A stretch of DNA of 64,000 nt from Ruegeria sp. HKCCSA071. GTDB lineage: Bacteria > Pseudomonadota > Alphaproteobacteria > Rhodobacterales > Rhodobacteraceae. Positions within the stretch are counted from its first letter, which is position 1. The number at the start of each line of letters is the position of its first letter. The notes beneath the pieces are model-generated. The model made no database searches, was not told where the DNA came from, and worked only from the letters and a program-made list of their open reading frames with translations. The position numbers and the translations under genes were made by a program. Below, piece by piece: positions 1 through 64,000 of this stretch. The stretch spans positions 1,116,001-1,180,000 of the forward strand of contig NZ_JAEDOX010000001.1 in assembly GCF_017872555.1 (NCBI RefSeq), in the 5' to 3' direction.

Positions 1-1
1 G

Positions 2-247
2 CGCAAGGGCGGTCCTGCGATAACGAAATCGGACATTCTGATCATCAACAAAACAGATCTCGCCGCCCATGTCGGCGCGTCGCTCGAAGTGATGGAGCGC
101 GACGCCACGCAAATTCGAAAGGGCCGACCTTTCGTGTTTTCGGCCCTACGCCACCGAACGGGCGTTGACGCGATCGTCAGTTTGTTAGCGCAGATTGGGG
201 GTCTGAAAATTGCAGATGGATGTGTTGCAGAGGCTTCTGGCGGTTGA
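2..247 (+). CDS. ureG: UreG urease accessory GTPase, 3' end only
   Basis: This open frame enters from the left edge and stops with TGA at 245-247; about 81 residues remain. UreG is the cytoplasmic SIMIBI-class GTPase that delivers nickel to apo-urease with UreDFH. The visible part carries the family's G4 motif ([10 protein letters not shown]), the VMERD segment and the RPFVFSALR strand near the C terminus. The last dozen residues ([13 protein letters not shown]) run past where UreG proteins usually stop, so the tail may have been altered, but this cannot be judged from the fragment. The nucleotide-binding P-loop and the rest of the urease operon lie outside the window. Confidence 0.85.
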
Positions 248-795
248 CGTGTTCCTTTGACGGCGGAATGACGACCGAACCATGTAGCTCGTAGTCCGCT
301 CACAATTTCGTTCTTGGGCGCGGCGAACCGGCCCGATCGCCGATACAGTGCTCCACCGCAAGGTGTCGTGCCGACACCCTCCGAGGATGAACGCAATCGT
401 CATCAATGGGTTATCTTCGGCAAGTCTCCGAAAGAGCTCGTTTGTCTCGTTGCTCGAAGGGTCCACCAGTACTTGCAACCAGTCTTCGCCTTGCCTCAGT
501 TTTCCACTTCAAAATTTGTTGGCGTAACCTGACCATGTTGATCGGTTTATGGGATATGGCCAAAGTATAGAACCCGCCTGAGCATTGGACTTTAGACACT
601 AGGCGACGTGTTTGGGCGGCCAAGGAACCTAGTCATTTGAAGCAGCTAAGTCTGAGTACCCGAGTCCTCAGAACGTCCGAACTTGTGGGCGAAATCGGCC
701 CAAACAAGACCTTGGCGAAATCTGCGGCGAACAGCGACGAGGAGCCCAGAGCGACGGTCTTCTTGCGGAGCAGGCAAGGACATCGCTTTAAAGTT
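248..795. other. 548-base stretch without a convincing gene
   Basis: It lies between the ureG stop and the convergent caspase gene. Short open frames exist on both strands, but none has a credible start with a ribosome binding site. One minus-strand frame (about 500 down to 300) has protein-like composition in part (LVDPSSNETNELFRRLAED) and could be a decayed gene fragment; I do not recognise it. I see no clear terminator, tRNA or repeat. Confidence 0.5.
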
Positions 796-2457
796 TCAAC
801 TGACACGGCGTATTAGAAAATTCAGAAAAAACTGCCCGTCAATCCTGCGCGGCTCGTAGACAAGCCTTCTTCCTGGCGAAAGTCCTTCGGGCAGTTTGAC
901 GCTTATATTGACCTTATAGGGTGTCGCCTGCCCGAAATGCGAACTCAATGTGAAGCGCAATTTCAACTGACCGGAGTCATCGAATTTGCCAGTGAAGTCC
1001 CTAAACCAAGGCCCTTCGGCCGCAAAGCCTTGGGCAGATAGCAAGGTCAGCTTGTCTCCATTGCGATTGATGCGCAAGGCTGCAAGTGGCTCGATTTTTC
1101 CGGGGAAATAGGCCTTGTCGGGCCGACTGGTTGTTTGCCAATAATCATCGTCCCATCTGCGTCTGATTAAGACAATGTAGTCACCATCAAAAGTCGCGAA
1201 AGACGGCGCGACCAACTGATTACAGACTCTTCCTTGCTCTCCTCGAAGTGCGGCAAGAGTTTCACTGGTCTCGAGGCTCTCAGGCGTCAGTCCAAGATTC
1301 TCTCTAGCGCTGATATACCGAGAGAAAGCAGATCTCGTGCGTGGGCCCGCAACACCGTCCGCTGTGCCAGCGCTGCAGCCAACGCGATTTAGCTCAGTTT
1401 GTATATCACGGATCAGGCTGCGCGTCTCTGTATCATCCTTCGCGCTTTGAGGCGATGTCGGCACAAGAGCTGCTACTTTGTCTCGCGCAGTACTACTGTT
1501 GCCCGGCACTTCGTCCTTCTGGTGCTCAGCAAGCAAGTCGTCCCGCAACGAAAGGGCGAGCGCGACTGCAAAATGATCCCTTTCGCCTTCGTATCGCTCC
1601 AGAAACATCTCGATCGCATCAAGCCTTCCGAGCGAACGCGCAAGTTCAAAGTCCGCATAAATCTGGTCTTCGACACGCTCAATTTCTTCCTCTGGCGTCG
1701 AGCCTGCAGCCGCATCTGGAACAAGAAAAATGTCTCTGGCGGGAAGCGAGCCATAAGTAAATGGCTCCTGATAGCCTTCTGTCAGAGTGTAAACCCTGTC
1801 GCGGACTCGCCGAAACAACTTGCCAATCTCAAGTCCGGGTTCCTCGATGTGGTTGAGCAGAGCCTGAGCATAGGGGCTGTTGCGGCCATCGCCGTCAAGC
1901 GCCAGCGTTCCGCTCCTTGCAGCATATCCAACCAACACACCTCCCGGATCGATACGTGCAAGTCCGCGTCCAATTGAGCGGGTGCTGTTTGTGCGCTCCA
2001 TAGTCGCGAGGAATGGATTGTTGCGGCAGGCGTCAACCAACACGATCTTCAAGCCGGGTGCGCCCGCGATGGAGCTAATCAATGTGTTGAGGCGGATTGC
2101 CTCGAGTTCGATGTCACGGTCGCTCCGCAGTTCCGCACTGACAGGGATCAGGAAGTTCGTGTTGTCCAACTCGATGCCGTGGCCGGCGAAGTATACGATG
2201 ACCGACTCGGCGTTTTTTGCCTTTTCTCCAAAGTCACGTATGGCAAGGCGCATGTCGCGGTAATCCAGATCAAGACCTGTTGTGACCTCAAACCCGATCC
2301 TGCGCAATGCCTCTGCAATGTCGATCGCATCATTCGACGGGTTTTTGAGATTGCTGACATGTTGGTAGTTCGCATTGCCAATTACCAAGGCAACTTTGTC
2401 CGCCAGCACCATCGCAGGCAGAAAACAAAACACAACTGAGAACAGGATACGCTTCAT
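796..2457 (-). CDS. Secreted caspase-family (peptidase C14) protein with peptidoglycan-binding-like segment
   Basis: The product has 553 residues from the ATG at 2457, chosen because it begins a clean signal peptide (MKRILFSVVFCFLPAMVLA) directly followed by the caspase fold; an upstream TTG at 2538 would bury that signal. The catalytic dyad is visible: His93 in YFAGHGIE and Cys144 in LVDACRNNPF. The p20-like core covers about residues 20-250. A segment near residues 330-375 (LIRDIQTELNRVGC..ADGVAGPRTR) resembles a PG-binding type 1 repeat. The C-terminal 120 residues are a predicted beta-rich region I do not recognise. The export signal suggests a periplasmic Arg/Lys-specific peptidase, by analogy with other bacterial orthocaspases; the substrate is unknown. 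It sits between ureG and the mobile-element-like cassette, and whether it belongs to that element is unclear. Confidence 0.8.
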   Translation of the reverse strand: MKRILFSVVFCFLPAMVLADKVALVIGNANYQHVSNLKNPSNDAIDIAEALRRIGFEVTTGLDLDYRDMRLAIRDFGEKAKNAESVIVYFAGHGIELDNTNFLIPVSAELRSDRDIELEAIRLNTLISSIAGAPGLKIVLVDACRNNPFLATMERTNSTRSIGRGLARIDPGGVLVGYAARSGTLALDGDGRNSPYAQALLNHIEEPGLEIGKLFRRVRDRVYTLTEGYQEPFTYGSLPARDIFLVPDAAAGSTPEEEIERVEDQIYADFELARSLGRLDAIEMFLERYEGERDHFAVALALSLRDDLLAEHQKDEVPGNSSTARDKVAALVPTSPQSAKDDTETRSLIRDIQTELNRVGCSAGTADGVAGPRTRSAFSRYISARENLGLTPESLETSETLAALRGEQGRVCNQLVAPSFATFDGDYIVLIRRRWDDDYWQTTSRPDKAYFPGKIEPLAALRINRNGDKLTLLSAQGFAAEGPWFRDFTGKFDDSGQLKLRFTLSSHFGQATPYKVNISVKLPEGLSPGRRLVYEPRRIDGQFFLNFLIRRVS

Positions 2458-2677
2458 GTGAAATATCGCCGTTAACGCGTCTACCATATGAACGTTTCCA
2501 CACTTTCGGAATTCAATCAATATGACCGGCGTGGACAAGCTCTAGCTCGGCTTAGGCCGCATAGCGGAGTTCGGGATTGACACGACGAAGGTTCGCTTCC
2601 CGCCCTTCAGACCCAATGACCAAGGTTTGGCTGTGCGGTTCAAGGCCGAATACCGGCCTCGAACTCTATTTTCTGTT
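2458..2677. other. Spacer between caspase gene and terminase gene
   Basis: About 220 bases, probably holding the left boundary of the cassette. A 6-bp hairpin (AGGCCG at 2643-2648 with CGGCCT at 2654-2659) lies just downstream of the terminase stop on the minus strand but has no T-tract, so it is only a weak terminator candidate. A minus-strand open tail reading ..NPELRYAA ends near 2556 and has no start or ribosome binding site. No CAGGGAA-type motif like that at the right end was found here. Confidence 0.4.
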
Positions 2678-4156
2678 CTACCGCCGTCTTATCCGCTCAC
2701 GATTTCGCTCCCGACGTTCGAAGTTGATCTGGTTATCGCGACCCAGCGCCCGGTAGAAGCCCTGGCCCTTGGACCAGTTCGGAAAATGGGCAAAGCTGTC
2801 GACCTGATCGTCGTTTCGCCCGCGCGGAAAGGACTGCAGTTCCCGTTTGAACGCCGCCAGCCAGGGTGCATCTGCAGGCAGATGCACCTTGCCCTCTTCG
2901 ACAGGACCGCACGCGGACTGGAAACGGGTTTCCTTGTCCTTGTCAGGTCTAATGCGTTCATAGCGCCGACGGTCATCACGAAACAACTCGTCCAGAAGCG
3001 GTTTGCCGGAGGCCGCATCTTCGATCAGAACGCGATCCGGATCCCAACGGCCGACAAGCTGCAGCGCCTTGGCTTTCAGGTCTGGGTAGTCCACCTGCCC
3101 GCGCCAGACGTCGAGAAGGTACCACGCATTTTCGCGGAACCCCCAGGTTGTACAGGCCGAGAAGTCGGACCGGGGATCCGCAGACATCCCCGTATCCCAG
3201 CTTTGAACAACCAGCTGGAACCATTGGCGATCTTCGACGGTCTCGTAGGTCCCGAACCATTCCCAGCGCAGCGGCGATCCGTCTGGCGCAACTGGGTTCT
3301 GCTGATACTGGCAATTGAACACAGCTGCGCCCATTTCGCGACGCTTGGTATCCAGCGTGTTCTGATCCAAACGAGACGGGCAAAGAAGATCACCCGGTTT
3401 GTGGTGCATGACCCTTCCAAACCCAAGAGGCACCGTTTCATGTTCTTCGGCGATGGCAGACAGATACAGGTGCCGATAGGTACCGCGTTCCAGCACGTAG
3501 CCCGGCGAATCCATCTCGGGCAACCGCTGTGCAACCATGACAACGCGCCCCTCGGCCGGGTTGTCAAAGCGCGACAGCAAGTTTCCCTCAATAAACTCCT
3601 GTGCCTTGGCCAGTTCAGCTTCGGAACCCGCATCACCCGCTTTCAGCGGATCATCGATGATGATGTAATCGGCACTATGGCCAGTGACAGAGCAGCCGAT
3701 GGAGACAGCCTTGCGACTGCCTCCCTTTGTGGTGCGGATTTCTTCTGAGGTGTTGCCCTTTTTGGCCAAGACCGTTTCAGGGAACATTTCCCGGTACCAG
3801 CGCGCGGACATGATCCGACGACAATCTTCGGAATGCTTGCGCGCCAGATCCAGCCCGTAGCTGGCAACAATGATTTTGGCGCTGGGGTTATGCCCCAGAA
3901 GATAAGCGACATATGCAACGGCCACGGTGACTGATTTCAGGCAACGTGGCGGGATGTTGATGATCAGCCGCTTGTTTTCGCCTCGGCGGACATTGTCCAA
4001 CTCATGGCACATGGCCCGCACATGCCAGGCCGGATCAAAGCCGCGGTCCGTCCCTTGATGCAGCGTGTCAAACACGCGCCACACAAAGGGAAAGAAATTG
4101 TCCCGGCAAACCTCGCGCGCGACCTGCCGGACCATTTTGGGATCAGGAGCCGACAT
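2678..4156 (-). CDS. Phage terminase large subunit
   Basis: The product has 492 residues. The ATG at 4156 is preferred because GAGG lies at proper spacing upstream; an adjacent ATG at 4159 is possible. The N-terminal ATPase shows a Walker A variant (NIPPRCLKS, the PPRxxKS form common in this family) and Walker B (YIIIDDPLKAGDA). The C-terminal RNase H-like nuclease shows its acidic positions in QSWDTG, LIEDAASGK and NDDQVDSFAH. Both the packaging motor and the nuclease therefore look intact. The start overlaps the end of the DUF5681 gene by 14 bases, so the two are translationally coupled. No portal or capsid gene follows, so any DNA it packages would need structural proteins from elsewhere. 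It could also be a domesticated remnant, though no frame damage is seen. Confidence 0.85.
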   Translation of the reverse strand: MSAPDPKMVRQVAREVCRDNFFPFVWRVFDTLHQGTDRGFDPAWHVRAMCHELDNVRRGENKRLIINIPPRCLKSVTVAVAYVAYLLGHNPSAKIIVASYGLDLARKHSEDCRRIMSARWYREMFPETVLAKKGNTSEEIRTTKGGSRKAVSIGCSVTGHSADYIIIDDPLKAGDAGSEAELAKAQEFIEGNLLSRFDNPAEGRVVMVAQRLPEMDSPGYVLERGTYRHLYLSAIAEEHETVPLGFGRVMHHKPGDLLCPSRLDQNTLDTKRREMGAAVFNCQYQQNPVAPDGSPLRWEWFGTYETVEDRQWFQLVVQSWDTGMSADPRSDFSACTTWGFRENAWYLLDVWRGQVDYPDLKAKALQLVGRWDPDRVLIEDAASGKPLLDELFRDDRRRYERIRPDKDKETRFQSACGPVEEGKVHLPADAPWLAAFKRELQSFPRGRNDDQVDSFAHFPNWSKGQGFYRALGRDNQINFERRERNRERIRRR

Positions 4157-4577
4157 CATTGGCCTCTTCATCTTCAGGACCGCCGTCACCATCCGGGTGA
4201 CTGGAAAAGAAATCCCGGAGGATTTCGTAGTCGACAGCGTCCGGCTCAACCGCACGGACGCTTTCTTGCGCGTCCATGTCACTTGTGTTGAACAGATCTG
4301 CGTCCAGCTTCAGCAGCGCCATCAACAATTTCGTGTCGCCATTCAACGCGCCAGCCGTGAGCCGCTTGGCAATTGCCTCAGCCTTGGAAATCCGGATTTC
4401 GTGGCTGCCTTCGCGAACTGTAATCTTTGTTTCCAGTTCGCGTTTCAAGCTGGCGTTCACGCCTTTAGCACCTTTCGGCCGCCCTTTCGGATTGCCGGAT
4501 CGGCCTTCTTTGAACCGGGTTGCTTTGGGCGGCTTGCCGTAGCCCACCTCATACTCTTCTTTCGTATCGTCGGACAT
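4143..4577 (-). CDS. DUF5681 family protein, possible terminase partner
   Basis: The product has 144 residues. Its ATG at 4577 has a strong AGGAGG ribosome binding site seven bases upstream. The N-terminal half has the basic Gly/Pro-rich signature of the DUF5681 family (RFKEGRSGNPKGRPKGAKG), followed by a helical segment; the C terminus is acidic (DGDGGPEDEEAND). The gene overlaps the methyltransferase gene upstream by 29 bases and the terminase gene downstream by 14. A small basic DNA-binding-like protein directly before a large terminase is in the usual position of a small terminase subunit. That role is inference from position only; the family has no established function that I know of. 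Confidence 0.7.
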   Translation of the reverse strand: MSDDTKEEYEVGYGKPPKATRFKEGRSGNPKGRPKGAKGVNASLKRELETKITVREGSHEIRISKAEAIAKRLTAGALNGDTKLLMALLKLDADLFNTSDMDAQESVRAVEPDAVDYEILRDFFSSHPDGDGGPEDEEANDVGS

Positions 4578-5964
4578 GACCCACCTCCTGTTCTGAAGTG
4601 GTGTCGTTGGCCGCAGAACGCGCATCGAACGCCTGGCCTGTCACCGAATGCACGGCGCGCTCGCCAGTCATTTCCTGCCAACGGCGGATGGCGACATCCA
4701 CATAGGCCGGATCGAGCTCAATGAGCCGCGCCTGGCGCCCGGTTTTCTCAGCTGCCAGCAACTTCGCGCCGGACCCTCCAAAGACGTCCAGCACGACATC
4801 GCCGCGATGGCTCACATCCATGATGGCATCTGCCACCAAAGCTGTCGGCTTCACCGTGGGATGATCTGAGAGATCCGCCTCGCGCCCTGCCCCAAAGCTG
4901 TTCACACCGGCGTAATCCCAGACGTTGGTCCGGTTGCGCCCGTGTTTGCCCAGCTCGACGTTGTTGATGTGCGGCGCACCAGGCTTCTTGAAAACGCAAA
5001 TCAGCTCATGCTTTGAGCGATAAAGGCTGCCCATGCCTCCGTTCGTCTTGTTCCAGACGCAGAGATTGATGAGGTCCAATCCAGCTGCTTTGCCCGCCGT
5101 AATCAGTTCTTCGATATGACGCCAGTCCATGCAGATCATCGCGATGCCTCCGTTCGGCAGGCAGTCAAACAACTGCGTGATCGCGCCTGAAAGAAAGCCG
5201 CGGAACTCGCTATCCGTCATTTCTCCCGACGCCATGGCAAACTCGCGGTGTTCGGCGCTATTGCCGGACCGCACATGCCCATTGACAGGCACGTTGTAAG
5301 GCGGATCGGTGAAGACTATCTGCGGGGTCTCGCCTTCCAGCAAGGTGTCGTAGCTCTGGGCTTGAAGGGCGTCCCCGCAGAAAATGCGATGATCTCCGAG
5401 AACCCAGAGGTCGCCCGGCTGCGCAATTGCGGGTGCCGCAAGGTTCGGCGTCTCAACAGTTTCCGCTACAGATACCGTCACCTCACCGACGCTGTCGATA
5501 ATGATGTCGATCTCCGGTGTTTCGAACCCTGTGATGTCCAGATCAAAGTTCAACTCGCCATCAAGGTTGAGGTCCATCAGCTCGGCAAATTCGATCTGCA
5601 ACGCCGCTTCATTCCAGTCCGACAATTCCGCCAGCTTATTGTCCGCAATGCGCAGAGCGCGCACTTCCGCTTCTGACAAATGATCCGCGACAACAGTCGG
5701 TACGGAATTCAACCCCAGGGCCTTAGCGGCCTCATAGCGGCCATGACCCGCGATGATTGTGCCCGAACCATCCAACAGGATCGGAGTGACAAAGCCAAAC
5801 TGGGCCACCGATGCTTTCAGTTTGTCGACATTCTTGGCCGCGTGCACGCGGTTGTTGTTGGCGTAGGGCTTGATCTGGCTGATCTGGGATTGGATAACTT
5901 TTTCGGCCATCCAGATAGGCGTATTGGACGCCCGAACGTCGCTGTGTGTGTTTTTGGCAGGCAT
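4549..5964 (-). CDS. ParB-like domain fused to beta-class DNA adenine/cytosine-N4 methyltransferase
   Basis: The product has 471 residues. The ATG at 5964 follows an AGGAGG site; the open frame runs further upstream but without family sequence. Residues about 20-130 form a ParB/Srx nuclease-like domain, with GTIIAGHGRYEAAKALG and RALRIADNKL as its typical boxes. The methyltransferase follows. The catalytic motif TDPPYN precedes the AdoMet motif DVFGGSG, which is the beta order, and SDHPTVKP lies between. Such fusions are common in alphaproteobacterial prophages and islands. It would methylate a specific site on DNA; specificity cannot be read from sequence. As first gene of the left operon it could mark element DNA for protection or for recognition by the terminase below it (inference). 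Confidence 0.85.
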   Translation of the reverse strand: MPAKNTHSDVRASNTPIWMAEKVIQSQISQIKPYANNNRVHAAKNVDKLKASVAQFGFVTPILLDGSGTIIAGHGRYEAAKALGLNSVPTVVADHLSEAEVRALRIADNKLAELSDWNEAALQIEFAELMDLNLDGELNFDLDITGFETPEIDIIIDSVGEVTVSVAETVETPNLAAPAIAQPGDLWVLGDHRIFCGDALQAQSYDTLLEGETPQIVFTDPPYNVPVNGHVRSGNSAEHREFAMASGEMTDSEFRGFLSGAITQLFDCLPNGGIAMICMDWRHIEELITAGKAAGLDLINLCVWNKTNGGMGSLYRSKHELICVFKKPGAPHINNVELGKHGRNRTNVWDYAGVNSFGAGREADLSDHPTVKPTALVADAIMDVSHRGDVVLDVFGGSGAKLLAAEKTGRQARLIELDPAYVDVAIRRWQEMTGERAVHSVTGQAFDARSAANDTTSEQEVGHVRRYERRV

Positions 5965-6412
5965 AACCGCCTCCTTTTGCGTGACGCCGCGCGGACGTCG
6001 AGATGGAGGGATCGCGCTGGAAAATCGGAGAGAGCACAAATCGCAACTCCCCGGACCAATCGATCCGAGACGTTGCTCCTTTGAATGCTCTCTGCGGAAA
6101 CCTGTGTTTCCAATGAGTGCTGCCTGCGGGAGCAGTTTCCCGCCCTGATAGTCCGGGCGATTAGGTCGAATGTAGGTGCCATCATTAGGAGACGCACCCC
6201 CCAAAACCAAAAGTAACCGATTAAGATTGTTGACGAATAATCGGGGGTACGGCAGCAACGCCCTGCAAAACTCACCCCTCTTGGGATTGCCCCAGAAAGA
6301 GCTGGACTGTTGCTGTGAACCACGCATCACTGAACCCACGCCCGAGCCATTCGGACGCTCCTCGGTACCAGGGTTTGGCGTTCCGCCAACCCCAGATCAG
6401 AGGAGACAATAC
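5965..6412. promoter_or_regulatory. Divergent control region of the cassette
   Basis: 448 bases separate the two divergent operons, so both sets of promoters and operators must lie here. A TTGACG hexamer at 6230-6235 is a possible -35 for the rightward operon, but no good -10 follows at 17 bases. The region holds GC-rich patches around 6120-6160. No gene with a ribosome binding site was seen. Confidence 0.5.
6371..6393. promoter_or_regulatory. Inverted repeat just upstream of the DUF3489 ribosome binding site
   Basis: The arms GGGTTTGGCG (6371-6380) and CGCCAACCCC (6384-6393) pair at nine of ten positions around a 3-base loop. The repeat ends about eight bases before the GAGGAG ribosome binding site at 6400-6405. 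It could be an operator or an RNA hairpin controlling translation of the recombinase operon; DUF3489, which looks like a helix-turn-helix protein, is an obvious candidate to bind it. This is inference. Confidence 0.4.
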
Positions 6413-6643
6413 ATGTCCAAATCCAAACAAACCAAAATTGACAAGGTGCAACACTTGTTGCGCCGCCCGAGCGGCGCCAGCATTGAGGCGCTCTGCAAAG
6501 CAACGGGGTGGCAACCTCATTCGGTCCGAGCTGCATTGAGTGGGCTGCGGAAGACAGCCGCAACGATTGAACGGCGCAAATCCGACAAGCCACATGGTTT
6601 TTCCACATATCACCTCACAGCAAACAAGGGCGGCGAGTCATGA
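6413..6643 (+). CDS. DUF3489 small DNA-binding-like protein
   Basis: The product has 76 residues, with its ATG eight bases after GAGGAGA. It matches the DUF3489 pattern: a basic start (SKSKQTKIDKVQHLL), then a helix-turn-helix-like stretch (GASIEALCKATGWQPHSVRA) and a short C-terminal strand region. The fold suggests DNA binding. The gene opens an operon in which each following gene starts inside the previous stop (ATGA at 6640-6643), and DUF3489-DUF2924-recombinase is a recurrent trio in alphaproteobacterial genomes as I recall. A transcriptional regulator or recombination directionality factor are the two reasonable guesses. Confidence 0.75.
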   Translation: MSKSKQTKIDKVQHLLRRPSGASIEALCKATGWQPHSVRAALSGLRKTAATIERRKSDKPHGFSTYHLTANKGGES

Positions 6644-7056
6644 CGAAGACGAGCGATGTCGCCGATCTGGCCGCCATGGGTCGAACGGATCTGGTCACGC
6701 TTTGGCAGCAGCTGTTTGATCAGCCTGCCCCCGCCATGCTCAGCCAACCCTTTCTGCGCCGCTTTATCGCCTTTGAGATGCAGTCCCGCCGTCATGGCAG
6801 GCTACCCCGCCAGGTCAAAGCCACGCTGGAAAAGGGCTCTGGGAAGAAACCCCGGCCTACATGCCCTGCCCTAAAACCCGGCGGGCGCCTGCTACGCGAG
6901 TGGAATAGTGTGACCCATGTAGTCGACGTTACAGAAGACGGCTTCACTTGGAACGGTCGGTCCTATCGCTCACTCTCGGCCATCGCCCGAGAGATTACCG
7001 GCGCGCATTGGTCAGGGCCGCGTTTCTTTGGGCTCACCGGCAAGGCGGCCAAATGA
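6640..7056 (+). CDS. DUF2924 protein, recombinase-associated
   Basis: The product has 138 residues. Its start overlaps the DUF3489 stop by four bases and its stop overlaps the recombinase start by four, so all three are translationally coupled. Residues 1-70 are helical with an FLRRFIAFEMQSRRHG segment. The second half holds the DUF2924 signature RLLREWNSVTHVVDVTEDGFTWNGRSYRSLSAIA (residues about 83-117), a small beta/helix unit that resembles a DNA-binding accessory domain. Its function is not established. The tight coupling to a serine recombinase suggests an accessory or directionality factor. Confidence 0.75.
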   Translation: MTKTSDVADLAAMGRTDLVTLWQQLFDQPAPAMLSQPFLRRFIAFEMQSRRHGRLPRQVKATLEKGSGKKPRPTCPALKPGGRLLREWNSVTHVVDVTEDGFTWNGRSYRSLSAIAREITGAHWSGPRFFGLTGKAAK

Positions 7057-8732
7057 GCCCGCGCCGTAAAATCCGATGCGCCATCTACACGCGCAAGTCC
7101 TCAGAAGATGGTCTGGATCAGGACTTCAATTCGCTGGATGCGCAATATGAGGCCTGCGCGGCCTATGTCGCAAGCCAGCGACATGAAGGCTGGACCCTGT
7201 TGTCCGGGCGCTACGATGACGGTGGCCTGTCGGGCGGCACCCTAGAGCGACCCGCCCTTCAGCGCCTTCTTGAAGAGATCGATGCCGGGCGTATTGACAT
7301 GGTGGTGGTCTACAAGATTGACCGGCTGACCCGGTCGCTTGCCGACTTCTCTAAGCTGGTCGACCGGCTGGAACAGGCAAACTGTTCTTTTGTGTCCGTC
7401 ACGCAGGCCTTCAATACCTCATCTTCCATGGGCCGGTTAACGCTGAATGTGCTGTTGTCCTTTGCTCAGTTTGAACGGGAAGTCACCGCCGAACGTATTC
7501 GCGACAAGATTGCAGCGTCGAAGAAGAAGGGGCTTTGGATGGGTGGCAACCTGCCTCTGGGCTATGATCGCCACCCCGATCCGAAGGCAAGAACGCTGGT
7601 GGTGAATGAAGAGGAGGCCAGAACGGTCCGGCATCTCTTTGGGCTTTATGACGAGCTTGGTTGCCTGCGCAAAGTAGAAGAACGGGCAACGGCAGAAGAC
7701 CTGCGGTCAAAACGGGTTGTTCGGACAGATGGCAGTGTGAAGGGGGATTGTCCGCTGTCACGGGGTCAAATCTATTACCTGCTGCGCAATCCGGTCTATC
7801 TCGGAAAAATCCGCCACAAGGATAAGATCTGGGACGGACAACATCCGGCGATCATCGATCAGGACATCTGGGACCGGGTGCAGGAAAAAATGCGACAGGC
7901 CTCCAACCGCTCGCGGGCACGCGGCGACTCCGATGCGCGCCAACACTCCACTGACCCCGGGGCCTGGCTCACCGGTCTGCTGTATGACGAAACTGGTGAT
8001 CGGTTGACGCCGACCCACACCACGCGCAAAGGCCGACGGTTGCGCTACTATATCTCCAATCGACTGATCTCAGGCGGCAAGGATATCTCTGGCTGGCGAC
8101 TGCCCGGCCCAGCGCTGGAAAACGCGGTCATTGATGTCATCGTCAGACATTTGCAAGACGCCGCCGCGGCGCACCAAGTACTGGCGCAGCCGGAGGCCGG
8201 GTCAGCCGAGGCAGTTCAGACTTCAGTTGCGGATTTAGTAACCCGGCTTCTAGGCCATGGCTGTCAGATCGGCGCTGCTCTTCTGGCCAAAGGCAAACTT
8301 GCACGAGGACAGATCGACCTCGAATTTAACCCCAAAACTCTGGCAAGCGCAGTTGGCATTGCTGCGGACCAACTGCACCCGGATCTCACCCACGTCACCG
8401 CATCTTTCGATCTGCGCCGCCGCGGCGTCGAGGCCAAGGTCATCGCCGGAGACATGGCACCCCAACCTGATCCCCACCTCCGGTCCATGCTGATCCGCGC
8501 CCATGGCTGGGCCCGTGATCTGAAGGCCGGAGTTCAACTGATGGAGATTGCCCGCCGCGAAAGCGTCCCTGACGCCTTCATCCGCACCCGTGCTCAGCTC
8601 GCCTTTCTCTCACCAAAGATTCAAACGGCGATTCTCGACGGGAGCCAGCCGCCCGAACTCACACTCAAGCGTCTGGTCAGCGTGACCCACCCACTTGAAT
8701 GGTCCGAACAGGAACGCCTGTTCGGCTTCTGA
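7053..8732 (+). CDS. Large serine recombinase
   Basis: The product has 559 residues. The ATG at 7053 overlaps the DUF2924 stop. The N-terminal resolvase/invertase domain (about residues 8-160) shows the catalytic YTRKSS motif with Ser16 as probable nucleophile, VYKIDRLTRS as the conserved arginine region, and the long E helix (RLTLNVLLSFAQFEREVTAERI). A recombinase domain follows (about 180-300; NPVYLGKIRHKDKIWDG), then a zinc-ribbon-like region that appears to lack the usual four Cys, and a long C-terminal part. Length and domain order fit phage integrase-type serine recombinases that join attP and attB. The repeat-rich tract 20-200 bases downstream is in the place where an att end would be expected. 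Confidence 0.9.
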   Translation: MSPRRKIRCAIYTRKSSEDGLDQDFNSLDAQYEACAAYVASQRHEGWTLLSGRYDDGGLSGGTLERPALQRLLEEIDAGRIDMVVVYKIDRLTRSLADFSKLVDRLEQANCSFVSVTQAFNTSSSMGRLTLNVLLSFAQFEREVTAERIRDKIAASKKKGLWMGGNLPLGYDRHPDPKARTLVVNEEEARTVRHLFGLYDELGCLRKVEERATAEDLRSKRVVRTDGSVKGDCPLSRGQIYYLLRNPVYLGKIRHKDKIWDGQHPAIIDQDIWDRVQEKMRQASNRSRARGDSDARQHSTDPGAWLTGLLYDETGDRLTPTHTTRKGRRLRYYISNRLISGGKDISGWRLPGPALENAVIDVIVRHLQDAAAAHQVLAQPEAGSAEAVQTSVADLVTRLLGHGCQIGAALLAKGKLARGQIDLEFNPKTLASAVGIAADQLHPDLTHVTASFDLRRRGVEAKVIAGDMAPQPDPHLRSMLIRAHGWARDLKAGVQLMEIARRESVPDAFIRTRAQLAFLSPKIQTAILDGSQPPELTLKRLVSVTHPLEWSEQERLFGF

Positions 8733-9107
8733 CATCTCCAGCTCCTGCGTCCCTGATACAGACTTCGCCCTCCCTGATCCGGCGGAACAATTCCCTGTTC
8801 GCACGAGGAAATTCCCTGTTCCACCTTTTAGGGAATTTGCAACATAAACCTCTGAGAAACATACAGTTCTGATAGAAGAAATGACGGAAGTCAGTCCCGG
8901 TTTGCGAATATTCCCTGTAAATTGCAGGTTATCAGGGAAATCCAGCCCAAAGCGACCCCGCTAAAATGCGACACTGAGACTCGCGCCTGAATTGTCCTCT
9001 GAATGTACGGTTTGCTTCGTCTCTGATTGAAAGCGCATGCGCCAACGCGCGGGAATTGCGTAACAATTCCGGATCAGAAAATACAACTGAAGTGAGACAG
9101 GTATGAG
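8733..9107. other. Gene-free stretch between the recombinase and tRNA-Ser
   Basis: The first 210 bases hold the CAGGGAA/TTCCCTG repeat tract described separately. The remaining part up to the tRNA 3' end shows no gene with a start signal. An open frame crossing the tRNA on the minus strand is spurious. Confidence 0.6.
8750..8941. repeat. Tract of TTCCCTG/CAGGGAA direct and inverted repeats
   Basis: Copies of a TCCCTG core occur at 8750, 8771, 8792, 8813 and 8912 on the plus strand, and an inverted CAGGGAAA at 8933-8940. Two are nearly identical (AATTCCCTGTTC at 8789 and 8810). AAATTCCCT (8809-8817) pairs perfectly with AGGGAATTT (8830-8838) across 12 bases, and TTCCCTG (8911-8917) pairs with CAGGGAA (8933-8939) across 15. 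Spacing is irregular, so this is not CRISPR. The position directly after the recombinase suggests a recombinase or accessory-protein binding site, an att end, or a structured RNA. Confidence 0.7.
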
Positions 9108-9197
9108 TGGCGGGGAGACAGGGATTCGAACCCTGGGGACGCTCTCACGCCCAACGGTTTTCAAGACCGCCGCATTCGACCACTCTGCCACCTCCCC
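9108..9197 (-). tRNA. tRNA-Ser(UGA)
   Basis: The minus strand folds as a class II tRNA of 90 bases including encoded CCA. The acceptor stem GGGGAGG pairs with TCTCCCC (one G-U), the anticodon loop is CTTGAAA with anticodon TGA, there is a long variable arm (TGGGCGTGAGAGCGTCCCC), and the T arm contains GGTTCGAATCC. The discriminator is G. It lies about 170 bases beyond the repeat tract. tRNA genes are common integration sites, but mainly for tyrosine integrases, and no duplicated 3' fragment was seen. Confidence 0.95.
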
Positions 9198-9399
9198 GTC
9201 GAAGGCAGGGTCTAAGCGCAAGTTCGGCCAGAGGCAAGTCGAAATCGGGATTTCTTGCCGAAGCCCGCGCAGCGGTCTTTCCATGACTCTTCAGCCGCGT
9301 TATGATCCCCGAAATAGACCGAAACAGGCTGGCAAGCAGAACCAGCAGACCGGCAGCGGGGTTCCGAGAACGAGACCCCTTCAGGCAAGGGATAAGCAG

Positions 9400-10683
9400 A
9401 TGAAGCGAGCGATCATGACACGCCCGGGACCGAAACGGTTGGCGTATCTGGCGTTGACTTTGACAGTTCTGAGCGGGTGTGAGGATATTCTTCAAGAGGC
9501 TGAAAAACCTGAAGAAAACTCAAACAAAACTGAACTCCTTCCCGAGGTGGCCTCGGGCTCGCAGCGTGACGTCGAAGCCCCCGAGGTTTTTCAGGTCACC
9601 GAAGCAGGGCTTTGGGATGGCAGGCCCTCGCTGGGCGGTATCTGGGTTGCCTACCCGGAAGTATCCCAGCCCGAGCGTGTCGTGATTACGAACACTGCAA
9701 ACAACAAGTCCGTAACAGGGGCCCTGTTCCGACGTGAACGCAACCTGCCCGGCCCAGCGATTCAGGTTTCATCTGCGGCTGCGGAACAGCTCGGAATGCT
9801 GGCGGGCGCGCCGACAAAGGTCAGTGTCGTCGCCCTACGCCGTGAAACTGTAAAGGAATCGCAACCAGAGGACGCGCCCAAACCGGAAGACGAGGCGACG
9901 GATACGGCTGCGGTGTCGGACGCCGCGGCCACCGACGCCCCATCCGCGGCAAATACCGAAAAACCGGCCAAGCCGAAATGGTGGCAAAAGAAGGCGCCAG
10001 CAGCAGCAGCCGGTACAGCAGTAGTCGCGGCGGAAGCGGAAAGTTCTGCCAACGAGGCGACCGAAGGTTCGGAAACGACCACCGATGCGGCGGCAGCCGC
10101 TGAGGATCCGGCAGAGCCCGCTGAAAAGAAACCGGCCAAGCGGAAGTGGTGGCAGAAAAAAGAGCCAGCAGCAGCAGCGGCTGCGGGAGCCACCGTGGCT
10201 GCGGCGGGTGCAGCAACAGGCGGTGCTGATGTGGCCGCAGATGTTGCGGCAGCCGCAGCTACACCAGCGTTGTCAGATGCGCCCGTCGAGGCCCCCGCTG
10301 AAAAGCCTGCAAAACGGAAGTGGTGGCAAAAGAAAGACCCCGCTGAAATCACCGAAACACCACTAGACCCCATCGAAGGCGCAGCATCCGCGATTGACGC
10401 GACCGAAGCGGTTCCGGCCGCAGCGGCAGCGACAGGCGCTGCGTCGTCGCTGAGCAAACCATTTGTGCAGATCGGCACATTCAGCGTCGAAGCAAATGCG
10501 AATACTGCTGCTGAGAAAGTGCGCCGGAATGGCATGTCGACTGTTGTGCGGGAACTGAAAACCGAAAACAAAACAGTATGGCGGGTCCTGGTTGGCCCTG
10601 CCGCAACCCGGGCCGAACGCAAAGCCATTCAAAAAGATGTAAAGGATCTTGGTTTCAAAGATGCGTTCACCGTGTCCGACTAA
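9400..10683 (+). CDS. SPOR-domain lipoprotein with repeated WWQKK motifs
   Basis: The product has 427 residues. The ATG at 9400 has AAGGG nine bases upstream. An N-terminal signal ends in a lipobox (LSGC, Cys27). A folded region follows (about 60-155), then a long Ala/Glu-rich low-complexity region holding three copies of a KPAKxKWWQKK(A/E/D)PA motif about 58 residues apart. The C-terminal 80 residues are a SPOR domain (PFVQIGTFSVEANANTAAEKVR..), which binds septal denuded glycan strands. It lies 17 bases before a D,D-carboxypeptidase gene, so it is probably an envelope or division protein working with it, comparable in plan to RlpA or other SPOR lipoproteins. The regularly spaced aromatic-basic motifs are unusual. 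Confidence 0.8.
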   Translation: MKRAIMTRPGPKRLAYLALTLTVLSGCEDILQEAEKPEENSNKTELLPEVASGSQRDVEAPEVFQVTEAGLWDGRPSLGGIWVAYPEVSQPERVVITNTANNKSVTGALFRRERNLPGPAIQVSSAAAEQLGMLAGAPTKVSVVALRRETVKESQPEDAPKPEDEATDTAAVSDAAATDAPSAANTEKPAKPKWWQKKAPAAAAGTAVVAAEAESSANEATEGSETTTDAAAAAEDPAEPAEKKPAKRKWWQKKEPAAAAAAGATVAAAGAATGGADVAADVAAAAATPALSDAPVEAPAEKPAKRKWWQKKDPAEITETPLDPIEGAASAIDATEAVPAAAAATGAASSLSKPFVQIGTFSVEANANTAAEKVRRNGMSTVVRELKTENKTVWRVLVGPAATRAERKAIQKDVKDLGFKDAFTVSD

Positions 10684-10700
10684 ATACAAGGAGGCATAAG

Positions 10701-11867
10701 ATGCTATCCTCATTGCGAACTTCTGTTCTGGCCATTGGGCTTACCGTGCTGGCAATTCCGGCTCAGGCTTTTGATACATCTGCCCGCGCAGCTTATGTGA
10801 TCGATCAATCCACCGGTACGGTGCTTTTGGCAAAAGACTCCGATCAGCCCTTGCCGCCTGCATCCATGTCCAAGCTCATGACGCTGTATGTAGCTTTCGA
10901 AGCGCTGCGTGACGGCAGATTGACGCTGGACGAAACCCTGCCCGTGTCCGAACACGCGATGAGCTATGGCGGCTCGACCATGTTTCTGAACACGCAGGAT
11001 CGGGTTCGGGTCGAAGACCTGCTGCGCGGCATCATCGTCCTGTCAGGCAATGACGCCTGCGTGGTGCTCGCCGAGGCGCTGAGCCCTGACGGCACAGAGG
11101 CCGGGTTTGCCCGATATATGACCCAACGCGCCAAGCAGATGGGTATGAACAACTCGAACTTTGCGAATTCGAATGGGTGGCCTGCCGCCGGACATATGAT
11201 GTCGGTTCATGACCTGGCGGTTCTGGCCGACAGGTTGATTACCGACTTCCCTGAATATTACCCCCTGTTTTCAGAAGAGGTATTCGAATTCGATGGCCGT
11301 GCGCCGTCGAATGCCCGCAACCGCAACCCGTTGCTGAAACTGAGCATCGGCGCGGATGGCCTGAAAACCGGCCACACGCAGGAGGCCGGATACGGCCTGG
11401 TCGGCTCCGCCAAACAAGGCGACCGGCGTGTCATCTTTGTCCTCAGCGGGCTGGACAGCACCGGCCAACGGGCAGAGGAGGCTGAGGCCGTGGTTAACTG
11501 GTCGTTTCGAAATTTTGTCGAGAGGACAGTTGCCAACGCGGAAACGCCGATAGCCGAAGCCAAGCTGTGGATGGGCGAGAAAAAGACCGTAGGTCTTGTC
11601 CCTGACGGCGATCTGACGGTTCTGTTTCCGGTTCTGGGGACACAGAACGTCAAGGCCGAAGTTGTGTATCAGGGTCCCGTCAATGCTCCGGTCAAGAAAG
11701 GCCAGCAACTGGCCGAGCTTGTCATCAAGCCTGAAGGATTGCCTGAAATACGACGTCCGCTGGTGGCGGCGGAAGACGTTGCAGTTGGCGGATTTGTCGT
11801 GCGTATGCTGACTGTTGGCGGCATTGTTCTGAAAGACGTGATCAATAACCCGCTGGAGTCGATGTGA
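10701..11867 (+). CDS. dacC: D-alanyl-D-alanine carboxypeptidase (PBP5/6 type)
   Basis: The product has 388 residues, starting at the ATG after an AAGGAGG site, with a signal peptide (cleavage near AQA-FDT). All three penicillin-binding motifs are present: SMSK with the nucleophilic Ser, SGN, and KTG (LKTGHTQEAG). The C-terminal beta domain follows, and the end looks like a weak amphipathic membrane anchor. The enzyme trims the terminal D-Ala of peptidoglycan pentapeptides in the periplasm. Its stop overlaps the tmk start by four bases. The exact paralogue (dacA, dacC or dacD) cannot be settled. Confidence 0.9.
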   Translation: MLSSLRTSVLAIGLTVLAIPAQAFDTSARAAYVIDQSTGTVLLAKDSDQPLPPASMSKLMTLYVAFEALRDGRLTLDETLPVSEHAMSYGGSTMFLNTQDRVRVEDLLRGIIVLSGNDACVVLAEALSPDGTEAGFARYMTQRAKQMGMNNSNFANSNGWPAAGHMMSVHDLAVLADRLITDFPEYYPLFSEEVFEFDGRAPSNARNRNPLLKLSIGADGLKTGHTQEAGYGLVGSAKQGDRRVIFVLSGLDSTGQRAEEAEAVVNWSFRNFVERTVANAETPIAEAKLWMGEKKTVGLVPDGDLTVLFPVLGTQNVKAEVVYQGPVNAPVKKGQQLAELVIKPEGLPEIRRPLVAAEDVAVGGFVVRMLTVGGIVLKDVINNPLESM

Positions 11868-12490
11868 CCAAGGCGGGGTTATTTCTGACTTTCGAAGGCA
11901 TTGACGGATCAGGCAAGTCAACTCAGGCGCGGAAGCTGGCGGATCAACTGCGCGCGCAGGGTCATGAGGTCATTTTGACGCGTGAACCGGGCGGCTCTCC
12001 TGGCGCGGAAGAAATCCGCAGCCTGGTTTTGGAAGGTGATCCCGACCGCTGGTCGGCCGAGACGGAAATCCTGCTGTTCACGGCCGCCCGCCGCGACCAT
12101 CTGGAACGTACGATCGAACCCGCGCTTGCCGCAGGGCAAGTGGTAATCTGCGACCGCTTTGCCGACAGCACACGCATGTATCAGGGCCTGTCGCGGGGCG
12201 ACCTGCGCGGCCTTGTTGATCAGCTGCACAGCCTGATGATCAAGCGCGAGCCGGACTTGACTCTGCTGATCGACATGGACCCCGATACCGGCCTGTCCCG
12301 CGCCAAGGGACGGCAAGGCGCGGAAGAACGGTTCGAAGATTTCGGCCCGGACTTGCAAAAGAAGATGCGGGCGGGCTTTCTGGCACTGGCCCATGAGTTT
12401 TCCGACCGTTTCCGCATTGTGGATGGCAACCGGGACATGGACAGCGTTGCACAGGATGTGACAGAAATCGTCCAGGCTGCTTTGCGATAG
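11864..12490 (+). CDS. tmk: Thymidylate kinase
   Basis: The product has 208 residues, starting with GTG inside the carboxypeptidase stop. The P-loop EGIDGSGKST lies at residues 11-20, the DRF substrate-binding motif in VICDRFADSTRMYQG, and the lid in RAKGRQGAEERFEDFG. It phosphorylates dTMP to dTDP in the cytoplasm. Length and motifs are normal for the family, and tmk directly followed by holB is a widespread arrangement. Confidence 0.96.
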   Translation: MTKAGLFLTFEGIDGSGKSTQARKLADQLRAQGHEVILTREPGGSPGAEEIRSLVLEGDPDRWSAETEILLFTAARRDHLERTIEPALAAGQVVICDRFADSTRMYQGLSRGDLRGLVDQLHSLMIKREPDLTLLIDMDPDTGLSRAKGRQGAEERFEDFGPDLQKKMRAGFLALAHEFSDRFRIVDGNRDMDSVAQDVTEIVQAALR

Positions 12491-12493
12491 ACG

Positions 12494-13615
12494 ATGAATG
12501 ACGAAATCCCCTCTCCGGATCAAGTGCCCGGTGCGCCGCATCCCCGCGAGACCGTCCGGCTTTTTGGTCAGGATGCGGCAGAACAGGCGTTTCTGACCGC
12601 CTATAACTCGGACCGCCTGCACCACGGCTGGTTGCTGACCGGGCCGCGTGGCGTCGGCAAGGCGACGTTGGCCTGGCGGATTGCGCGGTTTTTGCTGGCA
12701 ACACCTTTGGCAGACGACGGAGGGCTGTTTGGCGCGCCGCCACCGCCAGAGACGCTCGACATTGATCCCGACCACCCTGTGTCACGTCGCATACTGGCCG
12801 GGGCCGAGCCGGGATTGGCCACAATAGCCCGGTCGCTGAATGATCAGGGGCGGCTGCGCAACGAAATCATTGTAGATGACATCCGAAAACTGGGAAAGTT
12901 CTTTGGCCTGTCCTCTGCCGATGGTGGGCGCCGGGTCGTAATCGTGGATTCAGCGGATGAGATGAATGTCAGCGCCGCCAACGCGTTACTGAAGATGTTA
13001 GAAGAACCTCCGGCGCGTACAACCCTTTTGCTGGTGTCGCACCAACCCTCGCGCTTGCTGCCAACTATCCGTTCTCGTTGCCGCACCCTACGTCTGGACC
13101 CCCTGAGTGCCGGGGATATGCAGGACGCGCTGTCGCAAACCGGGACGACCTTACCAGCGCAACCCGAACATCTGGCTTCTTTGGCCGCTGGCTCGGTCGG
13201 GGGCGCGGTTCGCCTGATCAATCTTGGTGGGCTTGAAATCTATGCCGAGCTGATTGCCATTCTGGGTACCCTGCCCCGCCTTGACCGCCAGCGCGCACTG
13301 GCCCTGGCCGAGGCTGCGGCCCAACGTGGCGCAGCCGAGCGCTTTGATCTGCTGCTGACACTGATCGATGTTGCCTTGTCTCGGCTGGCCCTGACCGGGG
13401 CAACCGGCGCACCGCCGACCTCTGAGGCCGCCCCGAATGAAGCGGAAACGCTGGCCAGACTGTCAAATTCTTCGGATCAGGCCCGTCGCTGGGCCGAAGT
13501 CGCCGCGACAATCACAGCCCGCGCGCGACATGGCCAGGCGGTGAACCTTGACCCTGCCGCTCTGGTCCTAGATACGGTGTTCAAGATACAGGAAACCGCC
13601 GGCCAGGTCAGATGA
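12494..13615 (+). CDS. holB: DNA polymerase III delta' subunit
   Basis: The product has 373 residues. This is an AAA+ clamp-loader subunit with Walker A GPRGVGKAT (residues 50-58), Walker B VVIVDSADEM and the RSRC sensor region. The four-cysteine zinc module found in E. coli delta' is not visible. With delta, gamma/tau and beta it loads the sliding clamp. The stop overlaps the tatD start (ATGA), and tmk-holB-tatD is a conserved neighbourhood. Confidence 0.93.
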   Translation: MNDEIPSPDQVPGAPHPRETVRLFGQDAAEQAFLTAYNSDRLHHGWLLTGPRGVGKATLAWRIARFLLATPLADDGGLFGAPPPPETLDIDPDHPVSRRILAGAEPGLATIARSLNDQGRLRNEIIVDDIRKLGKFFGLSSADGGRRVVIVDSADEMNVSAANALLKMLEEPPARTTLLLVSHQPSRLLPTIRSRCRTLRLDPLSAGDMQDALSQTGTTLPAQPEHLASLAAGSVGGAVRLINLGGLEIYAELIAILGTLPRLDRQRALALAEAAAQRGAAERFDLLLTLIDVALSRLALTGATGAPPTSEAAPNEAETLARLSNSSDQARRWAEVAATITARARHGQAVNLDPAALVLDTVFKIQETAGQVR

Positions 13616-14418
13616 GCGACATCCCCCAGATCACCGACAGTCATTGCCATCTGGACTTCCCGGATTTTGACGGTCAGTTGGACGACATCATCTCGCGCGC
13701 GGCTGACGCTGGCGTGACCCGGATGGTGACGATTTGCACCAAACTGCGCAATGAACCCGCAGTCCGTGCAATTGCCGAAGCCCATGCACCGGTATTCTAC
13801 GCCGCAGGCACCCACCCGATGAGCGCCGCAGACGAGCCTATGGTCTCGGTCGATGAACTGGTCGCGTTGGCACAGCACCCGAAATTTGTGGGCATCGGCG
13901 AATCCGGTCTGGATTACCACTATACTGCCGACAGCGCTGAGCTTCAGATGCAATCCCTGCGCATTCATATCGAGGCTGCCCAGCGCACTGGGTTGCCTTT
14001 GATCATTCATGCCCGCGCCGCAGACGACGATATGGCCCGAATTCTGGCCGAAGAGTATTGCAATGCGCCTTATTCCTGCGTGATGCACTGTTTTTCGTCC
14101 TCGGCCGAGTTGGCCAAAGCCGCGCTGGATCTGGGATTTTATCTGTCCATGTCCGGCATTGCGGCCTTTCCCAAAAGCCACGAGTTGCGCGACATTTTCG
14201 CAAGCGCGCCGGTGGATCGCATTCTGGTGGAAACCGACGCGCCCTATCTGGCGCCGCCCCCTTATCGTGGCAAGCGAAACGAACCGGCTTATACCGCGCA
14301 TACAGCCCGAAAAGGGGCCGAACTGTTCGGGCTGGAGTATCCGGCTTTTGCCGCCCAAACTCAGGCGAATTTTGACCGGCTGTTCAGCAAGGCGGCAACG
14401 TACAGGGCCGCTGCATGA
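13612..14418 (+). CDS. tatD: TatD-family metal-dependent deoxyribonuclease
   Basis: The product has 268 residues. The metal ligands are visible: HxH in DSHCHLDF (residues 11 and 13), Glu in GIGESGLDYHY, His in VMHCFS, and Asp in VETDAPYLAPPP. Family members are 3'-5' exonucleases with roles in DNA repair; the YcfH-type paralogue usually lies beside holB as here. It overlaps its neighbours by four bases on both sides. Confidence 0.92.
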   Translation: MSDIPQITDSHCHLDFPDFDGQLDDIISRAADAGVTRMVTICTKLRNEPAVRAIAEAHAPVFYAAGTHPMSAADEPMVSVDELVALAQHPKFVGIGESGLDYHYTADSAELQMQSLRIHIEAAQRTGLPLIIHARAADDDMARILAEEYCNAPYSCVMHCFSSSAELAKAALDLGFYLSMSGIAAFPKSHELRDIFASAPVDRILVETDAPYLAPPPYRGKRNEPAYTAHTARKGAELFGLEYPAFAAQTQANFDRLFSKAATYRAAA

Positions 14419-15233
14419 CCGAATTGCGATTTACCATTCTGGGCTGCGGATCGTCGGGCGGTGTACCCCGGTTGGGTGGTCACTGGGGTGCTTGCGATCC
14501 TGCAAACCCCAGGAACATTCGCCGGCGCTGTTCCTTGCTTGTTGAGCGTGACGGCCCCGGCGGCAGAACCTCCGTGTTGATTGACACAACCCCGGATATG
14601 CGCAGCCAGTTGCTGGACACGGGCACCGGGCGGCTTGATGGTGTGGTCTATACCCACTCTCACGCGGATCATGTCCATGGGATCGACGACCTGCGCATGA
14701 TCGTGTTCAACATGAAAACCCGCGTTCCGGTCTGGGCTGATGGTGATACCCAGAACGCTCTGCTGGGGCGGTTTGGATACGCCTTCATACAACCCGAAGG
14801 GTCACCTTATCCTCCGATCCTCGACCTCAAGTCCATTGACGGGCCGTTCGAAATCGAAGGGCCCGGAGGACCGATTCCGTTTCGTCCATTCAAGGTCAAT
14901 CACGGCTCGATAGATTCTCTGGGCTTTCGAATGGGGCAGCTCGCCTATTTGCCGGATGTTGCCGAAATTTACGACGAGGCATGGCCTGAAATGGAAGGGT
15001 TGGAATATCTCATCATCGACGCCCTACGCCGAAGCCCACATCCCACACATGCACATCTGGAAAAAACGCTTGAGTGGATTGAGAAGCTGCAACCAAATCA
15101 GGCGATACTGACCAACATGCATATCGATCTTGACTATGCGACTGTCGATGCGGAAACGCCGGACAATATCACCCCCGCCTATGACGGGATGGTGATACAT
15201 CACGCGTTTCAGACCCCTGTTTCTTTTGCATAA
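14415..15233 (+). CDS. MBL-fold metallo-hydrolase (PhnP-like phosphodiesterase family)
   Basis: The product has 272 residues. It starts with a beta-strand ILGCGSSGGVPR typical of PhnP/RNase Z-like phosphodiesterases and has the metal motif THSHADHVHGID. The late His lies in ILTNMHIDLDY and the region RSPHPTHAHLEKTLEW is characteristic of this subgroup. The ATGA overlap with tatD puts it in the same operon. The substrate is unknown; activity on cyclic ribose phosphates is known for PhnP only. Confidence 0.88.
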   Translation: MTELRFTILGCGSSGGVPRLGGHWGACDPANPRNIRRRCSLLVERDGPGGRTSVLIDTTPDMRSQLLDTGTGRLDGVVYTHSHADHVHGIDDLRMIVFNMKTRVPVWADGDTQNALLGRFGYAFIQPEGSPYPPILDLKSIDGPFEIEGPGGPIPFRPFKVNHGSIDSLGFRMGQLAYLPDVAEIYDEAWPEMEGLEYLIIDALRRSPHPTHAHLEKTLEWIEKLQPNQAILTNMHIDLDYATVDAETPDNITPAYDGMVIHHAFQTPVSFA

Positions 15234-15266
15234 GATATCGCAACATGGCCGTTGCACGGGGGCCAA

Positions 15267-16199
15267 ATGCTGCAAAGCCTGATTGACGTCATTCTTCCTG
15301 TCTTTCTTGTGATCGGCGCCGGTTACACGGCAACACGAACAGGATATTTCAAAGAATACCATGTCGACGGGCTGATGAGATTTACTCAAGGGTTCGCGAT
15401 CCCATGCCTATTGTTTCTTGCCATCGCGCATCTGGACCTCAGCGCCAGTTTCGATCCCCGGCTTTTGGCAAGTTTCTATTCCGCCGCCGCCCTGTGTTTC
15501 ATCACTGGCCTTTTTGGTGCGCGCATCCTTTTCGGCCGCGAATGGGAAGACTGCGTGGCAATCGGGTTTTGTTGCCTGTTCTCTAACTCGGTTCTGCTGG
15601 GATTGCCGATTACTGAACGCGCTTATGGTCCCGAGAACCTGACAGGTAATTATGCGATTATCGCCTTCCATTCCCCCTTTTGTTACGGCGTGGGGATCAC
15701 TGTGATGGAGGTTGTCCGCAATCGCGGAAACGGTGGCGTACGCATGGCGCGTTCCGTTCTGTCCGCAATGTTCAAGAACGCGCTGATCCTTGGTATTGCA
15801 CTGGGATTCGTGGTTAATCTGTCCGGGTTGGCCATCCCGGCTGTGGTGGACGAAGCCCTTGGTCTGATCACGCGGGCCGCCCTGCCCGGCGCCCTGTTTG
15901 CACTGGGCGGGGTACTAGTCAAATACAAACCCGAAGGTGATCTGCGCACCATCGCCTTTGTTTGCGCAATCTCGTTGATGCTGCATCCCAGCCTTTTGTG
16001 GGCATTCGGCAAGTCCACGGGGCTGCCACAGGATCTGTTCCGCTCGGGCGTGTTGAACGCGGCGATGGCGCCGGGGTTCAACGCCTATATCTTTGCAAAC
16101 ATGTATGGCCGCGCCAAGCGGGTGGCAGCTTCGGCTGTTCTCATTGGGACAGCCACATCCATTCTGACTGTCTGGCTTTGGCTAACGGTTCTGGGCTAA
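15267..16199 (+). CDS. AEC-family (auxin efflux carrier type) transporter
   Basis: The product has 310 residues. The ATG at 15267 is preferred over a TTG at 15252 because of the GGGGG run upstream and the immediate first membrane helix (LIDVILPVFLVIGAGYTATR). About ten hydrophobic segments and the family's GLPI and NAAMAPGFNAYIFA elements near helices 4 and 9 are visible. AEC proteins export or import organic acids and similar solutes; the substrate is not predictable. Confidence 0.85.
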   Translation: MLQSLIDVILPVFLVIGAGYTATRTGYFKEYHVDGLMRFTQGFAIPCLLFLAIAHLDLSASFDPRLLASFYSAAALCFITGLFGARILFGREWEDCVAIGFCCLFSNSVLLGLPITERAYGPENLTGNYAIIAFHSPFCYGVGITVMEVVRNRGNGGVRMARSVLSAMFKNALILGIALGFVVNLSGLAIPAVVDEALGLITRAALPGALFALGGVLVKYKPEGDLRTIAFVCAISLMLHPSLLWAFGKSTGLPQDLFRSGVLNAAMAPGFNAYIFANMYGRAKRVAASAVLIGTATSILTVWLWLTVLG

Positions 16200-16260
16200 C
16201 TGTAGTGTTGACTTCGGTTCGTACAGAGACACCTAACGCATATCGTGTCAGGAGATCCAA

Positions 16261-16959
16261 ATGCCACATGCCATCATCGTCGCTCATGGCCAGCCGTCCG
16301 ATCCGGAACCGGCCGAGGCTGCCCTGGCTGCATTTGCGGCTACAGTCGACGCCCTGACCGAGCATGTAACGGTGCATTCAGCAACTCTGGCCGCGCCCGG
16401 CGCGTTCGAGGCTAAGCTGAACAGCCTGCCGGAGAACACGGTCATCTATCCGCTTTTCATGGCAAATGGGTGGTTTGTCACCAGCGCTTTGCCCAAGCGG
16501 TTAGGGGATCACAAAGCGCGCATCCTGGACCCATTGGGTGTTGACCCAGAGCTACCGGAATTGACCGCGCACGCCCTGCAATCTGAGTTGTCCGTAAGAA
16601 ATTGGGTAACTGCGTCAACCGATCTGGTCATTGCTGCACATGGGTCGGGGCGTAGCCGAAACCCGTCAGCCGTGGCACTGAATTTCGCATCTCAACTTGA
16701 GGAAATGCTGGTTTTCAAATCTGTCCGCGTTGGGTTTGTTGAAGAGCCACCATCCATTTCCGATGCCGCTACCGGCACGGGGGCTCAGGCGCTGTGCCTT
16801 CCGTTCTTTGCCTGCACCGGGGGGCACGCAGTAGACGACGTGCCCGCCGGATTGAGCCAAGCAGGGTTCAAAGGCGTTCTGCTGCCAGTGGTTGGGGAAC
16901 TGCCACCCATCCGGCACCAGATTGCCAAGCAGGTAACAAAGGCCGTTCAGCTCGCGTGA
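16261..16959 (+). CDS. CbiX/SirB-type chelatase domain protein
   Basis: The product has 232 residues with AGGAGA eight bases upstream. It contains two chelatase-fold halves, each led by an AHG motif (VAHGQPSDPEP at the start, AAHGSGRSR near residue 126). Short CbiX proteins insert Co or Fe into sirohydrochlorin-type tetrapyrroles. The usual downstream histidine of the active site is not clearly placed in the first half, so the metal and substrate remain open. No cobalamin or siroheme genes are adjacent. Confidence 0.75.
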   Translation: MPHAIIVAHGQPSDPEPAEAALAAFAATVDALTEHVTVHSATLAAPGAFEAKLNSLPENTVIYPLFMANGWFVTSALPKRLGDHKARILDPLGVDPELPELTAHALQSELSVRNWVTASTDLVIAAHGSGRSRNPSAVALNFASQLEEMLVFKSVRVGFVEEPPSISDAATGTGAQALCLPFFACTGGHAVDDVPAGLSQAGFKGVLLPVVGELPPIRHQIAKQVTKAVQLA

Positions 16960-16997
16960 TAATTTGCTGAGATCTTTGACCCGGAAACAGGCAAAAC

Positions 16998-17990
16998 TCA
17001 GGTTTGCGCTTTGATCAGAGTGGAATAGAGGCGGTGGCAGGACCGGCCATCTCGCTTGGCCTGATAAAGGGCAACGTCGGCGGCGTGAAGGATGTCAGCG
17101 GCTTTGGGCACCTTGAACTGGGTGGACAAGGCCGTTCCTATACTTGCAGAGATACAGCACGGTTGGTCCTGAAACATCATGGGTTCATTCAACCTCGCGA
17201 TCAGGCGACCCGCGATGGACTCCAGAGTTTCTACCCGCGTCAGGTTTTTGAAAATAATGACAAACTCATCCCCACCAACCCGCGCAACCGTATCGTCGCC
17301 ACGCGTCTCTTCAAGCATGATGCGGGCCGCCTGTTGCAGAACGTAATCCCCGGCTGCATGGCCCAGCCGATCATTCACGGATTTGAAGAAATCCAGATCC
17401 AGATGCATAAGGGCAAATGTAGAATTTGCCAGGATCAGATGCCCCAGCAAATGATCCATCGCGCGGCGGTTCTTCAATCCCGTCAATGTATCGGTATATG
17501 CCTGCTCTTCCGCGGCCAGCATTGCCCCCTGAAGCCTGAGATTAAGTGAACGGGACGCTTCCATCGCGGCGGATTTGGCTTCGACCAGATACAACAGCTC
17601 GATCGCCAGGTCGGTGCCGGAAAAATCCGCGCTCGTCAGGGCGTAATCCCGAACCGCATCCAAAATCGAAATACCGAATGACAGATTGATGACTGCACCG
17701 CCTGACTCGGGCAAGGGTGCGACCAGACCTTTCAGGGTCGTACGCGGTTCATCGCGAAATCTCAGATGCAGTTTGGCACCGGCCATCGACATCAACGCGG
17801 GAAGGGTGGTGACTGTTCTGGGGCGGATCAGCTCGAACACGTCCAGAACCCCCAGCCCGACCAAAGGCAACTCGGGCCGCAACTTTTGCAATGTCGGGCC
17901 CGCTTGTTGAATGCATCCGCTGCGGTCCACCAACAAGAACATCGGACAAAGTGTTTCCAGAAGATCTGCCTGTTCCTGAGTATGTGTCAT
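16998..17990 (-). CDS. Diguanylate cyclase with H-NOX-associated N-terminal domain
   Basis: The product has 330 residues. Residues 1-130 resemble the heme-NO-binding-associated (HNOBA, PAS-like) domain (CPMFLLVDRSG.., VFELIRPR), followed by a short coiled helix (LLYLVEAKSAAMEASRSLNLRLQGAMLAAEEQ region) and a complete GGDEF domain: DTLTGLKNRRAMD, DLDFFKSVNDRLGH, RVGGDEFV. The RxxD inhibitory site is present as RGDD five residues before GGDEF. It should make c-di-GMP. The start overlaps the H-NOX stop by four bases, so sensor and cyclase are co-translated; in such pairs the H-NOX protein controls the cyclase. Confidence 0.9.
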   Translation of the reverse strand: MTHTQEQADLLETLCPMFLLVDRSGCIQQAGPTLQKLRPELPLVGLGVLDVFELIRPRTVTTLPALMSMAGAKLHLRFRDEPRTTLKGLVAPLPESGGAVINLSFGISILDAVRDYALTSADFSGTDLAIELLYLVEAKSAAMEASRSLNLRLQGAMLAAEEQAYTDTLTGLKNRRAMDHLLGHLILANSTFALMHLDLDFFKSVNDRLGHAAGDYVLQQAARIMLEETRGDDTVARVGGDEFVIIFKNLTRVETLESIAGRLIARLNEPMMFQDQPCCISASIGTALSTQFKVPKAADILHAADVALYQAKRDGRSCHRLYSTLIKAQT

Positions 17991-18574
17991 CTGTTCCGAG
18001 CCCCCAGATCAAAATGGCGCCCCTCGGAAAAGGCGCTTTCGACCAAAATGATTGAAATGATTTCACAACACTCCTGCCGACCCTCATGCGACAGCATCAC
18101 CAACGCGCCATAATCATCGGCCATCGCGCGCAGGACCCCGACCATAACACTGGAAAATCCCGGCATATCCGGAAGGCAGCACAACTGGTATTCCTTGGCT
18201 GAAAGCTCTCTCAACTCAAGCGCAGGCAAATTCAGATCAGAAACAGCCAGTCTTACACGATCCGTAAGATCATCGAGGGAATGAAGGAACTCGACATAGG
18301 TGACCCCCCCAAACCTGAGCAGTCGGCGCAGCCCTTCCATATTCGGGTGGGACACCAGATATGTTCCCAGATCTTCAAGGATTTCCGCCTGCGGTCGGTT
18401 GAGATCAATACTCAGGGCCTCGAGCACACGGGTCGTCATTTCATCATCATAGATGAGCATGGCTTCAAACTCGACAAACCCCAGCCGCGCACCTTCGGTC
18501 ACGCGAACCCAACAGGATTGCCCATAGGTTGCGCCGACAAAAGACTGTATCGCCCGGTTGATCAGACCATGCAT
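17987..18574 (-). CDS. H-NOX (heme NO-binding family) protein, heme-ligand His apparently replaced
   Basis: The product has 195 residues and matches the H-NOX fold from end to end (MHGLINRAIQSFVGATYG.., LVSHPNMEGLRRLLRFGG..). H-NOX proteins bind NO or O2 through a heme held by a proximal His in the pattern FLxxLDxxH. Here that pattern reads FLHSLDDLT, placing Thr104 at the ligand position; His98 is six residues earlier. The YxSxR propionate-binding motif is also degenerate (YQLCC, residues 129-133). Either a different residue ligates heme or the protein signals without it. It forms an operon with the downstream diguanylate cyclase. Confidence 0.85.
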   Translation of the reverse strand: MHGLINRAIQSFVGATYGQSCWVRVTEGARLGFVEFEAMLIYDDEMTTRVLEALSIDLNRPQAEILEDLGTYLVSHPNMEGLRRLLRFGGVTYVEFLHSLDDLTDRVRLAVSDLNLPALELRELSAKEYQLCCLPDMPGFSSVMVGVLRAMADDYGALVMLSHEGRQECCEIISIILVESAFSEGRHFDLGARNR

Positions 18575-18692
18575 CGGATGCCTCAGATTGGTGTCCTTGG
18601 CACTGTGGTCTGAGAAACCTTAACAAATAGCCAAAATCCGCCCCGAGTTGCTGTGAATGCAACGGAGTATCAAACCGACACTACTCACCATG

Positions 18693-20252
18693 TCAGAAGT
18701 CTGTCGGCGCACCGCCTTCAGCCTTGCGGCGTTCGACAAACTCGGCCAGTTCCTCGCGGATACCATCGTCCATCGGAGGGGCCTCAAAGCTCGAGATGAT
18801 CTCTTTGAACATGTGATGCGCACGCTCAGCCGTCCAGATGCCGCCTGCGGCCTCCCAGCCTTCATAGTTCTTCCAGTCGCTCAGGAAAGGCTGGTAGAAG
18901 GCCGTGGTGTAGCGGTCCTGTGTATGCTGGATTCCAAAAAAATGACCGTCATTGCCAACCGCGCGGATGGCATCCAAAGCAATCTCATCCGGCCCGGTCG
19001 CGGTCAGATCAGGGTTCATATAGCGCTGAATTTGCTGCAAAACTTCGCAATCCATAATGAATTTTTCTGGGCTCGCGATCAGGCCGCCTTCCAGCCAACC
19101 GGCGGCGTGATACACCATGTTGGTGCCTGACTGCACGGCCGCCCAGAGCGAATTCGAGGTTTCCCACACGGATTGCCCGTCTGGCACATTGGCCGCACAC
19201 ACACCGGATGAACGCAGCGGCAGCCTATAATATCGTGCCATCTGCCCGGTCATCTGTGTCGAGCGCATGTATTCCGGCGTCCCGAAAGCGGGTGCGCCTG
19301 ATTTCATATCCACGTTCGACGTGAACGTTCCAATTACGCAGGGATTACCAGGGCGCACATATTGGAACAGAGCGATGGCACATAAGGCTTCGGCCAGAGA
19401 CTGTGCAACCGCCCCCGCCATTGTTACGGGCGCCATTGCCCCCGCCAGCGTAAAGGGCGTGACCACAATCGCCTGCCCACGGCGTGCCAGCCGCAGGCAG
19501 CCATCTATCATCGGATGGTCATGTTTCAATGGTGAGGTCGAGTTGATGTTAGTGTACATCCGTGGCGAGGCCTCGAATTCTTCGTGGCTGAGACCGCCCG
19601 CGATGCGCACCATCTCCATCACGTCTTCGACACGCTCCTTGCCCAACGAATAGGCGTGCATCGCCTTGTCGGTCAGGGTCAGCTTGTCATACAGCACATC
19701 CAGATGCCGGACGCTGGCATGAATATCGACAGGTTCTACAGGATATCCGCCTGCGAAGTGAATACAGTTGAAGTACTGCGTCAGCTTCAGAAGATTCTGG
19801 CACATCTCGCGATTGCCGGGCACTTTTTTCCCGATCTCCATGTCCCAGTAATTGGGTGGAGAAGAAACGTTGCCGAACAGGATGTTCTTTCCACCGATCT
19901 CGATCCTGTGGTCAACATTGCGGGGGGTAATGGAAAACTGGCTGGGCGCCTTGGCGATCATCTCCATGACAAAATCGCGCCCCATGCGGACGTTGTCACC
20001 TTTGATCGTGCACCCTGCCTCGCGCAGGATGCCGATTGCCTCTTCATTGTAGAATTCGATCCCGATCTCTTCCAGAATACGCATGGCCCCTTCATGGATC
20101 GCTTCGATCCCGGCCTGATCCAGCGGTTCAGTCGGGCGATCTATGTTGATGGGTGGGTCCCACGGCATCTGGTCAATCACCGCGCTGCCCCTGCGCGCTG
20201 CCGCACCTGCGCGTCCTCCGCCGCGGCGTTTGCGTGTGTTGGTCTCGGCCAT
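18693..20252 (-). CDS. MttB-family methyltransferase (trimethylamine methyltransferase-like, non-pyrrolysine)
   Basis: The product has 519 residues. The ATG at 20252 has GGAGG seven bases upstream. After a basic, Arg-rich N terminus the sequence follows the MttB TIM barrel throughout (EAGCTIKGDNVRMG, SPLKHDHPMIDG, VTPFTLAGAMAPVT, DMKSGAPAFGTPEYM). There is no in-frame amber codon, so it belongs to the non-pyrrolysine branch that includes glycine betaine demethylases such as MtgB. Substrates are quaternary amines or related methylated compounds. No corrinoid protein gene is adjacent, which such enzymes normally need. Confidence 0.85.
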   Translation of the reverse strand: MAETNTRKRRGGGRAGAAARRGSAVIDQMPWDPPINIDRPTEPLDQAGIEAIHEGAMRILEEIGIEFYNEEAIGILREAGCTIKGDNVRMGRDFVMEMIAKAPSQFSITPRNVDHRIEIGGKNILFGNVSSPPNYWDMEIGKKVPGNREMCQNLLKLTQYFNCIHFAGGYPVEPVDIHASVRHLDVLYDKLTLTDKAMHAYSLGKERVEDVMEMVRIAGGLSHEEFEASPRMYTNINSTSPLKHDHPMIDGCLRLARRGQAIVVTPFTLAGAMAPVTMAGAVAQSLAEALCAIALFQYVRPGNPCVIGTFTSNVDMKSGAPAFGTPEYMRSTQMTGQMARYYRLPLRSSGVCAANVPDGQSVWETSNSLWAAVQSGTNMVYHAAGWLEGGLIASPEKFIMDCEVLQQIQRYMNPDLTATGPDEIALDAIRAVGNDGHFFGIQHTQDRYTTAFYQPFLSDWKNYEGWEAAGGIWTAERAHHMFKEIISSFEAPPMDDGIREELAEFVERRKAEGGAPTDF

Positions 20253-20370
20253 GGTTGCCTCCGTTCTGGCTTGGTACAAGCAAGACCCGAAGACGCGTTT
20301 CTGGCCGCTCCATCTGCGACAGAGCTTGTCGGTTTTCTATAATTGTTCGTCGATTTTCCGGATCAACGCA

Positions 20371-21063
20371 TCATTTTTCGGCCAGCCATGCCGGAATGTG
20401 ACCGATATCCGGCAGGACAACATCCGCCATCGGCGCCAGCGCTTCTGCTTCGGCCAATCCGGTCAAAACGCCAATGGTGATCATTCCGGCTGCGCGTCCC
20501 GCTTGCAGGTCATGAACACTGTCACCTACCATTGCGATGCGCGACGGCTCGACCCCGATCTGTGCGGCAAAGGCCAGCAACTGACCTGGCCCCGGTTTGA
20601 ACCCATGACCACTGTCATACCCGGCGATAAAATCGAAGTGTTCGCGTATTCCCGCAGATTCCAGATGCTGCAATGCCGGATGCTCGCTGTCATTTGTCGC
20701 AACGCCCAGTTTGATCCCGGATTGCTGCAACCCTTTCAGGAACGGACCCAACGGAACGGCAGGGGATTGAGGAGCCGCCGCGGCTTCGGCGTTCATCATG
20801 TCCACAACTTCCTGCAATGTCACATCGTCAACATGCGAAATAAGCACTTCGGCGATTTCTTCGACCGTTGCGGCTATCACAATGCTATCTGTAGTATACC
20901 GCTCTTGCTCGAAGTCAAATCCGATGACGCTGCCGAGTTCCACCGCCCGGTCTACATCCCCCTTTGTCAGGCGCATCAGCAACGAGCGCCCGAACGTTCC
21001 CCAGGTTTTGGCAAAATCGAACAAAGTGCCATCCTTGTCGAAGACGATTGCTTCTATTGGCAT
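20371..21063 (-). CDS. HAD-superfamily phosphatase, phosphoglycolate-phosphatase-like
   Basis: The product has 230 residues. HAD motif I is FDKDGTL (Asp9, Asp11), motif II lies in GVATNDSEHP, motif III Lys is in GFKPGPG, and motif IV is MVGDSVHDLQAG. A helical cap occupies about residues 15-85. It hydrolyses a small phosphate ester; a second, closer Gph relative is present at 58305-58976, so this one may have another substrate. Confidence 0.85.
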   Translation of the reverse strand: MPIEAIVFDKDGTLFDFAKTWGTFGRSLLMRLTKGDVDRAVELGSVIGFDFEQERYTTDSIVIAATVEEIAEVLISHVDDVTLQEVVDMMNAEAAAAPQSPAVPLGPFLKGLQQSGIKLGVATNDSEHPALQHLESAGIREHFDFIAGYDSGHGFKPGPGQLLAFAAQIGVEPSRIAMVGDSVHDLQAGRAAGMITIGVLTGLAEAEALAPMADVVLPDIGHIPAWLAEK

Positions 21064-21087
21064 CGCGTGCTCCTGTGGAAAAGGTGT

Positions 21088-21372
21088 TCAGGTCCAGTGT
21101 ACATCGCCGCCGCCTGACAGAACCGCCCGCGCCTGGGCCGGGTGATCATAGGCGATTGAGTTGGCGTCACAAAACGCCATGACCCACGAATCGTCAAGCA
21201 CCAGAAAATCGAGAACCGAAGTCAGAAAGTCCCGATCACCGGCCCGATTGCGAACATCCCCGATCGAAGCGCCCGTCGAGCCAAGAAATAAAGGCAAAAG
21301 CTCGTCGTTGCTGACCAACCACCCCAGGGCTGTCAGAGCAAGAGTCTCGGCTGAATCGGGCGAAAGGGGCAT
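21088..21372 (-). CDS. DUF3572 family protein
   Basis: The product has 94 residues, helical and acidic (SAETLALTALGWLVSNDELLPLFLGSTG), matching the small DUF3572 family of alphaproteobacteria. It has no signal peptide or membrane segment. It is divergently transcribed from the PleD-like gene 89 bases away. The function is unknown. Confidence 0.75.
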   Translation of the reverse strand: MPLSPDSAETLALTALGWLVSNDELLPLFLGSTGASIGDVRNRAGDRDFLTSVLDFLVLDDSWVMAFCDANSIAYDHPAQARAVLSGGGDVHWT

Positions 21373-21461
21373 AAACTGCGCTCAGAGAATGGTGCTGGAA
21401 AGAGTTTGTTAACCAGACTCATAAACAATTTGTTCACGCATGCAATCAACGGTGAACGACT

Positions 21462-22862
21462 ATGTCTGTGCAAGGCACCATCCTTGTCCTCGACGGGGTA
21501 TCAACCAACCGCATAATGCTGAAGGTTCAACTGACTGCTGCCTGGTACCACGTGGTACAGGGTGGAAAACTTGAAGGGCTACAAGCCCTTGCACGTCGCG
21601 TGCAGCCAGACCTTGTTCTGACAGCCCAAACATTGCCCGACGGAACAGCCGCTGATGTCAAAAAAGCCCTCACCGAAGTATCTGGCCTTGATGACGTGCC
21701 CGTCGTCGTACTGGCAGCACAGAATGACAAAAACGCGCGCCTGCGTGCCCTGAAAGACGGGCTGGACGATGTGCTGACGCATCCTTTCAAAGATACGTTG
21801 CTGCTGGCACGCATTCGCAGCCTTTTACGCGCGCGCGCAGTTACTCAAGATTTGCAGGTCAGCACCGGATCGCAACCTATTGGATTTGGGGAACCCGCCC
21901 CTGTGATGATCAGCCCCCCGAACGCGGCCCGGGTTGATATCTTGGCCGATACTGTCCAAACCGGTGCCCTTTGGTACAAGGCCCTGCAAGGCCAGCACCG
22001 TTTCGATCTGTGCTGGCACCTTCAATCGAACTTACAAGGCGTTTTGTCCGGGCCGATACCGGACGCGATTGTCGTCGAATTGGGCTCGCACCCATCCGCG
22101 CTGAATATCCTTGCGGATCTCAGGTCACGGGGAGCAACCCGGAATACCGTCCTGATTGGCGTCTTGCAGGACAACGATGCCGTGCATGCCTCGGAAGCGC
22201 TGGACAGAGGAGCGGACGCCGTATGCCTTGGGGGGTTCTGCGCGCAAGAGATTCTGTTGCGGCTGAATAATCAGATTGCGCGCAAGGCACGGCTTGATCA
22301 TCTGCGCGTATCACTGAGAAAAGGGATCGCCGAGTCCTGTATTGATCCGCTCACCGGGCTGCACAATCGTCGTTACGCCATGCGGGCATTGGATCAGATC
22401 GCGCGCCAGTCTGCCCGTACCGGGCGTGGCTTTGCCGTCATGCTGGCGGATCTGGATCACTTCAAGACCATCAATGACTGCCATGGCCATGGCGCTGGTG
22501 ATTGTGTTCTGACGCAGGCCGCAAAACGCATGCAAAGCGCACTTGGATCCCAGGGTTTTGTCGCCCGTATCGGCGGTGAAGAGTTCATGTTCGCGGTGCC
22601 TGATGTGTCAGAAAAGCAAGCCAGAAAACTGGCTGAGGCCATCTGTGACAGCATTTGTCGCGTGCCGTTCCTGCTAACGGATCAAGGTTTGCAGGTTAAC
22701 GTCACGATCAGCATTGGGCTGGAGATGCCGCAATCGGGTACGCCGGGAAAAGAACGCACACCCGGTCCTGTAGAAGATATCCTGAAAGCCGCCGACAAAG
22801 CCCTTTACGCGGCAAAAAAAGCGGGGCGCAATCAGGTGAGTATCAGGCAAAGCGCAGCCTGA
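21462..22862 (+). CDS. pleD: PleD-like diguanylate cyclase with degenerate receiver domains
   Basis: The product has 466 residues with the PleD plan of REC-REC-GGDEF. In the first receiver the phospho-acceptor Asp is replaced: the PDIILLDVMMP element reads PDLVLTAQTLP with Ala55 at the Asp position. The acidic pair is reduced to one Asp (LDG), and the conserved Lys is His (THPFK). The second receiver (about 150-280) is also non-canonical. The GGDEF domain looks active (DPLTGLHNRRYAM, DLDHFKTINDCHGH, IGGEEF), but the RxxD inhibitory site is missing (GSQG). It is therefore a probable c-di-GMP synthase not controlled by phosphorylation in the PleD way. Inverted repeat GTTCAC/GTGAAC (21432-21457) covers its leader. 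Confidence 0.88.
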   Translation: MSVQGTILVLDGVSTNRIMLKVQLTAAWYHVVQGGKLEGLQALARRVQPDLVLTAQTLPDGTAADVKKALTEVSGLDDVPVVVLAAQNDKNARLRALKDGLDDVLTHPFKDTLLLARIRSLLRARAVTQDLQVSTGSQPIGFGEPAPVMISPPNAARVDILADTVQTGALWYKALQGQHRFDLCWHLQSNLQGVLSGPIPDAIVVELGSHPSALNILADLRSRGATRNTVLIGVLQDNDAVHASEALDRGADAVCLGGFCAQEILLRLNNQIARKARLDHLRVSLRKGIAESCIDPLTGLHNRRYAMRALDQIARQSARTGRGFAVMLADLDHFKTINDCHGHGAGDCVLTQAAKRMQSALGSQGFVARIGGEEFMFAVPDVSEKQARKLAEAICDSICRVPFLLTDQGLQVNVTISIGLEMPQSGTPGKERTPGPVEDILKAADKALYAAKKAGRNQVSIRQSAA

Positions 22863-22867
22863 ACCTG

Positions 22868-23341
22868 TCAGTCCTTTTTCTTGTGCCCATGCGGCCCGCG
22901 TTTGACGATCTTTTGCAACCGGTCCGCATAAGATTGCCGCTCTGCGTCGCTCATGGCGGTGACGCGAGCCAGCCATTGTGTCTGCAAGGCTAGTTGCAGT
23001 TCTGCCGTTGCCTGCGACTGTTTCTGCAACAACACTTCAACGGCGACCGGATCGAAGGGCACTGTGCGCAGTGCCAGGCTCAGGGCTTCAAAGTCCTGTC
23101 TGCGCCCTCTTAGGTCTTTTTCGCGTAGCGCAGACAGTTCCCCTCGCATCGCTTTTCGATCATCTTTCGGCAAAGCGCGATATAGCGCCGGGCCGAATCC
23201 CGGCGGTGCTTCGGTGTGAACTCCATCCTTCAGGCGCAGCATGGTTCCGACTGCAACACCGACAACCAACAGGTTCAGAGCCAATGACAAGACCAGCAAA
23301 ACCGTCATCCACCGGCGTTTCGGTTTAGGGGCAGCATTCAT
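22868..23341 (-). CDS. CpxP-like periplasmic heavy-metal-sensor family protein
   Basis: The product has 157 residues. One N-terminal membrane helix (WMTVLLVLSLALNLLVVGVAVG) is followed by a helical, charged periplasmic domain (LYRALPKDDRKAMRGELSALREKDLRGRRQDFEAL) like those of the heavy-metal-sensor/CpxP group. The tail is basic. Its start overlaps the stop of the upstream membrane-protein gene by four bases, so it is last in an EF-hand/sigma factor operon. It probably modulates envelope stress signalling. Confidence 0.75.
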   Translation of the reverse strand: MNAAPKPKRRWMTVLLVLSLALNLLVVGVAVGTMLRLKDGVHTEAPPGFGPALYRALPKDDRKAMRGELSALREKDLRGRRQDFEALSLALRTVPFDPVAVEVLLQKQSQATAELQLALQTQWLARVTAMSDAERQSYADRLQKIVKRGPHGHKKKD

Positions 23342-23697
23342 TCTGTGCTCTCCAGAAAACTCGTGTCATATCCAAGGTCCGCCACAAAAAGGGCCGCCTC
23401 TTGCGATGCCAGCAGATTGGCGGGATCGGGCAGGAACCCCGGCGCGGAAAAGCCGATCCAGAGCCCCGCTGCACTGGCGGCGATCAAGCCGCCCACCCCC
23501 TGCCAGCCACCTACGTTGCCCATCATTCGATGCCAGAGCGAAAATTGTGGACGCGGTTCAGGCCTTAAGCGACTCAGGCGTAGTTTTTCGGCATCAATCT
23601 GAATGCGCACGGCCAGATCGTCGGGCAGCGCCGGTCGGTTCTGCCGAGCCTGCGCAAACAAATGATCCAGTTCCAGGTTTTCATCCGTCATCGTCAT
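23338..23697 (-). CDS. Single-pass membrane protein, candidate anti-sigma factor
   Basis: The product has 119 residues from the ATG at 23697 (an ATG at 23691 and a GTG at 23712 are alternatives). A soluble N-terminal 60 residues (LDHLFAQARQNRPALPDDLAVRI) is followed by a membrane segment (GGLIAASAAGLWIGF) and a short periplasmic tail. The gene overlaps the end of the ECF sigma factor gene by 17 bases. Position and topology fit an anti-sigma factor, but the HxxxCxxC zinc motif is absent and I do not recognise the family. Confidence 0.6.
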   Translation of the reverse strand: MTMTDENLELDHLFAQARQNRPALPDDLAVRIQIDAEKLRLSRLRPEPRPQFSLWHRMMGNVGGWQGVGGLIAASAAGLWIGFSAPGFLPDPANLLASQEAALFVADLGYDTSFLESTE

Positions 23698-24298
23698 ACC
23701 CCAGTTCTTCACGTCGCCCGGCCAATATCGCGGTCAGACTTCGTTTGCCCCGCGCGGTCAAACTTTCAACCGCTTCTACTGAAATTCCCATGATCCCGGC
23801 AATTTCAGGGTTGGGCAACTCTTCGATGTGGCGCAGAACCACTGCCTGCCTCTGCCTTTCGGGCAGCTGCGCCAAGGCAAGCTGCAACGCATCCACGCGG
23901 GCCTCATCCTGCAGTCGGTCGGCTACGCTGGCTTTGCCATCTTCCGGCTCAGGAATATCCGACAACCTGCCGGGGGCCTTCCTGCGCCGGATGTCCACAC
24001 ACAGATTCAGCGTCACGCGATACAACCATGTCGACACTTTGGCCTGACCCGGCACCCAATCCGGCGCCATCTGCCACAACCGCATCATCGCCTCCTGCGT
24101 TACGTCTTCTGCCTCGGCCCGATTGCCCAACATACGCAACGCGACGGAATAACAAAGAGGCCCGAGACGATCGGTTAAAACCCGCGCAGCCTGTGCGTCA
24201 CCATCAGCGAATTGGCTCAGCAACACATCGTCGCTGAGAGAGCTCGCGGTGCAACCCGCACCGCGAACATCGTGTAGGTGAGAGGTCAGGTCCTCCAC
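23681..24298 (-). CDS. ECF-type RNA polymerase sigma factor
   Basis: The product has 205 residues and starts with GTG at 24298. Region 2 is clear (ALRMLGNRAEAEDVTQEAMMRLW, then WLYRVTLNLCVDIRRR), and so is region 4 (LAQLPERQRQAVVLRHIEELPNPEIAGIMGISVEAVESLTARGKRSL, residues about 140-187). It is followed by the candidate anti-sigma gene and starts seven bases after the EF-hand gene, so all four genes form one unit. The target promoters cannot be read from here; no convincing ECF promoter was found upstream of the operon. Confidence 0.92.
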   Translation of the reverse strand: MEDLTSHLHDVRGAGCTASSLSDDVLLSQFADGDAQAARVLTDRLGPLCYSVALRMLGNRAEAEDVTQEAMMRLWQMAPDWVPGQAKVSTWLYRVTLNLCVDIRRRKAPGRLSDIPEPEDGKASVADRLQDEARVDALQLALAQLPERQRQAVVLRHIEELPNPEIAGIMGISVEAVESLTARGKRSLTAILAGRREELGYDDDG

Positions 24299-24304
24299 CC
24301 TGCA

Positions 24305-24775
24305 TCAGTTGTCGATTGCACCCGACTTGTGGCGCTTATTCTTATGGTGACGTCCCATCCGGTCTTTGGCATCAGCAAATTCCTGCTCCGATATTCCACC
24401 ACTGTTATCTGCATCCATCCGGTCAAACATCTTGTCACCCCGACGCGGTTTCGGCAACTCGTCCTGGCTTAGGAAACCGTCGTTGTTCGCATCGTTGTTT
24501 TCGAACATTTTGGCGACCCGGTCGTTTGCCTTTTTCTGAGCGGCGGCCTGCATTTCCTCAAGGCTGAGTTGACCGTCCCCATCAGTATCCGCGGCCGAGA
24601 AGCGTTCGGTGAAACGCGCTTCCATCTCTTGCTGCGTCACCTGACCGTCGCCATTGGCATCCAATTCCTGAAAGGACACTGGCTCACGACCACCCGGGCC
24701 AGCCGCGAGAACAGACGTGCCGGTGATTGCAACACCCGACAGGACAATCGCCGTGATGAATTTTGCATTTTTCAT
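24305..24775 (-). CDS. Secreted EF-hand (calmodulin-like) protein
   Basis: The product has 156 residues with a signal peptide (cleavage near LAA-GPG). Four EF-hand loops are visible: DANGDGQVTQQE, DTDGDGQLSLEE, DANNDGFLSQDE and DADNSGGISEQE, each with acidic residues at positions 1, 3, 5 and 12. The C terminus is His/Lys-rich (GRHHKNKRHK). It should bind calcium in the periplasm. It is the first gene before an ECF sigma factor, a candidate anti-sigma and a CpxP-like protein, which raises the possibility of calcium-dependent envelope signalling. Confidence 0.85.
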   Translation of the reverse strand: MKNAKFITAIVLSGVAITGTSVLAAGPGGREPVSFQELDANGDGQVTQQEMEARFTERFSAADTDGDGQLSLEEMQAAAQKKANDRVAKMFENNDANNDGFLSQDELPKPRRGDKMFDRMDADNSGGISEQEFADAKDRMGRHHKNKRHKSGAIDN

Positions 24776-24909
24776 TTCGGTTTTCCCTTGTTAACGCGGC
24801 CTGAGTGCCGCTGCTCATATCCATTCAAACGCGCGAAGTAGGGAATTCCGTCGCAGTGCCAGCAACTTTTTTGAACCAGCGTGGTATTTCACGACGAAGT
24901 TCAGCTGAG

Positions 24910-24930
24910 GTGCGTTGCAAAGCGACGCAC
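24910..24930. promoter_or_regulatory. Small hairpin in the EF-hand/DUF983 divergent spacer
   Basis: GTGCGT (24910-24915) pairs with ACGCAC (24925-24930) around nine bases. The spacer of 218 bases must carry the promoters of both divergent genes. No T-tract follows, so it is not a terminator; an operator is possible. Confidence 0.25.
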
Positions 24931-24993
24931 CCCCCTTTAAAAATCACCTGTTCAGGCGCATTATCCGCCAAAGATTACTGCGCGAGTAATATT

Positions 24994-25392
24994 ATGACAG
25001 ATCAGACGATCGACACCACAACCCAGAGCGAGCGTGAAACCTGGCCTGCATTGGTCAAAGGGTTTCGGTGCAAGTGCCCTAATTGCGGCGAAGGCAAGCT
25101 GTTGCACAGCTACCTGAAGGTGAATGACACCTGCACGAACTGTGGACAGGAACTGTTTCATCACCGCGCTGATGATGGGCCCGCCTATCTGACGATCCTG
25201 CTGGTCGGGCACTTGTTGGCCCCGGCCCTGCACGTCTCGTATGTGAACTGGCGCCCGGACCCATGGGTGATGGCCATCGGGTTTTCCATTGCTTGCGTTG
25301 CACTGTCGCTGTTTTTGCTCCCCCGCTTGAAAGGCGCTGTGGTCGCATATCAGTGGGCGCGTCGTATGCACGGTTTTGGCAACGATTCATGA
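24994..25392 (+). CDS. DUF983 membrane protein with zinc-ribbon motif
   Basis: The product has 132 residues. A cytoplasmic start holds CPNCGEG and CTNCGQE, a four-cysteine zinc-ribbon pair, followed by two membrane helices (LTILLVGHLLAPALHVSYV and VMAIGFSIACVALSLFLLP). This is the DUF983 pattern found widely in alphaproteobacteria; the function is unknown. It precedes the Nudix gene closely and probably shares its transcript. Confidence 0.82.
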   Translation: MTDQTIDTTTQSERETWPALVKGFRCKCPNCGEGKLLHSYLKVNDTCTNCGQELFHHRADDGPAYLTILLVGHLLAPALHVSYVNWRPDPWVMAIGFSIACVALSLFLLPRLKGAVVAYQWARRMHGFGNDS

Positions 25393-25417
25393 GCCTCAAG
25401 AAACGATTGTTTTGGGC

Positions 25418-26119
25418 ATGACGACCGACAAGACCGCCATCCGCGACGCCGCAACCGTCATCGTTTTGCGGAACAGGTGGACCAACCCGTCGATCCTGAT
25501 GGGTCAACGTGGGTCCAAGGCCGTGTTCATGCCCAACAAATTCGTATTCCCCGGCGGAGCGGTCGATCCGGCGGATTCGGATGTACCACTTGCGACCACA
25601 TTGCCTGACCTGTGTTCCGAGCGGTTGGCGGAACAGGCGGAATCCGGAAAACAACACGCCCTTGCCGCCGCAGCAATTCGCGAGCTTTGGGAAGAGACAG
25701 GACTTGTCCTGGGCCAGACGGGACACTGGCCGGGCAGCATTCCCGACGACTGGCAGAGCTTTTCTGCCATGGGTTACGTGCCGTCGGCAGCTGCGTTGCA
25801 ATTTGTTTTTCGCGCGGTCACACCGCCCGGCCGCCCCCGTCGGTTCGATGCGCGGTTCTTTCTGGTCGATGCCGATGCGCTGCAGGGCGACTTGGATGAT
25901 TTCAGCCATGCCTCGGACGAGCTGTCGCATCTGCAATGGGTGGAGCTGGATAGGGCGCGCGATCTGGATCTGCCGTTTATCACCGAGGTTGTTCTGGCCG
26001 AGGTCGCGGCCCGGGTGACCTCACCCGAGCCGCCAATATCGGTTCCATTCTATCAGAACAACGAAGAAGCCAATCTGTTCCTGCGGCTCAGAGGCTATCC
26101 GATGCCCGAGCACGACTGA
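25418..26119 (+). CDS. Nudix hydrolase, NUDT19/coenzyme A-type group
   Basis: The product has 233 residues from the ATG at 25418; an in-frame TTG at 25376 would overlap the DUF983 gene. The Nudix helix is present as AAIRELWEETGL, preceded by FPGGAVDPAD with a long insertion between the Gly and the REUXEE part, as in the NUDT19/YfcD-like subgroup. It hydrolyses a nucleoside diphosphate linked to another moiety; CoA or a CoA ester is a guess from the subgroup. It ends 10 bases from the convergent RNase J stop. Confidence 0.85.
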   Translation: MTTDKTAIRDAATVIVLRNRWTNPSILMGQRGSKAVFMPNKFVFPGGAVDPADSDVPLATTLPDLCSERLAEQAESGKQHALAAAAIRELWEETGLVLGQTGHWPGSIPDDWQSFSAMGYVPSAAALQFVFRAVTPPGRPRRFDARFFLVDADALQGDLDDFSHASDELSHLQWVELDRARDLDLPFITEVVLAEVAARVTSPEPPISVPFYQNNEEANLFLRLRGYPMPEHD

Positions 26120-26129
26120 CAGGTCAATT

Positions 26130-27797
26130 TCACCGCATCCGGCTGACAACTACCGTCACTTCGGGTTTTTTGCCGATTTCCGCTTTTGCCGTCTGACGCA
26201 CGATCCGGCGCATTTCGTCTTCCAGCTTGTCGTCATCCCGTAGGGTCTTGGCCGCAGCCCGCATCAGGAACTGGTTCAGGTCTTCTTCCAATACTTCGAC
26301 CAATCCGGCGCGGGACGTTCCGACCTCGGGCAGGCCCATCGTGTCGCACCACGGTTCGCCCAGCGGCTCGTCTTCTTCATCCAGAACAACCGTCACAGTT
26401 ACGTGGCCGTTCAGCGCCATGCGAATACGGTCCCGTACCACGCCATCCAACGCACCGATTTTCACCGACCCGTCCAGATAGGTACGCCCGGTTTCTACAT
26501 AGTCGACCACCACAGGAGCATTGCCGCCGAGGTCCAGCATGGTGCCGTTCACGGCCAGCACGCCAGTTCTGCCACCCTGCTCAGCCAGTTTGACATGCTC
26601 GCGCAGGTGACGGTGCTCTCCATGCATTGGGATCACAATTTGTGGATCGATCAGCGCGTGAACCTTCTCAAGATCAGGCCGGTTCGCATGGCCAGAGACG
26701 TGATAGAGGCCCGAGCTGTCATCCACCACATCCACGCCCTTTTCACTGAGCTGGTTCATGATGAAAATCACGCCACGTTCGTTTCCGGGAATGGTTTTCG
26801 ACGAAAACAGGAACAGATCGCCTTCGGACAGTTCCAGACCTCGGTACTTGCCACGGGCCAGTTGCGCACTTGCCGCACGGCGTTCGCCCTGGCTGCCGGT
26901 CACGATCAGCATCAGGTTCTGGCGCGGCAGGTCCAACGCCTCTTCCGCGCTGATCACCTTGGGGAAGTCCGACAGGATACCGGTTTCTGTTGCAGCTTCG
27001 ATCATCCGCCGCATTGCTCGCCCCAGCAACACAACCGAACGCCCCGCGCGCGCGCCCGCCTCGGCCAATGTTTTGACCCGTGCCACGTTCGACGCGAAGG
27101 TAGTTGCCACAACCATACCCTCGGCGCTTTCGACCAGTTTGGTAATCTCTGGCCCGACCTCGGATTCCGAACGGCCCGGATGCGCCGAGAAAACATTCGT
27201 GCTGTCGCAAACCAACGCCTTGACGCCCGGCTTGGAAATCTCGGCCCACAGGTCGGGATCAAAGGGTTCCCCCACGACCGGGTTTACATCCAGCTTGAAA
27301 TCACCCGAGTGCACCACGCGCCCTGCGGGCGTGTCGATGACCAACGCAGCACTTTCCGGGATCGAGTGTGAAACTGGAAGGAAACCCACCGTAAACGGTC
27401 CGACTGAGACCTTTTCGGGCCATGCGGACACGGTTGTCACAACATCGGTCGGGTGCGCATATTCTTCCATCTTGCGACGCGCGATATTGGCCGTGAAAGC
27501 CCGGGCATAAACCGGGGCTCCCAGTGCCTCATAGCAATGAGCCACGGCGCCGACATGGTCTTCATGCGCATGGGTGATGAAAACGCCATCCAGCCGGTCG
27601 GCCCGTTCTTTCAACCATGAAATATCCGCGTAGATCAGGTCGACGCCCGGTGTTGTGTCCATATCGGGAAAGGTGACGCCCAGGTCCACCAGGATCAGGC
27701 GTTCCTGCCCGGGCTGACCATATCCGTACACATAGGCATTCATGCCAATTTCGCCCGCGCCACCCAGCGGCAGGTAGATCAATCTTTCACTGCTCAT
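26130..27797 (-). CDS. rnj: Ribonuclease J
   Basis: The product has 555 residues. The beta-lactamase/beta-CASP core shows the metal motif THAHEDHVGAVAH, FLPVSHSIPE, HSGDFKLD and the beta-CASP MHGEHRHLREH. The C-terminal domain follows. RNase J has 5'-3' exo- and endonuclease activity and handles rRNA maturation and mRNA decay in alphaproteobacteria. Its start overlaps the coaX stop by four bases; birA-coaX-rnj is a usual alphaproteobacterial order downstream of nuo genes. Confidence 0.95.
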   Translation of the reverse strand: MSSERLIYLPLGGAGEIGMNAYVYGYGQPGQERLILVDLGVTFPDMDTTPGVDLIYADISWLKERADRLDGVFITHAHEDHVGAVAHCYEALGAPVYARAFTANIARRKMEEYAHPTDVVTTVSAWPEKVSVGPFTVGFLPVSHSIPESAALVIDTPAGRVVHSGDFKLDVNPVVGEPFDPDLWAEISKPGVKALVCDSTNVFSAHPGRSESEVGPEITKLVESAEGMVVATTFASNVARVKTLAEAGARAGRSVVLLGRAMRRMIEAATETGILSDFPKVISAEEALDLPRQNLMLIVTGSQGERRAASAQLARGKYRGLELSEGDLFLFSSKTIPGNERGVIFIMNQLSEKGVDVVDDSSGLYHVSGHANRPDLEKVHALIDPQIVIPMHGEHRHLREHVKLAEQGGRTGVLAVNGTMLDLGGNAPVVVDYVETGRTYLDGSVKIGALDGVVRDRIRMALNGHVTVTVVLDEEDEPLGEPWCDTMGLPEVGTSRAGLVEVLEEDLNQFLMRAAAKTLRDDDKLEDEMRRIVRQTAKAEIGKKPEVTVVVSRMR

Positions 27798-28573
27798 ATC
27801 GAGCCATTTTCCTTGTTGTAGCGATGAATCACGGTCAAGCCGTGCATCGTCAAATCATCCTCGATTACGTCGAACCCCACGTCGGCCTGATCGAACAAGG
27901 GGGCCAACCCTCCGGTTCCCACGACTTTCATCGGCATTCCATATTCGGCCTTGATCCGCGCGATCAGCCCTTCGATCAGGCCGGAATATCCCCAATACAC
28001 GCCCGACTGGATACAACCAACCGTATTTGTACCGATCACCTTCTCGGGACGCGTGATGTCGATATGCGGCAGTGCGGCTGCGCCCTGATGCAAAGCCTCA
28101 AGGCTGAGGTTAACACCCGGAGCGATGACGCCCCCCACATAGGCACCGTCCGCGGCGACAACGTCGAAATTTGTTGCGGTACCAAAGTCCACCACGACGA
28201 CATTGCCGCCATGACGGTCAAATGCGCCGACCGCGTTGGCCAGTCGATCCGGGCCCGGCACAGTTCCTTGATCCACGCGCGGCGGCACGGGCAACAGGCA
28301 ATCCGGCCTTCCCACCACCAACGGCCTGCACCCAAAAAAGCGATCTGCAAAAATGCGCAGGTTGAACACGACGCGCGGCACGGTCGAGGCAATGATGACA
28401 TCCGAGATATTCGCCTCGATCCCGTAATGTTTCACCAGGGTCGAATACCAGGTGAAATAGGCGTCCGCCGTGCGTGCGTGATGGGTCGAGGTGCGCAGGG
28501 TGCACAGAAATTCCTGACCATCCCAGATCGAGAACACTGTGTTGGTATTGCCGCAATCAATGGCCAGAAGCAT
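27794..28573 (-). CDS. coaX: Type III pantothenate kinase
   Basis: The product has 259 residues. ASKHA-fold motifs are present: the phosphate loop DCGNTNT at residues 6-12, the pantothenate region GPDRLANAVGA, DFGTATNFDVV and the C-terminal VVGTGGLAPL. It catalyses the first step of coenzyme A synthesis. It lies 11 bases after birA and overlaps the RNase J gene. Confidence 0.95.
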   Translation of the reverse strand: MLLAIDCGNTNTVFSIWDGQEFLCTLRTSTHHARTADAYFTWYSTLVKHYGIEANISDVIIASTVPRVVFNLRIFADRFFGCRPLVVGRPDCLLPVPPRVDQGTVPGPDRLANAVGAFDRHGGNVVVVDFGTATNFDVVAADGAYVGGVIAPGVNLSLEALHQGAAALPHIDITRPEKVIGTNTVGCIQSGVYWGYSGLIEGLIARIKAEYGMPMKVVGTGGLAPLFDQADVGFDVIEDDLTMHGLTVIHRYNKENGSI

Positions 28574-28584
28574 CTGTGCCCCTT

Positions 28585-29334
28585 TCAGAAATAGACATCC
28601 GCCGCAGGAATGCTCACGCGACCTTTGGCGGTGTTTAAGACAAGGTTACCGGCTGCGTCCACCGTTTCGAAGGTCCCAACCGTCTCAGACGTGCCGGTAC
28701 GCGCCGTGATAACCTCGCCCAGCCGGGCAGCTCGGGACAGCCACGCAGTGCGAATGGGTTCGAACCCGTAGGTAACAAACTGAGCTTCATATTTGGCATA
28801 GGCCGAGGCAAGCTCGGTCAGAAAATCCTCGGGCGTGACGTTTACACCGGTTTCCGACAAAAGCGAGACGGGTCGAACCGCGCCCGGTTCTACCGCGTCG
28901 GCGTCCGGGGCGTTGGCCAGATTCACGCCAATACCGATGGACAGATACGCCACACCGCGCCCCTGCCCGGCGCTTTCCAGCAAAATACCAGCAAGCTTGC
29001 CACCGTTCAGTAGTACGTCATTGGGCCATTTCAACGACAATCCCGCGGCACGCCCCGTCACAGAGACGCAAGCGTCAAACAGGGCCAATGCCGCAACAAA
29101 ACTGCGCAGTGCCGCCTGTTCTGGCGCACCTTCCGGGCGCATCAATAGGGTCGCTGCAAGGTTGCCCATGGGGTTGGCCCATGACCGTCCGCGTCGCCCA
29201 CGCGCAGCCGTCTGATGATGCGCCATAATCCAGACAGGACCACGGGCATTGGGGGCAATCCGCGCCGCTTCGTTGAGCGTGCTATCGACTTCCTGCACCT
29301 CGTGCAGGCCATAGCCTTGTGGCCACTTGGTCAT
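28585..29334 (-). CDS. birA: Biotin-[acetyl-CoA-carboxylase] ligase
   Basis: The product has 249 residues. It is the catalytic-only form without the N-terminal DNA-binding domain, so it should not act as a repressor. Visible are the biotin/ATP loop GRRGRSWANP, the KWPNDVL motif and GIGVNLAN. It would biotinylate acetyl-CoA carboxylase and the methylcrotonyl-CoA carboxylase encoded at 48955-50886. The ATG at 29334 has no ribosome binding site and follows, at only three bases, the T-tract of a hairpin terminator, so expression needs read-through from nuo or an internal promoter. Confidence 0.94.
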   Translation of the reverse strand: MTKWPQGYGLHEVQEVDSTLNEAARIAPNARGPVWIMAHHQTAARGRRGRSWANPMGNLAATLLMRPEGAPEQAALRSFVAALALFDACVSVTGRAAGLSLKWPNDVLLNGGKLAGILLESAGQGRGVAYLSIGIGVNLANAPDADAVEPGAVRPVSLLSETGVNVTPEDFLTELASAYAKYEAQFVTYGFEPIRTAWLSRAARLGEVITARTGTSETVGTFETVDAAGNLVLNTAKGRVSIPAADVYF

Positions 29335-29336
29335 AT

Positions 29337-29364
29337 CAAAAAGGCCCGGTCACGCGACCGAGCC
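29337..29364 (-). terminator. Rho-independent terminator of the nuo operon, abutting birA
   Basis: On the minus strand, arms at 29356-29364 and 29343-29351 pair at eight of nine positions (G+C-rich) around a four-base loop, followed at once by TTTTTG. It lies 24 bases after the nuoN stop. The T-tract ends three bases before the birA ATG. Confidence 0.75.
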
Positions 29365-29388
29365 CCTCTTTCAGATTGTTCATAACGT

Positions 29389-30831
29389 TCAGTTGACAAG
29401 AGTCGCTGCCGCGGCCGCGGCCGCTCCCTCGATCCCGAACTGATAGAAGACCCCGATCAGCATCAGCGCCGCGGACCCCATCAGGGCGAGCCACAGAACG
29501 GGTGTCGACCGCGTTTCGATCGGGTCCTCGTTCTCGGCCCCGAAATACATGTAGAACACGATCCGCAGGTAATAGAAGGCGCCAATTACCGATGCGATGG
29601 CCGATACCACAACAAGGCCGGTCAAATCGGCACTTACACCAGCCCGCCAAACACCAAACTTTGCAAAGAAACCCAGCATCGGTGGCACACCGGCAAGCGA
29701 GAACATCAGGATCAGAACAGCAAGGGCCTTGCCCGGATCACGTTTGGAAAACTGCCGCAGCGCATCAATGTCAGTGACGGGTTTGCCGTCGCGTTCCATC
29801 ATCAGAATAAACGCAAACGTGCCGATGTTCATGGTCACATAAATCGCCAGATACATCAGCATCGCCTGAATACCCAACTCGGTGCCAGCCGCCAAACCGA
29901 TCAGCGCGTAGCCCATATGGGCAATCGACGAGAACGCCATCAGTCGCTTGATGTCGCGCTGACCAATTGCGGCAACCGCCCCCAGCAGCATCGACAGCAC
30001 GGACAGCAAAACAATCACTTGCTGCCAGTCTTTGACCACGCCTCCGAAAGCGTCATGCAGAAGACGTGCAAACAAGGCCATTGCCGCGACTTTCGGAGCG
30101 GTGGCAAAGAAAGCCGTAATTGGCGTCGGCGACCCTTCATAGACATCTGGCGTCCACATATGGAACGGAACCGCCGACACCTTGAATGCCAGACCCGAGA
30201 TCAGGAAAATCAGGCCAAACAACAGACCAACCGAGACGTCCCCATGATGGACCGTCTGAATAATGCCCGAGAACAGTGTCGTGCCGGTGAACCCATAGAC
30301 CAGCGACGCACCATACAGCAGCAGACCTGAACTGAGAGCACCCAGAACAAAGTATTTCAGCCCTGCTTCGGTTGATTTTGCGCTGTCACGACGCAGCGCG
30401 GCAACAACATAAAGAGCAAGGGATTGCAGCTCGAGCCCCATGTAAAGAGACATCAGATCGCCTGCGCTGACCATCATCATCATCCCTACGGCGGCAAGAG
30501 CCACCAGCAACGGATATTCAAAGCGCAGCAAACCCCGGCGTGCCATGTATTCCTGGCTCATCACCATTACGGCACCTGCCGACAAAAGGATGGCAACTTT
30601 GGCAAAACGCGCGAACCCGTCATCTACGAACATGCCGTTGAAGGCCACGTTGGTACCACTGCCTTGGGTTGCGATCCAGATCGCCAGGACCGCCATCAAG
30701 CCCGCTGTGGTCCAGACCAGAACCGAAGCCAGCCCGTCTCTCGAGGTGTAGACAGCCCCCAACAGAGCCACCATCGCATAGATCGCCAGAACGATTTCCG
30801 GCAGGATAATTGTCAGATCAGCCTGGATCAT
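29389..30831 (-). CDS. nuoN: NADH-quinone oxidoreductase subunit N
   Basis: The product has 480 residues. It is an antiporter-like proton-pumping subunit of complex I with about 14 membrane helices. The typical Lys/Glu-bearing segments are [30 protein letters not shown] and [19 protein letters not shown]. It is the last nuo gene of the operon, 15 bases after nuoM, and is followed by a terminator. Confidence 0.97.
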
Positions 30832-30846
30832 GTCTCCAAAGCTCCC

Positions 30847-32391
30847 TTAATGCGAAGCGGCAGTCTGGGTCGCAGCCTCAGCCGCGGCCAGAGCCGTGTC
30901 ATAGTTCGAAATGAGTGCCGTCGTCGATTGGCCGATCACATCGGTCACCAGCGACGGGTAAACGCCCAGAAGGATCGTCATCACGATCAGCGGGGCAAAA
31001 ATCAGCCGCTCGCGCGAGCTCATGTCGGTCATCGCCTTCAGGCTTTCCTTAATCAGGTCTCCAAAGACAACGCGGCGGTATAGCCACAACGCGTAGGCTG
31101 CCGAGAAGATCACACCGGTCGCCGCAACAGCGGTCACCCAGGTGTTGACCTGGAATGTGCCCATGAGTGTCAGGAACTCACCAATAAACCCGCTGGTGCC
31201 CGGCAGGCCGACATTGGCCATGGTGAACAGCATGAAGACCAGAGCGTAGGCGGGCATCCGGGTGACCAGACCGCCATAAGCCTCGATATCGCGGGTGTGC
31301 ATCCGGTCATAGATCACACCGACACACAGGAAGAGCGCGGCAGAGATGAACCCGTGGCTCAGCATCTGGAAAATCGCGCCGTCAATGCCTTGCTGGTTCG
31401 CAGCAAAGATGCCCATCGTGACAAAGCCCATATGCGCCACCGAGGAATACGCGATCAGCTTTTTCATGTCTTCCTGCACCAGTGCCACCAGCGAGGTGTA
31501 GACAACCGCTATGGCTGACATCCAAAGCACAAGATCAGTCATCACCGCCGAGCCAACCGGGAACATCGGCAGGCTGAACCGCAGGAAGCCGTAGCCGCCC
31601 ATCTTCAACAGGATCGCCGCCAGCACAACCGAGCCCGCCGTCGGCGCCTGAACGTGCGCATCGGGCAACCAGGTGTGCACCGGCCACATCGGCATTTTCA
31701 CCGCAAAAGACGCGAAGAAGGCCAGGAACATCAACGTCTGCATACCGCCGGTGACATAGATGCCCAACACGCTGAAACTCTCGGATGCGAACTGATGGGC
31801 CATTAGAGCTTCGATATCCGTGGTGCCCGCGTCAGCATACATTGCGACCATGGCCACCAGCATCAGCACCGAACCAAGGAAGGTGTAAAGGAAGAACTTG
31901 AAGCTGGCATAGATACGTTCCTTGCCGCCCCAGATACCGATGATCAGGAACATCGGGATCAGACCTGCCTCGAAGAACAGGTAGAACAGCACAAGATCCA
32001 GCGCCATGAACACGCCCAGCATCAGCGTTTCCAGCAGCAAGAAAGCAATCATGTATTCCTTGACGCGGTCTGTCACATTCCAACTGGCCAGAATGGTCAG
32101 CGGCATGATGAAAGTGGTCAGCAACACGAACAGAACGCTAATGCCATCCACGCCCATCTTGTATTTCAGACCCATCAGCCATTCACCCTCTTCCACCATC
32201 TGGAAGCCGGTGTTCGAAGGATCAAAGCCTGTGTAGATGCCAATTGACACCAGAAACGTCACAGTTGTCGCCAGCAATGCAATCCACTTGGCGTTGCGCT
32301 GAGCCGCGACGTCGCTGCCGTGCAGGAACAGCGCCAGAATGCTTGCTGCGATGGCGGGGATAAAGGTGACAATAGATAGGATATTGTCCAT
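30847..32391 (-). CDS. nuoM: NADH-quinone oxidoreductase subunit M
   Basis: The product has 514 residues. It is the second antiporter-like membrane subunit, with [37 protein letters not shown] and [15 protein letters not shown]. Its start and the nuoL stop share one base (TAATG), indicating coupled translation. The C terminus is extended by about 20 Ala-rich residues. Confidence 0.97.
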
Positions 32392-34541
32392 TAGTGTGCG
32401 CCTCCGCCGATCGACATCCAGGTGACAAGGGCCGCAATGCCCAAAACCATCCAGAAGGCGTAAGTAAAGATGTACCCGGTCTGCGCCTTGCCTGCGAGGC
32501 GGGTGAAGAAGGGAACAACGCCCATTGCAACCCCGTTCAGGAAGCCGTCAATCGTGTTGCCGTCACCGCGTTTCCACAGGAACCGGCCAAGAGCGATAGT
32601 GGGTTTGACAAAGATCGCGTCGTAGATTTCGTCGAAATACCATTTGTTCAGCAAGAACAGGTACAGCGGACGCTGGTTCGCGGCCAGACGTGCCGGCAGC
32701 GATGTGTTCACGATGTAGAACCAATAGGCCACGACAAAGCCAAGCAACATGGCGACGAAGGGTGAAACCTTGACCCATTTCGGGGCCGCATGCGCATCCT
32801 CCAGAATGTGGTTGTCCGGCGCCATATAAAGCGCACCTTCACCCGGCTCGCCCGCAAAGACATAGTGATGATCGCCACCCTTGACATCCTTCTCACCATG
32901 ACCTTCATCAGCATGGCTGTCAGCCGCATGGCTTTCATCGGCATGGCTGTCTTCGCTGTGCGACGCATCCGCCGCCGCGTGATCACCGGCCTCGGCATGC
33001 TCTGAAGCTTCTGCAACCGGAATACCGTAGAATTTGCCAACCTTGTCCGCATGGCCAAAGAAGTTTCCGTACCAGATCATGCCCGCGAATACCGCACCCA
33101 GCGACAGAACTCCCAGCGGCACCAACATCACCTTCGGGCTTTCATGTGCGTGATCATGCGTGTGCTTGTCGCCGCGCGGCTCGCCATAGAAGGTCAGGAA
33201 GATCAGACGCCAGCTGTAGAACGAGGTGAACGCGGCAGCGACGACCAGCAACCAGAAGCCATAGCTTGATCCGCCCGCATAGGCACTCTCGATAATTGCG
33301 TCTTTTGACAGGAAACCGGCAAAACCAAAGGTGGTCAGCGGGATGCCAACACCGGTAATCGCCAAAGTGCCGATCATCATCGCCCAGAAGGTATAGGGGA
33401 TCTTTTTGCGCAGACCGCCATATTCGGTCATCTCCTGTTCGTGATGCATCGCGTGGATCACGGAACCGGCCCCAAGGAACAACAGGGCCTTGAAGAAGGC
33501 ATGCGTGAACAGGTGGAACATCGCCGCCGAATACATGCCGACGCCCGCCGCCACAAACATGTAGCCCAGCTGCGAACAGGTCGAATACGCGATGACACGT
33601 TTGATATCGGTCTGAACCAGACCAACAGTAGCAGCGAAGAACGCAGTCGAGGCCCCAAGAACGGTTATGAACCCTGTCGCGCCCGGTGCGAACTCCATCA
33701 GCGGGGACATGCGGCAGACCAAAAAGACACCTGCGGTCACCATGGTCGCAGCGTGGATCAGCGCTGACACAGGCGTCGGGCCTTCCATCGCATCCGGCAA
33801 CCATGTGTGCAGGATCAACTGCGCCGACTTACCCATAGCGCCGATGAACAGCAACACGCAGATCACTTCGATCGCGGTCCACTCCCCCCACAGGAAATGC
33901 AGCTTTTCTTCGGCCAAAGCAGGGGCAGAGGCAAAGATATCCGAGAAGTTGATACTGTCGGTCAGGAAGAACAGCGCGAAGATGCCCAGAGCAAACCCAA
34001 AGTCACCAACCCGGTTGACCACGAAAGCCTTGATTGCCGCCGCATTGGCCGAAGGCTTGCGATAATAGAACCCGATCAGCAGGTATGAGGCGACACCCAC
34101 GCCTTCCCAGCCAAAGAACATCTGCACCAGATTGTCCGCCGTCACCAGCATCAGCATGGCGAAGGTGAAGAAGGACAGATAGGCAAAGAAGCGCGGCTTA
34201 TAGCTTTCGCCTTCGCGCCATTGCGGGTCGTGATCCATGTAGCCGAAGGAATACAGGTGCACGAGCGCCGAGACGGTCGTCACCACGATCAGCATGATTG
34301 CCGTCAGTCGGTCCAGACGGACGGCCCAGCTTGTCGAAAGCGAGCCGCTCTCGATCCAGCGCATGATCTCGATCTGCTGTGTGTGGCCGTCGAAGGCAAA
34401 AAACACGATCCAGGACAGCAGACAGGCCAGAAACAGCAGGCCCGTGGCGGTCCACATGGCAGCCTTCTCGCCAATGAACTTCCAGCCGAACCCGCAAATC
34501 AGCGCGCCCACCAGCGGGGCAAAGAGGATGGTGGTTTCCAT
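32391..34541 (-). CDS. nuoL: NADH-quinone oxidoreductase subunit L with His-rich insertion
   Basis: The product has 716 residues, well over the roughly 610-660 common for NuoL. The antiporter core is standard ([60 protein letters not shown]). The extra length lies in the periplasm- or cytoplasm-facing loop before the last helices: a repeat-like His/Asp/Glu/Ala segment ([22 protein letters not shown], about residues 530-560) plus an upstream KHTHDHAH patch. NuoL carries the long lateral helix and the most distal pump channel. The His-rich loop may bind metal or may be neutral filler. Confidence 0.96.
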
Positions 34542-34547
34542 GTTCCC

Positions 34548-34853
34548 TTACCCCTTCATCATATTGACGTCTTCAACCGCGATGGTGCCGCGGTTGCGGA
34601 AGAAACAGACCAGAATGGCCAGACCAATCGCCGCCTCGGCCGCCGCAACGGTCAGCACGAACAGCGTGAACACCTGCCCGACCAGATCGCCGAGGAAACT
34701 GGAAAACGCCACGAGGTTGATATTTACCGCCAGCAGCATCAGTTCGATGCTCATCAGCAGGATGATGACGTTCTTGCGGTTCAGGAAGAGACCGAAGATG
34801 CCGATGACGAACAGCGTCGCCGCGACGGTGAGATAGTGTTCAAGTCCGATCAT
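34548..34853 (-). CDS. nuoK: NADH-quinone oxidoreductase subunit K
   Basis: The product has 101 residues with three membrane helices. The two conserved buried glutamates are present, in [11 protein letters not shown] and [13 protein letters not shown]. Size is normal. It is separated from the Rap1a-like gene by six bases and from nuoL by the same distance. Confidence 0.96.
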
Positions 34854-34859
34854 TCTTAC

Positions 34860-35267
34860 TTATCCCTCTACCGCGCCGGCGCTTTGTTCGGTGCACGGAA
34901 AATACGTTGGCAACGCTTCTATGAATCCGAGTTCAGCTTGAAAGCCCCACATGCCAGGGTTTTCTTTGCTCCAATTGACGAAAGCTTGCAGAGCCGCAGT
35001 TCGTGATGGCGGCATAGCCGCAACTAATGTGTCATGGGGATAGTTGCCTTCAGTTCGCGATGAGCAGTTAAACCACAGCACCTGAGAAACACCTGCGGCT
35101 ATCCCAAGACACATCACGCCATCTGAATGCAAGGTCGAGTTACGTTCACCCCTGGGCTTCAACACGTCTTCACAACCGTGCAGCAGTTCTCCCACAGTTT
35201 GGGCGTAAGACTGCGATGCCATCGTCGACAGACCTGCCAATGCCAAGGTTGCGAAAAATAACTTCAT
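34860..35267 (-). CDS. Rap1a/Tai-like small secreted protein inside the nuo operon
   Basis: The product has 135 residues with a signal peptide (MKLFFATLALAGLSTMASQSYA). The mature part follows the Rap1a/Tai immunity-protein fold pattern: GELLHGCED, a central CLGIAAGVSQ helix, and a C-terminal NWSKENPGMWGF..EALPTYFPC, giving four to five cysteines. It fits exactly between nuoJ (5 bases upstream) and nuoK (6 bases downstream), so it is co-transcribed with complex I. Family members block type VI amidase effectors or act as general periplasmic proteins; here no toxin gene is adjacent, so an immunity role is not supported. Confidence 0.8.
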   Translation of the reverse strand: MKLFFATLALAGLSTMASQSYAQTVGELLHGCEDVLKPRGERNSTLHSDGVMCLGIAAGVSQVLWFNCSSRTEGNYPHDTLVAAMPPSRTAALQAFVNWSKENPGMWGFQAELGFIEALPTYFPCTEQSAGAVEG

Positions 35268-35272
35268 CTTAT

Positions 35273-35875
35273 TCACAACCCCTGCCCCGGTTTCACGTCC
35301 TTCAACTCCATCGCCTTGGCCGGGTCGCGCATCATCTGGCCGATGATGTCCTGACGCTTGATGTCCTTGCGGTGGCGCAGTGTCAGAACGATGGCTCCGA
35401 TCATGGCCACCAGCAGGATCAGGCCCGCCAGTTGGAACAGAAGGAAGTACTGATCGTAAAGGATGAGGCCAAGCGCCTCGGTGTTGTGGCGGTCTGCCGG
35501 GACCGGTTGCACCAGATTGGCCGCAGCACCCTGTGCGCTGTCCCAAGCCCCAAAGGCCATGACAAACTGCATCAGGATGATCAGACCAATCAGCAGGGCC
35601 AGCGGCATATAGCGCGCCATTTCGGCCTTGAGCTCGGCAAAATCCACGTCCAGCATCATCACCACGAAGAGGAACAGAACCGCGACCGCGCCGACATAGA
35701 CGATGACCAGCAGCATCGCCACGAACTCGGCCCCCAGCAGCACGAACAGCCCTGCCGAGGACAGAAACGCCAGGATCAGCCACAGGACCGAGTGAACCGG
35801 CTGGCGGCTGATCACCGTGAACAGCCCGCCGGTGATGGCGCTGATGGCAAACAGGTAGAAGGCAAAGACGGTCAT
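35273..35875 (-). CDS. nuoJ: NADH-quinone oxidoreductase subunit J
   Basis: The product has 200 residues with five membrane helices. The conserved helix-3 region [20 protein letters not shown] is present. The start overlaps the stop of the preceding CMD-family gene by four bases. Downstream comes the Rap1a-like gene rather than nuoK, which is unusual for this otherwise fixed gene order. Confidence 0.96.
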
Positions 35876-36282
35876 TGATCCTCATCCTCGTTGTCGCCCA
35901 TGACCTCTTGCGCCAGATCCAGCGCGCGGGTCATGGCCGGGATGCCGGCAAAGACCGACATCTGACCGATCGTTTCCACGATCTCTTGTTTCTTTGCGCC
36001 CGCCTCAAGCGCATGGCGCACGGTCTGACGCACGGCCGAATCCGCCTGCGCGCCCTGACAGGTCAGCCCGGCAAGCGTCAGCAACAGGCGCGTTTTGGCA
36101 TCCAGCCCGTCCTTGTTGACGGTGTTGCCGAACATCATCTCCATGACCTCTTTGGGCATGGTCGGCCACAGCGCCTCGAACCCTTTGGGCGAGAAGCTTT
36201 CCATCGCCGGGTTCATCGCCTTGGCCATGTCCTGAGCCTGCTTCATCATCAGCTCGAACGGATTTGTCGGGCTGTCAGTCAT
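35872..36282 (-). CDS. Carboxymuconolactone decarboxylase/AhpD-family protein in the nuo operon
   Basis: The product has 136 residues. The CMD core is residues 60-125 ([39 protein letters not shown]), preceded by a helical leader. It has a single Cys in the core, not the CxxC of AhpD peroxidase reductases. The gene overlaps nuoI and nuoJ by four bases at both ends, so it is translationally locked into the operon. An assembly or redox-accessory role for complex I is a reasonable inference; no function is established. Confidence 0.8.
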
Positions 36283-36773
36283 CGGTACGGTGCGTCCAGT
36301 TCCAGATTGCGCGCGATCTCGGCTTCCCAGCGCTCGCCGTTCGACAGGAGTTTTTCCTTGTCGTAGAACAGCTCTTCCCGGGTTTCTGTCGCGAATTCAA
36401 AGTTCGGGCCTTCGACGATGGCATCAACCGGGCATGCTTCCTGACAGAAGCCGCAATAGATGCACTTGGTCATGTCGATGTCATAGCGCGTGGTGCGGCG
36501 GCTGCCGTCCTCGCGCGGCTCGGCGTCGATGGTGATGGCCTGCGCCGGGCACACCGCCTCGCACAGTTTACAGGCGATGCAGCGTTCCTCACCGTTGGGA
36601 TAACGACGCAGGGCGTGTTCACCCCGGAAGCGCGGGGACAGGGGGCCTTTTTCGTGTGGATAGTTCACGGTGGCCTTGGGTGCGAAGAAGTACTTCATGC
36701 CAAGTTTGAAGCCGACCCAAAAGTCTTGCAGCAGGAAGTATTTGGCAGCGCGGGTGTAGTCGATTTGGGTCAT
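36279..36773 (-). CDS. nuoI: NADH-quinone oxidoreductase subunit I
   Basis: The product has 164 residues. Two complete [4Fe-4S] motifs for clusters N6a and N6b are present: [12 protein letters not shown] and [12 protein letters not shown]. It is a peripheral-arm subunit passing electrons to NuoB. It begins one base after the nuoH stop region on the opposite side of its order: nuoH-nuoI-CMD-nuoJ. Confidence 0.97.
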
Positions 36774-36774
36774 A

Positions 36775-37812
36775 TCAGCCTCCTACGCTCCAACGCGCAA
36801 ACGCGCCCCAGAACCAGTCGAATTTTGCCGCGAAGGCAACAAAAACCACCCAAACGAGGCTGAACGGCAGGAACACTTTCCAGCCCAACCGCATCAGCTG
36901 GTCATAGCGGTAGCGGGGCGTGATGGCCTTGACCATCGCGAAGATGAAGAAGAAGAACGCCATCTTGGCGACCATCCACAGCACACCGTCCGGCAGGCCC
37001 GGGATCGGCGACAGCCATCCGCCGAAGAACAGCAGTGACGTCAGGGCGCACATCAGGAAGATGGCGATGTATTCGCCCGCCATGAACAGCAGGAAGGGCG
37101 TGGCCGAGTATTCGACCTGATAACCCGCCACCAGTTCCGATTCCGCTTCGGGCAAGTCAAACGGTGGTCGGTTCGTCTCGGCCAGTGCCGAGATGAAGAA
37201 CAGGAAGACCATCGGGAAATGCGGCAGCCAGTACCAGCTGAAGAACCCGAACGACCCATCCTGTGCCCGCACGATGTCACCAAAGTTCATCGACCCGGTC
37301 GAGATGATCACACCGATGATGATCAGGCCGATGGAAACCTCGTATGAAATCATCTGCGCGGCAGAGCGCAACGAGCCGAGGAACGGGTACTTTGAGTTCG
37401 ACGCCCAACCGCCCATGATCACGCCATAAACCTCAAGCGAAGATACGGCGAAGACATAGAGGATCGCAACGTTGATATCCGACAGGACCCAGCCATCGTT
37501 GAACGGGATCACCGCCCAGGCGATCATCGCCAGCACGAAAGAAGTGAGCGGCGCGAGGATGAAAACCGTACGGTCGGCTCCTGCGGGGATCACGACCTCT
37601 TTGACGACGTATTTCAACGCATCCGCCACCGATTGCAGCAGACCGTAGACGCCGACCACGTTGGGCCCGCGGCGCATCTGGACAGCGGCCCAGATCTTGC
37701 GGTCGCCATAAACAAGGAACAACAGCGAGATCATCACGAAGGCAACAACAGCAAGCACTTGCGCCAGAATGATGATGGCTATTCCGCCGGGGGTGTTAAA
37801 GAATTCAGCCAT
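36775..37812 (-). CDS. nuoH: NADH-quinone oxidoreductase subunit H
   Basis: The product has 345 residues with eight or nine membrane helices. Characteristic elements are [50 protein letters not shown] and the acidic loop [22 protein letters not shown], which lines the quinone chamber. A GAGGACC ribosome binding site precedes the ATG. Confidence 0.97.
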
Positions 37813-38020
37813 TGGTCCTCACACCGTGGGTATTCCGTTTTTCGCGCGCGATGCAAAGGCCAGATGCCTGCGCAAACTGCGGCTGGGTCGGCGCGTTGGT
37901 GTAAACAGTATCTGCCGCCATTGCGCCACCCTTTTTCTTTCGTTTCACGCACATTTCCGGCGCAGTCAGGTGCCACCCGACCACGGCGCTGGCTTGCGAT
38001 ATGAAACAGCTTTCGTTCAT
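37805..38020 (-). CDS. Possible 71-residue protein between nuoG and nuoH
   Basis: The ATG at 38020 overlaps the nuoG stop (ATGA) and the frame runs on to overlap the nuoH start by eight bases, filling an otherwise unexplained 204-base spacer. The peptide is basic with a KRKKKGG patch and no membrane segment. I do not recognise it. Position argues for a real coupled gene; the unremarkable composition and an alternative overlapping frame argue against. Confidence 0.4.
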
Positions 38021-40038
38021 TCCGCCGCAATCTTCTCAGCTTTGCGGGCCTGCGCCTGCGCCGACAGCTCGGCCATCAGTTGCGAGGCCCGTGCGATCGG
38101 GTTGGTCAGATAGAAATCCTTGATCGCATTGCGGAATGTCGCCTGGCCCAGAGAACCGGCCTCCAGCGCCTGAACCTCATTCTCGATCACCTCGTCGATG
38201 CGGGCCAGATGCGGAACCGCCTCGATCAAGGCTGTACGCAACTGCGCCAGCGAGTCATAGGGGAGCGTCGCGCCCAGTTCGGCCGACAGCGCACGCAGGA
38301 TCGCCCAGTTTTCCTTGGCCTCACCCGGTGCAAACCCGGCGCGCATCGCCAGTTGCGGACGGCCTTCCGTATTCACGAACAGACCATTTTCCTCGGTATA
38401 GGCCGCGCCCGGCAGGATCACATCTGCGCGGTGCGCGCCCCGATCCCCGTGGCTGCCCTGGTAGATCACAAAGGCGCCTTCGCCGATTTCGATCTCATCC
38501 GCACCAAGGTTATAGATCACATCGGCAGCATTGATTGCTTCCATGCCGCCATCGTTGGTGGCGTCCACATCCATCGCGCCCACGCGCGACACCGCAGTGT
38601 GCAGAATGATCAGGCCGCTTTCCGTATTTGCGGCAATCGTTTGCGCGGCAGCCAGAACAGCGGCACCATCCGCTTCCTGCAGCGCGCCCTGCCCGACGAC
38701 GACCAGCGAGCGTTTGCCCCTGATTTCTTCGTCGCCGCCCATATCGACAACCTTTTGCAGCGCTGCGCGATCATCGCCCACATGATGGTACCCATAAGTC
38801 AGATCGACTGCTGTACCCACCAAAGCGACTTCGGCCCCATGCGCCCACGCCTTGCGGATACGCGCGTTCAAAACCGGTGCTTCATCGCGCGGGTTGGTGC
38901 CAATCAGAAGAATACGCTCCGCCGTGTCGATATCCTCAATCGCGGCGGTCCCGGCATATGCGCCACGGTTCCCGACCGGAAGCTTGGCCCCATCGGTACG
39001 GCATTCGACAACACCGCCCTGCCCTTCGATCATCTGCTTCAACGCGAATACGGCTTCGACCGGTACCAGATCACCGACGATGCCAGCGGGTTTCTTGGCG
39101 CCTTTCAGCGCATCTGCGGCCTTGGTCAGTGCTTCGGACCATGAGGCCGGGCGCAGCTTACCGTTTTCGCGAATGTAAGGCTTGTCCAGTCGCTGGCGAC
39201 GCAGTCCGTCCCAGACAAAGCGGGTTTTGTCGCTGATCCACTCCTCATTCACGCCGTCATGATTGCGAGGAAGGAAGCGCATCACCTCGCGCCCTTTGGT
39301 GTCGACACGAATGTTCGATCCAAGCGCGTCCATGACGTCGATGCTTTCGGTTTTGGTCAATTCCCACGGGCGTGCCGTAAACGCATAAGGCTTCGAGGTC
39401 AGCGCCCCAACCGGGCACAGGTCGATAATGTTGCCCTGTAGGTTCGAATCCAGCGTCTGGTTCAGATACGAGGTGATCTCGGCATCCTCACCGCGCCCTG
39501 TCTGACCCATCTGGGTGATCCCCGCGACTTCGGTCGTGAAGCGCACACAGCGGGTGCAACTGATGCAGCGAGTCATTGCCGTGCCCACAAGCGGTCCCAG
39601 ATCCAGATCATCGACCGCGCGTTTGGCTTCCTTGAACCGCGAACCGGACAGGCCATAAGCCATCGCCTGATCCTGAAGATCGCATTCGCCGCCCTGATCG
39701 CAGATCGGGCAATCCAGCGGATGGTTGATCAGCAGGAACTCCATCACTCCCTCGCGGGCCTTCTTGACCATGGGAGAGTTCGTCTTGACCACCGGCGGCT
39801 GCCCTTCCGGCCCTGGACGCAGATCGCGCACTTGCATCGCGCAGGAGGCAGCCGGTTTCGGCGGTCCGCCCACCACTTCTACCAGACACATCCGGCAGTT
39901 TCCCGCAATCGACAGACGCTCGTGATAGCAGAAACGCGGCACCTCGACCCCGGCTTGTTCACAAGCCTGTATCAGGGTCATCGCACCATCGACTTCGATT
40001 TCCTGCCCGTCGATATTGATCTTGCGGAGGTCAGACAT
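38017..40038 (-). CDS. nuoG: NADH-quinone oxidoreductase subunit G
   Basis: The product has 673 residues. The N-terminal [2Fe-2S] ligands lie in [15 protein letters not shown] and SCAM; the His-Cys cluster N5 lies in [19 protein letters not shown], and N4 in [10 protein letters not shown] with a distal CPVG. The molybdopterin-like domain follows but lacks cofactor, and the length is that of the short alphaproteobacterial/mitochondrial form. It precedes the possible 71-residue gene and nuoH. Confidence 0.97.
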
Positions 40039-40043
40039 GGCTC

Positions 40044-40448
40044 TCAGTTCGCTCTCAAATAAACGCCAATGGCGCTGTTTCTTTGGATTTCCTTCTGCCC
40101 CAGAGAGCAGAATGTTTCGGGGCTATCGTAGGACACGCCGTTTTTCGCCAGATAGGCCTCGCCTTTGGCCCGCATCCGATCCTTTTCAGCATCCGACTCG
40201 ACATATGAGCGGATTTCCGTGTCCGAGTACCCCAGATTATTCGCTTTGGACCGCAGTCCCCACATCACACTGATCGCTTTCAATCGCCGCCCGCTGATCG
40301 ATGGGCAGAACTCGGAGATCTCATTTGCAATGGCGATGTAGTAGAGTTCGTTGTCGATCTCTTTGACATCCCTCAAGGGCGGCTTTGCTTCTGCCACCAC
40401 CGGCAAGGCAATCAACGATGCGAGGGCAACTAGTTTTATGACAGACAT
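40044..40448 (-). CDS. DUF5333-type secreted protein in the nuo operon
   Basis: The product has 134 residues. The ATG at 40448 has AAAGGAAA upstream and starts a signal peptide ([21 protein letters not shown]). The mature part is helical with two cysteines ([12 protein letters not shown] and [13 protein letters not shown]), which may form a disulfide. It ends five bases before nuoG. I match it to the Rhodobacteraceae-restricted DUF5333 family from memory; no function is known. Confidence 0.7.
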
Positions 40449-40546
40449 GAGTTTTCCTTTCGTCTTGGACTGTCCAAGACGAAGCGGTTCGCTGCTGCTA
40501 GGCAATATCACCCCGCGCACCAACCGATGATATGGAAAAACACCGG

Positions 40547-40897
40547 TCATGGCCGCTGGCAAGTTCCTGCAAATGTCAGTTGATCATCGCTGATGCTGAG
40601 CTTCTGCGGGTCAGTGTCCGGGCCCACCTTCCACGCAATCCGCGACGATCCGAAGTTCTGGATGCAGAATTTTGTGCCTTCGTGACGTCCGGCCTCGCGC
40701 GCTCCGTCGAGTGAAGCAGAGACGCCTTTGACGACTACCGTAAAGTCCGCGGGCGAGGTTTTCTTGTCGACAACCTTCGCCTTGGTCCTGAAGGACTTGC
40801 CGTCGAACAACAACCGATCTGCAGACGGTTTCACCAGACCGCATGCAGAAACACCAGCCAGCGCCAACACAACAATAAGGGCTTTCGGGGCCTTCAT
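40547..40897 (-). CDS. Small lipoprotein in the nuo operon
   Basis: The product has 116 residues. The ATG at 40897 follows AGGGAAGG. The signal peptide ends in a lipobox (GVSAC, Cys near residue 19). The mature part is predicted beta-rich, with FDGKSFRTKAKVVDKKTSPADFTVVVKG at its core and cysteines in KFCIQN and AGTCQRP. It lies between the MAPEG gene and the DUF5333 gene. I do not recognise the family. Confidence 0.65.
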   Translation of the reverse strand: MKAPKALIVVLALAGVSACGLVKPSADRLLFDGKSFRTKAKVVDKKTSPADFTVVVKGVSASLDGAREAGRHEGTKFCIQNFGSSRIAWKVGPDTDPQKLSISDDQLTFAGTCQRP

Positions 40898-40934
40898 ACC
40901 TTCCCTCTTTGTTTTCTGTTCCACTGCGTCGCTA

Positions 40935-41360
40935 TCAAAACGCCGCCACCAGTGCCATAAGTCCGATCACGACCATGCACGCCCAGCCAATCACATACAG
41001 AATTGTCCGCGGACCGCTGCTTGGCTTGCCAATCCCTTTCAGGTGCACCACCAGCATCGCCAAGCGCGCAACCAGCGCCACCGAGGCCAGCAGGTTTACC
41101 CAAAACGGGCTGACACCAACCAAAATCGCCGCTGTAATGACTGTCACAAATGCAGGAAGTGTTTCCGTCCCGTTCAGATAAGCCCGGTTCAGGCGATACG
41201 CGTTGTCGGCATAGTCCTGCTCTGGCGTCGCACCGGGTGCCAGCCCCTTGGCTTGTTTGGCCAGTGCCGAAAACGGTGCCAGAAACAATACAACCAGTGT
41301 GAATAGCACAACCGACGCAATTGCGTGGCTATATTCAGCAAACACTTCCATCTTGTTCAC
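40935..41360 (-). CDS. MAPEG-family membrane protein in the nuo operon
   Basis: The product has 141 residues with four membrane helices. The MAPEG hallmark is seen as [23 protein letters not shown] in the second helix. It starts with GTG overlapping the nuoF stop (GTGA), with an ATG nine bases later as alternative. MAPEG proteins in eukaryotes act in glutathione and eicosanoid metabolism; the bacterial members have no assigned role. Confidence 0.8.
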
Positions 41361-42658
41361 TCCGCTGCCATGGCACCCATACGGCCCGATTTCTGAGCCT
41401 TGATGCGGTCTTCGATCTCTTCCCGGAAGTTGCGGATCAGGCCCTGGATCGGCCAGGCGGCCGCATCACCCAAGGCACAGATCGTGTGTCCTTCGACCTG
41501 TTTTGTCACGTCGAACAGCATGTCGATCTCTTCCAGTTCAGCCTCGCCGCGCACCAGACGATCCATCACACGCATCATCCAGCCGGTGCCTTCGCGACAC
41601 GGCGTACACTGACCACAGCTTTCATGCTTGTAAAACTTCGACAGGCGCCAGATCGCCTTTATGATGTCGGTGGATTTGTCCATCACAATCACCGCTGCCG
41701 TGCCCAGACCCGACCCCAGATCGTTGCGCAGGTAATCGAAATCCATGATCGCGTCGCGCATGTTTTCACCACGCACGCAGGGAACCGAGGACCCACCGGG
41801 GATAACCGCCAGCAGATTATCCCACCCGCCGCGAATACCGCCGCAATGGGTTTCGATCAGCTGTTCAAACGGAATCGACATCGCCTCTTCGACGACACAA
41901 GGGTTGTTCACGTGGCCCGAGATCGCAAACAGCTTGGTACCAGCGTTGTTCTGACGACCAAATCCAGCGAACCAATCCGCACCCCGACGCAGAATGGTCG
42001 GCACCACCGCGATGGATTCCACGTTGTTCACAGTGGTCGGACATCCGTACAGCCCCGCACCCGCCGGGAACGGAGGTTTCATCCGCGGCATACCCTTCTT
42101 GCCCTCAAGGCTTTCGATCAGGGCTGTTTCCTCGCCACAAATATAGGCCCCTGCCCCGTGATGAAGGAAAAGATCAAAATCCCAGCCCGAACCAGCGGCA
42201 TTTTTGCCCAGAAGACCCGCGTCATAGGCCTCATCAATCGCGGCCTGCAATGCTTCACGCTCGCGGATGTATTCGCCGCGCAGGTAGATATAGCAGGTAT
42301 GGGCGTTCATCGCGAAAGACGCGATCAGGCAACCCTCGATCAGCGTATGCGGATCATGGCGCATGATCTCACGGTCTTTGCAGGTGCCGGGTTCAGATTC
42401 GTCCGCGTTAACCACCAGATAGGAAGGTCGACCGTCGCTTTCCTTTGGCATAAACGACCATTTCAGGCCTGTTGGGAAGCCCGCACCGCCGCGTCCACGC
42501 AGCCCGGAATCCTTCATTGTCTGAATGATCCAGTCCCGGCCCTTTTCAATCAGGCCAGCGGTGCCGTCCCAATGCCCGCGGGCTTGCGCGCCTTTCAGCG
42601 TGCGTTCGTGCATCCCGTAGATGTTGGTAAAGATCCGGTCCTGATCCTTCAGCATCAT
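41357..42658 (-). CDS. nuoF: NADH-quinone oxidoreductase subunit F
   Basis: The product has 433 residues. The NADH/FMN site is visible in [33 protein letters not shown] and [14 protein letters not shown]. The [4Fe-4S] N3 ligands are in [11 protein letters not shown] with a distal Cys in HTICALGD. This is the site where NADH delivers electrons. It lies nine bases downstream of the DUF5337-type gene. Confidence 0.97.
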
Positions 42659-42667
42659 TCGTTACCT

Positions 42668-42892
42668 TCAGCTGTCCTGACGCATGCGCCAGAGTTGAAA
42701 AATGTTCACACCCGCATAAATGAAAGCCGCCAGAGCAGCAAAATCAAACAGCAGCGCGTGCCGGGCTGTCAAACCCAGCGCGGGGCCAATGAAAAGGTTC
42801 ATGGCAAGCCAGATCACCATCGTCACGGCAATGACGATGCTGATATGTCTGCCCTTTCGGGCTATGGCCTGATCCTTATCCTTGTCCATCAT
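42668..42892 (-). CDS. DUF5337-type small membrane protein
   Basis: The product has 74 residues with two membrane helices (ISIVIAVTMVIWLAMNLFIGPALG and HALLFDFAALAAFIYAGVNIFQLW) after a charged start. It resembles the DUF5337 family of Rhodobacteraceae as I recall it. Its position between nuoE and nuoF makes it co-transcribed with complex I; an assembly role is possible but unproven. Confidence 0.75.
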   Translation of the reverse strand: MMDKDKDQAIARKGRHISIVIAVTMVIWLAMNLFIGPALGLTARHALLFDFAALAAFIYAGVNIFQLWRMRQDS

Positions 42893-42928
42893 CCCCCGAT
42901 GCCCGGATGGGGCACCCGTTTAGTCTTT

Positions 42929-44020
42929 TTAGGTGCCATCTTCCTTGGCGCGTTTGGCAAATTCGGTTTCCTCACCCGCCGCAAGCTTAGCTGCCTGTTC
43001 AATCCAACCATCGCGTTCGATCCGGCCCTTGAACTTCAACCGCGCATCGACCCAGGCGACCTGTTCCGGTGTCCAGGCTGCGATCTGATCAAAGTGGAAG
43101 AATCCCAGCTCGTTCAGCGTCTGCTCCAGCTTGGGGCCTACGCCTTTCAACAGTTTCAGGTTATCAGCCTTGCCGTCGCGCGCACCTGTCAGTGTTTCGG
43201 GCTGGTCCTCTTTCGCTGCCTTCGCCTCAGCGGCCTGTTTCACAGCGGGTTTCGCCGGGGCTGGCGCTTTGGGCGGCTTCGGTGCAGCTTTGGTCGCAGC
43301 CGCTCTGCCATCCTTGCCCAACCAAGGGGTCAGGATCGGAACCTCGGTCCCATCGATACGCTTGACCGTATCGCCAATATCGGTGGCCAGTTCGACGCTG
43401 GCGTTGTACCGCGTTTTGCCGCTGTCATACTCCGTCAGGCTGGTCAGCCCCTTGAGCGGTTCAGCCGCATAGCGACCATTCTGCGGGCCCGGCGTCGGAA
43501 CTTTGCCTGCCACCAGATCATCAAGAATCTTGCCAAAGCTCTCAGCGGTCAGGTCTTCGTAGTAATCCTTGCCGATCTGCGCCATCGGCGCATTGGTGCA
43601 GGAGCCAAGGCATTCGACCTCTTCCCAGCTCAGCTTGCCATCGGCGGACAGCACGTGTGGCTTGGCCGCGATCTTCTCCTTGCAGACAGCGATCAGATCC
43701 TCGGCCCCGCAGATCATGCAAGAGGTCGTGCCACAAACCTGAATATGCGCAACCGTTCCAACCGGTTGCAGCTGGAACATGAAGTAGAACGAGGCCACCT
43801 CAAGCACACGGATATAGGCCATACCAAGCATGTCGGCGACGGATTCAATCGCCGGACGGCTCAGCCATCCCTCTTGTTCCTGCGCGCGCCACAGAAGCGG
43901 AATGACCGCACTGGCCTGACGGCCTTCGGGGTATTTGGTGATCTGCGCTTCGGCCCATTGCTGGTTGGCAGCGGTGAAGGCAAAGCTTTCAGGTTGTTCG
44001 GGGTGCAGACGGCGGAGCAT
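42929..44020 (-). CDS. nuoE: NADH-quinone oxidoreductase subunit E with C-terminal helix-hairpin-helix extension
   Basis: The product has 363 residues, about double the normal NuoE. The N-terminal 180 residues are a standard 24-kDa subunit with [2Fe-2S] N1a ligands in [11 protein letters not shown] and [11 protein letters not shown] Pro/Ala/Lys-rich linker (about 225-265) leads to a C-terminal domain (about 280-350) that looks like a helix-hairpin-helix module ([25 protein letters not shown]). That module usually binds DNA or other proteins. The stop is 36 bases before the DUF5337 gene, and the start touches the nuoD stop. Confidence 0.95.
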
Positions 44021-45243
44021 TAGCGGTCAATCTCTCCAAATACGACGTCCATGGTGCCGATGATGGCGGCGACGTCGGCCAGTTGGTGGCCCTTGGCAAC
44101 ATGGTCCATGGCTTGCAGGTGCAGGAAACCTGGCGCGCGCAGTTTGGCACGGTAGGGTTTGTTGGTGCCGTCGGCGACCAGATAGACGCCGAACTCGCCC
44201 TTGGGGGCTTCGACGGCAGCATAGACCTCACCAGCAGGCACGTGGAAGCCTTCGGTATACAGCTTGAAGTGATGGATCAGGCTCTCCATCGAGGTCTTCA
44301 TGTCCGAGCGTTTCGGTGGAGTGATCTTGCCGCGCGCCAGAACGTCACCGGGGCACTCGCGGATTTTGGCGATGGCCTGACGGATGATCAGCAGCGACTG
44401 GCGCATCTCTTCCATGCGGACGAGGTAACGGTCATAGCAGTCGCCATTTTTACCAACGGGGATCTGGAATTCGAACTCGTCATAGCATTCATAGGGCTGC
44501 GCGCGGCGCAGGTCCCAGGCCAGCCCCGATCCACGGACCATCACGCCCGAGAAGCCGTATTTCTGGATGTCATCTTCGGTGACAATTCCAATATCGGCGT
44601 TACGCTGTTTGAAGATGCGGTTTTCGGTCAGCAGACCGTCAATGTCATCCAGAACTGCGGGGAATTCGTGGCTCCATGCCTCGATATCGTCCAGCAATTC
44701 CGGCGGCAGGTCCTGATGCACACCACCGGGGCGGAAATAAGCGGCGTGCAGGCGGGCACCACAGGCACGTTCATAAAACACCATCAGCTTTTCACGCTCT
44801 TCAAAGCCCCAAAGCGGCGGGGTCAGCGCGCCCACATCCATCGCCTGCGTGGTGACGTTCAGCAGGTGGTTCAGGATGCGCCCGATCTCGGAATACAGAA
44901 CCCGGATCAACGAGCCACGGCGCGGTACCTCGACCCCGGTCAGCTTTTCAATGGCCAGGCACCAGGCATGTTCCTGGTTCATCGGTGCCACATAATCCAG
45001 ACGGTCGAAATACGGCAGGTTTTGAAGATAGGTCCGGCTTTCCATCAGCTTTTCGGTGCCACGGTGCAGCAAGCCGATATGCGGGTCGCAGCGCTCGACA
45101 ATCTCGCCGTCCAGCTCAAGCACAAGACGCAAAACCCCGTGCGCCGCCGGGTGTTGCGGGCCGAAGTTGATGTTGAAGTTGCGGATCTTCTGCTCGCCGC
45201 TCAGCGCGTCCGTGCTGCCGTCATCGTATCTTGAGCCGTCCAT
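44020..45243 (-). CDS. nuoD: NADH-quinone oxidoreductase subunit D
   Basis: The product has 407 residues. The ATG at 45243 is preferred over a TTG three bases upstream because GAGGGCG lies at good distance. The 49-kDa subunit shows the quinone-site GPQHPAAHG loop, HRGTEKLME, and the C-terminal DVVFGEIDR typical of the family. Its start overlaps the stop of the 39-residue gene by one base (TGATG). Confidence 0.97.
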
Positions 45244-45362
45244 CAACGCCCTCGTTTCTTCTTTGCTTCGGCCCGAACCCGGACCTTTTCCGCCTCGGTC
45301 GCCTTGACCGCAGCTCCGGCCAGTAGAACCCCTAACGCGCCCAGTATGATCAACTCACCCAT
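45243..45362 (-). CDS. 39-residue single-pass membrane protein between nuoC and nuoD
   Basis: I translated this by hand: [20 protein letters not shown], then a charged [19 protein letters not shown] tail and TGA. One hydrophobic N-terminal helix is followed by a strongly basic C terminus. An ATG directly upstream (45365) would add one residue. The stop shares one base with the nuoD start (TGATG) and the start lies five bases after the 57-residue gene, so it is embedded in the operon. I do not recognise a family. Confidence 0.65.
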
Positions 45363-45366
45363 CATC

Positions 45367-45540
45367 TCAGCGGCGCTCCAACTCTTGCAGTTTCAGCCCG
45401 ACCCACCACAACAACGCGATCGTGCCAAAGGGAACCAGACACAGAAGGCACCAGTATTTGTTGATCCCGAAGAACGGCAAAATCTTCACCATCGGAATGA
45501 TGGTTAGCGCAGACAGGATCAGCCACCAGATGCCATCCAT
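45367..45540 (-). CDS. 57-residue membrane protein between nuoC and nuoD
   Basis: I translated this by hand: it starts [20 protein letters not shown], then LPFFGINKYWCLLCLVPFGT and ends ..KLQELERR. Two hydrophobic segments flank a CLLC motif. The ATG shares one base with the nuoC stop (TAATG). The tight overlap and membrane character make a real coupled gene likely. I do not recognise the family; the CxxC could serve a redox or metal role. Confidence 0.7.
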   Translation of the reverse strand: MDGIWWLILSALTIIPMVKILPFFGINKYWCLLCLVPFGTIALLWWVGLKLQELERR

Positions 45541-46145
45541 TATTCGGTCTCCTGCTTTTCATCCCCCGGCAAAATATAGTTCGCGCCTTCCCATGGGGAC
45601 ATGAAATCAAACTGACGGTATTCCTGCACCAGCGAGACCGGCTCATAGACCACACGCTTTTGCGCCTCGTCATAGCGGACTTCGGTGTAGCCAGTGGTCG
45701 GGAAATCCTTGCGCAGAGGATAGCCGCGGAAACCATAATCCGTCAGGATGCGCCGCAGGTCCGGATGGCCCGAGAATAGGATACCGAACATGTCGAACAC
45801 TTCGCGTTCAAACCAGTTGGCCGAGGGGTGCACGTCGACAATTGAAGGCACCATATCCTCTTCCCGGATCGAAACCCGCAGGCGGATGCGCTGGTTCTGG
45901 TACATCGACAAGAAGTGATAAACCACATCGAACCGCTTGGCGCGTTCGGGGTAGTCGACACCGGTGATGTCCACCAGAGTCGAGAACTTGCAGTTCTGGT
46001 CAGTCTTCAGGAACTCGACAAATTCCACAAGGTTCGACTGGGCCACATCGACGTTCAGTTCGCCATGGGTCACATCCCAGGACAGAACACAATCAGACCG
46101 TTTGATTTCCAGCTGCGCGCCGAGTTCTTCGAGTGCTTCGCTCAT
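45540..46145 (-). CDS. nuoC: NADH-quinone oxidoreductase subunit C
   Basis: The product has 201 residues, the separate 30-kDa subunit form (not fused to NuoD as in E. coli). Signature elements are [41 protein letters not shown] and [29 protein letters not shown] precedes its ATG, 12 bases after nuoB. Confidence 0.97.
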
Positions 46146-46157
46146 CTACCCTTCCCC

Positions 46158-46682
46158 TCAGCGTACAATTGTGCCGGTGCGGCGGATTTTGCGTTGTAGC
46201 TGTAGCAGACCGTAAAGCAGCGCCTCGGCGGTCGGAGGGCAGCCGGGCACATAAATATCCACCGGAACAACCCGGTCACAGCCGCGCACGACGGAATAGG
46301 AATAGTGGTAGTAACCGCCGCCATTCGCGCAGGACCCCATCGAGATCACATAGCGCGGCTCGGGCATTTGGTCGTAAACCTTGCGCAAGGCAGGGGCCAT
46401 CTTGTTGGTCAGCGTGCCAGCCACGATCATCACGTCAGATTGGCGCGGAGAGGCGCGCGGGGCGATACCGAAACGTTCCGCATCATAGCGCGGCATCGAG
46501 GTGTGCATCATTTCAACCGCGCAGCAGGCCAGACCAAAGGTCATCCAGTGCAGCGAACCGGTACGGGCCCAGTTGATGATATCCTCGCTCGAGGTCAGCA
46601 AAAAACCTTTGTCCTGCAACTCGGCATTCAGGGCCTGGGTCGCGACTTCCTTGTCGACGCCAGCGGTATTTGCACCCGTCAT
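46158..46682 (-). CDS. nuoB: NADH-quinone oxidoreductase subunit B
   Basis: The product has 174 residues from the ATG at 46682, which shares one base with the nuoA stop (TGATG); longer frames upstream overlap nuoA and are less likely. The [4Fe-4S] N2 ligands are visible in [20 protein letters not shown] and VPGCPP. N2 passes electrons to quinone. Confidence 0.96.
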
Positions 46683-47047
46683 CACTCCCATTCCAGGGCC
46701 CCTTTCTTCCATTCATAGGCAAAGCCAATGGTCAGCACTGCCAGGAACACCATCATGGACCAGAAGCCGACATCGCTGATATCGCGGAACCCGACGGCCC
46801 AGGGGAACAGGAATGCGATCTCAAGATCGAAGATAATGAAGAGAATCGAGACCAGATAGAATCGGACGTCGAATTTCATTCGCGCATCGTCGAAGGCGTT
46901 GAAGCCACATTCATATGCGCTGACCTTTTCGGGGTCGGGATTGCGGACAGCCAGTACAACGGCGGCAAGAATCAGGACGATTCCAAGGCCTACGGCAACG
47001 GCCAGAAACACCAGAATCGGGAGGTACTCCCGCAGCAGGTCTTCCAC
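46682..47047 (-). CDS. nuoA: NADH-quinone oxidoreductase subunit A, first gene of the operon
   Basis: The product has 121 residues starting with GTG, six bases after AAGGAGC. Three membrane helices are seen, with the conserved [32 protein letters not shown] block between helices 1 and 2 that contacts the quinone cavity. A candidate promoter lies about 70 bases upstream. Confidence 0.97.
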
Positions 47048-47113
47048 GAATAGCTCCTTTCTTGCGCACGCATCTTGTCGGGTGCGCCGTCAATTGGCGT
47101 GTTGACTGGACAT

Positions 47114-47142
47114 TCTCTATCCCTGCCGGGTCAGAGGGTCAA
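47114..47142 (-). promoter_or_regulatory. Candidate promoter of the nuo operon
   Basis: On the minus strand TTGACC (47137-47142) and TAGAGA (47114-47119) are 17 bases apart, close to the sigma-70 pattern, with a good -35 and a weak -10. It lies in the 193-base spacer between the hydratase gene and nuoA. No FNR-type box was seen in the spacer. Confidence 0.4.
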
Positions 47143-47240
47143 CCGAACACAGCCCCGTTCACCATCAAACATACGCTTGACAGCGCGGCATAGAATCGCA
47201 TTTCACGCGTTTTGCATTGGCTTGCGGAAACTCGGTAAAC

Positions 47241-48023
47241 TTACTTATTCCATGCAGGTTTACGTTTTTCGAAGAACGCCGCGATCCCTTCACGCGCCTC
47301 TTCCGTTTCCCAGCGTTCGACCAGTTCGTTAATGGTCTGGTCGATTGTGGCATCATCAATACGTGGTCCCAGAGTTTGAACCAGAGCCTTGGCTGACGCG
47401 ACTGCCCCCGGCGCGCACGAAAGATAGGGCCGGACTTCATCTTCTATCGCGGTCGCAAGCTGCTCGGGGGACACAACCCTCGCCAGCAATCCCAGATCAA
47501 CCGCTTCGGGCGCATCGAACAACCGGGCCGACATGAACACACGCCGTGCCCGCGCCTCACCCATCCGAGCGATAACATAAGGGCCGATTGTCGCCGGAAT
47601 CAGCCCCAGACGGGTCTCGGTCAGCCCCATCTTCAGACTAACTACACCGATGGCGACATCGCACACGGCGGCCATCCCAACGCCTCCGCCAAAGGCATTG
47701 CCTTGCAACGCCCCGATCAAGGGTTTGGGCATTGTGTTCAACGCCTGCAACATCTCGGCCAGCTTGCGCGCCTCGACAAATCGTGTCGCCTTGTCGGCCG
47801 CCATCTGGTCCTGCATCCATCCCAGATCACCACCGGCGCAAAACGTCTTTCCCGCAGCAGCCAGAACGACCGCTCGGACAGCGCCATCCTGCCCCAACTG
47901 CGACGCGGCCTGTGTCAGCTCGGTAATCATTTGACCCGACAGCGCGTTGTGCTTATCTGCCCGGTCCAGAGTTAACGTGGCAACACCGCGTTCGTCTGCT
48001 GAAATCGAGATTGTTTCGAACAT
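47241..48023 (-). CDS. liuC: Enoyl-CoA hydratase family protein, probable methylglutaconyl-CoA hydratase
   Basis: The product has 260 residues. The crotonase fold shows the oxyanion-hole segments AAGKTFCAGGDLGWMQ and GNAFGGGVGMAAVCD, and the catalytic-region TETRLGLIPATIGPYV. Being next to HMG-CoA lyase and methylcrotonyl-CoA carboxylase genes points to hydration of 3-methylglutaconyl-CoA to HMG-CoA in leucine breakdown. It is last in its operon, one base after the lyase gene. Confidence 0.88.
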   Translation of the reverse strand: MFETISISADERGVATLTLDRADKHNALSGQMITELTQAASQLGQDGAVRAVVLAAAGKTFCAGGDLGWMQDQMAADKATRFVEARKLAEMLQALNTMPKPLIGALQGNAFGGGVGMAAVCDVAIGVVSLKMGLTETRLGLIPATIGPYVIARMGEARARRVFMSARLFDAPEAVDLGLLARVVSPEQLATAIEDEVRPYLSCAPGAVASAKALVQTLGPRIDDATIDQTINELVERWETEEAREGIAAFFEKRKPAWNK

Positions 48024-48024
48024 G

Positions 48025-48876
48025 TTAGCCCCTCAACGCCCTGGCCATATGCGCGGCCTCTTCGACCACATCGATATCCAGACCGGTTTGATAGCCCAAC
48101 CGTTGCAAATGCGCTGCAACGGTTTCAGTCGCGACATTGCCTGCGGCCCCCGGAGCATACGGGCAACCGCCAAGCCCACCCACGGCCGCGTCGAACACGC
48201 GCACCCCCAGCGAAAGTGCCGCATCGATATTGTCGATTGCACGCCCATTGGTGTCATGAAAATGCCCGGCAAGCCGCGTCACAGGAACCCTTTCCCTAAC
48301 CGCCAGAAGCATATGAGCGATCTTGTCTGGTGTGCCCTGCCCGATTGTGTCCCCCAATGACACCTCGTAACAGCCTAACGCAAACAGGCGATCGGCAACT
48401 TCGGCCACTTTCTCGGGCGGGGTCGGGCCGTCATAAGGGCAATCCGTCACGCAAGAGACATAGCCGCGAACCGGAAGGTCGATATGGCGCGCCGCTTCGA
48501 GTATCGGCGTGAACCGTTCGATTGACTCGGCGATCGAGGCATTGATGTTTGCCTTGGAAAACCCCTCGGAAGCAGACGCAAAAATGGCAATCTCATCCGC
48601 TTTGGCGGCCAGCGCATCCTCGTACCCGCGCATATTCGGCGTCAACGCCGCGTACCGCACTCCGTCCGCCCGGGTTATGCCGGCCAGAACCTGCGCCGAT
48701 CCCGCCATTTGGGGCACCCATTTGGGAGAGACAAAGCTTGCAACTTCGATCCGACGGAACCCGGCGCGGCTAAGGCAGTCGATCAGCGCCACTTTGTCGG
48801 CAACCGGTATCTCACGGGTTTCGTTTTGCAGCCCGTCGCGCGGTCCAACCTCATAGATTTCGACCAGATCACCCAT
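48025..48876 (-). CDS. liuE: Hydroxymethylglutaryl-CoA lyase
   Basis: The product has 283 residues. It shows the N-terminal EVGPRDGLQNE, the metal HFHDTNGRAIDN motif and the signature loop GGLGGCPYAPGAAGN with the catalytic Cys. It cleaves HMG-CoA to acetyl-CoA and acetoacetate, the last step of leucine degradation. Size and motifs are normal. Confidence 0.95.
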   Translation of the reverse strand: MGDLVEIYEVGPRDGLQNETREIPVADKVALIDCLSRAGFRRIEVASFVSPKWVPQMAGSAQVLAGITRADGVRYAALTPNMRGYEDALAAKADEIAIFASASEGFSKANINASIAESIERFTPILEAARHIDLPVRGYVSCVTDCPYDGPTPPEKVAEVADRLFALGCYEVSLGDTIGQGTPDKIAHMLLAVRERVPVTRLAGHFHDTNGRAIDNIDAALSLGVRVFDAAVGGLGGCPYAPGAAGNVATETVAAHLQRLGYQTGLDIDVVEEAAHMARALRG

Positions 48877-48954
48877 GTCAGAACCCCTTATGGCTTGCTC
48901 TCATTCCAAATACGGATAGCGCGACCGTGGCACGTCAAGCCGCGCGGGTACAGA

Positions 48955-50886
48955 TCACTCTTCTTCCAAACGCACCAAAGCTGCCCCAGCCTCGACCTGC
49001 GCGCCATCTTCGACCAGCACCTCGGCCACCACACCATCGCGCGCGGCCAGCAACGAATGCTCCATTTTCATCGCTTCGAGAATGGCCAAACGGTCGCCTT
49101 CCTGAACGGTCTGCCCCGCAGTGGCAAAGACTGCCTTGACCAGACCCGGCATCGGCGCTTCGATCACATTGGTGTCACCCGTCGCGCTAGCGTCCCGGTC
49201 CAGCGGATCGATAACGTCGAAACTGTGACCGTAGTCGGTAAATACGGTCACAGTTGTTCCGCTGGCAGCCACCCGGGGCATCGGTGCGCCGCTCAGCGCC
49301 CACCGCCCCGAGATCCGCTCGGCCACGACACGGTGTTCGCCCAGCTGCCAAAGCTGGCGATCCGGACCATCGACCTGCACGTCAAGATCAAGAATCTCTC
49401 CCTGATCGGACAGCTGCACCGCCCGATGCAACGGAGCCCAGAGCGAAAACCCGGTGTCAGGCGTGACATCAACCAAATCCAGTGCGGTCATCGCGGCCGC
49501 AACAGCGGTTATGGCAGACGTCGGCGCTTCCTGCACCAACCCGTCAAGATCGCGCCCGATCAGGCCCGTATCCACATCGCCCGAGGCAAATCCATCATGG
49601 CGGGTCAGCATGCCCAGAAAGGCGAGATTCGTAACGGTGCCCGCCACTTCGGTCTCCCGCAGCACCCGGCTCAACGTCTCAAGTGCAATGGCACGCGTCG
49701 ATCCATGCACCACTACCTTGGCGATCATCGGGTCATACCACGGGCTGATCGTGTCACCTGTGCGAACACCACTATCCGCGCGGCAATTGGCCGGGAAAAC
49801 CAGATGGGTCAATGTACCTGTCGCCGGCAAGAACCCTTTTGGTACATCCTCGGCATAAAGCCGGGCCTCGAATGCGTGACCCGAGATCGACAGATCATCC
49901 TGTCGCCTGGGAAGGCTCTCTCCTGCTGCAACGCGCAACTGCCATTCCACCAGATCGACACCAGTGATGGCCTCTGTTACCGGATGTTCCACCTGTAGGC
50001 GCGTGTTCATCTCCATGAACCAGAACCTGTCGGAGCGCAGCCCGTCTGAGGCATCGACAATGAATTCAACCGTGCCTGCGCCCTTATACCCGATCGCCTC
50101 GGCGGCGCGCACACCCGCCTGACCCATAGCCTCGCGCATCTCAGTTGTCATGCCCGGGGCTGGTGCCTCTTCGATCACTTTCTGATGGCGGCGTTGTAGC
50201 GAGCAATCGCGTTCGAACAGATGCACCGCATGGGTACCGTCACCAAATACCTGCACTTCGATATGGCGGGGTTTGGCCACGAATTTCTCTACCAGCACAG
50301 CGTCATTGCCAAAAGCGGTTCTGGCTTCGCCCCGTGCGCTGTCCAATGCGGAACGGAAATCCTCGGGGCGTTCGACCAGACGCATCCCTTTACCGCCACC
50401 GCCTGCAACGGCCTTGATCAGCACCGGATACCCAATCGTATCAGCCGCACCTGCCAGGTGTTCGGGATCCTGATTGTCGCCATGGTAGCCGGGCACCACT
50501 GGCACGCCAGCCTGTTCCATCAACACCTTGGCCGCATCCTTGAGACCCATCTTGCGGATCGCATCCGCTGATGGGCCGATAAAGGTCAAACCCGCGGCCT
50601 CGACCGCGTCGACGAAATTGGGGTTCTCTGACAGGAAGCCATAGCCGGGATGAATCGCCTGCGCGCCGGTATCCAGCGCAGCCTGAATAATCACATCGCC
50701 CTTCAGATAGCTTTCCGCTGGTGCGGGACCGCCGATATGAATAGCCTCATCCGCCATCTGCACATGCTTGGCCGCCGCGTCCGCATCGGAATAAACAGCC
50801 ACACAGGACACGCCCATCTTCTGAGCGGTTTCCATAACCCGGCAAGCAATCTCGCCCCGGTTGGCAATCAGGATTTTGTTGAACAT
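48955..50886 (-). CDS. liuD: Methylcrotonyl-CoA carboxylase alpha (biotin) subunit
   Basis: The product has 643 residues. The biotin carboxylase domain comes first (MFNKILIANRGEIACRVMETA, GGGGKGMRLV, EMNTRLQVEHPVTE), then a linker domain, then the biotinyl domain with LAILEAMKMEHSL carrying the target Lys. With the beta subunit at 51317-52924 it carboxylates 3-methylcrotonyl-CoA. The two subunit genes are separated by the ASCH-domain gene. Biotinylation would need BirA (28585-29334). Confidence 0.94.
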   Translation of the reverse strand: MFNKILIANRGEIACRVMETAQKMGVSCVAVYSDADAAAKHVQMADEAIHIGGPAPAESYLKGDVIIQAALDTGAQAIHPGYGFLSENPNFVDAVEAAGLTFIGPSADAIRKMGLKDAAKVLMEQAGVPVVPGYHGDNQDPEHLAGAADTIGYPVLIKAVAGGGGKGMRLVERPEDFRSALDSARGEARTAFGNDAVLVEKFVAKPRHIEVQVFGDGTHAVHLFERDCSLQRRHQKVIEEAPAPGMTTEMREAMGQAGVRAAEAIGYKGAGTVEFIVDASDGLRSDRFWFMEMNTRLQVEHPVTEAITGVDLVEWQLRVAAGESLPRRQDDLSISGHAFEARLYAEDVPKGFLPATGTLTHLVFPANCRADSGVRTGDTISPWYDPMIAKVVVHGSTRAIALETLSRVLRETEVAGTVTNLAFLGMLTRHDGFASGDVDTGLIGRDLDGLVQEAPTSAITAVAAAMTALDLVDVTPDTGFSLWAPLHRAVQLSDQGEILDLDVQVDGPDRQLWQLGEHRVVAERISGRWALSGAPMPRVAASGTTVTVFTDYGHSFDVIDPLDRDASATGDTNVIEAPMPGLVKAVFATAGQTVQEGDRLAILEAMKMEHSLLAARDGVVAEVLVEDGAQVEAGAALVRLEEE

Positions 50887-50889
50887 AGC

Positions 50890-51315
50890 TTACCCCTCAA
50901 CCGCCAGATCTTCGACAAGGCGAAATCGTTCGCACAGAAGCTCCATCTCGGGATCAAATCCGCCATTGCGTTCGAAATACTGGCGATGCCCCTCTCTCCA
51001 TCCTTCAAGCGTTTCATTTTCGCCCTCTGCCAAAGCGAAATCCTCGGTCACGTCGCAGTATCGGCAGGTCGAGACCTCGACCGTTTCGATCACCAAGGCC
51101 GGACGGTCGTCCCATTCCAGCGCAATATCTCTCCGCCCGACCACAGGAGTGTCAGGGCTACCTTCGGGATAGTCACGCAACGCACCGCAGGTTGCCGTTT
51201 TCCTCCCTGATCTTACTAATGCCAGAAGCTCAGCACTCAGCCCGGCATTGTCACCAAACTTGAAAGTCTGGGCACCCGGATAGCGTGCCATGACGTCATT
51301 CAATGAAACGTTCAT
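50890..51315 (-). CDS. ASCH-domain protein between the two MCC subunit genes
   Basis: The product has 141 residues with the ASCH pattern: TFKFGDNAGLSAELLALVRSGRKTATC, a central beta barrel (DIALEWDDRPALVIETVEVSTCRYCDVTEDFALAEGE) and GWREGHRQYFER. ASCH domains are RNA- or nucleotide-binding and include an amidohydrolase (YqfB) acting on N4-acetylcytidine. It lies one base before mccB and three before mccA, so it is in the operon, but no role in leucine catabolism is known. Confidence 0.82.
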   Translation of the reverse strand: MNVSLNDVMARYPGAQTFKFGDNAGLSAELLALVRSGRKTATCGALRDYPEGSPDTPVVGRRDIALEWDDRPALVIETVEVSTCRYCDVTEDFALAEGENETLEGWREGHRQYFERNGGFDPEMELLCERFRLVEDLAVEG

Positions 51316-51316
51316 C

Positions 51317-52924
51317 TTACATCCTGAACACGCCGAAACGTGTCTCCTCTATCGGGGCGTTCAGTGCGGCGCTCAGAGACAAGGCGAGCACATCGCGGCT
51401 TTTGCGCGGGTCGATGATGCCGTCATCCCAGAGACGGGCCGAGGCATAAAGCGGGTGCGATTGCTCTTCGAACATCTCCAGCGTCGGACGTTTGAATTCG
51501 GCCTCTTCCTCGGCCGACCAGGTGCCGCCCTGTCGTTCGATCCCATCGCGCCTGACGGTGGCCAGAACACCCGCTGCCTGCTCGCCCCCCATCACCGAAA
51601 TCCGCGAATTCGGCCATGTCCACAGGAACCGCGGCTGATAGGCGCGTCCAGCCATGCCATAGTTCCCGGCCCCGAACGAGCCGCCCACCAGCATCGTGAT
51701 CTTGGGAACGCTCGTCGTTGCAACTGCCGTCACCATCTTGGCGCCGTGGCGGGCGATCCCCTCGTTCTCGTATTTGCGGCCGACCATGAAGCCGGTGATG
51801 TTCTGCAAGAAGACCAGGGGCGTTTTGCGCTGCGAACACAGCTCAACGAAATGCGCGCCCTTTTGCGCGGCCTCCGAGAACAACACCCCATTGTTGGCAA
51901 TGATCCCGACGGGACACCCTTTGACATGGGCAAAGCCGGTGACCAGTGTCTCGCCAAACCGGGGTTTGAACTCATCAAACCGTGACCCATCGACAAGCCG
52001 CGCAATCACTTCACGGATGTCATAGGGCGTGCGCAGGTCGGCGGGAACGACTCCCAGAATTTCCTCCGGATCATAAGCAGGCTCCTCGGGTGCGTCGAAC
52101 CGTAGGCCGGGCTTCAGCCCGGCACCCCCCAATGATCCGACCGCGCGCCGCGCCAATGCCAGCGCATGTGCATCATCTTCGGCCAGATAGTCTGCCACCC
52201 CCGACAGGCGCGTGTGCACATCGCCGCCACCCAGATCTTCGGCGCTGACAACCTCACCCGTTGCAGCCTTGACCAGCGGCGGCCCGGCCAGAAAGATCGT
52301 GCCCTGTTCCTTCACGATGATCGTCACATCGGACATTGCAGGAACATAAGCCCCACCCGCCGTGCATGATCCCATGACAACGGCGATCTGTGGGATACCC
52401 TTCGCGCTCATCCGCGCCTGATTGTAGAAGATACGCCCAAAGTGGTCGCGGTCTGGGAACACCTCATCCTGATTGGGCAGGTTCGCGCCGCCACTGTCGA
52501 CTAGATAGATGCAGGGCAGATGGTTTTCCTCGGCAATCTCCTGCGCGCGCAGGTGCTTCTTGACGGTCATCGGATAATAGGTGCCGCCCTTCACGGTGGC
52601 ATCATTGCACACCACCATAACCTCGCGCCCCTGCACCCGGCCAATGCCCGCGATGACCCCGGCACAAGGTGCTGCATCGCCATACATCCCATGCGCCGCT
52701 GTCGCCCCGATTTCCAGAAACGGAGACCCCGGGTCCAGCAGGTTCGCCACCCGTCGTCGGGGGAGCATCTTTCCTCGGGATTCATGCCGCGCGCGGGATT
52801 TCTCACCGCCCCCCATACGGGCTGCTTCGGCAGCAGTAGAGATTTGCGCCAGCGCATCGAGATGAGCGGCGCGGTTTGTCTTGAAGCCCTCGGAGGCGGG
52901 CATGGCTTTGGATGTGAGTTTCAT
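51317..52924 (-). CDS. liuB: Methylcrotonyl-CoA carboxylase beta (carboxyltransferase) subunit
   Basis: The product has 535 residues. Carboxyltransferase features include [22 protein letters not shown]-like glycine-rich segments ([11 protein letters not shown]), [35 protein letters not shown] and [16 protein letters not shown]. It transfers the carboxyl group from biotin to methylcrotonyl-CoA. The start overlaps the stop of the secreted-protein gene by four bases. Confidence 0.95.
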
Positions 52925-53430
52925 TTTCGTTCACCCTCCAGCAGCCGGTCTGCATGCCGCAAATCCAGCCACCTCAAAGTTGCATTCTTTAATTGGCACT
53001 GTTTTTCAGACAAATCGGCACCGCAAATTGCTTGAGTAACTTCCGACGCACGCTGCAAAGCATTGGCATACGAAAAACGCCTGACTTCCGTTAGGTTCGG
53101 GTTCACAGGCAATGATTTCGAAATTTCTTCACTTCGAAATAGAATATGCTCAACCAAAATGTCGTGACATATCTCGCCATAAGAGTTCGACTGCTCCCGT
53201 GTACAATATTCCAACGCTAACAAGACACAGTCGGTTTCCAGTTCGGTTTTCGAAACCGTCATCACCGTTTCTTCGCTGAGTCGCGCGCACCCATCTAACC
53301 AATCTTCAACGCCGAGGACGGGCTCATGGAACTGACTCGGATCATCGTCAGTACTCAGTGCTACTGACGGAAAGATCAGAGCGACCGAGGCCGACCATAG
53401 TAACCTGCTTATGACGCGAGTCTCTCTCAC
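52921..53430 (-). CDS. Secreted hypothetical protein inside the leucine operon
   Basis: The product has 169 residues starting with GTG, with a signal peptide ([21 protein letters not shown]). The mature region is helical and contains six cysteines in pairs (DGCARL, TDCVLL, EYCTRE, GEICHD, AICGADL, KQCQLK), suggesting disulfides. It overlaps its neighbours by four bases at both ends, so it is translated with them. The base composition looks less GC-rich than the flanking genes (for instance 53040-53180), which could mean recent acquisition. I do not recognise the family. Confidence 0.65.
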
Positions 53431-54953
53431 GAACCAATCTCCCCCGCCGCCCGCGCCTTCAGTTCCTTTCGGATCACCTTCCCCGTCACCGTCATCGGCA
53501 GCTCCTCCAGAAACGCGACCTCACGCGGATAGGAATAGTGCGCCAGACGGTCTTTGACCCAATCCTGCAGCTCCTGCTCCGCAGCCTGAGCCCCCGGTTT
53601 CAGCACCACATACGCCTTGACGATCTCGGTCCGCAGCGGGTCGGGTTTGCCGACCACGCCAACCGTCGCCACTGCCGGGTGGGTCAGCAGGCAGTCTTCA
53701 ATCTCAGCCGGTCCGATGCGATATCCGGCTGAGGTAATCACGTCATCATCACGACCGACAAAGCGCAGATAGTCGCCCTCCCACACGCCGCGATCACCGG
53801 TGATCAGCCAGTCGCCCCGGAACTTCTCAGCCGTCGCCTTGGGTCGGTTCCAGTATTCCAGCAGCATCGAGGCCGAGCCGCGCCGGATGGCCACGTCGCC
53901 CTCTTCGCCGGTCGGGTTTCCGTCCTCATCAATCACCGCAACCTCATGCCCCGGCACTGGTTGGCCGATACAGCCGGGGCGCACAGGGAAATCTTCGGCG
54001 CAGGAGGATACGACCATGTTGCATTCGGTCTGGCCATAGAATTCGTTGATCGTCAGGCCGAACGCCTTCTGGCCCCATGCCAGCATTTCGGCCCCCAGCG
54101 GTTCCCCCCCGGACGCGACCGAGCGCAGACCGGGGATCACCTGATCTGCTGCCTTGAGCATTCGCAGCGCCGTTGGTGGGAAAAAGACGTTCCGCACCCC
54201 GCCACGCGCGATGATGTCAGCGCAGGCCTCGGGAGTGAATTTCTCAAGCCGCGCGGCAACAACGGGAATGCCCAGCGCAAGACCCGGCATCAGCACGTCG
54301 AACAACCCGCCGATCCACGCCCAATCCGCCGGGGTCCAAAGACAGTCACCTTCGCGCAAGTGATTATGGCTGATCGAAACACCTGGCAAATGACCGGTCA
54401 GGACTCGGTGCCCGTGCAGTGCGCCTTTCGGGCTGCCGGTTGTACCAGAGGTGTAGATCAATACGGCAGGATCGTCAGGGCCGGTCGCGGCGAATTCTAC
54501 GGTGTGATCTTCCTCGCCAATTTCCGATGCAATCAAGGGCGTGGCCAGATCACCCAACAGATCAGCCCCTTTGGCGTCGGTCAGTACAATCCGGGCACCT
54601 GCGTCGCTGACCCGCGACCGCAGCGCGTCCTGTTTGAACAGTTTGAACAAAGGGACCGACACCGCGCCGACCTTCCAAATCGCCAGATGGGCCGCCGCGC
54701 ACCATGGCGACTGGCTCAACAACACTCCGACGCGATCACCGGGCTGCACATGGCGCAATAATGCGCGGGCTATTCCGTCTGTCATTTGCGACAGCTGCGC
54801 ATAGCTGATGCGCTGCGGGTCAGGTCCGGTCAAATCGATCAGCGCAACCCGATCCCCCGCATGCCGCAGGCACTGCTGCGCCATGTTCAGCCTGTCCGGC
54901 AGATCCCAGCCTCCATCCCGGCGCAAACCCGGTATGCGCTCAGCGGTTAGCAC
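53427..54953 (-). CDS. AMP-dependent acyl-CoA synthetase
   Basis: The product has 508 residues starting with GTG. ANL-family motifs are present: the phosphate loop IYTSGTTGSPKG, FYGQTECN, the hinge GDRGVWEGDYLRFVGRDDDVITSAGYRIGP and the late Lys in VTGKVIRKELK. It activates a carboxylic acid to its CoA ester. In this operon the likely substrates are a branched short- or medium-chain acid or acetoacetate formed by leucine breakdown; sequence alone does not decide. Confidence 0.9.
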   Translation of the reverse strand: MLTAERIPGLRRDGGWDLPDRLNMAQQCLRHAGDRVALIDLTGPDPQRISYAQLSQMTDGIARALLRHVQPGDRVGVLLSQSPWCAAAHLAIWKVGAVSVPLFKLFKQDALRSRVSDAGARIVLTDAKGADLLGDLATPLIASEIGEEDHTVEFAATGPDDPAVLIYTSGTTGSPKGALHGHRVLTGHLPGVSISHNHLREGDCLWTPADWAWIGGLFDVLMPGLALGIPVVAARLEKFTPEACADIIARGGVRNVFFPPTALRMLKAADQVIPGLRSVASGGEPLGAEMLAWGQKAFGLTINEFYGQTECNMVVSSCAEDFPVRPGCIGQPVPGHEVAVIDEDGNPTGEEGDVAIRRGSASMLLEYWNRPKATAEKFRGDWLITGDRGVWEGDYLRFVGRDDDVITSAGYRIGPAEIEDCLLTHPAVATVGVVGKPDPLRTEIVKAYVVLKPGAQAAEQELQDWVKDRLAHYSYPREVAFLEELPMTVTGKVIRKELKARAAGEIGS

Positions 54954-55017
54954 GGCGAATTTTCCCTATATTTCCTGCACTTCCCGATTCCGCCCCACAC
55001 AATTCCTTCACGTTAAT

Positions 55018-55031
55018 TTGATGCAGATCAG
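55018..55031 (+). promoter_or_regulatory. FNR/CRP-type binding site upstream of ompW
   Basis: TTGATGCAGATCAG matches nine of ten defined positions of the FNR consensus TTGAT-N4-ATCAA. It lies 58 bases before the ompW ATG, between it and the divergent acyl-CoA synthetase gene. FNR control of ompW is known in enterobacteria, and Roseobacters carry FnrL and Dnr regulators, so oxygen or nitric-oxide control is a reasonable inference. Confidence 0.55.
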
Positions 55032-55089
55032 AGTGGGCAGTTCCAATCCCTGCAACACCAAGGTCATCAACAGAACCAAAGGCAAGACA

Positions 55090-55695
55090 ATGACCAAGAA
55101 ACTCGCCGCATTGACCCTTTCCACCGCGTTGGTGGCCCTGGCTGCACCTGCGTTTGCCCAATCTCAGGGGGATTGGACGCTCGGTATCGGTGTGGGTTAC
55201 CTGGACCCGAAATCCAACAACGGAACACTGGCCGGCCTTAGCGCCGACATCGACTCGGATACGCGCCCGATCTTCACCGCCGAGTATTTCATCCAAGACA
55301 ATCTGGGGATCGAGCTGCTGGCCGCGACCCCGTTCAAACATAACGTCACCTTGGGCGGAAGCGTGGACGCTGGCAGCGTCAAGCATCTGCCGCCCACCTT
55401 GTCGCTGAACTATCACTTCCCGACCAATAGCGCCTGGAAGCCCTATGTCGGCGCCGGTCTGAACTATACCATCTTCTTTGACGAGCAATCTGCCCTTGGC
55501 AACCTCAAGGTCGATGATTCCTTCGGCGTTTCGTTGCAAGCCGGTCTCGACTACATGATCACCGACAAAGGTGCGGTCCGTCTGAATGTGCGCTGGTTCG
55601 ACATCGACTCGGACGTCACGCTGAACGGAGCCGATATTGGCACTGCGAACATCGACCCCTGGCTGGTCGGTATTTCCTACGTTCATCGCTTCTGA
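55090..55695 (+). CDS. ompW: OmpW-family outer membrane protein
   Basis: The product has 201 residues. The ATG at 55090 begins a signal peptide (LAALTLSTALVALAAPAFA-Q). The mature part is an eight-stranded barrel with GDWTLGIGVGYLDPKS at the start, LGIELLAATPFKHNV, KPYVGAGLNYTIFF and a C-terminal Phe in the closing strand (DPWLVGISYVHRF). OmpW forms a narrow hydrophobic channel. It is the only plus-strand gene in the locus and splits ivd from the rest of the leucine genes. Confidence 0.93.
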   Translation: MTKKLAALTLSTALVALAAPAFAQSQGDWTLGIGVGYLDPKSNNGTLAGLSADIDSDTRPIFTAEYFIQDNLGIELLAATPFKHNVTLGGSVDAGSVKHLPPTLSLNYHFPTNSAWKPYVGAGLNYTIFFDEQSALGNLKVDDSFGVSLQAGLDYMITDKGAVRLNVRWFDIDSDVTLNGADIGTANIDPWLVGISYVHRF

Positions 55696-55708
55696 TCCTT
55701 TGATCGAA

Positions 55709-55739
55709 ACGCCCCGCTGTAACCTCGTCTGCGGGGCGT
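55709..55739. terminator. Hairpin terminator between convergent ompW and ivd
   Basis: ACGCCCCGC (55709-55717) pairs perfectly with GCGGGGCGT (55731-55739) around a 13-base loop. On the plus strand it is followed by CTTCATTC, so the T-tract is short. Its place between the two convergent stops suggests that it serves both. Confidence 0.65.
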
Positions 55740-55745
55740 CTTCAT

Positions 55746-56909
55746 TCAGCGCATTTCGTTCATCATTTCCCGGCCAATAAGCATCCGGCGAATCTCGCTG
55801 GTGCCCGCGCCGATCTCCATCAGCTTGGCATCCCGGAAAATCCGGCTGACCGGCGCATCCGACAGGAAGCCCGCCCCGCCCAGCGCCTGAACCGCCTGAT
55901 GCGCCTGAACCATCGCCTGTTCGGATGCATAAAGACAGCACGCCGCCGCATCCTGCCGGGTTACGTCTCCACGATCGCATGCCTTGGCCACCTCATAGAC
56001 ATAGGCCCGCGCCGAGTTCATCGCGGTATACATGTCGGCAATCTTGCCCTGCATCAACTGGAAGCTGCCAATCGGTTTGCCGAACTGCTTGCGTTCAGCC
56101 AGATAAGGCATCACTTCGTCCAAACAGGCGGCCATGATGCCGGTCCCGATGCCTGCCAGCACAACCCGCTCATAATCCAGACCTGACATGAGCACGGCGA
56201 CACCCTTGCCCTCTTCTCCCAATACGTTCTCGAACGGCACTTCGACATCTTCAAAGATCAGTTCAGCCGTGTTCGACCCGCGCATACCCAGCTTGTCGAA
56301 ATGGGGCGAGGTTGAAAAACCCTTCATCTCTTTTTCGATCAGAAATGCGGTAATACCCTTCGATCCGGCATCGGGATCTGTCTTGGCATAAACCACCAGT
56401 GTATTCGCATCCGGCCCGTTGGTGATCCAGTACTTGTTGCCGTTCAGTCGGTAATGATCGTTGCGCTTTTCCGCCCGCAGCTTCATCGACACCACGTCCG
56501 AACCTGCGGAAGGTTCCGACATGGCCAGCGCGCCCACATGTTCGCCCGAGACCAGTCGCGGCAGGTATTTCTGTTTCTGCTCTTCCGTACCGTTCAGCTT
56601 GATCTGGTTCACACACAGGTTGGAATGCGCCCCATAAGACAGCGAAACCGAGGCCGAGGCGCGCGCGACCTCTTCGACAGCAATTGTATGCGCCAAATAG
56701 GACATGCCCGCACCGCCGTATTCTTCTGGCACGGTGACACCCAAAAGACCAAGCTCTCCCATTTCTTTCCACAGTTCATTCGGAAAGCTGTTCTTGGCAT
56801 CAATGTCAGCCGCCATCGGCTTGACACGCTCCTGCGCCCACCGATGCACCATCTCGCGCAGGGCGTTCACATCCTCACCCAGATCAAACTTCATCGTGGC
56901 CATGAACAT
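55746..56909 (-). CDS. liuA: Isovaleryl-CoA dehydrogenase
   Basis: The product has 387 residues; the ATG at 56909 follows GGAGGGAGGA. Acyl-CoA dehydrogenase motifs are present: [28 protein letters not shown] and [11 protein letters not shown]. The catalytic Glu for this enzyme is in [13 protein letters not shown], the position used by isovaleryl-CoA dehydrogenases rather than the C-terminal position of short-chain enzymes. It oxidises isovaleryl-CoA to 3-methylcrotonyl-CoA, feeding the carboxylase encoded at 48955-52924. Confidence 0.95.
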
Positions 56910-56931
56910 CTGTGTCCTCCCTCCGCATTAA

Positions 56932-56945
56932 TGAACAAGTGTTCA
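56932..56945. promoter_or_regulatory. Perfect palindrome upstream of ivd
   Basis: TGAACA (56932-56937) and TGTTCA (56940-56945) form a perfect inverted repeat with two bases between, ending 23 bases before the ivd ATG. Size and symmetry fit a TetR-type operator controlling the leucine genes. No regulator gene is adjacent in the window. Confidence 0.5.
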
Positions 56946-57006
56946 ATAAATCTCTAACAGCGAATCTGTCTCCGGTCAATCTTTGTGAAAGCCCGGACCG
57001 AAACGC

Positions 57007-57032
57007 AAAACGCCGCCTCGGACGGGGCGGCG
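57007..57032 (-). terminator. Rho-independent terminator of the DegT aminotransferase gene
   Basis: CGCCGCC (57011-57017) pairs with GGCGGCG (57026-57032) around eight bases. On the minus strand the stem is followed by TTTTGCGTTT, 40 bases after the aminotransferase stop. Confidence 0.75.
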
Positions 57033-57074
57033 CTCTCAAGGGTCGAACGTGCGCAGAAAGCGCACTCTGTTTGG

Positions 57075-58265
57075 CTAGGATTGATAAACTGCGCCCACTT
57101 CGGCCCGAATAATACGCGCGATCATTCGGCAATCCTCCAGTGAAAAGGTCAGCGGTACACGCATATCCATGATGCCCGCCAGAACACGATCACTTTCCGG
57201 CATGCGTTCGCTTTCGAAATATCTCCAGCTGTCATAGCGCGACGTGAACCCTGTTGGTTCAGCCCCGCCAAACCACTTGATCTCGACCCCACGCGCGGCG
57301 CAGCGGCTGATTACGTCAGCAATCTGCTCAGGCGACCAATCCAACAGCAGGAACTGGATCGAAGACCCGACATAGGTTTCCTCTTCGGGGCGCTCGACAA
57401 TCGTCAGGCCCGGAGTGCCGCGCAGTCCGGTTTCGATCTCGCGATAGCGCTCGTTCCACCGTTCCACCTGCCGGTCCAATTCCCGCAACTGAGGGCGCAG
57501 GATGGCGGCGCGCAAATTGTCCATGCGACCGGACACATTGGGTGTAGTGTACTTTATCCGCTCGAACACTTCAGGTCCCGGCGCTGCCAGATGGCGTTCA
57601 TACAGCATGTATGACCCCGACAGCATTGTAGCCTTGGCCGCCAGTTCCGCGTCATCAGTAACCAGCAAACCACCCTCGCCCGAGTTTACGTGCTTATAGG
57701 TCTGGCAGGAATAACACCCGATTGCCCCCTGCCGCCCCGACAACTGACCACGCCAAGCCGCGCCCATCGTGTGTGCGCAATCCTCGATCACGATAACGCC
57801 TGCCGCCTCACACATCTGCATCAGACGATCCATGTCACACAGATGCCCGCGCATATGGCTAAGCATCAGGACACGGGCCTGATCCAATTTGCCCTCAAGA
57901 TCCTCCAGATCGATGGTCAGGTTTTCGGTGACGCCGACAAAGATCGCCCGCGCCCCGACCGAAGCAATTGATCCCGGCACCGGGGCCAGAGTGAACGCGT
58001 TGGTCAGAACCGGGTCGCCCGGCTGCACACCAACAGCCCGTAACGCGGTGGCAAGCGCATAACCGCCAGAGGAAACCGCCAAGCAATACTTGGCCCCCAT
58101 CTGTGCCGCAAACTCCTGCTCCAACAGGGCCGTTTCCCCCAACTCACCTGGGACCACGTTATAGCGATGCAGTCGCCCGTGACGCAGAACAGCCAGCGCT
58201 GCCTCGATTGCGTCGTCTGGAAGGGGTTCCTGCTGCGTGAAATTACCAGTGAATGTTTCCGTCAT
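57075..58265 (-). CDS. DegT/DnrJ/EryC1/StrS-family aminotransferase
   Basis: The product has 396 residues. It is a PLP enzyme of the sugar aminotransferase fold; the Schiff-base Lys lies in QTYKHVNSGEGG and the cofactor Asp in VIVIEDCAHTMGA. Such enzymes make amino sugars for polysaccharide or antibiotics, or act as dehydratases. No sugar-nucleotide genes are nearby, so the substrate is open. It stands alone with its own terminator. Confidence 0.88.
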   Translation of the reverse strand: MTETFTGNFTQQEPLPDDAIEAALAVLRHGRLHRYNVVPGELGETALLEQEFAAQMGAKYCLAVSSGGYALATALRAVGVQPGDPVLTNAFTLAPVPGSIASVGARAIFVGVTENLTIDLEDLEGKLDQARVLMLSHMRGHLCDMDRLMQMCEAAGVIVIEDCAHTMGAAWRGQLSGRQGAIGCYSCQTYKHVNSGEGGLLVTDDAELAAKATMLSGSYMLYERHLAAPGPEVFERIKYTTPNVSGRMDNLRAAILRPQLRELDRQVERWNERYREIETGLRGTPGLTIVERPEEETYVGSSIQFLLLDWSPEQIADVISRCAARGVEIKWFGGAEPTGFTSRYDSWRYFESERMPESDRVLAGIMDMRVPLTFSLEDCRMIARIIRAEVGAVYQS

Positions 58266-58304
58266 GGTCTTTTTCTGGCTCTCCGACAGGGTCCGGTCAA
58301 GGTT

Positions 58305-58976
58305 TCAGGCTGCCGCACCGATCAGATCAGGCACAAGATCGGGCAAGTCATCAAAATGATGCAGCAGCGCTTCGGGCTCCAGCGCTGCCATGTCCTCGCC
58401 TGACGGTCCGAAAGTCACCAAAACCGATGGGACCCCTGCCGCCCGGGCGGTATTGCGGTCAGTATCCGAGTCGCCGATCAGCACGCACCAGGCCGGGTCG
58501 CCCCCGGCACGGCGCGCAGCCTCGCGCAGAGGGGCTGGGTCCGGCTTGCGCACCGGCAGCGTATCCGCACCGACCAACGAGGCAAAACGATCCCGCACTC
58601 CCATGCGCGTCAGCAACAATTCGGCCAGATGTTCCGGCTTGTTGGTGCAAATGCCGACACCGTAGCCCGCGTTACTCAGCATCTCGACGGCTTGTAACGC
58701 TCCCGGATAGAAGCTTGTGTGGGTGTCGATATCCTGCGCGTAAGCCTCAAGCAGTACAGGATAATAGGTCTGAACGGTGTCCTCGTCGTAAGCTCCAACG
58801 CGTTTCAGCCCTTGGGTTAACATCATACGCCCGCCGCGCAAAGCGATGCCTGCATCCTGCCCATGGACCAGCACATCACCATGCCCCATTTCGCGAAAAC
58901 AATGGTTCGCCGCAGCCAGCAAATCGCCCGATGTATCCGCCAATGTGCCGTCCAGATCGAAGATGACGGTCCGCAT
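58305..58976 (-). CDS. gph: Phosphoglycolate phosphatase
   Basis: The product has 223 residues. HAD motifs are present: FDLDGTLADTSGD (Asp nucleophile at residue 7), GICTNKPEHL, the Lys in RKPDPAPL, and LIGDSDTDRNTARAAG. It removes 2-phosphoglycolate made by photorespiration or DNA repair. It is divergent from glmU. Confidence 0.92.
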   Translation of the reverse strand: MRTVIFDLDGTLADTSGDLLAAANHCFREMGHGDVLVHGQDAGIALRGGRMMLTQGLKRVGAYDEDTVQTYYPVLLEAYAQDIDTHTSFYPGALQAVEMLSNAGYGVGICTNKPEHLAELLLTRMGVRDRFASLVGADTLPVRKPDPAPLREAARRAGGDPAWCVLIGDSDTDRNTARAAGVPSVLVTFGPSGEDMAALEPEALLHHFDDLPDLVPDLIGAAA

Positions 58977-59110
58977 GTAGCCTCCTGTTTCGGCAGGTTT
59001 TCGCCGTGTCCTGTTTCAATCGGCAATCTTGTTTGATGGCCGAACAGCTTGCGCCTTTGCCCCCAGCGGATAAAACGGTCAGCAACAAAACACAAAGAGA
59101 AAACGATTTC

Positions 59111-60463
59111 ATGACCATTGCCCTTGTCATCCTTGCCGCCGGAAAAGGCACCAGGATGAATTCGGATCTTCCCAAAGTCCTGCACCCCATCGCTCAGGCT
59201 CCGATGCTTGTTCACGCGATGCGCGCCGGGTCTGTTCTGTCGCCCGAACGTACGGTGATCGTCACCGGCCACGGGTCCGAGGCAGTGGCAAAGGTTGCTC
59301 AGGACGAAGACGAAGATGCCCGGATAGCCGTTCAGGAAGAACAATTGGGTACAGCCCACGCGGTCGGTCAGGCCCGGACGGCACTGGACGGGTTCGACGG
59401 TGATGTTGTGGTTCTTTACGGCGACACCCCGTTTTTACAACCCGACACGCTGGAGCGGATGGTCGAGGCACGAACTGGGAACGACCTGGTCATCCTTGGG
59501 TTCGAAGCGGCTGATCCGGCCCGTTACGGCCGGTTGGTCATGAATGGCGACACGTTAGAACGCATTGTCGAATTCAAAGACGCATCAGATGAAGAGCGCG
59601 CCATAACATTTTGCAACTCGGGCCTTTTAGCTTGTGATGCCCGGTTGCTTTTTTCGCTGATTGACGCCGTTGAAAACAACAATGCCTCGGGCGAATACTA
59701 TCTGACAGACGTAGTCGAGATCGCCCGCAACCGCGGTCTGAACGTAACCGCCGTCGCCTGTGACGAGGCCCAGACGCTGGGCGTGAACTCTCGCGCAGAT
59801 CTGGCCGCCGCCGACGCGGTGTTTCAGGCACGCGCGCGAGCAGAACTGCTGGATATGGGAGTCACATTGATGGCACCGGAAACGGTATACCTGTCCGCAG
59901 ACACTGTGATTGGGCGTGACACAGTAATCGAACCCAACGTGGTCTTCGGCCCCGGAGTGACGGTCGAAAGCGGCGCGAGCATCCGGGCCTTCTCCCATCT
60001 GGAAGGGTGCCATGTCAGTCGCGGTGCCATCGTCGGCCCCTACGCGCGGCTGCGCCCCGGCGCGGAACTGGCCGAAAACACGCGGGTAGGCAATTTCGTT
60101 GAAATCAAGAATGCCGAAATCGCCGAAGGCGCGAAGGTCAACCACCTCAGTTATATCGGGGACGCATCAGTGGGTGCTGCGACGAATATCGGCGCGGGAA
60201 CAATCACCTGCAACTATGATGGCGTGATGAAGCACAAAACCACCATTGGTGCGAATGTCTTTATCGGCTCCAACACCATGCTCGTGGCCCCGGTCACGGT
60301 GGGCGATGGCGCAATGACAGCGACAGGCACCGTGGTGACCAAAGACGTACTGCCCGAGGCGTTGGCCGTGGCGCGCGCCAAGCAAGAAAACAAACCCGGC
60401 TACGCGCGAAAACTGTTTGATATGTTGAAGGCGAAGAAGGCTCGCCGCGATAACGAGGCCTGA
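59111..60463 (+). CDS. glmU: Bifunctional N-acetylglucosamine-1-phosphate uridyltransferase/glucosamine-1-phosphate acetyltransferase
   Basis: The product has 450 residues. The ATG at 59111 starts directly at the nucleotidyltransferase motif LAAGKGTRMNSDLPKVLH; a weakly spaced AGAGAAAA precedes it. The C-terminal left-handed beta-helix (LSADTVIGRDTVIEPNVVFGPG..) carries the acetyltransferase site. It makes UDP-GlcNAc for peptidoglycan and lipid A. glmS follows after three bases. Confidence 0.96.
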   Translation: MTIALVILAAGKGTRMNSDLPKVLHPIAQAPMLVHAMRAGSVLSPERTVIVTGHGSEAVAKVAQDEDEDARIAVQEEQLGTAHAVGQARTALDGFDGDVVVLYGDTPFLQPDTLERMVEARTGNDLVILGFEAADPARYGRLVMNGDTLERIVEFKDASDEERAITFCNSGLLACDARLLFSLIDAVENNNASGEYYLTDVVEIARNRGLNVTAVACDEAQTLGVNSRADLAAADAVFQARARAELLDMGVTLMAPETVYLSADTVIGRDTVIEPNVVFGPGVTVESGASIRAFSHLEGCHVSRGAIVGPYARLRPGAELAENTRVGNFVEIKNAEIAEGAKVNHLSYIGDASVGAATNIGAGTITCNYDGVMKHKTTIGANVFIGSNTMLVAPVTVGDGAMTATGTVVTKDVLPEALAVARAKQENKPGYARKLFDMLKAKKARRDNEA

Positions 60464-60466
60464 GAT

Positions 60467-62290
60467 ATGTGTGGAATTGTAGGTGTCTTGGGAAAGCATG
60501 AAGCGGCCCCTATTCTGGTAGAAGCCCTGAAACGGCTGGAATATCGCGGCTATGACAGTGCCGGGATTGCAACCGTTAATGACGGTGTCCTGGGTCGTCG
60601 GCGTGCGGTCGGCAAACTGGTCAACCTCAGCGATCTGTTGGTGCATGATCCGCTGCCGGGAAAATCCGGCATTGGTCACACCCGCTGGGCCACGCATGGT
60701 GCGCCTTCCGTCAACAACGCGCACCCCCACAAAGCTGGCCCGGTGGCCGTGGTTCACAACGGAATTGTCGAAAACTACCGCGAACTGAGGGCCGAACTGG
60801 CCAAACACGGTGTCGCCTTCAAAACCGAAACCGACACGGAAACCGTCGCGCTGATGACGGAACATCACCTTAACACAGGCTTGTCCCCGGTCGAGGCCGC
60901 CTTCAAGACCATCGACAAATTGGAAGGCGCCTTCGCCCTTGCATTCCTGTTCGATGGTGAGGACGACCTGATTGTAGCCGCTCGCAAAGGATCACCCCTG
61001 GCCATCGGCCACGGCGATGGTGAGATGTATGTGGGTTCGGACGCCATTGCCCTTGCGCCGCTGACCAACCAGATCACCTATCTCGAGGAAGGTGATCGCG
61101 CGGTTCTGACCCGAACATCACTGGAAATCCGCAACGAGGCCGGTGAACTGGCCAACCGGGAAAAGCGCAAGATCAAGGTGGATCATGCGCGCGCCGACAA
61201 GGGCGAACATAAACATTTCATGGCCAAGGAAATCGCTGAACAACCTATCGTTGTGGCAGAGGCCATCCGATCCTACCTGCCCACGGGCGGTGATCGCGTG
61301 GTGTTACCCGACGCCGAGCTGGATTTCAGCAAGCTGGACCGTCTGACCATGGTCGCCTGCGGCACCGCGTTTTACGCCTGCCTGACCGCGAAATACTGGT
61401 TCGAACAACTGGCCAAGATGCCGGTCGAGGTCGATATCGCCAGCGAGTTCCGCTATCGCGAGCCACCGATCACGGGTCGCACACTGGCGCTGTTTGTCAG
61501 CCAGTCAGGTGAAACCGCCGACACCCTGGCCGCGCTGCGCTATTGCGAGGGCAAGGCGGACAAGATCGTTTCTGTCGTCAATGTCCCTGAAAGTTCGATT
61601 GCTCGGGAAAGCGATATCGCCCTGCCGATCCATGCTGGCGTTGAAATCGGTGTGGCTTCGACCAAAGCCTTCACCTGTCAACTAAGTGTTCTACTGATGC
61701 TGGCGCTCAAGGCAGCGGCCGACCGCGGCACTCTGACCGATGAGGAGATTGCCGATCACACCGCTGCGCTGCGTGGATTGCCGACCGTGCTGAACACGGC
61801 ACTGGATCAGAACCGGGCGATCCGCAAAGCAGCCCAACGCCTGTCCGAGGCGCGCGACGTTCTGTTCCTGGGCCGTGGCCTGATGTATCCGCTGGCAATG
61901 GAAGGGGCGCTGAAGCTCAAGGAAATCAGCTATATCCACGCCGAAGGGTATGCATCGGGCGAGTTGAAACACGGACCCATCGCCTTGATCGACAAGCATA
62001 TGCCTGTTGTCGTCATGGCACCCCGCGACACGGTGTTCGACAAGACCGTGTCAAACATGCAGGAAGTGATGGCGCGAAAGGGCAAAGTGATCCTTGTGTC
62101 TGATGATGATGGAATTGACGAGGCCGGAGACGGAGTCTGGAGCACGATCCGGATGCCGCATGTTCACACCAGTCTTGCGCCGATCCTTTATTCGGTTCCC
62201 GCACAGTTGCTGGCCTATCACACGGCTGTAGCCAAAGGGACGGATGTAGACCAGCCGCGCAATCTGGCAAAATCAGTGACGGTAGAGTGA
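60467..62290 (+). CDS. glmS: Glutamine-fructose-6-phosphate aminotransferase (isomerizing)
   Basis: The product has 607 residues. The N-terminal Cys2 nucleophile follows the initiating Met (CGIVGVLG). Glutaminase motifs GIGHTRWATHG and HNGIVENYR are seen, then two SIS domains (FVSQSGETADTLAAL, and ELKHGPIALID near the end). It commits fructose-6-phosphate to UDP-GlcNAc synthesis with GlmU beside it. No ribozyme leader is present; the glmU-glmS spacing leaves no room for one. Confidence 0.97.
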   Translation: MCGIVGVLGKHEAAPILVEALKRLEYRGYDSAGIATVNDGVLGRRRAVGKLVNLSDLLVHDPLPGKSGIGHTRWATHGAPSVNNAHPHKAGPVAVVHNGIVENYRELRAELAKHGVAFKTETDTETVALMTEHHLNTGLSPVEAAFKTIDKLEGAFALAFLFDGEDDLIVAARKGSPLAIGHGDGEMYVGSDAIALAPLTNQITYLEEGDRAVLTRTSLEIRNEAGELANREKRKIKVDHARADKGEHKHFMAKEIAEQPIVVAEAIRSYLPTGGDRVVLPDAELDFSKLDRLTMVACGTAFYACLTAKYWFEQLAKMPVEVDIASEFRYREPPITGRTLALFVSQSGETADTLAALRYCEGKADKIVSVVNVPESSIARESDIALPIHAGVEIGVASTKAFTCQLSVLLMLALKAAADRGTLTDEEIADHTAALRGLPTVLNTALDQNRAIRKAAQRLSEARDVLFLGRGLMYPLAMEGALKLKEISYIHAEGYASGELKHGPIALIDKHMPVVVMAPRDTVFDKTVSNMQEVMARKGKVILVSDDDGIDEAGDGVWSTIRMPHVHTSLAPILYSVPAQLLAYHTAVAKGTDVDQPRNLAKSVTVE

Positions 62291-62293
62291 CCC

Positions 62294-62836
62294 ATGTCCA
62301 AACAGTTTCCCCAGCTTGATGACGCGCATCAAAAGTTCATCGAAGATCAGCATATGTTCTTCGTCGGCACCGCCGGGTCCGAGGGAAAGGTCAATATCTC
62401 ACCCAAAGGTATGGACTCGCTGCGGGTGCTGGGGCCAAACCGCATCGTCTGGATGAACCTGACTGGCAGCGGCAACGAGACGGCGGGGCATCTGATGCAG
62501 GTCAACAGGATGACACTGATGTGGTGCTCCTTCACCACGCGCCCACTGATCCTGCGCACATATGGCACAGCCCGCACTCTGCACGTCAGAGATGAGGGCT
62601 GGGATGAACTGGCCAATCATTTTCCCAACCACCGCAGTGCGCGACAGATCTACGACCAGTCGATCGAAATGGTTCAGACCTCTTGCGGGTATGCAGTGCC
62701 GTTCATGGAATTCCAGTCCGACCGCGACACGATGCAGAAGTGGGTCGATGGCAAGACGGACGGCGACATCCGGTCTTATTGGGCCGAAAAGAACAGCCAG
62801 ACGATAGACGGCGAACCAACAGGCGTTCCGGTCTGA
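62294..62836 (+). CDS. Pyridoxamine 5'-phosphate oxidase-family protein
   Basis: The product has 180 residues, starting three bases after glmS. It has the split-barrel flavin-binding fold (HMFFVGTAGSEGKVNISPKGMDSLRVLG, then LWCSFTTRPLILRTYG-like strands). It is one of the generic PNPOx-like proteins rather than PdxH, whose substrate residues are missing. Cofactor and substrate are unknown. Confidence 0.82.
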   Translation: MSKQFPQLDDAHQKFIEDQHMFFVGTAGSEGKVNISPKGMDSLRVLGPNRIVWMNLTGSGNETAGHLMQVNRMTLMWCSFTTRPLILRTYGTARTLHVRDEGWDELANHFPNHRSARQIYDQSIEMVQTSCGYAVPFMEFQSDRDTMQKWVDGKTDGDIRSYWAEKNSQTIDGEPTGVPV

Positions 62837-62841
62837 CCCCG

Positions 62842-63528
62842 ATGCTGACCTCTTTTCTTGATCAGATCAAAGCCCATGCCGACCCCGAACGTGCGGGTCA
62901 GATGGCCAGTTATCACAAGGCGGATCGCGTCTATCTGGGCGTCGCCAACCCGGTTCTCAACGATCTGACCAAAGCATGGCGGCAAGAGCTGGATGTGAAC
63001 AAACGCGTCACGCTTGCCAAGGCGCTGTGGCAAACCGATATCCACGAAGGGCGCCTTGCCGCGGCCAAGCTTCTAACCCAGGCCCGCATCCGGCCCGACG
63101 ATCAGGTTTGGGACCTGCTTCAAAGCTGGCTACCGGATTTTGACGCCTGGGCCGTCGCCGATCACGCCTGCATGGCGATGCAAAAACGACTGATGGCCAA
63201 CCCCGACAGGCTAAATGCCATCGAACAGTGGACACAGTCCTATCACATGTGGACCCGGCGCGCGGCACTTGTCGCAACCCTGCCCTGGACCAAACAGAAC
63301 CACCCCAAGCCCGAAGACCTGCAACGCCGCGACCGTATCCTCGGCTGGGCCGCCGGATATGTCCCTGACCGCAACTGGTTCATTCAGAAATCAATTGCCT
63401 GGTGGCTGCGGGAACTGTCCAAACACGACTCCGAACGCGTGATCGCGTTTCTGGACAAACACGGTGATGGCATGAAACCGTTTGCCCGCCGCGAAGCGGC
63501 CAAATACCTGAAAAGTCAGTCAGCATAA
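62842..63528 (+). CDS. AlkD-type DNA alkylation repair protein
   Basis: The product has 228 residues from the ATG at 62842. It is built of HEAT-like helical repeats with YLGVANPVLNDL, LWQTDIHEGRLAAAKLL, and MWTRRAALVATLPWTK, the pattern of the AlkD DNA glycosylase family that removes N3- and N7-alkyl purines. A conserved Trp and Asp are present in DFDAWAVADH. It overlaps the convergent lipoprotein gene by 13 bases at the 3' ends. Confidence 0.85.
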   Translation: MLTSFLDQIKAHADPERAGQMASYHKADRVYLGVANPVLNDLTKAWRQELDVNKRVTLAKALWQTDIHEGRLAAAKLLTQARIRPDDQVWDLLQSWLPDFDAWAVADHACMAMQKRLMANPDRLNAIEQWTQSYHMWTRRAALVATLPWTKQNHPKPEDLQRRDRILGWAAGYVPDRNWFIQKSIAWWLRELSKHDSERVIAFLDKHGDGMKPFARREAAKYLKSQSA

Positions 63529-63947
63529 ACCGCGACTTCGACCAGTTCGTCTAATGGCACCAGTAGGGCCCGCATGGCATCCAGCGACAAGCGGCTGCCG
63601 CTACTTTCCGGGCCTGCGGCAGGAACCAGGGTGATATAGGCCTGCGCGCCGGTTCTGGGCACAACAACCCGCGCCGTTACCTCGCTTTCGACCAGCGGCG
63701 TCTGCATCCAGCGTCCTGGCGTGGTCGGATCACCAAGCCCGGCAATGGTTGTTTTGGCCCCGACCCAACTGGGGCGTGCCGCAACAGGCTCGGGCTGTAG
63801 AACTTCCTCAGCGACAACTGGCGCAGTTTCGACATCTGGTACGGCCACAGCCGCCTCGTCCCCCGACCCGAACACACGTTCCGTCGTTGCCCGGACAGTG
63901 TCGCACCCGGTCAAAACAACGCATAGAAAAACAGATGCCTTTTTCAT
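63516..63947 (-). CDS. Small hypothetical lipoprotein
   Basis: The product has 143 residues with a short lipoprotein signal (MKKASVFLCVVLTGC, Cys15). After an acidic Val/Glu/Pro linker, residues 60-135 form a compact region (TTIAGLGDPTTPGRWMQTPLV..VVVPRTGAQAYITL) seen in D-galactarate dehydratase-like or RlpA-neighbour lipoproteins of this group, from memory only. No catalytic motif is seen. Confidence 0.65.
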   Translation of the reverse strand: MKKASVFLCVVLTGCDTVRATTERVFGSGDEAAVAVPDVETAPVVAEEVLQPEPVAARPSWVGAKTTIAGLGDPTTPGRWMQTPLVESEVTARVVVPRTGAQAYITLVPAAGPESSGSRLSLDAMRALLVPLDELVEVAVYAD

Positions 63948-63956
63948 GCCCGGAAA

Positions 63957-64000
63957 CTACAACCCCATGCGGGTGTGATCCAGTGCAAAGCGCAGTTCGC
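63957..64000 (-). CDS. C-terminal end of an unidentified gene at the window edge
   Basis: The last visible residues read ..LRFALDHTRMGL followed by TAG (63957-63959). It ends nine bases before the lipoprotein gene on the same strand, which fits an operon partner. Too little is present to name it; another reading frame cannot be excluded. Confidence 0.35.
   Translation of the reverse strand, partial: ELRFALDHTRMGL

Follow-up and report, generated by a model that had tools for sequence, protein, structure and literature searches.

A discrete mobile unit with its own large terminase at the 3′ end of tRNA-Ser in Ruegeria, and a probable satellite-like way of life

Genes, ends and insertion site of the unit

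Six genes and their noncoding ends occupy the region at 2.6-9.1 kb of a 64,000-nucleotide stretch of DNA from Ruegeria sp. HKCCSA071, which is called the window here. This region is one discrete mobile unit and not a remnant. Its features, and the tRNA gene against which it lies, are the following.

2586-2677, no strand: left end of the unit (estimated to fall within 2586-2609), then the spacer that runs up to the TerL stop codon; homology to the unit of genome G180 stops here
2678-4156, minus: terminase large subunit (TerL); phrog_38, E 1.2e-100; PF17289, E 5.9e-13
4143-4577, minus: DUF5681 protein, small and basic, with a GNPKGRPKG motif; PF18932, E 2.5e-21
4549-5964, minus: ParB-N domain fused to an N6/N4 DNA methyltransferase; PF02195 and PF01555; phrog_498, E 4.9e-122
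5965-6412, no strand: divergent intergenic region, where promoters are expected from the gene map
6413-6643, plus: DUF3489 small protein; PF11994, E 2.2e-19
6640-7056, plus: DUF2924 protein; PF11149, E 1.9e-40
7053-8732, plus: large serine recombinase (integrase); PF00239, E 2.5e-38; PF07508, E 3.8e-12; phrog_95 integrase, E 1.6e-94
8733-9107, no strand: noncoding right end of 375 bp, conserved across genera
9108-9197, minus: host tRNA-Ser(TGA), by ARAGORN and the Rfam tRNA model

The six genes that a first-pass annotation of this DNA had named are all present where it placed them, intact and with strong family matches. The gene overlaps that it had seen in each operon are likewise real, at 4143/4156 and 4549/4577 on the minus strand and at 6640/6643 and 7053/7056 on the plus strand. 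TerL, which that annotation had called apparently intact, retains every ATPase motif (PPRCLKS, IIIDDP, AQRLPE) and every RNase H-like nuclease motif (SWDTG, IEDAASG, DDQVD), and thus has the Walker A/B and nuclease signature of its family (PF17289, phrog_38). The recombinase combines a catalytic domain bearing Ser17 with a Recombinase domain (PF00239 and PF07508), as large serine recombinases do, and its motifs are of the resolvase type (YTRKSSED, which includes Ser17, IDRLTR and ERIRDK). The methyltransferase matches only generic methyltransferase models in PADLOC, and a recognisable replication gene is absent among the unit genes. The DUF5681 gene sits just upstream of TerL in almost every unit, a position that makes its product a candidate small subunit of the terminase; a comparison with the small terminase annotated in phage CRP-901 gave no convincing similarity. 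Neither the predicted structure of DUF5681 (low confidence) nor that of DUF2924 (moderate confidence) has a match in the PDB.

All six genes are under purifying selection in Ruegeria, with dN/dS well below 1. Comparisons of window-type TerLs with the window copy give values of 0.10-0.15, and those of the remaining genes are mostly 0.07-0.31; a single recombinase value of 0.34 derives from almost no divergence. This selection, together with the recurrence of the block in other genera, excludes a chance origin.

In Ruegeria the unit spans from a fixed left end, GGGCTCAAAGC, to the 3′ (CCA) end of tRNA-Ser(TGA), which is the insertion site and faces the recombinase gene. GG[GA]CTC forms the first bases of eight sister units, about 140 bp past the TerL stop codon and beside unrelated left flanks; the left end in the window is less certain than those of its sisters because the sequence has diverged there. 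The extent of 2678-8941 originally proposed for the unit does not hold, as its right boundary is at 9107 against the tRNA and its left boundary near 2586-2609. Units of eight species measure 6,564, 6,568, 6,568, 6,569, 6,571, 6,577, 6,581 and 6,597 bp, and this length is constant whether TerL is of the window's type or another. In three relatives (G159, G181 and G182) the tRNA is present without the right end and the alignment ends at 9106-9108, so that the empty-site alleles expected of an integrating element do exist. By hand counts over 54 Ruegeria genomes, in which the noncoding stretch right up to the tRNA was scored, the right end stands at tRNA-Ser in about 30 and is absent in about 24. 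Elsewhere it meets the 3′ end of tRNA-Ser(TGA), tRNA-Ser(GGA) or tRNA-Arg(ACG) in other genera, and tRNA-Ser(GCT) holds the equivalent position in two more loci (L202, L223). A tRNA-Met 3′-half fragment is found in the left end of the unit in one sub-lineage (L060, L063, L157 and L158), perhaps the relic of a target switch; the right end of L063 lies at tRNA-Ser despite this fragment.

The noncoding right end contains TCCCTG iterons (at most four, with a spacing of about 21 bp) that close in an inverted AGGGAA, with a second dyad, TTCCCTG...CAGGGAA, then a ACTGAGAC...GCGTCTC dyad and finally GAG/TGGCGG at the tRNA. Its function could be that of an attP arm, an origin of replication or a site for packaging. 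An Rfam search found the tRNA alone above threshold.

The flank of tRNA-Ser acts as a hotspot where gene content differs between species. A minus-strand gene at 796-2538, immediately left of the unit and outside it, encodes a protein with a caspase domain (Peptidase C14), a weak peptidoglycan-binding match at its C-terminus and a weak match to a PADLOC caspase model, and positions 1-247 of the window hold the end of a urease cluster that continues leftward (L002). The urease cluster was considered as cargo of the unit and rejected: among the loci examined it lies near tRNA-Ser only in the window's genome and, inverted, in G201, and it is elsewhere in other Ruegeria.

Transfer, exchange and distribution

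Judged by comparative genomics, the unit is mobile. Ruegeria arenilitoris HKCCA0515 (G150) and Ruegeria sp. HKCCD7303 (G187) share 99.80% identity over 6,420 bp of the unit but 80.3% in the nearby host gene dacC, a clear sign of recent horizontal transfer; the right-end noncoding stretch is 100% identical between the two. Units also recombine, since the window and G150 share 99.5% identity in the recombinase gene but 88.4% in the TerL gene. In G162, G173 and one of the two units of G196, a distant TerL (37-39% identical) and DUF5681 (43-53%) are found instead, and the methyltransferase, DUF2924 and recombinase are still about 86-92% identical. Swaps of TerL and DUF5681 with the rest constant would be expected if packaging follows different helpers. 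Two different units stand head to tail and directly abutting on a contig from an isolate genome in IMG/VR (L149/L153), and tandem units have attP-like junctions between neighbours. A plasmid search returned fragments only, mostly of the methyltransferase region.

The first-pass view of a self-contained integrating unit without virion genes is upheld by the joint travel of the six genes and by the empty tRNA sites. In a survey of full-length TerLs in the genome collection that are at least 58% identical to the window's, 27 of 33 have all six genes nearby, and the two modules are not independent in these close relatives. The other six comprise two with five genes, three at contig ends and one without the set. 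More broadly, Rhodobacterales, Sphingomonadales and Rhizobiales all have carriers of the gene set, with distant members in Sphingomonas, Sphingopyxis, Novosphingobium, Bradyrhizobium, Methylobacterium, Rhizobium and others. Among these distant members the modules are arranged divergently, co-directionally or convergently, and some showed no recombinase trio in the vicinity. At the IMG/VR loci examined, with TerL at about 36% identity or more, DUF5681 is present in 33 of 36 and the recombinase side in 27 of 36; a further locus in this identity range that lacks DUF5681 (L302) has a portal and looks like a phage. The methyltransferase nearly always accompanies TerL in unit loci. Near some units (L062, L191 and L250) there is also a shorter, second type of DUF2924-recombinase pair, about 40-48% identical and without a TerL module.

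One relative is deposited as a bacteriophage sequence. MT839917.1 (L165), a 5,365-bp contig from a human faecal sample from Mexico that is marked UNVERIFIED, contains five of the six unit genes (those for the recombinase, DUF2924, the methyltransferase, DUF5681 and TerL), with order and divergent arrangement unchanged, and nothing more; identity is low (33-47%). It is the top-scoring TerL match in the phage collection and by far the best match there to the ParB-methyltransferase. The contig probably comes from a study of DNase-treated virus-like particles (PMC8361208), a link that we infer for the accession. It is the only hint of packaging, and a suggestive one.

Terminase lineage, virion genes and known satellites

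Pfam and PHROG matches reveal no portal or capsid gene among the six, no portal was recognised next to unit TerLs, and the neighbours of the unit in Ruegeria are ordinary bacterial genes. In distant relatives, the ten genes after TerL gave zero matches to portal or capsid families and one match to a tail-protein family with lysin activity. As a control, a portal gene follows TerL in 10 of 10 phage TerLs that are at most 37% identical to the window's and are without DUF5681 or methyltransferase neighbours. The window's own genome has no match to PF04860 (Phage_portal), the one portal family searched, and to that extent no resident helper was found in it. Single PF04860 portal genes, possibly derived from gene transfer agents (GTAs) or prophages, occur in five of nine other unit-bearing Ruegeria (5/10 with the window's genome counted).

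In a FastTree phylogeny, one branch (support 0.795) fully splits 55 unit TerLs from 17 phage TerLs. The closest full-length phage TerL by identity (34.9%) is that of Roseobacter phage CRP-901, which differs from the unit in that a head-to-tail connector gene directly follows TerL and neither a ParB-methyltransferase nor a recombinase lies beside it in the stretch shown. In its genomic features, the unit resembles a phage satellite. It is a discrete element with site-specific integration, as seen in its fixed ends, the tRNA 3′ end, unit-free sites and tandem junctions; it carries TerL as a packaging gene, with no portal or capsid recognised; and the TerL split and dN/dS values mark it as a separate lineage rather than a degraded prophage.

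Several known systems invite comparison. SaPIs bring their own small terminase and use the large one of their helper, and cfPICIs also encode capsid and portal. The unit resembles PICI/SaPI and cfPICI elements as a chromosomal island with integrase and packaging genes, but it has a large terminase without portal or capsid, and a serine rather than a tyrosine recombinase; the portal and capsid that characterise capsid-forming PICIs are not among its six genes. VEIMEs and tycheposons are small elements of marine bacteria that are thought to travel in phage particles, tycheposons being found at tRNA genes. By general description rather than by gene content, they are comparable to the unit as small integrative marine elements. 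Both are named as marine virion-borne integrative elements in work on the phage-inducible chromosomal minimalist islands (PICMIs) of Vibrionaceae, which are 6.1 kb long and are packaged as 8-copy concatemers in helper capsids (PMC10803314). The genes of PICMIs include an integrase, alpA and a primase, integration is beside fis, and the PICMI paper nowhere uses the word terminase (PMC10803314). A length of about 6 kb, six genes, the lack of capsid genes, site-specific integration and marine hosts are common to PICMIs and the unit. Unlike PICMIs, the unit combines TerL, DUF5681 and a methyltransferase with a large serine recombinase, and its site is a tRNA 3′ end; in place of int, alpA and primase beside fis are other gene families at tRNA-Ser. 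On gene content, therefore, the unit is not a PICMI, SaPI or cfPICI. Charybdis elements, of about 4.6 kb, are also small and marine and are found in viromes, but they are set apart by their content, which is free of virus, transposon and plasmid hallmark genes, and by their putative archaeal hosts (PMC12324425).

Full-text literature searches, with subscription papers and outside preprints beyond their scope, returned no description of the unit, of DUF2924, DUF3489 or DUF5681, or of terminase-bearing satellites. The earlier remark that the DUF3489/DUF2924/recombinase trio has no described mechanism agrees with these searches, and the unit family is apparently undescribed so far.

Proposed mode of life and competing readings

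It seems fairly likely that the unit belongs to a satellite-like family of elements of about 6.57 kb that have their own terminase, integrate by a serine recombinase and use foreign capsids; that the unit is packaged in such capsids is probable, as we infer. On phage infection the unit would excise and the circle would be replicated into concatemers. These would be cleaved by DUF5681 and TerL at a site carried on the unit, the two proteins would engage the portal of a procapsid made by another phage, and particles of that phage would be filled with unit DNA. One copy measures 6.57 kb, and it would take several to fill a typical head, as in the case of PICMIs (PMC10803314). Marking or protection of this DNA may be the task of the ParB-methyltransferase, and after injection the recombinase would insert the unit at the tRNA of a new host. 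A broader proposal, to which we incline by a small degree, is that of a widespread class of satellites with their own large terminase and a small DNA-binding partner that take the whole virion from other phages; such a mobile motor and integrase would compete with helper genomes for procapsids, and the motor would be exchanged between units to match different portals.

The same genes might instead make up a self-mobile integrative element in which TerL, DUF5681 and the ParB-methyltransferase have roles in DNA processing, in defence or in modification (in the manner of a restriction-modification system, for instance), and which is carried along by transduction, GTAs or conjugation. Such an element would need none of the helper, capsid or portal that were not found, including the PF04860 portal missing from the window's genome, and the methyltransferase nearly always sits beside a nuclease-bearing protein. 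Against this stand the complete set of ATPase and nuclease motifs in a TerL of the large-terminase family, the lack of any PADLOC defence model that matches it, and the swapping of TerL and DUF5681 independently of the methyltransferase, which would be odd for a restriction-modification pair; this reading is unlikely but retains some weight. Carriage by the gene transfer agents of Rhodobacterales (RcGTA-like particles) deserves very little credence. GTA particles hold about 4 kb of random DNA, which is less than the 6.57 kb of the unit. The window's genome has no PF04860 match and the gene set extends to Sphingomonadales and Rhizobiales, although the Ruegeria hosts are Rhodobacterales and the single PF04860 portals in five of ten unit-bearing Ruegeria are perhaps GTA-derived.

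A prophage that decayed at the tRNA hotspot, with integration and packaging genes as survivors, would account for the phage-family matches of TerL and the recombinase and for the damaged copies in some Ruegeria (G163, G179 and G191). It is already contradicted, and very improbable, given the constant length and ends in eight species, the purifying selection, the recent transfer of the whole unit, the occurrence of one gene set in several orders, and a TerL clade apart from phage TerLs. The unit might also be the right-end integration module of much larger islands with variable bacterial cargo to the left, where species-specific metabolic genes do occur and where the window has the caspase-like gene and the urease cluster. 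The fixed left end beside unrelated flanks and the abutting tandem units (L149) show that it is the unit that moves; larger islands are improbable.

If units are indeed packaged in foreign capsids, as the satellite-like reading proposes, they would invert the plan of SaPIs, in that the element would bring the motor and borrow the shell. Lone terminase genes in alphaproteobacterial genomes that are called prophage remnants would be partly explained, DUF5681, DUF3489 and DUF2924 would gain a role, and a family of large serine recombinases with the CCA end of tRNA genes as its target would be added. Its fixed size and exact ends make the unit directly testable in culturable Ruegeria.

Integration and excision would both be catalysed by the large serine recombinase, perhaps assisted by DUF3489, DUF2924 and the iteron region. 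Judging from the junctions, the crossover would take place at the GG inside the TGG that encodes CCA, between a predicted attP of ...GAGT-GG-GCTC... and an attB of ...T-GG-CGGGGAGAC..., and the circular junction is predicted to read ...GAGT-GG-GCTCAAAGC...; with GG as the crossover dinucleotide, the tRNA would stay intact. A candidate left att repeat at tandem junctions, TGGCGG-TGCTGTCAGAC..., proved to be the terminus of an insertion sequence, with a transposase that is IS6-like by eye, and was dropped as an att site. An insertion-sequence end (GGTGCTGTCAGAC.AATTCGAACCAGTCTCAG, with a transposase that looks IS6-like) lies at an identical point beside unit right ends in several species, at loci L120, L134, L137, L141 and L143, and a similar case is seen at L065. 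The tip of the insertion-sequence end resembles a tRNA T-arm, and unit junctions are possibly its targets.

Follow-up and report, generated by a model that had tools for sequence, protein, structure and literature searches.

A conserved repeat tract between a large serine recombinase gene and a tRNA-Ser gene in Ruegeria as a probable attachment-site arm of a mobile genomic island

Several known systems of serine recombination offer a comparison for the locus described here. Staphylococcal cassette chromosome (SCC) elements are islands with large serine recombinases; they enter a gene at its 3′ end, which is restored in the process. The res sites of Tn3 and gamma-delta contain extra recombinase-type sites at a fixed distance from the crossover. 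The characterised serine integrases use short sites at which the integrase alone suffices, whereas IHF and long arms are features of tyrosine integrases (PMC4111918). For one phage of Paracoccus, a serine recombinase was predicted at a tRNA-Met gene (PMC6536676). In phage WO, the serine recombinase adjoins DUF2924 (PMC10299305), and the reported targets of WO recombinases include an intergenic site as well as the magnesium chelatase gene (PMC9203015). In a partial search of the literature, DUF2924 was encountered only in papers on Wolbachia, and no published description of the arm reported below was found.

The window analysed is a stretch of 64,000 nucleotides from Ruegeria sp. HKCCSA071, to which all coordinates refer. 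In this window, a large serine recombinase gene is followed by a tract of TTCCCTG/CAGGGAA repeats and then by a tRNA-Ser gene (Table 1). It is proposed that the tract is probably one arm, the one next to the recombinase, of a mobile genomic island's attachment site, and that this arm is intasome-like in organisation and controls integration and excision. At the level of sequence, the comparisons presented here establish that the recombinase is linked at TGGCGG to tRNA genes, most often tRNA-Ser, at their 3′ ends, and that the arm lies between the recombinase gene and the crossover with a constant geometry. The assignment of the tract to an attachment-site arm is well supported on the same grounds, and that this arm may form an intasome that sets the direction of the reaction is a testable proposal. 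For a serine-type integrase, an arm of such complexity and conservation is unexpected, since short, simple sites are considered sufficient for this class.

Table 1. Features of the recombinase operon, the repeat-bearing arm and the tRNA target (window positions)
Feature	Sequence	Position	Strand	Remark
DUF3489 protein		6413..6643	+	predicted winged helix; same operon, upstream of DUF2924
DUF2924 protein		6640..7056	+	companion in nearly all array loci
Large serine recombinase		7053..8732	+	559 residues; Resolvase and Recombinase domains, ParB-like C-terminal helix-turn-helix
R1	TCCCTGATAC	8750..8759	-	degenerate copy of the TTCCCTG(A/T)TC unit; has a counterpart in relatives
R2	TCCCTGATCC	8771..8780	-	21 bp past R1
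R3	TTCCCTGTTC	8791..8800	-	21 bp past R2
R4	TTCCCTGTTC	8812..8821	-	21 bp past R3
R5	AGGGAA	8830..8835	+	inverted partner of R4
IHF-like site	TAAACCTCTGAGA	8845..8857	-	1 mismatch to YAANNNNYTGATW; in the spacer between repeat blocks
R6	TTCCCTG	8911..8917	-	block 2
R8	CAGGGAA	8933..8939	+	inverted partner of R6; start-to-start 22 bp
Dyad	GAGAC-N38-GTCTC	8976..9023		internal to the arm
GAGAC half-site	GAGAC	9094..9098	+	9 bp left of the core
Crossover core	TGGCGG	9108..9113		CCA end of tRNA-Ser; right end of the element
tRNA-Ser (TGA)		9108..9197	-	integration target; antisense to the recombinase

The window recombinase matches the two Pfam domains of its class (PF00239, E 2.5e-38; PF07508, E 3.8e-12) as well as the integrase family phrog_95 (E 1.6e-94). 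It is alike in its Resolvase and Recombinase domains to integrases of the phiC31, Bxb1 and TP901-1 type, with TP901-1 as the best PDB match, and shares with them the trait of integrating site-specifically and restoring the end of its target. Unlike the phage large serine integrases, however, the Ruegeria element has a conserved arm of about 370 bp and targets tRNA genes, and its recombinase combines an apparently degenerate zinc ribbon (a weak PF13408 match after the Recombinase domain, E 0.034, with 14.9 bits against a cut-off of 25.3) with an extra ParB-like C-terminal domain. This domain weakly resembles the helix-turn-helix of Spo0J/ParB (E 0.01) and matches the phage family phrog_14161, which elsewhere is a separate gene. 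In a group of loci from other bacteria (L036-L056), the recombinase is split, such that the first ORF stops before the ParB-like domain, which follows as an ORF of its own; these loci have no array. The recombinase of phage WO is related (32% identity) and likewise lies next to DUF2924.

The nearest named NCBIfam family of the window recombinase is CcrB (E 8.8e-48), but its score of 163 bits is far below the ccr family cut-off of 900, its targets are tRNA genes rather than rlmH, and its partners are DUF2924 and DUF3489, which places the element outside SCC. The locus is like the Tn3/gamma-delta res sites in having a putative accessory site, the GAGAC dyad, at a fixed distance from the crossover, although the enzyme and the DNA are larger here and the motifs are different. 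In layout, the locus resembles the lambda attP intasome, with a long element-side arm, phased putative arm-type sites and an IHF-like putative bend site, and integration at a tRNA 3′ end is as in many tyrosine integrases. This likeness is one of architecture only, since the domains of the recombinase belong to the serine and not the tyrosine catalytic family, and the element is thus not of the lambda type.

A first-pass annotation of this DNA had reported six cores of one hexamer within about 190 bases after the recombinase gene, along with inverted repeats of 9 bp (8809-8838) and 7 bp (8911-8939). The six copies of TCCCTG/CAGGGA are indeed present, starting at 8750, 8771, 8792, 8813, 8912 and 8933 (the last one inverted), and both inverted repeats are exact, one consisting of AAATTCCCT (8809-8817) and AGGGAATTT (8830-8838) and the other of TTCCCTG (8911-8917) and CAGGGAA (8933-8939). 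That annotation overlooked the spacing of the units, which is exactly 21 bp between successive units among the first four TCCCTG copies, and the conserved block that runs on to 9113 and includes the GAGAC-N38-GTCTC dyad and the tRNA-Ser end. TTCCCTG/CAGGGAA is not enriched over the window as a whole (8 observed against 8.3 expected), and four of these eight copies fall inside 149 bp. According to a hand estimate from the window rate, the chance of one such cluster is about 6e-9, or 3e-6 over the window.

The element ends at the tRNA gene. When filled and empty sites from the same genus are compared, all have the tRNA in common on the right side of TGGCGG, and no relatedness is seen on its left side. 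Among 54 genomes of the genus, 34 match from the end of the arm through the tRNA and 20 match the tRNA side only; seven of these 20 were read by eye, and at least G038 contains a diverged element instead. As in a tRNA-targeting integrative element, there is a junction with the tRNA 3′ end, and relatives have empty sites. The attachment end that the first-pass annotation had expected at the repeats is accordingly present as far as the end of the element is concerned, but not as the crossover, which coincides with the 3′ end of tRNA-Ser at 9108-9113.

A tRNA gene follows most array loci in the same place and antisense orientation. Within a set of 116 non-redundant recombinase loci, which include other alphaproteobacterial families, a tRNA lies no more than 520 bp from the recombinase stop codon in 76, and in 75 of these it is antisense. 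The targets comprise tRNA-Ser (four anticodons), Met, Gln, Arg, Val, Lys and Ala. No tRNA occurs within this distance at the other 40 loci, which include the split-recombinase group, where the array is absent too. At two loci (L072 and L075), the recombinase and the array lie apart, with several kb of other genes in between, and the array still adjoins tRNA-Ser. Some remnants that have no recombinase (L150, L157, L160) retain portions of the array next to the tRNA. The repeats thus belong to the attachment end and not to the recombinase gene. At one locus (L004), TGGCGG is joined about 430 bp past the recombinase stop codon to the apparent 5′ half of a tRNA-Leu (TGGCGGaatggtagacac) in sense orientation, which is a possible secondary target.

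The tract is found well beyond the window. Among relatives of the recombinase taken from IMG/VR and GTDB genomes, two or more copies of TTCCCTG/CAGGGAA lie downstream of the recombinase stop codon at 91 loci, or 70 once near-copies are removed. The first-pass annotation had suggested that similar tracts lie near such recombinases in other alphaproteobacteria and had named a lack of motif enrichment beside homologous recombinases in other genomes as counter-evidence; this outcome did not arise, as the tracts recur in fixed order and spacing at the 70 non-redundant loci. In relatives, the array starts with direct units, two to four in number and spaced at 21-22 bp, usually with an inverted unit 18 bp further (a distance from TTCCCT to AGGGAA seen in 37 cases). 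This first block is followed by a spacer of about 74 bp, block 2 with the order TTCCCTG(-TTCCCTG)-CAGGGAA, the GAGAC-N38-GTCTC dyad, and then TGGCGG. The degenerate R1 of the window has intact TTCCCTG as its positional counterpart in L061, L067, L070, L073 and others, the TTCCCTG of R4 is invariant in all 29 aligned loci, and many relatives have an extra unit, R7, between R6 and R8. When 59 arms of 420 bp are aligned on TGGCGG, they contain 323 TTCCCTG/CAGGGAA motifs, compared with a mean of 3.0 and a maximum of 9 in shuffles and with 3 in recombinase coding stretches of equal length. The 29 aligned loci exhibit islands of conservation amid variable DNA, and the identity of array-bearing recombinases to the window recombinase is as low as about 41%.

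When 249 genomes of the family were scanned without bias, with the block-2 pattern alone and regardless of recombinases, 14 places were returned, whereas the reversed-pattern control returned none. Eleven of the 14 are attachment ends with the core 188-198 bp further on; a tRNA is present in about half of these and a recombinase just upstream in most. The arm gives a way of locating one end of such islands in Rhodobacteraceae. At the other three places (L239, L240, L243), a single GAGAC comes after the TTCCCTG array, and neither a dyad or core nor a tRNA or recombinase is close by; these may be attachment arms of a variant type, or the array may serve a different purpose there. In a different alphaproteobacterial family (L276), degenerate TCCCTGTTAT units form an array beside tRNA-Ser. 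Among the best matches listed from related phage and plasmid records, no intact array-bearing element that would reveal attP was recognised.

The spacing within the arm follows the helical repeat. Distances between units cluster at 11, 21-22, 42-44, 63-65, 97-99, 108-110 and 119-121 bp, and repeats 21-22 bp apart lie on the same face of the helix. From R4 to R6, the distance is 97-99 bp in 40 loci, 109-111 bp in nine and 119-122 bp in three, so that these spacing classes differ by one or two whole helical turns. The spacer contains the IHF-like site, scored against YAANNNNYTGATW, the reverse complement of the IHF consensus. In 51 of 55 spacers the best match to it starts at offset 7-9, and a match with at most one mismatch occurs in 33 of the 55, against 4.7% of shuffles. 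In one subfamily, CACGGAAA replaces the IHF-like motif, and this motif could be the site of another protein. The gap between GAGAC and GTCTC is 37-39 bp in most array loci (coding control, 0), and the distance from the dyad to the core is 132 bp in 52 of 61 loci and 131-133 bp in 58 of 61. Relatives also have the dyad, but no TTCCCTG, next to tRNA-Val, -Met, -Ala and -Ser, so that the dyad is older than the array or more widely kept. Since these relatives at other tRNAs keep the dyad while TTCCCTG is absent, the array is not required for tRNA targeting as such. Taken together, the unit spacing, the whole-turn distances between R4 and R6, the constancy of the dyad-core distance and the IHF-like site fit a wrapped protein-DNA complex rather than a coding sequence, an RNA or a terminator.

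Plasmid iterons resemble direct repeats at 21-22 bp combined with inverted half-repeats, and the element encodes a methyltransferase with a ParB_N domain. The repeats could therefore also be iterons, or a centromere-like site, that serve replication or partition of the excised circle and lie beside the attachment end by coincidence. This explanation is considered unlikely, since a constant dyad-core distance and whole-turn spacing of repeats and dyad are unexpected for an origin, the array tracks the recombinase tree, and the ParB_N protein is a phage-type methyltransferase whose gene may precede or follow that of the recombinase (L072, L075). On a quick tree of the recombinases, array presence requires 6 changes, compared with a mean of 28.9 when shuffled (none of 500 shuffles as low), while the tRNA target requires 34. 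It is thus the recombinase, rather than the target, that the array follows.

A further alternative is that the repeats are operators or promoter elements for the recombinase operon or, in the excised circle, for the genes of the left end, with DUF3489 as the binder. DUF3489 is predicted to be a winged helix (mean pLDDT 82, with winged helices as the best PDB matches at E of about 0.01-0.05), and in most array loci its gene precedes that of the recombinase. This alternative is slightly less plausible still, as the array lies downstream of the operon, TTCCCTG/CAGGGAA does not occur near the operon start, and no sigma-70-like promoter is present in 8600-9250. Moreover, DUF3489 is absent from at least 13 array loci, for which reason it was rejected as an obligate binder, and is present without the array in L019, L020, L028 and L033. 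The likeliest binder of the repeats would instead be the recombinase, through its ParB-like C-terminal domain, or DUF2924. DUF2924 has weak similarity to the RAMA domain, and its fold search gave no PDB match.

The recombinase and tRNA genes are convergent, but a structured RNA or bidirectional terminator formed between them by the inverted repeats is very improbable. Pairing of TTCCCT with AGGGAA is possible, and the + strand folds slightly better than its shuffles (z -1.5), but stability is not significant on either strand. The consensus fold of 29 sequences has 12 pairs, nearly all invariant and none of the 12 with a compensatory change, which leaves the structured RNA that the first-pass annotation had allowed for unsupported. 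In addition, the tract has no Rfam match, its units are mostly direct and phased, and a single terminator-like site was found against 0.7 expected. Hardly any credence is given to the tract as the core crossover site of the recombinase itself, which the most repeated sequence near the element end might suggest, because the junction sequences refute it: the filled/empty junction at 9108-9113 is 170-360 bp off, and the whole tract is element DNA missing from empty sites.

For the attachment-site arm, the following mechanism is proposed. The TTCCCTG units would be arm-type sites occupied side by side along one face of the helix and bound, most likely, by the ParB-like helix-turn-helix of the recombinase or by DUF2924. 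An IHF-type protein would bend the 74-bp spacer, allowing blocks 1 and 2 to meet, and the GAGAC dyad, whose distance from the core is fixed, would be a second site for the recombinase or for a partner. The complex so formed, similar to an intasome, would control synapsis, and with it the integration or excision of the island. More tentatively, and with a belief that falls a little short of evenly balanced, it is suggested that an alphaproteobacterial clade of large serine recombinases integrates at tRNA 3′ ends by means of a lambda-like complex, in which phased arm sites are bound either by the ParB-like domain or by DUF2924, IHF bends the DNA, and an accessory dyad lies at a set distance from the crossover. 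If so, the system would have converged on the intasomes of tyrosine integrases and would be unlike every characterised serine integrase. The clade is large, occurs at many tRNA genes and has kept an elaborate arm beside the crossover. Confirmation would mean that the direction of an integrase may depend on DNA architecture, instead of or alongside a separate directionality factor. The arm also offers testable functions for DUF2924 and the ParB-like domain.

At the opposite side of the island, TGGCGGTGCTGTCAGACnAATTCGAACCAGTCTCAG was considered as the left end of the element and rejected, as it is the end of an IS6-family IS (NF033587, 186 bits against 125). It is joined to element ends in tandem loci and occupies unrelated sites as well; in the genome from which the window comes, the tRNA lies 43.7 kb to its right. 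A reconstructed attP with a second 38-bp dyad and an island of 43.7 kb had been built on this IS6-family terminus, TGGCGG-TGCTGTCAGAC..., and both were withdrawn. The left end was also sought through the flank of empty sites, where it was not found and the flank itself is variable, and in the own genome, where the sequence left of the IS is found elsewhere in G011. Right ends joined at TGGC/GG to the IS6-family terminus, with no tRNA, occur at L012, L066, L092, L097, L104, L200-L203, L206-L208 and L246 and in the own genome (G000:C11 near 1081359). In total, about a dozen element ends from several genera meet this terminus at the same nucleotide, and no target duplication is visible beyond the IS where the far end is readable. 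This suggests that the IS6-family terminus may be an alternative attB. The terminus has GG and ATTCGAACC in common with the tRNA 3′ end (T-arm).

The recombinase is accompanied at many loci by a module of a ParB_N-methyltransferase, DUF5681 and a large terminase, which in the window lies at 2678-5967 on the - strand. Neither in the window close to this module nor among the ORFs listed for the 34 kb to the left was a capsid or portal gene recognised, and the arrangement is reminiscent of a phage satellite or of a prophage in decay. To the left of the window (G000:C11:1094201-1116247; L225, L226), the translations indicate sugar-type and urea-type ABC transporters and urease genes, which may be cargo of the island. 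Near the element end, the window also encodes a caspase-domain (Peptidase_C14) protein with a weak peptidoglycan-binding domain (799-2466, - strand).
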